Origin: Candidatus Aminicenantota bacterium
GTDB lineage: Bacteria; Acidobacteriota; Aminicenantia; UBA2199
Reading direction: 5' to 3'
Assembly (NCBI GenBank): GCA_016926835.1
Contig: JAFGNX010000008.1
Location: 1-41,582, forward strand
Length of the DNA: 41,582 nucleotides
The notes beneath the pieces were generated by a model. The model ran no database searches, was not told the DNA's origin, and saw only the letters and a program-made list of their open reading frames with translations. Positions within the stretch are counted from its first letter, which is position 1. Every line of letters starts with the position of its first letter. The translations under genes and the position numbers were made by a program. Of this stretch, positions 1 through 41,582 are shown piece by piece.

Positions 1-82
1 ACTGATCACCGTTTTGTTGATCACCTACCTTCCCTTTCTCTCGACTGCGTTGTTGAAATAAGAGAGTTGAAGAGTTGAAAAT

Positions 83-110
83 GTAGGGGCGAAATATTTT
101 TCGCCCGTAC
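83..110. repeat. Intergenic palindrome GTAGGGGCGAAA-TATT-TTTCGCCCGTAC
   Basis: Inverted repeat read directly; related copy at 23746-23773, both preceded by a GAAGAGTTGAAGAGTTG purine tract. Confidence 0.75.
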
Positions 111-180
111 ACCTGTCACCTCATTTCTCCTGCCCCTACCCTCAACTATCTCAACCTGTTTTTTTCTTTTGGTTACAGGG

Positions 181-219
181 CTTTTGCTTTCGACTTTCGA
201 CTTTTCACTTTCGACTTCT
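181..219. repeat. Degenerate CTTTCGACTTTTCACTTTCGACTT pyrimidine-rich repeat
   Basis: Same motif family as 434-485 and 41446-41493. Confidence 0.7.
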
Positions 220-224
220 ATCCA

Positions 225-304
225 GTGATGAGAACTCTACGGGCTAGTGATGAGAACTCAGGAGAACTTGTGATGAGAACTTCCCGGGACTTGTGATGAA
301 AATC
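225..304. repeat. Array of GTGATGAGAACT boxes with 22-23 bp period
   Basis: Exact 12-mers at 225-236, 247-258, 270-281 and a degenerate fourth copy at 293-304. Confidence 0.85.
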
Positions 305-433
305 CATTACATAGCCCACAGGCAGGTATCATCACAGTGTTCATGAGAGCATTATCACAGTTCGGACAGGCATTCTGAACTGAGCCGCCTGGCCGGATTC
401 CTCATCACCGACTCTCCTTAGTGCCGTCACAAG

Positions 434-485
434 GCTTTTACTTTTCACTTTCAACTTTTCACTTTCAACTTTTCACTTTTCACTG
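434..485. repeat. Degenerate ACTTTCAACTTTTC repeat
   Basis: cttttcactttcaacttttcactttcaacttttcacttttcac read directly. Confidence 0.8.
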
Positions 486-523
486 AGTGTCTTCCTGCCA
501 CCTGTCACCTGTCACCTGATTTT

Positions 524-619
524 GGGTTCTCATCCCCGTAGTGAGGGTATTTTACGATAAATCGGGAATACAAGAGGAATTGGAAATGAATTCAAAATGA
601 TGAGTGGCAGCGCTACGGG
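524..619. repeat. Diverged duplicate of the tRNA-Glu 3' end plus its downstream flank (other copy 788-886)
   Basis: Shared GGGTTCTCATCCCCGTA at one end, TGGCAGCGCTACGGG at the other, and an alignable AT-rich middle. Confidence 0.65.
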
Positions 620-871
620 AACGCCTCGACATGCTGAGGTACTCCGAAGCATCCGGGCGAGGCTTCCCACGCTCGTTTCACTCGCTACGGGGATTGATGA
701 GCGGCTGCTGCCGCTCACCCTGCGGGCGGCTCGTTTACACTCGCCGTGCTGATCCGGATATGCCGGATCAGTCGAACCCGGTACTCCGGGGTTCTCATCC
801 CCGTAATTAGGTAATTTCACGAATAATATGGAAATAAAGACAGAAATTGTGAATTACTTGAAAATTGCGAA

Positions 872-946
872 TGGCAGCGCTACGGGGATTCGAACCCCGG
901 TTTGATGACTGAGAATCACCCGTCCTAACCCCTAGACGATAGCGCC
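872..946 (-). tRNA. tRNA-Glu (anticodon CTC), encoded CCA
   Basis: Reverse complement folds as cloverleaf: GGCGCTA...GGTGA TTCTCAG TCATC...GGGGTTCGAATCCCC...TAGCGCT G CCA. Confidence 0.93.
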
Positions 947-1022
947 GCCCGGAAAATACGGTTATTCGATCACGGACACTACTTCAATCCATCCCGGGAT
1001 CCGCGTGTCCGATTCGATGCGA

Positions 1023-1096
1023 TGGCTGGGAAGCAGGGATTCGAACCCCAATTCTATGATCCAGAGTCATATGTCCTACCGTTAGACGACTTCCCA
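1023..1096 (-). tRNA. tRNA-Gln (anticodon CTG), encoded CCA
   Basis: Reverse complement: TGGGAAG...TATGA CTCTGGA TCATA...GGTTCGAATCC...CTTCCCA G CCA. Confidence 0.93.
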
Positions 1097-1110
1097 GCTC
1101 TGGAAACTAT

Positions 1111-1138
1111 ATTATACCAATTTCTGCCCTTTTTTCAA
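1111..1138 (-). promoter_or_regulatory. Sigma70-type promoter for the tRNA-Gln/tRNA-Glu pair
   Basis: Minus strand TTGAAA-16 nt-TATAAT just upstream of tRNA-Gln. Confidence 0.65.
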
Positions 1139-1176
1139 CCCGGGAACCGTGATTTTTTCCACCTGCTTTTGCCTAC

Positions 1177-1210
1177 AAAAAAAAGGGCCCTTCCTTTTCA
1201 GGAAGGGCCC
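1177..1210 (-). terminator. Rho-independent terminator of groEL
   Basis: GGGCCCTTCC/GGAAGGGCCC stem followed on the minus strand by an uninterrupted T run. Confidence 0.9.
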
Positions 1211-1236
1211 CTGGATCTGTCCTGTATGAGCCGGGA

Positions 1237-2886
<1,650 letters not shown>

Positions 2887-2907
2887 TCAGGTTTTCTTTA
2901 GGGTGGT

Positions 2908-2937
2908 ATTATAATATAAAGATAGCGTTGATGTCAA
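2908..2937 (-). promoter_or_regulatory. Perfect-consensus sigma70 promoter of groEL
   Basis: Minus strand TTGACA-18 nt-TATAAT, followed by AGGAGGAG ribosome-binding site. Confidence 0.8.
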
Positions 2938-2981
2938 ACGCAATTAACTATAGTTATACGCGGGAAAAGTATAATTCAAAT

Positions 2982-3275
2982 TTATTTTCTTTTTATTTCT
3001 TGCGTTTTCTCTGATTTTTTACGTTTTTCTTTGATATTCAACTTTTGTAACTTTTTTTTAATGGTATTTCTATGCAGTTTCACCACAGAAGAAACGCGGC
3101 ATACGTTGTAATCGTTCTTTTCAAGAATTGCGATTAGCAATGTCTTTTCAAACTCCTGCATGATTTCTTGAAAATACAAACGGGAATTGGCTGATTTCAC
3201 CGCCAGGATTTTCATCTGGCGCTTGATGGTTAAGTTGCTGAATTGATCAGCCAATTCCAGGGTTTTCTTGTCCAT
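2982..3275 (-). CDS. Small Fis-type helix-turn-helix (HTH_8-like) protein
   Basis: Internal start MDKKTLELADQFSNLT; C-terminal HTH ...VCRVSSVVKLHRNTIKKKLQKLNI, then a basic tail. Confidence 0.65.
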   Translation of the reverse strand: MDKKTLELADQFSNLTIKRQMKILAVKSANSRLYFQEIMQEFEKTLLIAILEKNDYNVCRVSSVVKLHRNTIKKKLQKLNIKEKRKKSEKTQEIKRK

Positions 3276-3786
3276 TTGTTTTCCTGAAAAAATCCTGAAC
3301 CTGCTGGCGATACTTACCGGGTACGGCCTGAAGTGCCAGGTTGACGGTCCGCAACAGTATGGGTGACAGTCTTGACTCGCGTGTGATGCGTTCATTCACG
3401 GGAAAAACAACCAGCAGGAATACAATGATCCCGGAAATCAAGATCCCCCGGACCGTTCCGAATGCGCCCCCCAGAATACGGTCGATGGAGCGCAGGGGGT
3501 CAACGGAAAAGACCTTTCGTGCCACCCATGTAACCAGGGCGCCCAACAGGAGTATGCTGACAAAAATCGTGCCGAAGGCCACAAGATTGGCGATTTCACT
3601 GTTGCGGATGGTTGCGGAAAGGTGAAGCCCGAGATCCCGGAAGAACAGGAATGACAAAACCACGGCCAGCACAAAAAAGAACAATGACAGCAACTCCCTC
3701 ACCAATCCTTTCACAATTCCCATTACCGTGGATATTAGGATCAGGATGATGAAAACGATGTCGAGCCAGTTCAAACCGCTACCCAT
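3247..3786 (-). CDS. CvpA family membrane protein
   Basis: MGSGLNWLDIVFIILILISTVMGIVKGLVRELLSLFFF; start overlaps purC stop (TAATG). Confidence 0.85.
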   Translation of the reverse strand: MGSGLNWLDIVFIILILISTVMGIVKGLVRELLSLFFFVLAVVLSFLFFRDLGLHLSATIRNSEIANLVAFGTIFVSILLLGALVTWVARKVFSVDPLRSIDRILGGAFGTVRGILISGIIVFLLVVFPVNERITRESRLSPILLRTVNLALQAVPGKYRQQVQDFFRKTNGQENPGIG

Positions 3787-4697
3787 TATTGTTCTTTTCC
3801 GGTCAGTATTCTCAATATTTCCAGATACTTGCTCCGGGTTTGCAGGACGACTTCCCCGGGCAGCTGCGGCGGCTGGCTGTTGCGGTCCCAACCTGTTTTC
3901 AACAGATAATTCCGGACAAACTGCTTGTCAAATGCCGGGGGCTCATTGCCGGCGGCATGGCAGGATCGGTACTCTTCCGTTTTCCAGAAACGGGAAGAGT
4001 CGGGAGTGAAAATCTCATCCACCAGTACAATCGTTCCATCCGCATCCCATCCGAATTCAAACTTGGTGTCCGCGATAATAATGCCTTTCTCCTGCGCGAA
4101 ACGATTGCCGAAACGATACAGCTCCAGGGCAAGGGAACGGATCCTGGCTGCGTTCTCCATACCCACCCGAGACGACAACTCCTTGAAAGTGATGTTTTCA
4201 TCATGCCCGGACTCGGCTTTGGTGGAGGGAGTAAATATCGGCTCGGGAAGCGGATCGTTGAATTTCAGCCCTTTGGGCAAGGTGATGCCGCATATTTCTC
4301 CGGAAGCAGTGTACGACTTCCATCCGGAACCGGCAAGATAACCACGCACAATGGCTTCAACTGGAAAAACATCCAGTTTCCGTGCCAGAACAGCGCGATC
4401 CATCAGTTGTTCTTTATACGGTTTGAATAACTCCAGTTCATGCGGCGCGTCCGTTACCAGGTGGTTGGGGATCAAATTCCGCGTCTGGTGAAACCAGAAA
4501 GAAGACAGGCGGTTCAGCACCTTGCCCTTGTCGGGGATCAATGTGGGAAGCACGTAATCAAACGCGGACAAACGATCCGTAGACACAATCAGCAATTGGT
4601 CCCCGACCACGAACACTTCACGTACTTTTCCCGATTTGAATTTTGGGAAAGGCAATTCCACCGTAGAAATTTCAGTACTGTTTGACTTGGTATCCAT
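3786..4697 (-). CDS. purC: Phosphoribosylaminoimidazole-succinocarboxamide synthase
   Basis: SGKVREVF, STDRLSAFDYVLP, VEAIVRGYLAGSGWKSY, IIADTKFEFG motifs. Confidence 0.97.
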   Translation of the reverse strand: MDTKSNSTEISTVELPFPKFKSGKVREVFVVGDQLLIVSTDRLSAFDYVLPTLIPDKGKVLNRLSSFWFHQTRNLIPNHLVTDAPHELELFKPYKEQLMDRAVLARKLDVFPVEAIVRGYLAGSGWKSYTASGEICGITLPKGLKFNDPLPEPIFTPSTKAESGHDENITFKELSSRVGMENAARIRSLALELYRFGNRFAQEKGIIIADTKFEFGWDADGTIVLVDEIFTPDSSRFWKTEEYRSCHAAGNEPPAFDKQFVRNYLLKTGWDRNSQPPQLPGEVVLQTRSKYLEILRILTGKEQ

Positions 4698-4810
4698 CTT
4701 ACCCCTTCTGCCCGCTGCAGCACCCTTTGGCGAAAAACGCGGCTATGCTGCCTATAGATTAAAACAAGGAATTCAGCTTTTCAACCATTCACCGGTTTTT
4801 TCGGACAAGG

Positions 4811-7000
4811 TTACAAAATGGAATAACCGACAATCAGCCCGGCAACCACGATCGACACCATGCTCATCAGTTTGATCAGGATATTCAGCGAAGGACCGGA
4901 AGTGTCTTTCAGTGGGTCACCGACCGTATCTCCGACCACACCGGCTTTGTGCGCAGGAGATCCTTTACCGCCCAGATTGCCTTCTTCAATGTACTTCTTG
5001 GCATTGTCCCAGGATCCGCCGGCATTGGCCATGAAGATGGCCAGAACAAAACCGGCTCCCAGCGCGCCGACCAGCAATCCCATCACCCCGGGGACGCCGA
5101 AAATGATTCCGGTCAGGATGGGAATCATTATGGCCAGCGATGACGGCAGGATCATTTCGCGCTGCGCTCCCTTGGTAGAGATCATCACGCAAGCGGCGTA
5201 GTCCGGTTTTTCCGTTCCCTGCAGGATTCCCGAGATCTCTCTGAACTGTCGGCGCACCTCGTCCACCATGGCGGAAGCGGCCCGGCCCACAGCTTTCATG
5301 GTTAATCCCGAAAAAACGAATGCCATCATGGATCCCAGAAAGATCCCTACGATTACCTTGGGATTCATGAGGTTGACTTCAAAAAGGGACATGAATCCGC
5401 TGATGTTGATGCGTGCCACCTCTTCAATACTGGTAAAGACTTTTCCGGCGCCAACCGCGATTTCTCCGCTTCGTTGAATGATGTGGATCATGCCGGCCTT
5501 GATCTCCTCTATATAGGAGGCCAACAGGGCCAAAGCGGTCAGGGCGGCGGAACCGATCGCAAACCCCTTTCCGGTTGCCGCGGTGGTGTTACCCAGCGTA
5601 TCCAGGGCGTCCGTGCGCTGGCGCACTTCTTTGGGGAGTCCGGCCATTTCCGCGTTACCCCCCGCATTATCGGCGATGGGACCATAGGCATCGGTTGCCA
5701 GGGTAATGCCCAGAGTGGAGAGCATGCCGACCGCAGCGACACCGATCCCGTACAAGCCGTGCATGGGATCCGCAAATCCGCCGGCAAAAGCGAAAGCTCC
5801 GATGATTCCCGCGGCAATGGCTGTTACGGGAACAGCGGTTGATATCATGCCGGAGGAAAGCCCGGCAATAATAATCGTGGCTTCTCCGGTTTTGGATTGT
5901 TCAGCCACTTCCACGGTCGGACGAAAACTGGATGAAGTATAGTATTCCACGCTTCTTCCCACGATAATGCCCACGAATAACCCGACGATAATGGAACCGA
6001 ATACACCCATATTTCCGGGCAACAGCAGAAATACCGCGCCCAGTGAACCGATCACGATCAGAAAAGAGCTGAAGTTAATGCCACGACCCAGGGCCTGCAG
6101 CAGTTGTTTCTGGGTGGCTCCCTCACGGGTCCGGACCAGAAAGACACCGAAAATAGAGGCAATGATACCGATTCCGGCGATCACCATGGGTAGAATGACC
6201 GCGTTAAAGGCCAACTCTTTCATGGCTGCGAAAGCGGAAGCGCCCAGGGCGGCGGCGGAAAGAATGGATCCGGCGTAGGATTCATAGAGGTCCGCCCCCA
6301 TGCCGGCCACATCACCCACGTTGTCACCCACATTATCGGCAATGGTGGCGGGATTGCGCGGGTCGTCTTCAGGAATACCCGCTTCGACTTTTCCCACCAG
6401 GTCCGCGCCCACATCAGCGGCCTTTGTAAAGATTCCGCCGCCCACGCGGGCAAAAAGAGCCTGCAGCGAAGCCCCCATGCCGAAAGAGAGCATGGTTACG
6501 GTGGTCACACCCAGGCTGTATTTCAGCCAGATGTGCAGGATGATGAACCAGAGCGAAACATCCAGCAGTCCCAGACCAACCACGACCAGGCCCAGCACCG
6601 AACCGCTCCGGAAGGCGACTTTCAAGGCTTTGTCCAGGGATTCCCTGGCCTGGTTGGTGGTTCGCGCGGACGCCAGGGTGGCGGTGGTCATACCGATAAA
6701 ACCGGCTAGCGCCGAGAAAAACCCGCCGGTAAGAAACGCGAACGGCGTCCAGGGGGACTGCACCTTGAGGCCATACGATAGGAAAGCCAGAAACACGGCG
6801 GCAACCGCAAAAAATATTGCCACGATCTTGTATTGCTGCCTGATATACGCCTTGGCACCTCGACGAACCGCTTCCGCGATTTCGATCATCTTGGCATTGC
6901 CTTCGGGCAACTTCATGATCTGGCGGTAAAACAACCAGGCGGCCAGAAGAGCTATGGCGGCTGAAACTGGAGCAATTCCGAACAGCAGGATCTTTTGCAT
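4811..7000 (-). CDS. hppA: Membrane-bound pyrophosphatase (K+-dependent type signature)
   Basis: 729 aa multi-TM; DNVGDNVGDVAGMGADLYESY, DNAGGNAEMAGLP, GNTTAATGKG, GDTVGDPLKDTSGPS. Confidence 0.97.
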   Translation of the reverse strand: MQKILLFGIAPVSAAIALLAAWLFYRQIMKLPEGNAKMIEIAEAVRRGAKAYIRQQYKIVAIFFAVAAVFLAFLSYGLKVQSPWTPFAFLTGGFFSALAGFIGMTTATLASARTTNQARESLDKALKVAFRSGSVLGLVVVGLGLLDVSLWFIILHIWLKYSLGVTTVTMLSFGMGASLQALFARVGGGIFTKAADVGADLVGKVEAGIPEDDPRNPATIADNVGDNVGDVAGMGADLYESYAGSILSAAALGASAFAAMKELAFNAVILPMVIAGIGIIASIFGVFLVRTREGATQKQLLQALGRGINFSSFLIVIGSLGAVFLLLPGNMGVFGSIIVGLFVGIIVGRSVEYYTSSSFRPTVEVAEQSKTGEATIIIAGLSSGMISTAVPVTAIAAGIIGAFAFAGGFADPMHGLYGIGVAAVGMLSTLGITLATDAYGPIADNAGGNAEMAGLPKEVRQRTDALDTLGNTTAATGKGFAIGSAALTALALLASYIEEIKAGMIHIIQRSGEIAVGAGKVFTSIEEVARINISGFMSLFEVNLMNPKVIVGIFLGSMMAFVFSGLTMKAVGRAASAMVDEVRRQFREISGILQGTEKPDYAACVMISTKGAQREMILPSSLAIMIPILTGIIFGVPGVMGLLVGALGAGFVLAIFMANAGGSWDNAKKYIEEGNLGGKGSPAHKAGVVGDTVGDPLKDTSGPSLNILIKLMSMVSIVVAGLIVGYSIL

Positions 7001-7068
7001 CTGATTTCTCCTTCCCGGCGATGGGGGTTAGAGTGTAAGCGCCATTTTAATGAAAAAGCGCCCTCATG

Positions 7069-7683
7069 TCAAGGTGACGGACTTCCGGAAAGGCGAAATC
7101 GCAGTATGGCCAGGTATTCACGCGCGAGCAAACGCAGGTTGCGCAACCATTGTCGTACTCCCGAGTTGAGACGAATCTCGGACGTATGCATGCGTGCGAT
7201 ACGGAAATCATTGTACCCCAGATGCCGCATGATCATTTTCACCCGGGCCTGGTGATAGGGTGACGTACACGCAATCACCTGCCTGAAACCCAAGCTGTTC
7301 ACCAGTTCCAACCCGTGGGTGAGGTTTTCCATGGTGTTCTGGCTGCGACCTTCCAGAATAATGTGTTCGGGGGCGATTCCCTGATGCGTCAACCAGTTTT
7401 TCATTACGGGTACAGCCGGGCTTCCACGGTAAAGAGAACCGTCCGAAACGATCACGCTACGCGGAGTTTGCCGGTACAATGCAACCGCCAGCTTCAGGCG
7501 TTCGGCCGTGCTGTAGCCGAAATTCAGTTTGGGCCTGAGTCCGCCGCCCAGAACCAGGATGACGTCTCCGTAATCGGCGGGAACAGACTCCCCCGCTTCC
7601 AGGCTTTCCAGCCAGGGCTGGGTGCATGCCGCCATGCCCAGGGCGATCACAATACCGACAATTGCGTAAAAGACACGTTTCAT
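7069..7683 (-). CDS. YdcF/SanA/ElyC-like DUF218 protein
   Basis: N-terminal TM; VILVLGGGLRP, SVIVSDGS, RSQNTMENL, VIACTSPYHQARVKMI. Confidence 0.85.
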   Translation of the reverse strand: MKRVFYAIVGIVIALGMAACTQPWLESLEAGESVPADYGDVILVLGGGLRPKLNFGYSTAERLKLAVALYRQTPRSVIVSDGSLYRGSPAVPVMKNWLTHQGIAPEHIILEGRSQNTMENLTHGLELVNSLGFRQVIACTSPYHQARVKMIMRHLGYNDFRIARMHTSEIRLNSGVRQWLRNLRLLAREYLAILRFRLSGSPSP

Positions 7684-7747
7684 GCGAATAAATTCAGCAA
7701 CGAGCGCCCAAGACCTAGGGCATTTGCCACTCCCGACCCCGATGGAT

Positions 7748-8641
7748 TTATGCAGCCGCATGCCTGCGCAAACGTCTCATCAGATAGGCGGTGCCGGTTC
7801 CGATTTCAACCAGATTGAGCAACAACAATACAATGGTGCCGGCCACCGGAACGAAAGACAACAAGCCGAATACAACTGTCGCGGTCAAAAGCGCCAGCGG
7901 TACACTGGAACCTGTGTATCCTGCATGTTGCATCATGCGGCGGCCGATTGCAAAAAACACCACGGTTCTTCCCAGCACCAACACGGCGAACCAGGCCAGA
8001 ATCAAGAGAAACAGCAGGGGGATCCCGATCAGAATGAAACTGAGAAACAGGCACAGTAAAGTCGCCGTAATGAAGACCACCAGCGCGCCCAGGCCGGTTA
8101 TCCCCATGCGCCAAGTTCGAGCGGCGAGGATGCCTTCCGCGTGCATGACAACGCGTGGAAACAGAACGAATGTCAACAGGGTAATGATAAACCAGACAAT
8201 GATCTTGGCGGCGCGGAAAAAACCCAGGGACCGGGATTCGGAAAAAATGGGGTGCAGCGAACTGCGCAAGCGTTTCAGGTCATAGCGAAAGTGGAGGTGG
8301 CCGCCTTCGACGCGGACCCCTTCCCCGCGGTTTAATTTTCCCCCGATCAACAGGAGTTCTCCCAGGATAACGCTTCCCGGTTCCAACTCAATATCTGCGG
8401 AAAATCCGATCACGTCTTTCTTTACAATACCGGAAATTCGCGCGCTGCCTCCGATTAGAAACAGCGACTCTTCCAGGGTTCCCTGAATGACCACATTGCC
8501 TTTCCAGGCCAACACATTCTTTGACACGGTTTCTCTTTCAGCGATTGATACGTCACGGTGAAGCCTGAATCCCTGGGCCGGTAGCCATGCGGTAACCAGT
8601 ATCAGCCCCAGGCAAATCATGACAGATCGTCGCATGATCAT
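7748..8641 (-). CDS. Membrane protein with bactofilin-like (polymer-forming) beta-repeat N-terminus and C-terminal TM helices
   Basis: Signal peptide; short repeats GNVVIQGTLEESLFLIGGSARISGIVKKDVIGFSADIELEPGSVI; four hydrophobic segments. Confidence 0.7.
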   Translation of the reverse strand: MIMRRSVMICLGLILVTAWLPAQGFRLHRDVSIAERETVSKNVLAWKGNVVIQGTLEESLFLIGGSARISGIVKKDVIGFSADIELEPGSVILGELLLIGGKLNRGEGVRVEGGHLHFRYDLKRLRSSLHPIFSESRSLGFFRAAKIIVWFIITLLTFVLFPRVVMHAEGILAARTWRMGITGLGALVVFITATLLCLFLSFILIGIPLLFLLILAWFAVLVLGRTVVFFAIGRRMMQHAGYTGSSVPLALLTATVVFGLLSFVPVAGTIVLLLLNLVEIGTGTAYLMRRLRRHAAA

Positions 8642-9219
8642 ATCGCCCGTGTCTGCCGTTGCTTCCGCCGGCGCGGAAGTACCATGTGATAAACAATCAT
8701 GGCCGATCCGACAGATGCGATCAGCAGCAGCAAAAACAAGAGTTCCGCTTGAATCTGGACATTCAACACGGCGGAAATCAACTTGGAAAACGCTTTGAAA
8801 GTGGCATAAACCGCGGAAAACACCGTGGATATCCCCTGAAGAATCCCCCCTGCAAAGCGAAAAAGCCGATTGGAAGTGAACTGCATGGCTTGAACCAGGC
8901 TGTTGTTGGCAAAATCAAAGTAAACGTAAATCCAGGTAACCAGAAGCAGAAAACCTGCGGCGACAAAGGTCAGTACGGACCCATATGTCGGCAACACGGG
9001 AAACAGGCGGCGCATGACCGATTTTTCGATGCCCGTCGGAGGCGTGCGCATGGGCGGATGAGCGAGTCCCTCTTCCACTTTCAGAAACTGGCTCAACCGG
9101 GAACGGCAACCCGCACAGCCAACCAGATGATCACGGATCATGGCCGTTTGAATCGGGTCGAGACTGTTCTCTGCGTAGCGGACGAGTACCTTATTGTGTG
9201 GGCATTCCATCTTCAGCAA
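8638..9219 (-). CDS. zf-HC2 anti-sigma factor-like membrane protein
   Basis: MECPH...RDHLVGCAGCRSRL (HX3CX2C) then TM segments; ATGA overlap with next gene. Confidence 0.8.
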   Translation of the reverse strand: MLKMECPHNKVLVRYAENSLDPIQTAMIRDHLVGCAGCRSRLSQFLKVEEGLAHPPMRTPPTGIEKSVMRRLFPVLPTYGSVLTFVAAGFLLLVTWIYVYFDFANNSLVQAMQFTSNRLFRFAGGILQGISTVFSAVYATFKAFSKLISAVLNVQIQAELLFLLLLIASVGSAMIVYHMVLPRRRKQRQTRAI

Positions 9220-9769
9220 TCTCCCTGCGAATCAGTTCCTTGGCCTTGAATATCCTGTTTTTTACCGTACCCACCGGCAAATCGGTTACACCTGCGATTT
9301 CTTCGTATTTCAACCCCTGTTGATAACGCAGCAGGATCAGGTGGCGGTATTTTTCCGGTATCCGGTCCACGATTCCCCAGATGTAATCCCGCGTCTCTTC
9401 TTTTTCCAGATTGGAAAAGCCGTCTTCGCGAACCACCTGGTCCGTGCGCGCCAATTGTTTGCGCGACAGCGAATTCTGATCCAGAGAATCCACGTATACG
9501 GGATGTTTGCGCACATGATCAATGACCAGGTTGTAGCAGATCCGGTATGCCCAGGTGGAAAACTTGTATTGGAAATTGTATTTGTGAATAACGGAATAAA
9601 TTTTGATAAAAAAGTCCTGGGTCAACTCCACGGCGACTTCTTCGTCGCGCACCATGCGGTAGACAAAGTTGAACATGCGTTTGTTGTACTGTTGCATCAG
9701 TTGCTCAAAGGATGACCTGTCTCCTTTCAGGATCCGCCGAATCAACGTCTGATCATCATCCATTATCAT
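9191..9769 (-). CDS. ECF-type RNA polymerase sigma factor (RpoE-like)
   Basis: MFNFVYRMVRDEEVAVELTQDFFIKIY; ILLRYQQGLKYEEIAGVTDLPVGTVKNRIFKAKELI. Confidence 0.95.
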   Translation of the reverse strand: MIMDDDQTLIRRILKGDRSSFEQLMQQYNKRMFNFVYRMVRDEEVAVELTQDFFIKIYSVIHKYNFQYKFSTWAYRICYNLVIDHVRKHPVYVDSLDQNSLSRKQLARTDQVVREDGFSNLEKEETRDYIWGIVDRIPEKYRHLILLRYQQGLKYEEIAGVTDLPVGTVKNRIFKAKELIRREIAEDGMPTQ

Positions 9770-9806
9770 TTACGGACAACCTGAAAAAAAGTTTCTGATC
9801 CATTGA

Positions 9807-10490
9807 TCAAGGTGATTCCGCATCCATGTTCACCACTTCCGTGTCTTTCGGGATTTCCAGTTGAAAGTCATTTTCCGTAACCGTAACCCGGGCCAGATAT
9901 TCGCGCAACATGTAAATGTGACGAGCCCCCCCGGAATCCGTGTGTTCAACCCGGACCACCCGGTGCTGACTATCCAGGCGAAGCCTGAAGCGTGTGCCGT
10001 GTTCAGGATCCCTGAGCACCAGTTCCTTTCCCGAAGGTGGACAGGATTCAACCACATCCGCATCGGTTGAAGCCAGAAGTCGCCAGATCCAGCCTCCTTG
10101 TCCGCCCGCCATGGTACCCAGGGTCAACTGGCCGGCCTCCGGTTCATAAAAACGATAACGGCCCGCCTCCAACAGAAAGATCTTCAGTTCAGGATCACGG
10201 TAGGTCCAGCGTATCCGGTTTGGATCGACAAACAACAGGTCGCCGCTCTCTTCAATCGCCAGTTCTTCATCATAGTATACCTGCTGCGTGAATGTGGCAC
10301 GGAAGGGTTTCATGGATTGCATGGCGGCGCGCGCGGCAGCCAGAGCGGGACACGGCAAGGGGGCATCCTGCGGCAACAGGGGACGAACAACCAGGAACAG
10401 AATTAAACCGGTCAGGATTGTGAGCGGAACGATTACGGCAAATCGCCTGAACAGCAAGGGATTACCCGCTTCAGGCTCTTCCAGAGCCAC
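9807..10490 (-). CDS. LolA-like outer-membrane lipoprotein carrier family protein with N-terminal TM anchor
   Basis: PFRATFTQQVYYDEELAIEESGDLLFVDPNRIRWTYRDPE. Confidence 0.8.
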   Translation of the reverse strand: MALEEPEAGNPLLFRRFAVIVPLTILTGLILFLVVRPLLPQDAPLPCPALAAARAAMQSMKPFRATFTQQVYYDEELAIEESGDLLFVDPNRIRWTYRDPELKIFLLEAGRYRFYEPEAGQLTLGTMAGGQGGWIWRLLASTDADVVESCPPSGKELVLRDPEHGTRFRLRLDSQHRVVRVEHTDSGGARHIYMLREYLARVTVTENDFQLEIPKDTEVVNMDAESP

Positions 10491-11388
10491 AGACTATACC
10501 CAGGGCCACGGAGTTGATCTTGTCGGTTTCGGTTTCATTGCGTGAAGGGATGAGAATGGGCAACCGCGCCCCCATGATCACGTGGGCGACCGGGATCTGC
10601 AGGTAATAGGTAAACGCTTTGCCCAACAGATTTCCGGCTTCCACGCTTGGGACCACCATGACGTCCACGTTGCCGGCAACGGGATCGGTAACTCCCTTGT
10701 GTTCAGCGGCTTCGCGGGAAACCGCTATATCAAGAGCCAGCGGGCCATACACTTTGCATCCCTTTATCTCCCCCCTGCGGTTCATTTCCGTCAGTTCCCG
10801 GGCATGCTGGGTGGCGGGCATGGCGTCTTTGACTTTCTCGGAAGCCGCCATGACGCCGATCCGGGGTTCTGTTACGCCCAGGCAATGAAAAACGGCCGCC
10901 GCGTTTTCCACGATCTGTTTTTTTTCTTCCAGTCCGGGCAGGATGTTCAACCCGCCGTCGGTCATGCCCAGCAAGCCGGGATTTTCCGGCGGCCTGGGAT
11001 TCTCAACCACCAGGATGTCGCTGAGCAAGCGCCCGGTGCGCAGCCCAGTCTCCCGGTGCAACACCGGCGCCATCAATTCGGCGGTGGACAGGAATCCCTT
11101 TAAAATCACATCGACTTTCCGCTCCCGGGCCAGAGCCACCACCGCGGCAGCGGCTTCCGTCGTTGAAGCCGCAGGAATAATGGAAAAATCTTCCGGGTTA
11201 CCGCCGTTTTGGTTAATGAGACTCACGATCACATCTTTTCGGCCGCTGAGAACGAATTTTCCAATGCCCTCCTGATGACACAAGAGAATTGTGCGAATGG
11301 AATTGTCGTCCTCCGGTGACGGTACACCCACCACCACCTCCGGCCGGGATGCCGCAGCTGCCCTCAAGTCACTGAAATTCCGTATCAT
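10471..11388 (-). CDS. ptb: Phosphate butyryltransferase / phosphotransacetylase family
   Basis: LKGFLSTAELMAPVLHRETGLRTGRLLSDILV; VPSVEAGNLLGKAFTYY; GARLPILIPSRNETETDKINS. Confidence 0.88.
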   Translation of the reverse strand: MIRNFSDLRAAAASRPEVVVGVPSPEDDNSIRTILLCHQEGIGKFVLSGRKDVIVSLINQNGGNPEDFSIIPAASTTEAAAAVVALARERKVDVILKGFLSTAELMAPVLHRETGLRTGRLLSDILVVENPRPPENPGLLGMTDGGLNILPGLEEKKQIVENAAAVFHCLGVTEPRIGVMAASEKVKDAMPATQHARELTEMNRRGEIKGCKVYGPLALDIAVSREAAEHKGVTDPVAGNVDVMVVPSVEAGNLLGKAFTYYLQIPVAHVIMGARLPILIPSRNETETDKINSVALGIVCGSGRA

Positions 11389-11428
11389 GCCTCGCTCCTG
11401 TTCCCGAAATTCCAGGGGGTGCGATGGA

Positions 11429-12694
11429 TCACATGCCCTGGGACATCATTTTTATGAAATCCTGATTGGTTTTGGTTTTGGACAGTTTCTCAATCAAAAG
11501 CTCCATGGCTTCGACTTCAGACATCTGGGAAAGCACTTTGCGCAACACCCAGATCTTGTTGAGGTCGGAAGGATCGATGAGCAATTCTTCTTTGCGGGTC
11601 CCCGACCTGAAAATGTCGATGGCCGGGAAAATCCGCTTTTCAACCAGGCGGCGGTCCAGGTTGATTTCCATGTTGCCGGTACCTTTGAATTCCTCAAAAA
11701 TCACATCGTCCATGCGACTGCCCGTTTCAACTAGGGCCGTGGCCAGGATGGTCAGGCTGCCGCCTTCTTCGATATTGCGGGCCGCACCGAAGAACTTTTT
11801 GGGTTTGTTCAATGCATTGGCATCAATGCCACCGGAAAGAACTTTCCCGGATGACGGCGTAATGGCATTATGGGCCCGCGCCAGACGCGTAATGGAATCC
11901 AGCAGAATAACCACATCTTTGCCCATCTCAACCAGGCGTTTGGCTTTCTCCAGCACGATATCCGCCACCTTGGTATGGCGCATGGGAATCTCGTCAAACG
12001 TGGAGGAAATGACTTCCCCGTTCACGTTGCGTGCCATATCGGTGACTTCTTCGGGGCGCTCATCGATCAGCAGCACAATCAAGACCACTTCCGGATGGTT
12101 GACTTCAATGGATTTGGCGATGCTTTGCAGGATCATGGTTTTGCCTGTGCGCGGGGCGGCCACGATCAGTCCGCGCTGACCCTTGCCGATCGGGGTGAGC
12201 AAATCCATGACACGGCCGGTGATCAGATGGGGTTCCGTCTCCTGCAGAATGCGTTCATCCGGATACAATGGGGTCAGTTTTTCGAAGCGCTTGTGGCGGC
12301 GCATCTTGAGCACGTATTCAGGTTCTTCCGAATTAATGGCTTCAACGGTCAGAAGCGCGAAGTACTTTTCTCCGCCCTTCGGGGGGCGAACCGAACCCGA
12401 AACCGTATCCCCGGTGCGCAAATCAAACTTGTTGACCTGGGAAGGAGAAACGTAGATATCTTCGGGACTGGACAGATAAGCGGCATCCTGAAAGCGCAGG
12501 AATCCATAGCCTTCATTGTGAATTTCAATAACCCCCTCCGCAAACAATTTGCCGGTTGCGTTGGCCTGGGCATTGAGAATATTGAAATAGAGCGCGTTGC
12601 GATCCTTGCTATCCGCTTCATTGAGTTTGTATTGCAGTGCAATATCCTTTAATTGCTGCACAGACATGTTTTTCAGCTCTTTTAAAGAGTTCAT
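11429..12694 (-). CDS. rho: Transcription termination factor Rho
   Basis: [52 protein letters not shown]; start MNSLK preferred over the longer ORF. Confidence 0.97.
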
Positions 12695-13272
12695 TCTCTC
12701 TCCTTTAACGATTCGTCTATGATGGTTTCGAGTTGCATTCGGCATGCATCGGATTTTACGGAAAATGGAATCGATCTCACTCCAAAACGATCATTCAGTG
12801 TTTGGATCTGGCGTTTGAGGACGGAAGAATTTACTTTATCACTTTTGGTCATGACTGTCAATATGGGAAAATCGAGGTGAACGATTTTTTGCATGAATTC
12901 CAGGTCGCTCTGCATGAATCCCCGGCGGGAATCAATCAAATGGATTAGGAGTTTCAATCTCGGTCCATGAGAAAAGAAAGCATCCATCAGTTTATGAACG
13001 CGCCGGATTTCTGTTTTGGGTGCGCGCGCATAGCCATAGCCGGGTAGATCGATGAGAAAGAACTCTTTGTTGACCAGATAATAGTTGATGCTGAGGGTTT
13101 TTCCCGGAGTCGAACTGGTGCGAGCCAGATTGCGTCGATTCAACAGGCGGTTGATCAGCGAAGATTTGCCCACGTTGGAACGCCCGATAAATGCAATGGC
13201 GGATAACTCCTCTTCAGGGATTTCCCGTGGAACAAAGGCTGTACGAAAGAGTTCAACATGACGAATTTTCAT
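12691..13272 (-). CDS. engB: Ribosome biogenesis GTP-binding protein EngB/YsxC
   Basis: [50 protein letters not shown]. Confidence 0.95.
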
Positions 13273-13300
13273 GCCGGCGGTAATCTCAGCAGATGATCCG

Positions 13301-15617
<2,317 letters not shown>

Positions 15618-15628
<11 letters not shown>

Positions 15629-16838
15629 CTCGGGTCAACCCCTGCATATGCTTTTCATCCATGATGATCTTGCGGCGGCCCCGTTTGCGGGAAGGCAAAT
15701 CAAACATCAGGTCGAGCATGACTTCTTCAAAAATTGCGCGCAGCCCACGGGCGCCGACCTCCCGGGAAACGGCCTCCCGGGTGATTTCTTCTAAAAAGCC
15801 CTGGGTGAATTCGAGTTCCACCCCGTCCAATTCGAACAAGACCTGAAACTGCCTGGTGATGGCATCTTTGGGTTGGGTCAATATGGCCATCAAATGTTCT
15901 TCCGTCAAGTCTTCCAGCACGGCGGTAATGGGGAAGCGACCGACCAGCTCGGGAATCAATCCGAACTTGATCAGATCTTCCGGCTGGACGTGTTTGATCA
16001 CATTCGCACGATTCGTAGTACTGCGGACTTCCGCCTCGTTAAATCCGATCACGTTATGTTTTAATCGCCTCTGGATCAGTTTTTCCATGCCCACAAAGGC
16101 CCCGCCGGCGATAAACAGGATATTGCGGGTGTCTATACGGATGAACTCCTGATGGGGATGTTTGCGCCCACCGGTTGGTGGTACGTTTGCAACCGTACCT
16201 TCAATGATTTTCAGCAAAGCCTGCTGCACACCTTCTCCCGAAACATCCCGGGTAATGGATGGGTTCTCGCTTTTTCTGGATATTTTGTCGATCTCGTCGA
16301 TGTAGATAATGCCGTGTTCCGTACGCTGACGGTCTTCTCCCGCCGCCTGGTACAACTTGAGCAGAATGTTTTCCACATCTTCCCCGACATACCCGGCTTC
16401 CGTGAGCGTGGTTGCATCGGCGATGGCAAAAGGCACATCCAGAATCCGCGCCAGGGTTTCCGCCAGCAGGGTTTTTCCCGTACCCGTCGGTCCCAGCAGC
16501 ATTACATTGCTCTTCTTGATCTCGACGGATCCGAGTTCCGCCTGATGACGAATGCGTTTGTAATGATTGTACACCGCCACCGCCAGTTTGCGCTTGGCGA
16601 TTTCCTGGGCGATCACGTACTGATCCAGCTTCTCCTTGATCTCTTTGGGGGTGGGAATGGGGGTTTTGTCATGCGCCTGGGTAGTTTCCGCTTCACTTGA
16701 ATTGAAAATCAGGTTATACGCGGTCTTTGTGCAACGGTCACAGATAAACACATCCGGGCCCGCGATGAGCTTGCCCACGCGTGACTGCGAAACTCCGCAG
16801 AAACTGCAACGTGCATCACGAGTTTTTTTCTCGGTCAT
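15618..16838 (-). CDS. clpX: ATP-dependent Clp protease ATP-binding subunit ClpX
   Basis: N-terminal CSFC...CDRC zinc finger; [24 protein letters not shown]. Confidence 0.97.
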
Positions 16839-17440
16839 GACGCATCCGTTTTCATTTTCTGGCTTTCCGTAATCACATTGTCCACAAGTCCGTAATCCAG
16901 GGCCTCTTTTGCACCCAGGATGAAGTCCCGTTCGATATCCGTGGCCACGCGACGTTTGGGTTTGCCGGTATGTTCAACCAGGATCTCTATGGTTCGCTCC
17001 TTGATGCGCCTGATTTCATCCGCATGGATCAGGATATCCGTGGCCTGCCCCTGGTAACCGCCAAGCGGTTGATGCAGGAGGATCCGGGAATTGGGCAAAG
17101 CAAAACGCTTGCCCGGTGTTCCCGCCGCCAGTAGAATGGCGGCCATGGAAGCGGCTTGTCCGATGCATATGGTTACGATGTCGTTCTTGACGAAACGCAT
17201 GGTATCGTAAACCGCCATTCCGGCGGTGATCACACCGCCCGGGGAATTGATGTACAGTGAAATGTCTTTTTCCGGGTCCTCGGCTGCCAGAAAAAGCATC
17301 TGGGCGATCACCACGTTGGCTACATTGTCATCTATGGCAGAACCAAGAAAGATAATTCCGTCTTTCAACAGCCGCGAGTAAATATCATAGGCCCGCTCCA
17401 CATTGCCGCTCTGTTCCACAACGATCGGGATTAACGCCAT
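16835..17440 (-). CDS. clpP: ATP-dependent Clp protease proteolytic subunit
   Basis: [50 protein letters not shown]. Confidence 0.98.
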
Positions 17441-17451
17441 CTTCTACCTCT

Positions 17452-18828
17452 CTAAACCTCTTTGATTGTAACTTTTTCCCTCAGGATTTCCAATGCCTTG
17501 TCTCTTTGGAGTGAATCCACCAGTTGTTGGCGACGCTCAGCAGGGGCATAATACTTGCGCACCTCTTTCAGCGGAACACCGGATGATTCCGACATCTCCC
17601 GCATGCGTTTCTCCAGTTCCTCCGCATCCGCTTTCACACCGAAGTCCTGTTTGACGGCTTCAATCAGCAAGGAAAAGCGGATGTTGCGCGCGGCCAGGGT
17701 TTTCAATTCGTGAATTCGCGCGTCCTGCTCTTTTTCGTCGCTCACTTGCAACAAGCCGGGATTCTGGCGGATTGCCTGCATCATCTCCTGCTGCAGCAGG
17801 GTTTCGGGAACCGGAAATGCGTTCGCGTCCGCCAACTGTTCAGCGATCGCGGCCATGATCCGTTCATCTCTGGCCTGGCGCGACTGCTTCTCGTATTCCT
17901 GTTTCAACCTCTCCAGAAAGGCTGCGCTTGATTCAAAACCAATGGATTTCAGGAATTCATCATCCAGCTCGGGTTTCACCATGGAGTAAATCGCTTCAAC
18001 GGTAACATGGTGTTCCATTTCCTTGCCCGCCCAGGCTTTGCGTGCAAAATCTTCAGGGTAGCGGCGGCGAAAAACGACTGTTTCCCCGATCGAGCGCCCG
18101 GTCAACTCTTTATCCATTTCGGGAATTTCGTTGTCCGCTTCGGCCTCGATCTGCACTTGCAGGGGTTTGCGGGGAGACATGCGCCGATCATCCAGGTTCA
18201 TGGCCTGATGCTTCAGAACGACCAGGTCTCCGGAAGCAACCGGACGATCTGTAACCGCCTCGCGTTTGCGGTTGTGTTCCAGGAAATGTGCCACTTGCTC
18301 AGCTTCGTTGAACTCCTTGACAGCCAGTTGGTCAGCGGGAATGGAAACAGTAAATGTCTCCAGCTCGGGGAGCTTGACCTCGGGTAAAACCTCTACCCGT
18401 ACCAGGGCATGCAAATCCCCTCCTTCCTCGTATTTCACATCCTTTACTTCCGGGCGCGACACCACCTGGAGGTTGTCATTGCGGATTCTTTCTGACACAA
18501 AGGATTCAATCACATCGTTCAGGGCCTCGTCAATCAGGAGTTGGCGATAACGCCTGCGGATCACTTCAGCCGGCACCTTGCCCTTACGGAATCCAGGAAT
18601 GGCGGCCTTGGCCGCATATCGTTCCGCGTGCGCGTCTATGCGCCTGGTCACTTCATCACTGGGTGCGTGAATATCCAACTCAACCCAGAGGTCGGGGGTT
18701 TGCTCTTTCCGGGCTTCACTATCGGCCTGAACCGGATTCGAGGCTCCGGTTATCGTGTTTTGATCTCCGGCGGAATCCTCTGTTTGCGATTGCGGGAGTT
18801 CATTGCCGGTTTGGGGTTTTTCTTTCAT
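17452..18828 (-). CDS. tig: Trigger factor with N-terminal extension
   Basis: IPGFRKGKVPAEVIRRRY signature; downstream clpP-clpX-lon. Confidence 0.93.
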   Translation of the reverse strand: MKEKPQTGNELPQSQTEDSAGDQNTITGASNPVQADSEARKEQTPDLWVELDIHAPSDEVTRRIDAHAERYAAKAAIPGFRKGKVPAEVIRRRYRQLLIDEALNDVIESFVSERIRNDNLQVVSRPEVKDVKYEEGGDLHALVRVEVLPEVKLPELETFTVSIPADQLAVKEFNEAEQVAHFLEHNRKREAVTDRPVASGDLVVLKHQAMNLDDRRMSPRKPLQVQIEAEADNEIPEMDKELTGRSIGETVVFRRRYPEDFARKAWAGKEMEHHVTVEAIYSMVKPELDDEFLKSIGFESSAAFLERLKQEYEKQSRQARDERIMAAIAEQLADANAFPVPETLLQQEMMQAIRQNPGLLQVSDEKEQDARIHELKTLAARNIRFSLLIEAVKQDFGVKADAEELEKRMREMSESSGVPLKEVRKYYAPAERRQQLVDSLQRDKALEILREKVTIKEV

Positions 18829-18906
18829 CGGTTATCTCCTGGGCAAATAGGCCGGATAGGAACCATCGACCTGGGCGATTGAAAACACAACGCTTTTGGC
18901 AGGGAA

Positions 18907-18935
18907 AATATAGCAGAATATTCAGTTTTTGTCAA
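18907..18935 (-). promoter_or_regulatory. Sigma70-type promoter for tig-clpP-clpX-lon
   Basis: Minus strand TTGACA-17 nt-TATATT; the -35 lies inside the last codons of ribF. Confidence 0.7.
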
Positions 18936-19800
18936 CGAATGCTTTGCGCACATCGTGGCGGATCTGCGCGACCAGTTCAGCGGCAGTGTCGAAACGGAAT
19001 TCGTTGCGAAGCTTGTAGAGGAAATGCAGCCGCACCTGGTTCTGATAGATCTGCTGGTCAAAATCGATAATATGGGTTTCCACTTTGCGTACACTGCGGG
19101 AAAAAGTCGGTGACGAACCGATATTGGTGACTGCGGGAAATAACTTGTTTTTCCATTCCACTCGAGTGGCGAAAACCCCGTTGGGCAGTACCTGGTTTTC
19201 GGTGCGCAGGTTGATGGTGGGGAATCCGAGTTTTCTCCCCCTTCCTTCACCGCTGACCACGACTCCATCGATAAAGTAATGCCGTCCCAGCAAATGAGCC
19301 GCTTCCTCCACGTCGCCTCGCAACAACAATTCACGAATGCGCGAAGAAGAAACCCTGCCGTTGTTGCAGGTGAGAGATGGCACCACTTCCAGGTGGAAAC
19401 CTTCACTGAAAGCCATGTCTTTGAGAAAATCAGTATCGCCGGTGCGGCCGGCTCCAAAACGAAAATTTTCTCCCACCACCAGGGCGCGCATGCCCAACCT
19501 TGAAATCAGAAAGCGGCATACGAACTCTTTCGCGCTCAGGTGGGCTATGCGGCCGAAGGGCTGAAAAATCACCTCGTCCACTTTCTGGCTCCTCAGGATG
19601 CGGGCTTTTTGCTGATCCGTAAAAATCAGGGGAATGGATCGGCCGAAATAGACTTTCGGATTGGGGCGGAACGTCAGCACCCGGGCCGACAGTTCCATGT
19701 TTTCAGCCAGGGCGCGTAACCTCTTGATGAGTTGCTGGTGACCCAGGTGGTAGCCATCGAAGTTGCCGACCGCCACTGCACTGGGTAAGGGTTCAATCAT
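18922..19800 (-). CDS. ribF: Bifunctional riboflavin kinase/FAD synthetase
   Basis: VAVGNFDGYHLGHQQLI; GRGRKLGFPTINL. Confidence 0.96.
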   Translation of the reverse strand: MIEPLPSAVAVGNFDGYHLGHQQLIKRLRALAENMELSARVLTFRPNPKVYFGRSIPLIFTDQQKARILRSQKVDEVIFQPFGRIAHLSAKEFVCRFLISRLGMRALVVGENFRFGAGRTGDTDFLKDMAFSEGFHLEVVPSLTCNNGRVSSSRIRELLLRGDVEEAAHLLGRHYFIDGVVVSGEGRGRKLGFPTINLRTENQVLPNGVFATRVEWKNKLFPAVTNIGSSPTFSRSVRKVETHIIDFDQQIYQNQVRLHFLYKLRNEFRFDTAAELVAQIRHDVRKAFVDKN

Positions 19801-19809
19801 GGGCGGCGC

Positions 19810-20781
19810 TTATGGGACTTGAGAAAGCAGTTGGTGCTGAACAGTCGGATCAGGTTCCAGCAGTGAACCGTTTGATCGGAAAGGAGTCCACAGGCCGGTG
19901 ATAAAACAGGTGATCACGATAAATGCCAGTGCGCCGAGGATGACGTGCATTATCCGCCGCGTTTGAATGCGCCGCTCTTCCAGCAGGCTTTCGTCGATTT
20001 CGTCGGGCTCGACCGGCAACTCGCGATGGCGGATAATCGACTTTTTTATCAGCCGGTAGACACTCTTGTACACCTTGTATTCGGTGAATCCTCCCAGGTC
20101 CACCAGATCCTGAACCGTGTTGCGGCCGTTGATGTACTTGAGCAGGTTGGCCTCGGTGTCACTCAGGAAAATCTTGTCACCCTCGGGAGGTTCATCTTCA
20201 TTCTCTTTGACAATCATGATCTCATGATGTTGCATGTCCAGGGGTGCGGGCTCAAAAACCATGCGGTTGTTGGGAATTTCTTTGCGGATCAGGGGCCATT
20301 CATCCATCATCTGCACCCCTTCCATAATCAAGCCGTCCGTGGGCATGGGATTGATGCTGTAAAGGCTGGGATCCAGATTTTCCATCACCTTGAAATTGTA
20401 TTCCCCTTTTTTCCACTTAAACAACGACAAAACAATCTGTTCGGCCTGGTTTCGCAGCGCTTCGCGAATCTGAGAATCGCCGATCAACCCCATTCCCGAA
20501 AGGATCTCACCGATACGCTGGTTGGTTCTCTTCTGAATAGACAAGGCCCGCTGCAGCATCTCTTCGCTGATCAGGTCCTGTTTCACCAACACATTTCCCA
20601 CGCGCATACTCAGTTTTTTTGGAAATGCGTCCACGCCCACGATCATGCCGGCTTCCAGAATCAGGGTAATGAATCCATCCGCACTGGTAAACGTCAATAT
20701 CCCGGTTTTTTTCTGCAGGGAAAACATCTGCAGGATATCGGGAACGTTGAATTCCTTGAGCGTACCCTTAAAGGCCATCAT
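19810..20781 (-). CDS. DUF4388 (PATAN) protein with C-terminal TM anchor
   Basis: FKGTLKEFNVPDILQMFSLQKKTGILTF; internal RVGNVLVKQDLISEEMLQRAL MshEN-like segment; C-terminal hydrophobic helix. Confidence 0.8.
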   Translation of the reverse strand: MMAFKGTLKEFNVPDILQMFSLQKKTGILTFTSADGFITLILEAGMIVGVDAFPKKLSMRVGNVLVKQDLISEEMLQRALSIQKRTNQRIGEILSGMGLIGDSQIREALRNQAEQIVLSLFKWKKGEYNFKVMENLDPSLYSINPMPTDGLIMEGVQMMDEWPLIRKEIPNNRMVFEPAPLDMQHHEIMIVKENEDEPPEGDKIFLSDTEANLLKYINGRNTVQDLVDLGGFTEYKVYKSVYRLIKKSIIRHRELPVEPDEIDESLLEERRIQTRRIMHVILGALAFIVITCFITGLWTPFRSNGSLLEPDPTVQHQLLSQVP

Positions 20782-22531
20782 CCTCTCCCTTTACGGCAAC
20801 AAGGTTGATCAGAATATACGCCAGGATCGACGCGACTCCCACCAGTTGCAGAAACAACGGAACCGCGGCAAATGTTTCCTTGAATGCATGCCTGGACGTC
20901 CAGAAAAATGCCAGCAGGAAATACACCGGTGTGGCCAGCAGAATATATGCAGTGAGCCGGGAGCGGGCAATCAGGTTCAAACCGGGCACAATCAGGGACA
21001 GGCCCAGTGTAAGGACTCTTTCAGAGCGCCGGCGACGCACCAACTCCTTTTCCTTGATCACCTTGGCCTCCAGGAACATGACGTCCTTGATCATGAATAA
21101 CTGGTAACACTCATTGCACAACTTATAGGAGCGATGAACCGCCGTGCGGTCAATGTGCTTTCCACACTTGGAACAGCGAATGCTTTTGCCGATTCCTGAA
21201 AACACTTTGGGGATCAAAAAGAGATACAAAAAAAACAGCAAAAGTGACCATGCTGCGGGAAATTCAACCACCGCGTTTCCCCAGTTTCTCAGAAATGCGG
21301 CAATGGATACCTGCGGGTGACCCTGACTGAACAGTCTGCGCCACAGAAAGAGGGGATCCGGCATGGGTTGTTTCAATTGGAGATATTGCGCTTTGAGTTC
21401 CTTTATCTGCGGATAACGCTGAATATAGGAGTCCAATAATTTGCGGTTGCCGTTTTCCAGCAACGCCAGCGTGAAATTGTTTAAGGAAACAGGATCCTTG
21501 TCATCCAGCTGCAATGCGAGCCTCAGGTTTGCAATGCACTCCTTGATATTGCCGAAACGGTATTGAATACCCGCCAATAACTGATATTTGAGTTTTCCAC
21601 GAAATTCTTCGCCGCTTGACTCCAGTAATTCCAACGCCTTTTCCAGGTTTCCCGCTTCGTACTCGTTAAAAGCCCGCATCACCACCAGTTGGGGATCCAA
21701 TCCGGTAATCTCTTTCGCTTCAAGGGGCTGGCCGGAAAAGACTTTCAGGGTCGTAGCGAACTCCCTGGACTGCACGGAACGATCCAGAACAAGTTGAAAC
21801 GCGGCCAACAGGATCACCGCGGTAAAAACCAGCAAGCCGGTCAGGATACTTTTTCTTTCCGGGCGTTCCAGGTATACCCACAGGAAACCCAGGATCAGGA
21901 AAGCCAGGGCTCCCCAGCCCGGGCCCACGACCAGCGGCCATACCAGAAGCACTATCACGGCAACAGACTGAATCCAGTTGACACGCCACTCGCCGTCCCT
22001 GAACAGGTCTGTCTGGGCCAATGGGAAGTATCTGAACAGCAGCATCACGGCCAGAACCATGAATACCCAGCAAACCGCTATGAACAGTGAATTCAGTATA
22101 CGGTTCAACAGAAGATAGGCGGGATGGAAATTCTGCAGCAGCTGCGGAACCTGCCGGAAGGCGGAGGGCAAGTGCAGGGGGGTCTGGTGTTTGCCGACAT
22201 GCAACTCGTTGAGTTTGTTAAACAGTTTCCATTCAGACGCGTTGACCCGCAGGGCCTGCCGGAAAAACCGCTCAGCCAGGTCGGGCTTTCCCTCACGGCG
22301 ATAGTGGTCCCCGTAGCCTTCCAGGATCCGGGCGATAAAACGTTTCCGGGCATGGGTGTCGGCGGAAGTATCCAGTTGTTCGAGTTGCCGGATCATCGCT
22401 TCCGTCTGTTCCTGCGAATGATAGAGGTTCACTTTGCGAATTACGCTGAGGGAATCTTCGACCGTTCCCGGAACTTGCATGGGCAGCAACGCGCCCAACA
22501 GCAAGCAACCCAACCACGCCCTGATCTTCAT
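20768..22531 (-). CDS. Membrane TPR protein with embedded zinc ribbon
   Basis: Signal peptide, TPR-like helices, multiple TMs, CSKCGKHIDRTAVHRSYKLCNEC. Confidence 0.65.
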   Translation of the reverse strand: MKIRAWLGCLLLGALLPMQVPGTVEDSLSVIRKVNLYHSQEQTEAMIRQLEQLDTSADTHARKRFIARILEGYGDHYRREGKPDLAERFFRQALRVNASEWKLFNKLNELHVGKHQTPLHLPSAFRQVPQLLQNFHPAYLLLNRILNSLFIAVCWVFMVLAVMLLFRYFPLAQTDLFRDGEWRVNWIQSVAVIVLLVWPLVVGPGWGALAFLILGFLWVYLERPERKSILTGLLVFTAVILLAAFQLVLDRSVQSREFATTLKVFSGQPLEAKEITGLDPQLVVMRAFNEYEAGNLEKALELLESSGEEFRGKLKYQLLAGIQYRFGNIKECIANLRLALQLDDKDPVSLNNFTLALLENGNRKLLDSYIQRYPQIKELKAQYLQLKQPMPDPLFLWRRLFSQGHPQVSIAAFLRNWGNAVVEFPAAWSLLLFFLYLFLIPKVFSGIGKSIRCSKCGKHIDRTAVHRSYKLCNECYQLFMIKDVMFLEAKVIKEKELVRRRRSERVLTLGLSLIVPGLNLIARSRLTAYILLATPVYFLLAFFWTSRHAFKETFAAVPLFLQLVGVASILAYILINLVAVKGEDDGL

Positions 22532-22785
22532 TTGCCGCCCCCATTGGTGGCACCCTGCTCTAACACCAGGCGCAGGTTATGAACCGCTGATTTCAGGAAA
22601 TCCGCTTCATTCAGGGAAAGATTCCCTTGTGTTTTTTCCATCAAGACCTCCAGGAGATCAAGAAATACTCGAGCTTTCTCGGGTTGCTTGCGCGTCTCGT
22701 GAGTGATTGGATCTGGAATGGCCCCGATGTTGATCATCCCCTGGGTGGCCAGCAAAACGGTAATGGCATTGATGTCGCGTTTCAT
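22528..22785 (-). CDS. DUF1844-like small protein
   Basis: Internal start MKRDINAITVLLATQGMINIGAIPDPITHE...ARVFLDLLEVLMEKTQGNLSLNE. Confidence 0.75.
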   Translation of the reverse strand: MKRDINAITVLLATQGMINIGAIPDPITHETRKQPEKARVFLDLLEVLMEKTQGNLSLNEADFLKSAVHNLRLVLEQGATNGGGK

Positions 22786-22900
22786 GATTTCCCTTTGTAA
22801 AAATGCCCCCGGGATATTCTGTCGCTGGCTTGCACTGCAGCAGGTTTCATCATATGATTGTGATGGTAATATACCATAACCGGCGTACGAAAAAAAAGCC

Positions 22901-23749
22901 ATGAGAGAATTCGACCTTTTGATCCGACTGATGAAACGCCTGCGCAGCCCAGTGAACGGCTGCCCCTGGGACCGGAGCCAGACCCCCGGGAGCCTGGCGA
23001 AACACATTATCGAAGAAGCCAATGAGCTGGCTGCAGCCATTCAATCCGGATGCGTGGATTCACAAATAGACGAACTGGGAGACGTATTGCTGCAGGTGGT
23101 TTTTTTATCGCGAATCCATCAGGAAAAAGGGCACTTTTCAATCCGCGATGTCATTCACCGGCTTCGCTGCAAGTTAATCCGTCGCCACCCCCATATTTTC
23201 GGCTCGCTTCGCGCGGAAACAGCGGCTGAAGTCAAACAGTTGTGGGAACAGGTCAAAAGCCGGGAGAAAGGACGTGACAGCGTCATTTCCGATTATCCCA
23301 ACAGCATGCCCGCCCTGTCGGTTGCCGCCAGAATCGGCGAACAGGCCGCCGCCGTCGGTTTTGACTGGTGCGGATTGCCGGATTCGCAGAACGAGCCCGG
23401 TGCCCGGCGTCACGCTGCGGAACTGGCCCTGGAAAAAATTTCGGAAGAAACCCGGGAACTGAAATACGCCATCAAACACAAAGATTCGGCACAGGTCGCT
23501 GAAGAGTTGGGGGATCTGATCTTTTCCACGGTGAATGTGGCAAGGCTGCTGGGCATAAACGCCGAATCAGCCCTGCAGGCAGCCAATTTCAAATTCACCC
23601 GACGCTTTCGGTCCATGGAATCCCGTCTGCGCGAAAAAGGTGGGTTTCCCGCCCGCCTGAGCCTGGAAGAATGGGAAACCCTTTGGCGGGATTGCAAAGA
23701 AGAAGAGTTGAAGAGTTGGAAAGTTGAGAGGAAAGAAATTGAAAAGTAG
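22901..23749 (+). CDS. mazG: Nucleoside triphosphate pyrophosphohydrolase MazG (two MazG domains)
   Basis: GCPWDRSQTPGSLAKHIIEEANELAAAI; EISEETRELKYAI, EELGDLIFSTVNVARL. Confidence 0.95.
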   Translation: MREFDLLIRLMKRLRSPVNGCPWDRSQTPGSLAKHIIEEANELAAAIQSGCVDSQIDELGDVLLQVVFLSRIHQEKGHFSIRDVIHRLRCKLIRRHPHIFGSLRAETAAEVKQLWEQVKSREKGRDSVISDYPNSMPALSVAARIGEQAAAVGFDWCGLPDSQNEPGARRHAAELALEKISEETRELKYAIKHKDSAQVAEELGDLIFSTVNVARLLGINAESALQAANFKFTRRFRSMESRLREKGGFPARLSLEEWETLWRDCKEEELKSWKVERKEIEK

Positions 23750-23773
23750 GGGCGGTTCGCGAACCGCGTGTAC
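23746..23773. repeat. Imperfect intergenic palindrome GTAGGGGCGGTTCGCGAACCGCGTGTAC overlapping the mazG stop codon
   Basis: mazG TAG stop is 23747-23749, inside the palindrome. Confidence 0.75.
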
Positions 23774-23846
23774 ACTGTGACCTAATACCTGCTTTACTTC
23801 ACTTGACACTCACCAGTTTTATACTCGATTCAGCTACCGGGATGGA

Positions 23847-24341
23847 TTACTGTTCGACCTGACCAAAATCATCCGGACACAGAGAGTTGAACCACTCTTC
23901 CAGTTTCTCGTCACTGTGGATGAAATTGCAGAAAAAATCCGATAAGATCGAAGTGCTGTATACGTATTGCGAGATAAAAATCGGCGCATGGCTTTTCAAG
24001 GCAATGGCCACCGCATCTGAGGGGCGGCAATCCACTACGGACAGATCGTTGTCGCGGCGAATATGGAGTTCCGCATAGTACGTGTTTTCCACGATATCCG
24101 TTACCACCACTTTTTCCAATTTCGCACTGAATTGAAACAGCATGTTTTTAAAAAGATCGTGCGTCATGGGACGGGGCGCTGCGATATCCTCCAGCTCCAT
24201 GGTGATGGCATTGGCTTCGTATCCGCCTATCCAGATTGGAATGATTTTTTTGTCCTGAAGGGGCTTCAGGATCATTACCGGGGATTTTGAGATGGGGTCC
24301 ATAATCAGGCCCATCAATTTCACTTCTATCAGTTTTTCCAT
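23847..24341 (-). CDS. Bifunctional nuclease family (DUF151)
   Basis: PVMILKPLQDKKIIPIWIGGYEANAITMELE; DCRPSDAVAIALKSHAPIFIS. Confidence 0.9.
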   Translation of the reverse strand: MEKLIEVKLMGLIMDPISKSPVMILKPLQDKKIIPIWIGGYEANAITMELEDIAAPRPMTHDLFKNMLFQFSAKLEKVVVTDIVENTYYAELHIRRDNDLSVVDCRPSDAVAIALKSHAPIFISQYVYSTSILSDFFCNFIHSDEKLEEWFNSLCPDDFGQVEQ

Positions 24342-24378
24342 TATCCGTATTCAGCGGCGGAGCAGGTTCCGGTCAATC

Positions 24379-24407
24379 TATATAGTATGATTCGACGGAT
24401 TTGTCAA
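24379..24407 (-). promoter_or_regulatory. Sigma70-type promoter upstream of the DUF151 gene
   Basis: Minus strand TTGACA-17 nt-TATATA. Confidence 0.65.
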
Positions 24408-24496
24408 TTATATTTTATGCGTATGCAGTTGCCGATGCATCGGATATACTTTGAAATTTTACTTGATTCCAAGTCACAGAGCTCATCAACATTACC

Positions 24497-24526
24497 TTGA
24501 CACCCGATTCTTCTATGTGCTACATT
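24497..24526 (+). promoter_or_regulatory. Possible nifJ promoter
   Basis: TTGACA-18 nt-TACATT. Confidence 0.4.
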
Positions 24527-24616
24527 TCTTTGTGAAAGAAAACATGCCTGCAATTTACTTTCGAACCATCCGCAGAGATGATTCAGTCTCTGTCGGGCCT
24601 ATTCAGAGGAGACGAG

Positions 24617-27600
24617 ATGAAACACAATCAAGCAACCATTGACGGCAACACCGCCGCCGCCCACGTCGCCTACGCGTTCAGCGAAGTGGCGGCCATTTAC
24701 CCCATTACACCTTCTTCCGCCATGGGGGAACTGGCCGATGCGTGGGCCGCGCGAGACCGTTTGAATATTTTCGGCCAGAAACTGGATGTGATCGAGATGC
24801 AGTCTGAAGCCGGCGCGGCCGGCGCCGTTCACGGCTGCCTTTCCGCCGGATCGATGACCACTACTTTTACGGCATCCCAGGGCCTGCTCCTGATGATCCC
24901 CAACATGCACAAAATCGCCGGCGAAATGCTGCCCGCCGTATTCCACGTTTCCGCCCGTTCCCTGGCCGCGCAATCCCTTTCGATCTTTGGTGATCATTCC
25001 GACGTCATGTCCGTGCGCAATACCGGCTGGGGATTGATGGCCGCCGCCTCTGTCCAGGAAGTCATGGACCTGGCCGTTGTATCCCACCTGGCAACCCTGG
25101 AAGCACGCATACCCTTTGTTAACTTCTTTGACGGTTTCCGCACTTCCAATGAAATCCAGAAAGTCGAGGTAATCGATTACGATACCCTGGCAGCCATGCT
25201 GGATATGCGGTATGTGGAAGCTTTCCGGCATCTGGCATTGAATCCGGACAAGCCGTTCGCCAAAGTGGGCGCCCAGAATCCGGATGTGTATTTTCAGGGA
25301 CGTGAAACAGTCAACAACCACTATCTGCGTGTTCCGGAACTGGTCCAGAAATACATGGATCAACTGGCTGCCAGAGTGGGCCGCCAATACCATCTTTTTG
25401 ATTACATCGGCGCGCCGGATGCGGACAAAGTCATTATATCCATGGGTTCCAGTTGCGACACCATTGAGGAAACCATCAACTACCTCTGCGCCCGCGGAGA
25501 AAAAGTCGGCGCGGTCAAGGTCCGTCTTTACCGCCCGTTCAGTGTCGAAGCTTTCCTTTCCACCCTGCCGCAAAGCGTGCGGAGCATCGCCGTGCTGGAC
25601 CGTACCAAAGAACCCGGCTCCATTGGTGAGCCCCTTTACCTGGACATCAAAACCGCTCTGTCCGGCCGTGACATCCAGATTATCGGCGGCCGCTACGGCC
25701 TCAGTTCAAAAGAGTTCACTCCCACCATGGTCAAGGCCGTTTACGACCACCTGGAGGGCAAAGCGTTCCACGGGTTCACCGTGGGCATCAACGACGACGT
25801 CTCAAACCTCTCAATTCCAATGGGACCGGAGATCTCCACCGAGCCCAAGGACGTCAAACGCTGCATTTTCTGGGGCCTGGGTTCTGATGGAACCGTAGGC
25901 GCCAACAAGAACTCCATCAAAATCATCGGCGATCACACAGACATGTACGCCCAGGGATATTTCTCCTACGATTCCAAAAAATCAGGCGGGATCACCATCT
26001 CGCACCTGCGATTCGGCAAAAGTCCCATCCAGTCTCCCTACCTGATCCGCCAGGCCGAATTCATAGCCCTGCATAACCCCGCCTTTATCGGACGCTACGA
26101 TATTCTGCAAGGTATTACCGAAGGCGGCACCTTCCTGCTCAACTCCGATTGGTCAAATAAAGAAGCATTTTCTCACCTGACACGCGATATGCAGGAAACC
26201 ATCATTCAAAAAAAGATCCGCTTCTACAATATCGATGCTTTGAGCATTGCCCGTGAAGTGGGATTGGGCAACCGCATCAACACCGTGATGCAGGCTGCCT
26301 TTTTCAAAGTGTCCGGTGTGCTTGAGGAAGAGGAAGCCATCCGCCTGATCAAGGACAGCATAGAGAAGTCCTACCAGAAAAAGGGCGAACACATCGTTAA
26401 AATGAACTGGGAAGCGGTTGACCGCACCAGCGCGGCGCTTGAGCGCGTTCCCGTCCCGGATAGCCTGGACGCGATCACAGACAGCCACGAACCCGCGCGC
26501 CTGATCGCTGGGGACGCCACGGATTTCGCCCGCCATGTAATCCGTCCCATCATGCACCTGAAGGGAGATGAAATCCCCGTATCAAAAATGCCTCTGGATG
26601 GCAGCGTACCCACCGGAACCACGCGATTGGAAAAGCGTGGAATCGCCCCGGAAGTGCCCCGCTGGATTGCCGATAACTGCATTCAATGCAACATGTGTTC
26701 GCTGGTCTGTCCCCATGCGGCCATCCGCGCCAAGCAGATTCCGCCCGCGGAGTTGGAGTCCGCCCCGGAATCCTTCACTACGCTGAAATCCAACACCAAG
26801 AACGATCATGATCTCGCATTCAAGGTCCAGGTATACATCGAAGACTGCACCGGCTGCGGCAATTGCATCAACATCTGCCCGGCCAAGGAAAAAGCCCTGA
26901 TTTTCAGCCCGATCGAAACCGAGCGCAAAGCCGGAGAGAATGTGAACGAGGCTTTTTTTGAATCGTTGCCGGACAACATTACCGAAGGTGTGCCGGAATC
27001 GGGATTCAAGGCCTCCCAGTTCCGCACTCCCCTGTTTGAATTCTCCGGCGCATGTGCCGGCTGCGGCGAAACCCCTTATGTGAAGCTGTTAACCCAGCTG
27101 TTTGGTGAACGCCTGTTGATCGCCAACGCCACGGGATGCTCTTCAATCTACGGCGGCACCTTCCCCACCATTCCTTATACCCAGTCGAAACGCGGAAAAG
27201 GACCGGCCTGGGCCAACTCGTTGTTTGAAGACAACGCTGAATACGGTTTCGGCATGCGCCTGGCTGTGGACGCCAACCGGCGTCAACTGCGCGCCAACCT
27301 GGAAAAACTCCTGGCATCGGTCACGGATAAAAACCTGTCGGTTGCCGTCCGTGATTTGCTGGATAACTGGAACGACACCGGTGAGCCCGCTCAGAACCGT
27401 GCCCGCATCGCAAAAGAACTCCTGGCTTCGGCGCTGGAAGCCGCCGCTGCGGATCAACTTCCTCTGCTGCGGAAAATCATCGAATTGAAGGATTACATGG
27501 TCAACCGTTCCGTCTGGTGCCTCGGTGGTGACGGCTGGGCCTATGACATCGGTTACGGCGGCCTGGATCACGTGCTGGCATCCAACCGCAACATCAACAT

Positions 27601-28147
27601 CCTGGTATTGGACACCGAGGTTTACTCGAATACCGGCGGACAGGCATCCAAGGCCACCCCCCTGGCATCAACCGCCAAGTTCGCGGCCGCGGGAAAACGT
27701 ACGGCCAAAAAAGACCTCGGCCTGATCAGCATGAGCTACGGTTACATCTACGTGGCATCCATCTCGCTGGGCGCCAACCCCAACCAGGCCGTCAAGGCCT
27801 TCCAGGAAGCCGAAGCCTATAACGGCCCCTCCCTGATTATCGCCTACGCGCCGTGCATTGCCCACGGCATTGACATGAGCCGCACCTATGAAGAAGAAAA
27901 AAACGCCGTGATCTCGGGATACTGGCCGCTTTATCGCTACAACCCGTCCCTGGCGGAAGAAAACAAGAACCCCTTCATCTACGAATCCAGAGATCCCAAG
28001 ATGGACATGATGGACTTCCTGATGAATGAAACCCGTTACAATACGCTGCGCCGGCAATTCCCCGAAATCGCCGATGATTTGTACCGCCGTGCTGTTGAAT
28101 CCAAACAGGATAAGCACGAGTACTACAAGAAACTCAGTCAGTTGTAA
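24617..28147 (+). CDS. nifJ: Pyruvate:ferredoxin (flavodoxin) oxidoreductase
   Basis: YPITPSSAMGELAD; two 4Fe-4S motifs CIQCNMCSLVCPHA and CTGCGNCINICPA; TPP region GGDGWAYDIGYGGLDHVLAS; RBS AGAGGAGA. Confidence 0.97.
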   Translation: MKHNQATIDGNTAAAHVAYAFSEVAAIYPITPSSAMGELADAWAARDRLNIFGQKLDVIEMQSEAGAAGAVHGCLSAGSMTTTFTASQGLLLMIPNMHKIAGEMLPAVFHVSARSLAAQSLSIFGDHSDVMSVRNTGWGLMAAASVQEVMDLAVVSHLATLEARIPFVNFFDGFRTSNEIQKVEVIDYDTLAAMLDMRYVEAFRHLALNPDKPFAKVGAQNPDVYFQGRETVNNHYLRVPELVQKYMDQLAARVGRQYHLFDYIGAPDADKVIISMGSSCDTIEETINYLCARGEKVGAVKVRLYRPFSVEAFLSTLPQSVRSIAVLDRTKEPGSIGEPLYLDIKTALSGRDIQIIGGRYGLSSKEFTPTMVKAVYDHLEGKAFHGFTVGINDDVSNLSIPMGPEISTEPKDVKRCIFWGLGSDGTVGANKNSIKIIGDHTDMYAQGYFSYDSKKSGGITISHLRFGKSPIQSPYLIRQAEFIALHNPAFIGRYDILQGITEGGTFLLNSDWSNKEAFSHLTRDMQETIIQKKIRFYNIDALSIAREVGLGNRINTVMQAAFFKVSGVLEEEEAIRLIKDSIEKSYQKKGEHIVKMNWEAVDRTSAALERVPVPDSLDAITDSHEPARLIAGDATDFARHVIRPIMHLKGDEIPVSKMPLDGSVPTGTTRLEKRGIAPEVPRWIADNCIQCNMCSLVCPHAAIRAKQIPPAELESAPESFTTLKSNTKNDHDLAFKVQVYIEDCTGCGNCINICPAKEKALIFSPIETERKAGENVNEAFFESLPDNITEGVPESGFKASQFRTPLFEFSGACAGCGETPYVKLLTQLFGERLLIANATGCSSIYGGTFPTIPYTQSKRGKGPAWANSLFEDNAEYGFGMRLAVDANRRQLRANLEKLLASVTDKNLSVAVRDLLDNWNDTGEPAQNRARIAKELLASALEAAAADQLPLLRKIIELKDYMVNRSVWCLGGDGWAYDIGYGGLDHVLASNRNINILVLDTEVYSNTGGQASKATPLASTAKFAAAGKRTAKKDLGLISMSYGYIYVASISLGANPNQAVKAFQEAEAYNGPSLIIAYAPCIAHGIDMSRTYEEEKNAVISGYWPLYRYNPSLAEENKNPFIYESRDPKMDMMDFLMNETRYNTLRRQFPEIADDLYRRAVESKQDKHEYYKKLSQL

Positions 28148-28153
28148 CCCGCC

Positions 28154-28185
28154 GCGGGGATGGGGGCAGCCGTCTCCATCCCCGC
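28154..28185 (+). terminator. GC-rich hairpin between nifJ and LOG gene (no U tract)
   Basis: GCGGGGATGG/CCATCCCCGC perfect 10-bp stem. Confidence 0.5.
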
Positions 28186-28204
28186 CGCTTATGGAGATCC
28201 GTTC

Positions 28205-29008
28205 ATGAAAAGAGCGCCCAAAGCCTATAAAAACATTGAATTCCTGCAATCCCACCACGCCCGTCCTCTACGCATCCTGGCGGAATATCTTGAACCGGAA
28301 TCCCGTTTTCACAAATTGGGCATTCTTCATTCAGTGGTTTTTTTCGGTTCCGCGCGGGTCAAATCCTCGCGTGAAGGCGGTGGCCCGACCGCGCGCTACT
28401 ACGATGCCGCGGAGGAATTGGCTTACCTGATCGCCAATTGGGCCAAAATGCAGGGAAGCATCGGCCGCAGCCTGGCTATCTGCTCCGGCGGCGGTCCGGG
28501 GATCATGGAAGCGGCCAATCGGGGAGCATCCAGAGCGGATTTCCATTCCATCGGTTTGAATGTATCCTTGCCCCACGAACAATTTCCCAACCCGTATATA
28601 TCCCCCGAACTCAACTTCGAATTTCACTACTTCTTTATGCGCAAATTGTGGTTCCTCTTACATGCCAAGGCGCTGATCTGTTTTCCCGGAGGCTTCGGCA
28701 CCATGGACGAGCTGTTTGAAACCCTCACCCTGGTGCAAACACATAAAGTGCACAAACACAACCTGTCGATCATGCTGTATGATCGGGAATACTGGCGCGA
28801 TCTGATCAACTTCGACAAGTTGGTGAATCATGGATTCATTGCCAGAGAGGACCTGGATCTGTTTCATTTCTTTGACACGCCGGCAGCGGGCATGACCTAC
28901 CTCGAACCCCGCCTGCTGCGGTGTATTGAAGCGTTCAACCAGCAGGGAAACGGCACTCGCAGTCAGACCTTGCAGAGCTCACCCATTCTGCCGCCGGAAG
29001 AGGAATAA
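28205..29008 (+). CDS. LOG family (TIGR00730-like) Rossmann-fold nucleotide-binding protein
   Basis: VVFFGSARVK, CSGGGPGIMEAANRGA, CFPGGFGTMDELFETLTLVQ. Confidence 0.9.
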   Translation: MKRAPKAYKNIEFLQSHHARPLRILAEYLEPESRFHKLGILHSVVFFGSARVKSSREGGGPTARYYDAAEELAYLIANWAKMQGSIGRSLAICSGGGPGIMEAANRGASRADFHSIGLNVSLPHEQFPNPYISPELNFEFHYFFMRKLWFLLHAKALICFPGGFGTMDELFETLTLVQTHKVHKHNLSIMLYDREYWRDLINFDKLVNHGFIAREDLDLFHFFDTPAAGMTYLEPRLLRCIEAFNQQGNGTRSQTLQSSPILPPEEE

Positions 29009-29024
29009 GGTGCGGCCGCGGGGC

Positions 29025-29053
29025 TTGACGAAGAAGAGATGATCTGATAATAT
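29025..29053 (+). promoter_or_regulatory. tRNA-Lys promoter
   Basis: TTGACG-17 nt-TAATAT, 15 nt before the tRNA. Confidence 0.65.
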
Positions 29054-29068
29054 CCCCTTTTCCCGCAT

Positions 29069-29141
29069 GGCCCCTTAGCTCAATTGGCAGAGCATCTGAC
29101 TCTTAATCAGAGGGTTGAAGGTTCGATTCCTTCAGGGGTCA
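29069..29141 (+). tRNA. tRNA-Lys (anticodon CTT)
   Basis: GGCCCCTTAGCTCAATTGGCAGAGCATCTGACTCTTAATCAGAGGGTTGAAGGTTCGATTCCTTCAGGGGTCA. Confidence 0.95.
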
Positions 29142-29201
29142 TGTCCATCCCCTTTCAAAACATGTGACGGACGATTCGTGAGCCGACCGCGATCCGTCTT
29201 G

Positions 29202-29864
29202 TCATTTGCCACCCGATTCCAGGCCGGTTTGCTCAACATCACCGTCCATTGTTTTCAACAGAACGCTGGAACCTCCGCCACAGCTGATAATGGTACGCAT
29301 GGCAGTTTCCACGGATATGTTCAGACGGTGAACATCCTCTTCGAGCAAATGGCATAGAAGACCCGTAGTGGGATTCAGCGCTGATGGGAAAAACACCGTC
29401 ACCCTTCCAGCAGGGGCATACTCATCTGTTATGAATCCCGTCATCAATGTATTTCCACCGAAAACCCGCCCCAGAACCACGCCCGAAAAGGGCCGTTTCC
29501 CGCTGCCCAAAAGCTGCTTGAGTGTTTCCTTAAACAAAGAGTACCCAGGCGCGATTCGCGAGAGGTAGTTCTCCATGCTTTCCAGCAGCCAGTTCCCCAG
29601 ACGTGTCCTTACAATCAATCCGGTCAGGAAGCAAACAGCCACAACCAGCACCACGGCAACTGTCTGCGCAGCCAGTTCCTGGAGAGCTGCCGTTTCTATC
29701 AGGGTACGGGTGATGGGTTGGATGAGGGCCACTCCCGTCCGATACAGCCAGCGCAGCAACAGGAATGAAAGCAGTATGGGAAGCAATACGGCCACGCCAC
29801 CCAGAACAGTGATCCTGACAAAACGAGCCAGCCTTGACCACAAAGCAAAAGGTTGCTTTTTCAT
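29202..29864 (-). CDS. DUF502 family membrane protein
   Basis: VLLPILLSFLLLRWLY; LGNWLLESMENYLSRIAPGYSLFKETLKQLLG; VTVFFPSALNPTTGLL. Confidence 0.8.
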   Translation of the reverse strand: MKKQPFALWSRLARFVRITVLGGVAVLLPILLSFLLLRWLYRTGVALIQPITRTLIETAALQELAAQTVAVVLVVAVCFLTGLIVRTRLGNWLLESMENYLSRIAPGYSLFKETLKQLLGSGKRPFSGVVLGRVFGGNTLMTGFITDEYAPAGRVTVFFPSALNPTTGLLCHLLEEDVHRLNISVETAMRTIISCGGGSSVLLKTMDGDVEQTGLESGGK

Positions 29865-29909
29865 AACCCGATTCTGGTCATACTCCGAAAGATTGTCAAG
29901 CAGACGGGA

Positions 29910-30857
29910 TCAGTCGGAAGCCGTACCGGGAAACGCACGCATTCGACCTTCAGTGCGCGCGATTTCTACCGCGTGGATCAGGTGGCAGATCCAGCGGTTG
30001 AGGGGTGCATCCAAACCCAGCGATTCGGCCGCCGCCACGATTCCCCCGTTTATGAAGTCGACTTCAGTCATGCGCCGCTTGGCAATATCCTGGTACATCG
30101 ACGTGTAGTTGTCATTCTCGATAAAGCGGTTAAAAAAAGCAACATCCATGCCCAGATCATATCCCGCTGCTGCAGCCACGGCCTGTCCCTCATTGAGCAG
30201 GGACTGCTTGAGTTCATCCAGTCGTGGTTCCGCGATCAGCCGGTTGGACGTTTGCAGTAACACGGACAGGGGATTGACGATGCTGTTAACCACCAGTTTG
30301 CGCCACATGTCCCGCTGAATGCAAGTTGAAATCTTTCCCGCCACCGGGGTGTCATCGAACACATCCCTGAATTCGGTGTCGGCAAAAACGGGCTCCAGGC
30401 GGACGTTCCCGCCCCAGAACTGAATATGACCCGGGCCCTGAAAGGTAACTCCCATGCCCACGATGCCCACGACGATGTGATGCATGGGTACAACGCCGGA
30501 AAGCGTTTTTTCAGCCAGTTCGCGAATTCCGAACCCGTTTTGAATCAGTAATATCACCGATGAAGCGTCCAGAGCGGGACGCAGGCTTTCCAGGGTGGTT
30601 TCTAAATCATATGCCTTGACCGCCACGATCACCAACGCACGCGACAAAGATTTCGGAAAGCCTTCTTGCGCTGAGAAGAAAACGGTTTCGTCACGAATGC
30701 CAGTGACCTGCAATCCTGCCTCGCGGATACGCTCAACATGAGATTTCCGCCCGATTGCGATCACATCGAGATCGGCACGATGGCTGAACGCCATGGCCAG
30801 CGCGCTTCCCACCGCGCCTGCACCCACAATCACAATCGATCTTTTATTTTGTTTCAT
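29910..30857 (-). CDS. panE: 2-dehydropantoate 2-reductase (PanE/ApbA family)
   Basis: IVIVGAGAVGSALAMAFS; VVAVKAYDLETTLESLRPALDASSVILLIQNGFG; MWRKLVVNSIVNPLSVL. Confidence 0.88.
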   Translation of the reverse strand: MKQNKRSIVIVGAGAVGSALAMAFSHRADLDVIAIGRKSHVERIREAGLQVTGIRDETVFFSAQEGFPKSLSRALVIVAVKAYDLETTLESLRPALDASSVILLIQNGFGIRELAEKTLSGVVPMHHIVVGIVGMGVTFQGPGHIQFWGGNVRLEPVFADTEFRDVFDDTPVAGKISTCIQRDMWRKLVVNSIVNPLSVLLQTSNRLIAEPRLDELKQSLLNEGQAVAAAAGYDLGMDVAFFNRFIENDNYTSMYQDIAKRRMTEVDFINGGIVAAAESLGLDAPLNRWICHLIHAVEIARTEGRMRAFPGTASD

Positions 30858-30910
30858 GTCGGCCAACACCTCAGGCGCTCAGGAAAACCTTTGAATCCCT
30901 GCAGATCAAT

Positions 30911-30949
30911 CCGGCCGCCGGTTCCAACGCATCCGGAACCAGCGGCCGG
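30911..30949 (-). terminator. Long hairpin downstream of the GYD gene
   Basis: CCGGCCGCCGGTTCC / GGAACCAGCGGCCGG, 15-nt arms with 14 matches, 9-nt loop; no U tract. Confidence 0.55.
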
Positions 30950-30964
30950 GTGGGTCTGGCTGAA

Positions 30965-31270
30965 TCAGGTAAATTTTTCCGAGTACCGCTCCAGTGAAGC
31001 GGACATCTCATCCATGCTGTACGCTTTCAACGTAGTGGTGGAAAAATACCCGGTTTTTCCGAGGGCCATGATGGCTGTCAATGCGTGGTTGCCATCCGGG
31101 GCTTCGAATACACACACATAATCGATCTCGCCCATGGTTTTCCAGAAACCGTGAAATTTTCCACTGTTTTTTTCCAGATTCCGGGCAAAACCTTTGACAA
31201 ATCCGGGGATCAGATGAATCTCGTCCATCCCCTTCGCGGTCATTGTCATTACCGCAATATACGTTTCCAT
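30965..31270 (-). CDS. GYD-domain-like small protein
   Basis: METYIAVMTMTAKGMDEI...KFHGFWKTMGEIDYVCVFEAPDGNHALTAIMALGKTGYFSTTTLKAYSMDE. Confidence 0.7.
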   Translation of the reverse strand: METYIAVMTMTAKGMDEIHLIPGFVKGFARNLEKNSGKFHGFWKTMGEIDYVCVFEAPDGNHALTAIMALGKTGYFSTTTLKAYSMDEMSASLERYSEKFT

Positions 31271-31406
31271 GATAACCTCCTAGAACGTGCTCCCGGAGGT
31301 ACCGGTTTTTAGTATACCTTACCAGGCCATTTTGGTCAATATCAGAGCATTGCTTTTGTTTTCCGTGAATGGCATATTCAAGGTATACCCGTTTCAGGAG
31401 GAAAAC

Positions 31407-31811
31407 ATGACAGGCATCAAAAAGATCGAAGGTATCGGCGACAAGTTCACATCCAAATTGAACGCCATCGGTATCCGTACCATGAACCAGTTACTGGATG
31501 AAGGCGCGACACCCGCCGGGCGCCACAAATTAGAGGAACGTACAGGCATCAGCCCCAAAATGATCCTGCGCTGGGTCAACATGGCTGACCTGTTCCGCAT
31601 CAAGGGCATCGGTGAAGAGTATTCCGACCTGCTGGAAGCCGCCGGAGTCGATACCGTACCCGAACTGGCGCAACGCAAAGCGGAAAACCTCTATGCCAAA
31701 ATGAGCGAAGTCAATAAAAGCAAAAAACTGGTACGCCAGCTTCCCGGAGCCAACCAGGTCGCGAAATGGATTGAACAAGCCAAGAGCCTGAACCGCAAAG
31801 TCAATTACTGA
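31407..31811 (+). CDS. DUF4332 (double helix-hairpin-helix) protein
   Basis: IKKIEGIGDKFTSKLNAIGIRTMNQLL...LFRIKGIGEEYSDLLEAAGVDTVPELA; RBS CAGGAGG. Confidence 0.85.
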   Translation: MTGIKKIEGIGDKFTSKLNAIGIRTMNQLLDEGATPAGRHKLEERTGISPKMILRWVNMADLFRIKGIGEEYSDLLEAAGVDTVPELAQRKAENLYAKMSEVNKSKKLVRQLPGANQVAKWIEQAKSLNRKVNY

Positions 31812-31881
31812 CCCGGATACGGCCCACAAGCAACGACCGGTAGGGCCTGCGCAGCACCTTGCCGGTCCGTTCTCCCCACCC

Positions 31882-33744
31882 ATGCCATCTTACCAGCCCT
31901 GCTTTATCCCATCGGGAGAATGGCGGATGCAATGGCATACGCCGCACCCACCTTCGAGGGAATCGATGCTGGATCTGTGGATGTGTCTGGGAAAGTGGCG
32001 TGAGCAGAACTTTCCCCGGATCGGTAAAGTAAGGGTCGGAATCAGTTCTCATCACACGTTTTCCGTCTATGAACATTGCCGCCATGAGTTGCGCATCTGC
32101 TTGAACGAGGCCCGTCCCTTCCCCCTGCGTGCATCCAGTGCGGCGCTGGACATTCCGGCACCGGCAATATCATCTCCCGCGGGCCGGCGCATCGTCATGG
32201 TCGTTCCGGTTGTCACGGGTGACAAGCGCTGGGACGGTATCGGCGTAACCGCATCGGACCTGATACTGGGTTCGGCTCTGACCCGCCAGGGATACCGGGT
32301 TTCCGTTACCCACCCGCAATTTCCCTCCGGACCCCCGCTGCAGATAGTTGAAAAATCGGATATTCTGGGGATTTCGCTATACGAGGATCTGTTTCCGGCG
32401 GTTCGTTCCTGGAGCAGAACCGTTGGCGACAAACTGCCTGACTGGGTGGCCGCGGGCGGCCCCATGGTCACGCTCAACCCCCTGCCGGCCGTGGCCCATT
32501 TCCCCCGGGGGAATCTCTGGATCCGCGGAGAAGCAGAGGGCGTGTTCCCCAAAGTACTGAAGGCCCTGGAATCAGCGCAATTGCTTCAGTTGAAAAACTG
32601 TGAAGGGGTTTTACTGATAAAGCAGAATCTGCTCATGGCCTGGGAATTTTCAAAAATCAACCGGCCTTCATTGCCGCTGGATCCGGATTTTGATTTCTCG
32701 TTTATTGAACCGCAAGCCTGGAAAAAAGGCATTGAGATCAACCTTACGCGGGGTTGTGAACGGACCTGTATTTTCTGCTCCCGGGCGCAGGGAAACAAGT
32801 TGCGCCGCATGCCGGAGCCATCGACCCTGTTAATGCTGGAAAAAATCCGTGAAGCCATGCCGCCGGATTCGGGTAAACCCCTGGCGGCCGTTCTCAACAT
32901 CAACGACGATGACATCCTCCAGGATGCGGATTACGCCGCCCGGGTGTTCCAGGGCATTCACCGGGCCGGGTTCCGTCTGTGGGGGGTTCAGACTTCGCTT
33001 TCATCTGTTTTGAATCAGGGCAAGCCCCACGAAAAAGTGATCGACCTGCTTTCACGAGGGGAATACTTCGCGAACGGGCCATTGGTCTGGTTCGGCACAG
33101 ATGCTTTTTTGCCCCGGCGCGGCAAGCGCTTATGCAAGCCGGTCCCTTCCGCGACACAGATGGAGCGACTTTTCTCTCTGTTTCAGGCCCGCAACATCCG
33201 CCATCACCATTACTGGATCTCAAGCGATCACATCTCCGGATGGCCGGAAATGACGGATGAACTGTGCCTGATCACGCGCTGGTGGAAAAAATTCCCCAAC
33301 TTTCACATCCTGCCCCATTCGCCCTTCCTGATCCCATATCCGTGCACACCGCTGTTTGCCTGGGTTTCTCAATCGCCGTTCAAACAACAGCTCCGCTTCC
33401 GTGAATGGATGCGATCATCCGTTCCCTGTTTGGATTATCCACTGGTCGAACGGGTTGAATCCGCTTTTGAAATGCTCAACAACATGTTACGCGGGCAATC
33501 GGACGGGCACCATCCCGCGTTTTTGCAAAGCCTGCAACATCGCGACCCCGGAGCCGCCCTTGAAACGGCCCATTATTTTCTCCGCCAGGAACGGCTGCGA
33601 CTGGAAGGCACATCCCGGCTGGATAAGAAGGTTCTATTGAGCCTGGATCTCGCCGGGGAAAAATTGCAGGCGGCCATCCTGGAAAACCGGATGCAGAGCC
33701 AATTGAAAAAGACAACAACCCGGAAAGAGGCGGCCCGATCATGA
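31882..33744 (+). CDS. B12-binding-domain-like radical SAM protein; start uncertain (31966 has a better RBS)
   Basis: Cobalamin-domain-like N-terminal half; NLTRGCERTCIFCSRAQGNK (CX3CX2C). Confidence 0.8.
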   Translation: MPSYQPCFIPSGEWRMQWHTPHPPSRESMLDLWMCLGKWREQNFPRIGKVRVGISSHHTFSVYEHCRHELRICLNEARPFPLRASSAALDIPAPAISSPAGRRIVMVVPVVTGDKRWDGIGVTASDLILGSALTRQGYRVSVTHPQFPSGPPLQIVEKSDILGISLYEDLFPAVRSWSRTVGDKLPDWVAAGGPMVTLNPLPAVAHFPRGNLWIRGEAEGVFPKVLKALESAQLLQLKNCEGVLLIKQNLLMAWEFSKINRPSLPLDPDFDFSFIEPQAWKKGIEINLTRGCERTCIFCSRAQGNKLRRMPEPSTLLMLEKIREAMPPDSGKPLAAVLNINDDDILQDADYAARVFQGIHRAGFRLWGVQTSLSSVLNQGKPHEKVIDLLSRGEYFANGPLVWFGTDAFLPRRGKRLCKPVPSATQMERLFSLFQARNIRHHHYWISSDHISGWPEMTDELCLITRWWKKFPNFHILPHSPFLIPYPCTPLFAWVSQSPFKQQLRFREWMRSSVPCLDYPLVERVESAFEMLNNMLRGQSDGHHPAFLQSLQHRDPGAALETAHYFLRQERLRLEGTSRLDKKVLLSLDLAGEKLQAAILENRMQSQLKKTTTRKEAARS

Positions 33745-34337
33745 AAGGCAAACTGATCGTATTTGAAGGCATTGACGGATCGGGAAAAACCACGATCTCA
33801 CAGCGTCTCGCCACCGACCTTGAACAACACATCCCCGTTGTCTGGCTTCGGGAACCGGGCGATTCCCGCTGGGGCAGAGAAATCCGGCGCCTGGCCCAAC
33901 AGAAAAAAGCGGTACCCGCCCGCAAGCAACTGCGACTGTTTATGCGCGATCGCCACGAGAATGTGTTTCAACGGATACTTCCCGCCCTCAGATCGGGCCG
34001 CAGCGTGATTCTGGATCGATACTTCTATTCTACCGCCTGTTACCAAGGGGCCCGGGGCCTGGACATGGAAGAGATCCTGAAAGAAAACCGCCTCTTCGCT
34101 CCGGAAGCGGACCTGATGATCCTGGTTGACGTGAACGTTGAAACGGCACTGGAGCGGATCCGGGCCGGACGCGACTCAACCGCTCCATTGTTTGAAACCC
34201 GCCATTTTCTGGAACAGGTACGAGCCAACTACCTGAAACTGACGGGCAGCCACATCCAGGTTGTGGATGGCACCGGAGACCGGGAAACCGTGTATAAGGC
34301 CGTGTATGACCTGGTGATGCGAACCATCCCGGTTTGA
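33741..34337 (+). CDS. tmk: Thymidylate kinase
   Basis: LIVFEGIDGSGKTTISQRLA; VILDRYFYSTACYQG. Confidence 0.92.
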   Translation: MKGKLIVFEGIDGSGKTTISQRLATDLEQHIPVVWLREPGDSRWGREIRRLAQQKKAVPARKQLRLFMRDRHENVFQRILPALRSGRSVILDRYFYSTACYQGARGLDMEEILKENRLFAPEADLMILVDVNVETALERIRAGRDSTAPLFETRHFLEQVRANYLKLTGSHIQVVDGTGDRETVYKAVYDLVMRTIPV

Positions 34338-34389
34338 GTCGGGAACCCGCGGGGTCCCCCTTTAACGACCGGTAATCACCGAGCCTGCG

Positions 34390-35532
34390 TTACAGGCTGA
34401 ACTCACAACCGGCCAGGACGGCAAACGGCTTCGCTCCCTGGCTCCACGGTTCTTTCTCACGCTCGTTTTCCACCAGGCCGGTAAAATAGAACCGGGCCTC
34501 AGGCGCAAAACGGTATGACACGCGAGCCACGAGCCGCCGGTTTACACGGTCATGAAGAGTGTTGCCGATTTGCTGGGGATGATACTGTCCGTAATTCAGG
34601 TCGATCAGCCATTTTTTTGCCTGAAAATTGATGCCGCCGTACCAGCCTTTGCCTTTCAGCGGGGTTTTGTATGCGAAAAAGATATCCCGGTAATACAGGC
34701 TTCTTGGCCAGAAAATCTCATCTGCGTCGATGGGTCGATGAAAGCCATACCGGTCCCATACCCATTCACCGAACAGGCGCAATCTGCCAAACCGGAACAT
34801 GAAATCCAGGCCGGTATGATCGTTGTACTGCTTCTGCCATTCCGACCCCATGCCATCATGAATTTTGTGAGATGCGCCGAAGCGCCAGTTGTCGCCATGA
34901 AAACCGATGCGGAAAATCCCCGCTTTTCCAGAATTGGTGTCACGGTTTTCTCCACCGTTTGTGGCCGCGATGTCCAACTCCATGAAGTGGTTTTCCCAAT
35001 GCAGGAAGATCCCTGTTTCCCGCCACAGGATGGCTTCAGCGCGGATGAACGGCGCGGCGAAATTCAAATCGTTTGTAAGGGACTGGAAGTAGACACGGCC
35101 AAACGGGGTCATGGCTTTGCCGATGACTACCCGGAATTGTCCGATATCAAAACGCAGGTTCATCTTCGACATCACCACGGCGTCAACCGCGAAATTGGCC
35201 AGGTAATCGTCCCTGAATTCATCTTTCAGGATGTTTTTGCCAAACGGCTGGTTCAAGAAGAGTTCCGCTTCAACGCTCAGCAGACCCCACTGGTTTTTTT
35301 TGCGCAACTGGAGTCCCAGGGCCGCTTCCGCGCCGAAAGAAAACTCCACGCCGCTCCAGTACAAACGCTGGTCGTTCAAAGTATACGCCCTGAAATCCAA
35401 TTCCAGATCCAGGGTGGTTTGTGAAGACAGGGCGATGGTTTCCTTACCGTGCAGGCATCCGCCGTACAGAATCACGTACAACAGGACGAATCGCACAAGC
35501 AAAGGTTTCCGGGCCACACATTGTGTACGCAT
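34390..35532 (-). CDS. Predicted outer-membrane beta-barrel (porin-like) protein
   Basis: Signal-peptide-like N-terminus, alternating aromatic/polar strands, C-terminal CEFSL. Confidence 0.6.
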   Translation of the reverse strand: MRTQCVARKPLLVRFVLLYVILYGGCLHGKETIALSSQTTLDLELDFRAYTLNDQRLYWSGVEFSFGAEAALGLQLRKKNQWGLLSVEAELFLNQPFGKNILKDEFRDDYLANFAVDAVVMSKMNLRFDIGQFRVVIGKAMTPFGRVYFQSLTNDLNFAAPFIRAEAILWRETGIFLHWENHFMELDIAATNGGENRDTNSGKAGIFRIGFHGDNWRFGASHKIHDGMGSEWQKQYNDHTGLDFMFRFGRLRLFGEWVWDRYGFHRPIDADEIFWPRSLYYRDIFFAYKTPLKGKGWYGGINFQAKKWLIDLNYGQYHPQQIGNTLHDRVNRRLVARVSYRFAPEARFYFTGLVENEREKEPWSQGAKPFAVLAGCEFSL

Positions 35533-35552
35533 GATTCGCTCCAGTTTGCGAC

Positions 35553-36440
35553 TTAGAATATCAGGGATATCCCCCACATCAAATGGTGGGTGACAAACTC
35601 CATGGCCAGATTTCCGGCCCCTCCATAAAAATGCATGTCGTGCAGGTGTGAATAAGAAAACTTGTATTCCAGATAGGCTCCCAGGTGCGGACTGAATTTG
35701 CAGCGCGTGCCGATACCAAACGAAAAATTGAAATTCCGGGGACCGGACCGGTACGCGTATTCACTCCATTCAGGAGCATCCTCCGCCAGTTTCAATTCCA
35801 AATGAGGAAAAGCCGGACCGAACCCGGCGGCGACGTATGGTTGCCAGCGCCCATCCGGTATGGCAATGGTTGGTGACAGCAGCCAACGGTAAGTCACAAT
35901 CAGATTCAGGTGGTTGACTCCATGAGACACGCTCAGGTAATCAATGAACGCGTTTACCGAAAGAGATTGATCCATTGGTTTGCCCTCATAAGTACCGGAA
36001 ACCCGGACCGGCTGGTTCGGGTCGTTTAAAAAGAGTTTATGGTGGGTAAATTCGATTCCCAGTCCGATACGGGGATTGCTGCGAAAAAAGTGGATCAGGC
36101 GATAACCGTAATAGGGTTCCGTAAATGCCTTCAAGGCATCGCTGAAGCGCAGTTGAATCAACGGACGCAGAAACGCATTGGGAATAATGAAATTGTCGGG
36201 GAAAAATGAATCATCTGTGAAATGCACGTCTTGAAGATGCAAGGAGTGGGCATTCCAATCGAGTTGAAGGTCTGAGCGCGTGGGAAAAGACTTGCCCCGA
36301 TTGTATTCAAGGTAATTGAGCGTGGGCCTGGGAGCGGCAATACGGCTGGCGCAACCGCTTACTGCCAGGCCCGCCAGGATGAGTGAGACGGCACGGAATG
36401 GTGAAATCAGGCGCATCCGACATTCTACGGAGAATCCCAT
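35553..36440 (-). CDS. Predicted OmpW/OMP_b-brl-like outer-membrane protein, lipobox-like N-terminus
   Basis: SLILAGLAVSGC; WQPYVAAGFGPAFPHLEL; LGAYLEYKFSYSHLHDM; C-terminal GISLIF. Confidence 0.6.
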   Translation of the reverse strand: MGFSVECRMRLISPFRAVSLILAGLAVSGCASRIAAPRPTLNYLEYNRGKSFPTRSDLQLDWNAHSLHLQDVHFTDDSFFPDNFIIPNAFLRPLIQLRFSDALKAFTEPYYGYRLIHFFRSNPRIGLGIEFTHHKLFLNDPNQPVRVSGTYEGKPMDQSLSVNAFIDYLSVSHGVNHLNLIVTYRWLLSPTIAIPDGRWQPYVAAGFGPAFPHLELKLAEDAPEWSEYAYRSGPRNFNFSFGIGTRCKFSPHLGAYLEYKFSYSHLHDMHFYGGAGNLAMEFVTHHLMWGISLIF

Positions 36441-36482
36441 GGCATTGCAACCGCGATGACGCCGGGCCGGTAAAATTTTTCT

Positions 36483-38357
36483 TTACGAATGCATGAATTC
36501 GCGGGCGGCACGTTCCACCCCGGCGGCGTCGAGTTGATACTGGGCCAGCAATTCTGAGCGGCTGGCCGTTACCACGATTTCTTCCGGCACTCCCAGGCAC
36601 AGGAGGCGGCAGCCGCTGCCGTTTCCCTCCAGAATGAGTTCACGGATCAGAGTGGAAAACCCGCCTTTGCGAACACCGTCTTCCAATGTGATGACATGCT
36701 TGATTTGCTGGAGGTGATTCAGGATCAAATCCCTGTCCAGGGGTTTGATAAAGCGCACATCAACCACGGTGGCTTCAATGCCGTTGTTGCGGGACAGGTT
36801 CTGTGCCGCTTTCAGGGCCTGATAAACCAGAGGGCCCACTGCCAGGATCAATAGATCCTTGCCTTGCCGTAGAACTTCACTCTTTCCCAGGGGAATGTCC
36901 CGGAACTGTGCTTCCATGTCCACGCCCTGGCCGGGCTCTTTGGGATAACGGATAAACACGGGGCTTGAGTATGAAAACGCTGAGTGAATCGCGTGTTGCA
37001 GTTCGTTTTCATCCCGGGGCGCGATCAGGACCACGTGGGGCAGCGGTTGCAGAAGGGCGATATCGTAAATCCCCTGGTGGGTGGGGCCGTCGCCGCTCAC
37101 CAGGCCGGCCCGATCGATTCCCACGACTACGGGTATCTTCATCAAAGACAAATCGTGGGTGACCTGGTCCACCGCCCGCTGCAGAAAGGTCGAATACACG
37201 CTGATTACGGGTTTCAGTCCACCGAGCGACAGTCCTCCGGCCATATCGAACATGTACTGCTCCGCGATCCCCACATCGTACACCCTGTCCGGAAATTCCT
37301 TTTGAGAAATATCCAGCCCCGTACCTTCGGGCATGGCGGCGGTAATGGCCACGACATCGTCATCCCGCTGCATGATCTTTTGCACGGTGCGGCCGAATAC
37401 CGTTGAATAAGACGGAGGTGTATGGGCCTTGAGGAATTTGCCGTTGGCGACTTCAAACGGCAGTGAAGAGTGAAAAGAGCTGGGATTTTCTTCCGCAGGC
37501 CGATATCCATGTCCTTTCTCGGTCACAACATGAAGAAGCACGGGATAGTCGTATTTCCGGGCTTCGCGGAGCTCTTTTTCCAGTTCAGCCTGGTTGTGAC
37601 CGTTGACCGGACCGATGTACTTGACACCCAGTTCGTCAAACAGGGAACCGGGGACCATCATGGAACGGATCAGCACCTCGATCTTGCGGGCCAGATCCGC
37701 CATCGATTTACCGATACCGGGAATGCTTTTGAGGATCGCCTGAACCAACTCCTTCAAGCGGATATAGGGGCGGCCGGACACCAGGTAATTGAGATGCTTG
37801 GATATTCCCCCCACATTGGGAGAGATCGACATTTTATTGTCGTTCAAAATGATTATCAGGCGGGGTTTTACCTGGCCGATATGATTCAACGCTTCCAGGG
37901 CCACTCCTCCGGTCAATGCGCCGTCTCCCAGCACGGCCACGATATGATGGTTCTGATTCTGCCGGTCACGGGCCAGCGCCATACCGCCGGCAAAAGCCAG
38001 CGAAGTGGAAGCGTGTCCGGTATTGAGGGAATCGTATTCACTTTCAAATATATCCGGATAACCGCAGAGCCCTCCCTTCTTGCGAATGGAATGGATGCGG
38101 TCACGGCGGCCGGTTACGATTTTATGGGTATAGCACTGGTGGCCGACGTCCCAGATAATCCGGTCTTTCGGCACATCAAAGACGCGGTGCAGGGCCAGGG
38201 TTAATTCCACCACGCCCAGATTGGAGGCCAGGTGACCACCGCTTTTGGACACCACGTCGATCAAAAGATCACGAATCTCAGCGGCCAATTCCTCCAACTC
38301 CTGAAATTCCAGTGTTTTCAGATCATCAGGTCCGTTTATGCGTTCAAGTAAAGGCAT
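36483..38357 (-). CDS. dxs: 1-deoxy-D-xylulose-5-phosphate synthase
   Basis: SKSGGHLASNLGVVELTLALH, IWDVGHQCYTHKIVTGR, GDGALTGGVALEALN, YDVGIAEQ. Confidence 0.97.
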   Translation of the reverse strand: MPLLERINGPDDLKTLEFQELEELAAEIRDLLIDVVSKSGGHLASNLGVVELTLALHRVFDVPKDRIIWDVGHQCYTHKIVTGRRDRIHSIRKKGGLCGYPDIFESEYDSLNTGHASTSLAFAGGMALARDRQNQNHHIVAVLGDGALTGGVALEALNHIGQVKPRLIIILNDNKMSISPNVGGISKHLNYLVSGRPYIRLKELVQAILKSIPGIGKSMADLARKIEVLIRSMMVPGSLFDELGVKYIGPVNGHNQAELEKELREARKYDYPVLLHVVTEKGHGYRPAEENPSSFHSSLPFEVANGKFLKAHTPPSYSTVFGRTVQKIMQRDDDVVAITAAMPEGTGLDISQKEFPDRVYDVGIAEQYMFDMAGGLSLGGLKPVISVYSTFLQRAVDQVTHDLSLMKIPVVVGIDRAGLVSGDGPTHQGIYDIALLQPLPHVVLIAPRDENELQHAIHSAFSYSSPVFIRYPKEPGQGVDMEAQFRDIPLGKSEVLRQGKDLLILAVGPLVYQALKAAQNLSRNNGIEATVVDVRFIKPLDRDLILNHLQQIKHVITLEDGVRKGGFSTLIRELILEGNGSGCRLLCLGVPEEIVVTASRSELLAQYQLDAAGVERAAREFMHS

Positions 38358-39253
38358 CAGTATTCCCTGTAGACCATCATGCGCATCAAGGTCAGGAACG
38401 GCGGAAAAGTGATTCCGGCCCGTTCCAACTCATCCATGGTGATGCGATAGGAACGGTCGATTTCTTTTCGCACGGTATCAATCCCAAAAAACAATGCCGC
38501 ATTGGGGCTGTGATTGTTGTCGTCCTTGTGAAGTTTTTTGCCGACCAGGCTTTCATCTCCCTGAAGATCCAGCAAGTCATCGGCCAGTTGAAAAGCCGTG
38601 CCGATCTCGCTGCCGGCACGATCCAGGGCCCGGATCCGGCTTGCATCCTGGTTCATGAACTCTCCTGTACCGACCATGATGCCGCGAATCAATTCACCCG
38701 TTTTCATGCGGTGGATTTCAGGAATCACCTGCGGGTTTCCGCGAAATTCCAGGTCCAATGCCTGGCCCCCGGCCATGCCGCGAATACCGATGCATGCGGT
38801 AATCAGCCGGATGAAACGGATGAGGACTTGAGCGGGCAATCCGGGTTGAGCCGCGATCTTCTCAAACGCCATGGTCAACAGTGTATCTCCGGCCAGCAGG
38901 GCGATGGCATCGTTGAAACGGCGGTGAACTGTGGGTTTGCCGCGCCGGAAATCATCGTTGTCCATGGCGGGATGATCATCGTGAATCAACGAATAGGTGT
39001 GGATATACTCCATCGCCGTGGCCAGGTCGATATACCGCTCCGGGTCACCGCCCAAAGCATCCACCAGACTCAGCATGATCAGGGGGCGCAACCGTTTTCC
39101 ACGCACATCAAGGGCGTAGTGAACCGCCGCTTCAAGGGTGCCTCTACGGGGATCCAGGTCCCGGGTCAACGCGGTCTGGATCCGGCTTTCCAAGTCAGCA
39201 AAATAATTGCGGTCGAACTCACTCTCATGCCGGTCCATCGGGTTGAGCGTCAT
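38357..39253 (-). CDS. ispA: Polyprenyl synthetase (farnesyl/geranylgeranyl diphosphate synthase)
   Basis: GKRLRPLIMLSLVDALGG; SLIHDDHPAMDNDDFRRGKPTVH; FQLADDLLDLQGD. Confidence 0.93.
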   Translation of the reverse strand: MTLNPMDRHESEFDRNYFADLESRIQTALTRDLDPRRGTLEAAVHYALDVRGKRLRPLIMLSLVDALGGDPERYIDLATAMEYIHTYSLIHDDHPAMDNDDFRRGKPTVHRRFNDAIALLAGDTLLTMAFEKIAAQPGLPAQVLIRFIRLITACIGIRGMAGGQALDLEFRGNPQVIPEIHRMKTGELIRGIMVGTGEFMNQDASRIRALDRAGSEIGTAFQLADDLLDLQGDESLVGKKLHKDDNNHSPNAALFFGIDTVRKEIDRSYRITMDELERAGITFPPFLTLMRMMVYREY

Positions 39254-39285
39254 GCCGGCGCCTTCTGCTTTGCGATTGTCTTCAT

Positions 39286-40221
39286 TTATCCCAATTGGCG
39301 CAGGGTTCCTGAACGCAAAACATCCGGTTCAATGAAAATCCGCCGGATCTGGGGATAGGCTCCACGGATATCCCGCTCAAAACCGTTGATCAGGTTGGAT
39401 ATTTCACGCGCGTTCAAACGATCATTGAATTCAAGTTTGGCCGCCAGCAGAATGTCTTCGGGACCAAGATGCAGGGTTCGCAGGGCGATCACGTGGTTCA
39501 CACTGTCATCATCTCCCAGAATGGCTTTTACCCCTTGAATGATTTGCGGGTCCGCCGCCTCCCCCACCAGTAGGGATTTGGTTTCAAGGGCCAGGAATAA
39601 GGCCACCGCAGCCAACAGCAACCCGATCAGGATCGATGCCAGGGCGTCGAATACCAGCCAGCCGGTCAATTGCTCCAGGATCAGGCATACAGCCGCAATG
39701 CCGAGACCGGTCAGGGCTGCCAGATCCTCCATGAACACAACGATCAGTTCGGACTTTTTGGTGCAGCGCAGATAGCGGTACACACTCATGCCGCGGCGTT
39801 CTTTCTGAACCATGCGCCTGGCCTTCATGAAAGCCGCGCCTTCGGCGATAATCGCCACGCCCAGGATGGCGAAGGCGTAATGAATCTGCTGCACCGGCTG
39901 GGGATTCATCCACTTGTGGATCCCCTGCCAGATCGAGTAGATCGATCCGGCGGTAAAAAGCATCATGGCCACGATAAAAGACCAGAAATACAGTTCACCG
40001 GAAAAACCGAAAGGATGAAGTTGATCCGGTTCGCGGCGTCCATTGCGGATTCCCACCAGCAGAAGCACCTGATTCATGGTGTCGGCCATGGAATGGACGG
40101 TCTCGGCCAGTATGGCTGATGAACGCGTCAACAGAAAAACCGCGAATTTCACCACGGCGATTATAAAGTTGGCCCCGAAAGCAAACAGGACCACGGGGAT
40201 GGATGAATCGCGGAATTTCAT
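39286..40221 (-). CDS. Cation diffusion facilitator family transporter
   Basis: SSAILAETVHSMADTMNQVLLLVG; EDLAALTGLGIAAVCLILEQLTG-DALASILIGLLL. Confidence 0.9.
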   Translation of the reverse strand: MKFRDSSIPVVLFAFGANFIIAVVKFAVFLLTRSSAILAETVHSMADTMNQVLLLVGIRNGRREPDQLHPFGFSGELYFWSFIVAMMLFTAGSIYSIWQGIHKWMNPQPVQQIHYAFAILGVAIIAEGAAFMKARRMVQKERRGMSVYRYLRCTKKSELIVVFMEDLAALTGLGIAAVCLILEQLTGWLVFDALASILIGLLLAAVALFLALETKSLLVGEAADPQIIQGVKAILGDDDSVNHVIALRTLHLGPEDILLAAKLEFNDRLNAREISNLINGFERDIRGAYPQIRRIFIEPDVLRSGTLRQLG

Positions 40222-40268
40222 TTGTTTATTCTATAGCCTCCCGCTCGGGGTGTCAACCACGAAGTCCT

Positions 40269-40298
40269 TTGACGGCTTCCCCGCCCGGATGGTATAAT
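40269..40298 (+). promoter_or_regulatory. Sigma70-type promoter for the PHP-like gene
   Basis: TTGACG-18 nt-TATAAT, 23 nt before the ATG. Confidence 0.65.
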
Positions 40299-40321
40299 CG
40301 AACCGCAATCCTGGAAAATCC

Positions 40322-41350
40322 ATGCAAAAAAAACTGCGTCTCTCGGCTCTGGTTGTTCTGGTTCTGTTTGCGCTGCTGGTGGTCCCCATCATGCGTTATC
40401 GCAAGGAAGCCAACCTGACATCCCTGCCGTCCAGATTTATCAAGGGGGTGGTGGCTTCCGCGGTCGATCCAACGAAAATGTCTGCGGACAGGGAAACGAT
40501 TTGCCGCGCCGCAAACGAATTGGCGTTGCAGTTTGTCATCTTGTCTCCAGACGGCAACATCGGCGAATCCTTCTCTGACGCTGCATCCTGGTGCAAAAAT
40601 ACCCTGATAATCGAGTCTCCGGCAAAAATCGCCGACATCGACCTGGTCAACCTGTATGACAGCTTGCGGAAAGTGTCCCGGTTTTCCAGAGTGATTCACG
40701 TATCCCGTTACCTCTTCAACTCCAGTTACGCCTTGCTCAGTGCCATCGACCACCCTCGAGATTCCCTGTCACAATGGGATCTGAACTGTCGAACAGGGCG
40801 CAAAACAGGGGTTTTCAGCCTGGGCACTGAGGGCGGTTTGTCATTGCCCGGCGTTACAAAATCCACGCTGCCATCGTTCCGTTCCATGTTTGAGATTCTT
40901 ACCGTGTACGTGCGAATCGACCGGGAACTGGTAAAAGAACCCGGAAAATCGATGGAGATGGTGATGAATGCGGTGAAGGCGGGACATTTCTTTAATGCGA
41001 TTGAAGCCATTGCCGCAGCCAACGGTTTTGACGCCCGTTTTTATCCGGTGGAATCAGCTGACGTGATACAAATGGGAGATATGGATCCTCGTTTCCAGGG
41101 AAAACTGCAGGTTGACACCCCCTTTACCTTCCCCACCCGGGTAATGCTGATTCGCAACGGAGAAAAGGTGGCAACTGCGCCTTCCAGCTCGCGTGGGCGG
41201 TCTGTCTGGGATATTGCAAATCCGGGAATTTATCGCGTGGAAGTCTACGTGCCCGGCAATCATTTCGCAAACTTGCCCTGGATTGTCACCAATCCATTTT
41301 ACCTGGGAACCGCAAACCACTTAGCCAATCGCCCGTCAGGTTCTGAATAA
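40322..41350 (+). CDS. Membrane-anchored PHP-domain-like protein, apparently lacking metal-ligand motifs
   Basis: N-terminal TM; layout matches PHP proteins (DRETICRAANELALQFVILSPDGN; PSFRSMFEILTVYVRIDRELVKEPGKSMEMVMNAVKAGHFFNAIEAIAAANGFDARFY). Confidence 0.6.
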   Translation: MQKKLRLSALVVLVLFALLVVPIMRYRKEANLTSLPSRFIKGVVASAVDPTKMSADRETICRAANELALQFVILSPDGNIGESFSDAASWCKNTLIIESPAKIADIDLVNLYDSLRKVSRFSRVIHVSRYLFNSSYALLSAIDHPRDSLSQWDLNCRTGRKTGVFSLGTEGGLSLPGVTKSTLPSFRSMFEILTVYVRIDRELVKEPGKSMEMVMNAVKAGHFFNAIEAIAAANGFDARFYPVESADVIQMGDMDPRFQGKLQVDTPFTFPTRVMLIRNGEKVATAPSSSRGRSVWDIANPGIYRVEVYVPGNHFANLPWIVTNPFYLGTANHLANRPSGSE

Positions 41351-41445
41351 AGAATAAGGAAGAAGGAATAAAAAGGCACTCCATGGGCCGTTGTGGTGCT
41401 TGTAGAAGATAGAACGTAGAAGGTAGAAAAAAGCATTGAGTTTTG

Positions 41446-41493
41446 CCTTTTTACTTTAAACTTTAGACTTTCAACTTTTCACTTTCCACTTTA
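41446..41493. repeat. ACTTT/CAACTTTTCACTTTCCACTTT intergenic repeat
   Basis: Same family as 181-219 and 434-485. Confidence 0.7.
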
Positions 41494-41582
41494 TGTTCTT
41501 CCTGGCATTGCGTATACAATTGGTCAAGCTGTTGCAGCATCTTCTCCAGAGAGTATTCACGCATGACGTGTTCTCGCAGAGC
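41463..41582 (-). CDS. C-terminal fragment of a truncated (window edge) gene, possibly a glycosyltransferase
   Basis: Minus-strand translation ALREHVMREYSLEKMLQQLDQLYTQCQEEHKVESEKLKV*; resembles GT4-family C-termini. Confidence 0.5.
   Translation of the reverse strand, partial: ALREHVMREYSLEKMLQQLDQLYTQCQEEHKVESEKLKV

Follow-up and report, generated by a model that had tools for sequence, protein, structure and literature searches.

Can a protein keep the layout of a PHP phosphoesterase, lose the residues that hold its metal ions and still be maintained by the cell? This question is raised by an open reading frame close to the end of the window, i.e., the whole analysed stretch of 41,582 nucleotides from a Candidatus Aminicenantota bacterium (contig JAFGNX010000008.1). 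A preliminary description had taken its product for an expressed, membrane-anchored PHP protein with a conserved scaffold and without catalytic activity. Here, we compare the gene with its relatives and conclude that it probably encodes a maintained non-catalytic protein, a pseudoenzyme. Table 1 collects the features of the locus.

Table 1. Features of the pseudoenzyme locus and its surroundings (window coordinates).
Feature	Position	Strand	Basis or remark
Sigma-70-like promoter TTGACG-18-TATAAT, TG before second hexamer	40269..40298	+	hexamers kept in G001
PHP-derived pseudoenzyme gene (probable)	40322..41350	+	342 aa; ORF check, ortholog alignment, dN/dS
N-terminal transmembrane anchor, aa 7-24, LSALVVLVLFALLVVPIM	40340..40393	+	sequence; aligns with hydrophobic anchors of relatives
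aa 43-56, VVASAVDPTKMSAD, replacing HxHSxFSDG; ligands H, H and D lost	40448..40489	+	alignments
aa 74-79, LSPDGN, replacing LTDHGxPN; ligand H and neighbouring D lost	40541..40558	+	alignments
Deletion junction, aa 98-105, ESPAKIAD	40613..40636	+	replaces 62-63 residues GGSEFSL..GHL..EPQEAI..ISHP..PWTDW
aa 166-172, SLGTEGG, replacing ALDxHAK; ligands D and H lost	40817..40837	+	alignments
Last PHP-domain unit, conserved, aa 184-236, PSFRSMFEILTVYVR..GHFFNAIEAIAAANGF	40871..41029	+	alignments
Ig-like beta-sandwich, aa 246-329, ending in PWIVTNPFYLG	41057..41308	+	invariant columns, model, Foldseek
GT4 glycosyltransferase, last codons; remainder past contig end	41463..41582	-	window edge
Cation diffusion facilitator (CDF, PF01545), divergent neighbour	39286..40221	-	Pfam; synteny
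Polyprenyl synthetase (IspA-like, PF00348), syntenic neighbour	38357..39253	-	Pfam; synteny
1-deoxy-D-xylulose-5-phosphate synthase (DXS), syntenic neighbour	36483..38357	-	synteny

Gene, promoter and ancestry

The open reading frame, which starts with ATG, is present as had been described, and so is the promoter proposed for it. The latter matches 11 of 12 consensus positions, a grade of which chance alone would give about 1.4 sites across the region scanned, and the start codon follows 23 bp downstream. In the second species of the genus (G001), both hexamers are retained while the spacer has diverged. Promoter-like elements are also found upstream of the intact orthologs in L108 and L111.

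Taken alone, the 342-aa protein has no significant match in sequence searches of Pfam, NCBIfam or PDB, and a contig scan of named genomes with the single protein as query yields zero matches. With an alignment as query, the same scan gave matches that assign the group to Candidatus Aminicenantes and show its wider kinship to extend to Acidobacteriota, Bdellovibrionota, Bacillota and others. The protein is thus invisible to Pfam and NCBIfam, and its origin is revealed only via synteny and relatives.

Matches were obtained in 46 of the 60 related genomes searched. The genome of the window (G000; 2.05 Mb, 79% complete) carries a single copy of the gene, and the degenerate, deleted form is confined to this species and G001, whose protein is of nearly equal length and 69% identical. 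Nearly all other genomes of the family that were examined hold intact orthologs with the full set of ligands; these proteins, about 550-600 aa in length, comprise the Pfam PHP domain (PF02811) at the N-terminus and a CIA30/CBM11-like domain at the C-terminus. These long relatives align to the window protein over its residues 1-98 and 104-331, and the segment that they carry in between is missing from it. Intact orthologs match the NCBIfam model CehA_McbA_metalo (NF038032) with E-values of 5.6e-16 and 1.9e-13, below its curated cut-off.

A profile of the subfamily finds the solved PHP structures 2anu (3.5e-11) and 3e38 (4e-10). The distant similarity that a profile comparison was to look for was found as well: with hhalign, the alignment of the two degenerate proteins matches distant PHP-family members from Bacillota, Omnitrophota and Syntrophaceae with a probability of 99.1 (E 6.6e-19), a homology limited to residues 141-330. 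In the tree, the two proteins are nested within the intact rows on a long stem. Ortholog alignment, synteny, tree and profile homology all bear out the proposed PHP ancestry, and chance resemblance is ruled out by orthology and synteny. The window gene and an intact, membrane-anchored CehA/McbA-like PHP metallohydrolase of the same Aminicenantes family are orthologs. Since intact orthologs occur in the same gene neighbourhood, a direct comparison is possible.

Loss of the metal site

PHP enzymes hold their metals by nine residues: at the first strand, both His of HxH and an Asp; the His of TDH; then E, H and H; and, towards the C-terminus, the Asp and His of DxH. These positions are nearly invariant across our 62-member alignment, few groups excepted. 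The window protein retains none of the nine; six are substituted and three deleted. At the first strand, A45, A47 and K52 stand for H, H and D; S75-P76-D77 (S75-P76-M77 in G001) occupies the place of TDH, and G168-T169-E170 that of DxH. The GxE, GHL and (A/S)HP ligands are gone with a net deletion of 55 residues: the interval flanked by LLI and G(I/L)E(I/V) spans 62-63 residues in relatives, including GSEFSL..GHL, ISHP and barrel elements, and 8 in the window protein. The three motif replacements were correctly assigned in the preliminary description, with VVASAVDPTKMSAD aligning to YHMHSxFSDG, LSPDGN to LTDHGxPN and SLGTEGG to ALDxHAK of the relatives, and the loss of metal-ligand motifs reported there extends to all nine ligands. 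G001 shares every ligand loss as well as the internal deletion; since both are common to two species, an assembly error or artefact is excluded.

Conserved alternative ligands would have spoken against a dead metal site. At most of the former ligand positions, the two species carry unlike residues (A/P at 47, K/N at 52, D/M at 77, E/K at 170), and A45 and G168, which are common to both, are incapable of metal binding, so that no replacement ligand site is conserved there. An enzyme re-tooled around a new catalytic or metal-binding site in another part of the protein, e.g., among C61, C91, C156, H144 and H222, could draw on the identity of these five residues in both species and on a pocket that the deletion could have remodelled. 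We nevertheless consider this very improbable, as the old ligand places show no conserved acid/His cluster and no known metal motif is evident in the sequence.

As a side observation on the first-strand motif, two loci (L053 3955-5133 and L054 1270-2430) read HVHSLYSHDS where relatives have HxHSxFSDG. The Asp is present within a longer motif, and this variant escapes simple pattern searches.

Retained and missing parts of the scaffold

The claim of a conserved scaffold holds in part. The PS(Y/F)..MF...YV unit and ANGF are kept; on the other side stand the net deletion of 55 residues and the absence of the C-terminal domain. No remnant of the CIA30/CBM11-like domain was found downstream of the window gene, and a leftover of it is ruled out there by the lack of any match. 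The C-terminal beta-sandwich with PWIVTNPFYLG is the signature of the subfamily. The predicted transmembrane anchor proved sound, residues 7-24 being hydrophobic and aligned to the anchors of relatives. Over the first 40 residues, which include it, the two species share 90% identity, with an omega of 0.09. From the basic N-terminus of the protein and of its relatives, we infer an inner-membrane anchor with a probably periplasmic body.

With the 62-row alignment, AlphaFold2 returns a model with a pLDDT of 90.8 and a pTM of 0.91, weak near residues 50-60 and 75-90; as it depends on the alignment of relatives, this model could score well with an unstable shortened barrel, too. The single-sequence model (pLDDT 38.8) is useless. 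The alignment-based model predicts a long N-terminal helix, a C-terminal beta-sandwich and, as remaining barrel strands, residues 39-46, 71-75, 94-98, 106-110, 163-168 and 193-198. In a Foldseek search against PDB, beta-sandwich domains come first (best E 1.4e-3) and no PHP structure is among the 50 matches listed, which is consistent with, and no proof of, a barrel that is no longer the canonical closed one of seven strands in the alpha/beta fold. A fully conserved scaffold is thus not what we find, the barrel being partly deleted.

Selection on the gene

Between the window gene and its counterpart in G001, dN/dS is 0.23 (bootstrap 0.16-0.33) at a dS of 0.88 over 339 aligned codons, as estimated by Nei-Gojobori counting and not by a codon model. 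Neighbouring genes range from 0.05 to 0.19 and close pairs of intact orthologs mostly from 0.13 to 0.17, where intact pairs with higher dN/dS were set aside if their open frames extended upstream into non-coding DNA. Neither species shows a stop or frameshift in the gene. A pseudogene is rejected on the dN/dS value, and the gene combines lost catalytic residues with purifying selection, a combination expected of a pseudoenzyme. This ratio, the open frame and the conserved promoter uphold the view of a maintained gene.

One could still think of slow decay, in which the enzyme became dispensable and the frame is open only for lack of time. The heavy sequence loss would fit, as would an identity that is the lowest among the compared neighbours, a dN/dS slightly above that of intact orthologs, and the long stem leading to the genus (1.31 in PHP vs 0.34 in DXS and 0.68 in IspA). 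Such a stem is, however, also expected if constraint changed upon loss of the metal site. The dN/dS, with its upper bound of 0.33, was measured after the shared loss and over about 0.9 synonymous substitutions per site, a span in which neither copy acquired a stop or frameshift and in which promoter and N-terminus remained especially conserved. Decay is largely refuted by the dN/dS, and we give it very little credence compared with a maintained non-catalytic protein.

Gene neighbourhood and other PHP proteins

In G001, the GT4 gene is followed by a sugar-nucleotide epimerase and then LptD, which gives the shared layout LptD-epimerase-GT4 / PHP / CDF-IspA-DXS. The LptD, epimerase and GT4 genes lie on one side of PHP in five genomes (G001, G005, G008, G009 and G015), and IspA and DXS on the other side in four (G001, G004, G008 and G014), with both sides present in G001 and G008. 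The CDF gene adjoins PHP in G001, G004 and several more genomes. That LptD/GT4 and DXS/IspA lie close by may be coincidental, because such neighbours are lacking in many relatives.

Three further observations concern the surroundings. The CDF transporter of G001 (L104 10083-10748), which adjoins the PHP gene, is missing about 89 internal residues (169-257 of the window CDF) by an in-frame deletion that leaves an open frame of 222 aa. At 34390-36440 (minus strand), the window carries two adjoining genes for probable outer-membrane beta-barrel proteins, 76-79% identical in G001; the 395-aa member of the pair is without Pfam match. Intergenic stretches of the type ACTTTaaACTTTAGACTTTCAACTTTTCACTTT, short and similar to one another, turn up at multiple sites in both species (window 41396-41490 and 444-518; L104 3177-3446 and 8600-8670).

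A search for an active paralogue, as had been advised, found no intact member of the subfamily in G000 or in G001 (96% complete); as G000 is only 79% complete, such a gene could be missing there. The other PHP proteins of the genome are DnaE, a 285-aa TrpH-like protein and a small PHP protein, the latter two without evident membrane anchor. This bears on a special case of the pseudoenzyme reading, in which the protein would regulate an active PHP paralogue or neighbouring envelope enzymes via hetero-oligomerisation. Such action is documented for many pseudoenzymes of other families (reviewed in PMC11266112), and glycosyltransferase and LPS-export genes are among the neighbours in several genera. 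As no subfamily paralogue was found in either genome, and the rest of the PHP proteins comprise DnaE and two that lack an evident anchor, regulation of an active paralogue becomes less likely, and we regard the regulator as a whole as rather unlikely.

A second loss in Bdellovibrionota

Ten loci (L055, L063, L067, L070, L078, L079, L080, L084, L089 and L091), nearly all labelled Bdellovibrionota, form a clade apart from the pair of the window and G001, with a support of 100/100. They have lost the Asp of SDG, the His of TDH, the His of GHL (mostly replaced by Arg) and the His of DxH, and keep the His of AHP and mostly also the Asp of DxH and one His of HxH. The loci inspected show the order TPR protein, HTH_25 (RodZ-like) protein, PMT_2-type glycosyltransferase, PHP. 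In common with the window protein, this branch shows loss of the metal site, a retained anchor and sandwich, and a glycosyltransferase gene nearby; unlike it, it has no large deletion and a milder loss of ligands, and it may be only partly dead. Judged by alignment and tree, the metal site was lost at least twice in the subfamily, each time with anchor and sandwich kept and a glycosyltransferase gene nearby.

Known systems and possible role

Loss of metal-coordinating residues with a retained, structural domain is known from the PHP domain of the E. coli Pol III alpha subunit (Barros et al. 2013, PMC3666897). In that case the loss is confined to several ligands and leaves the fold nearly intact, and metal binding came back after three point mutations (PMC3666897). 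That domain is part of a polymerase, whereas the window protein stands alone, is membrane-anchored, and has lost all ligands as well as part of the barrel. From its direct ancestor, the CehA/McbA family (NF038032; PF02811), it retains the order of strands and motifs and the first and last barrel units, and it differs in lacking the ligands and 55 barrel residues and in scoring against neither model. In the open literature searched, we found no description of stand-alone PHP pseudoenzymes, by which their absence is not proven. Ligand-less PHP domains are known from replicative polymerases; the case here is a stand-alone membrane PHP protein that has lost its entire metal centre.

The most probable course of events is that the gene of an active CehA/McbA-like PHP metallohydrolase turned into the present one at the same locus. 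The catalytic centre would have been lost in the ancestor of this genus of uncultured Aminicenantes, by the six substitutions and the net deletion within the barrel, and the carbohydrate-binding-like C-terminal domain of the relatives is absent today. Purifying selection would then have kept the anchor, the strands and helices at the start of the barrel, its last unit and the beta-sandwich. At present, the protein might act as a non-catalytic scaffold or ligand-binding partner in the biogenesis of the cell envelope (LPS or glycan), a role for which the evidence is the gene neighbourhood and which we put forward tentatively.

In a more speculative vein, we can imagine that the anchored PHP subfamily shed its metal centre at least twice, in Aminicenantes and in Bdellovibrionota, because its essential work is non-catalytic, such as envelope scaffolding or glycan binding alongside genes of LPS or glycan synthesis and export, and that the barrel in Aminicenantes was cut to a new, smaller fold. 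Together with the second loss in Bdellovibrionota, our findings suggest that this little-studied subfamily may have a non-enzymatic function in the cell envelope, a proposal that is now testable.
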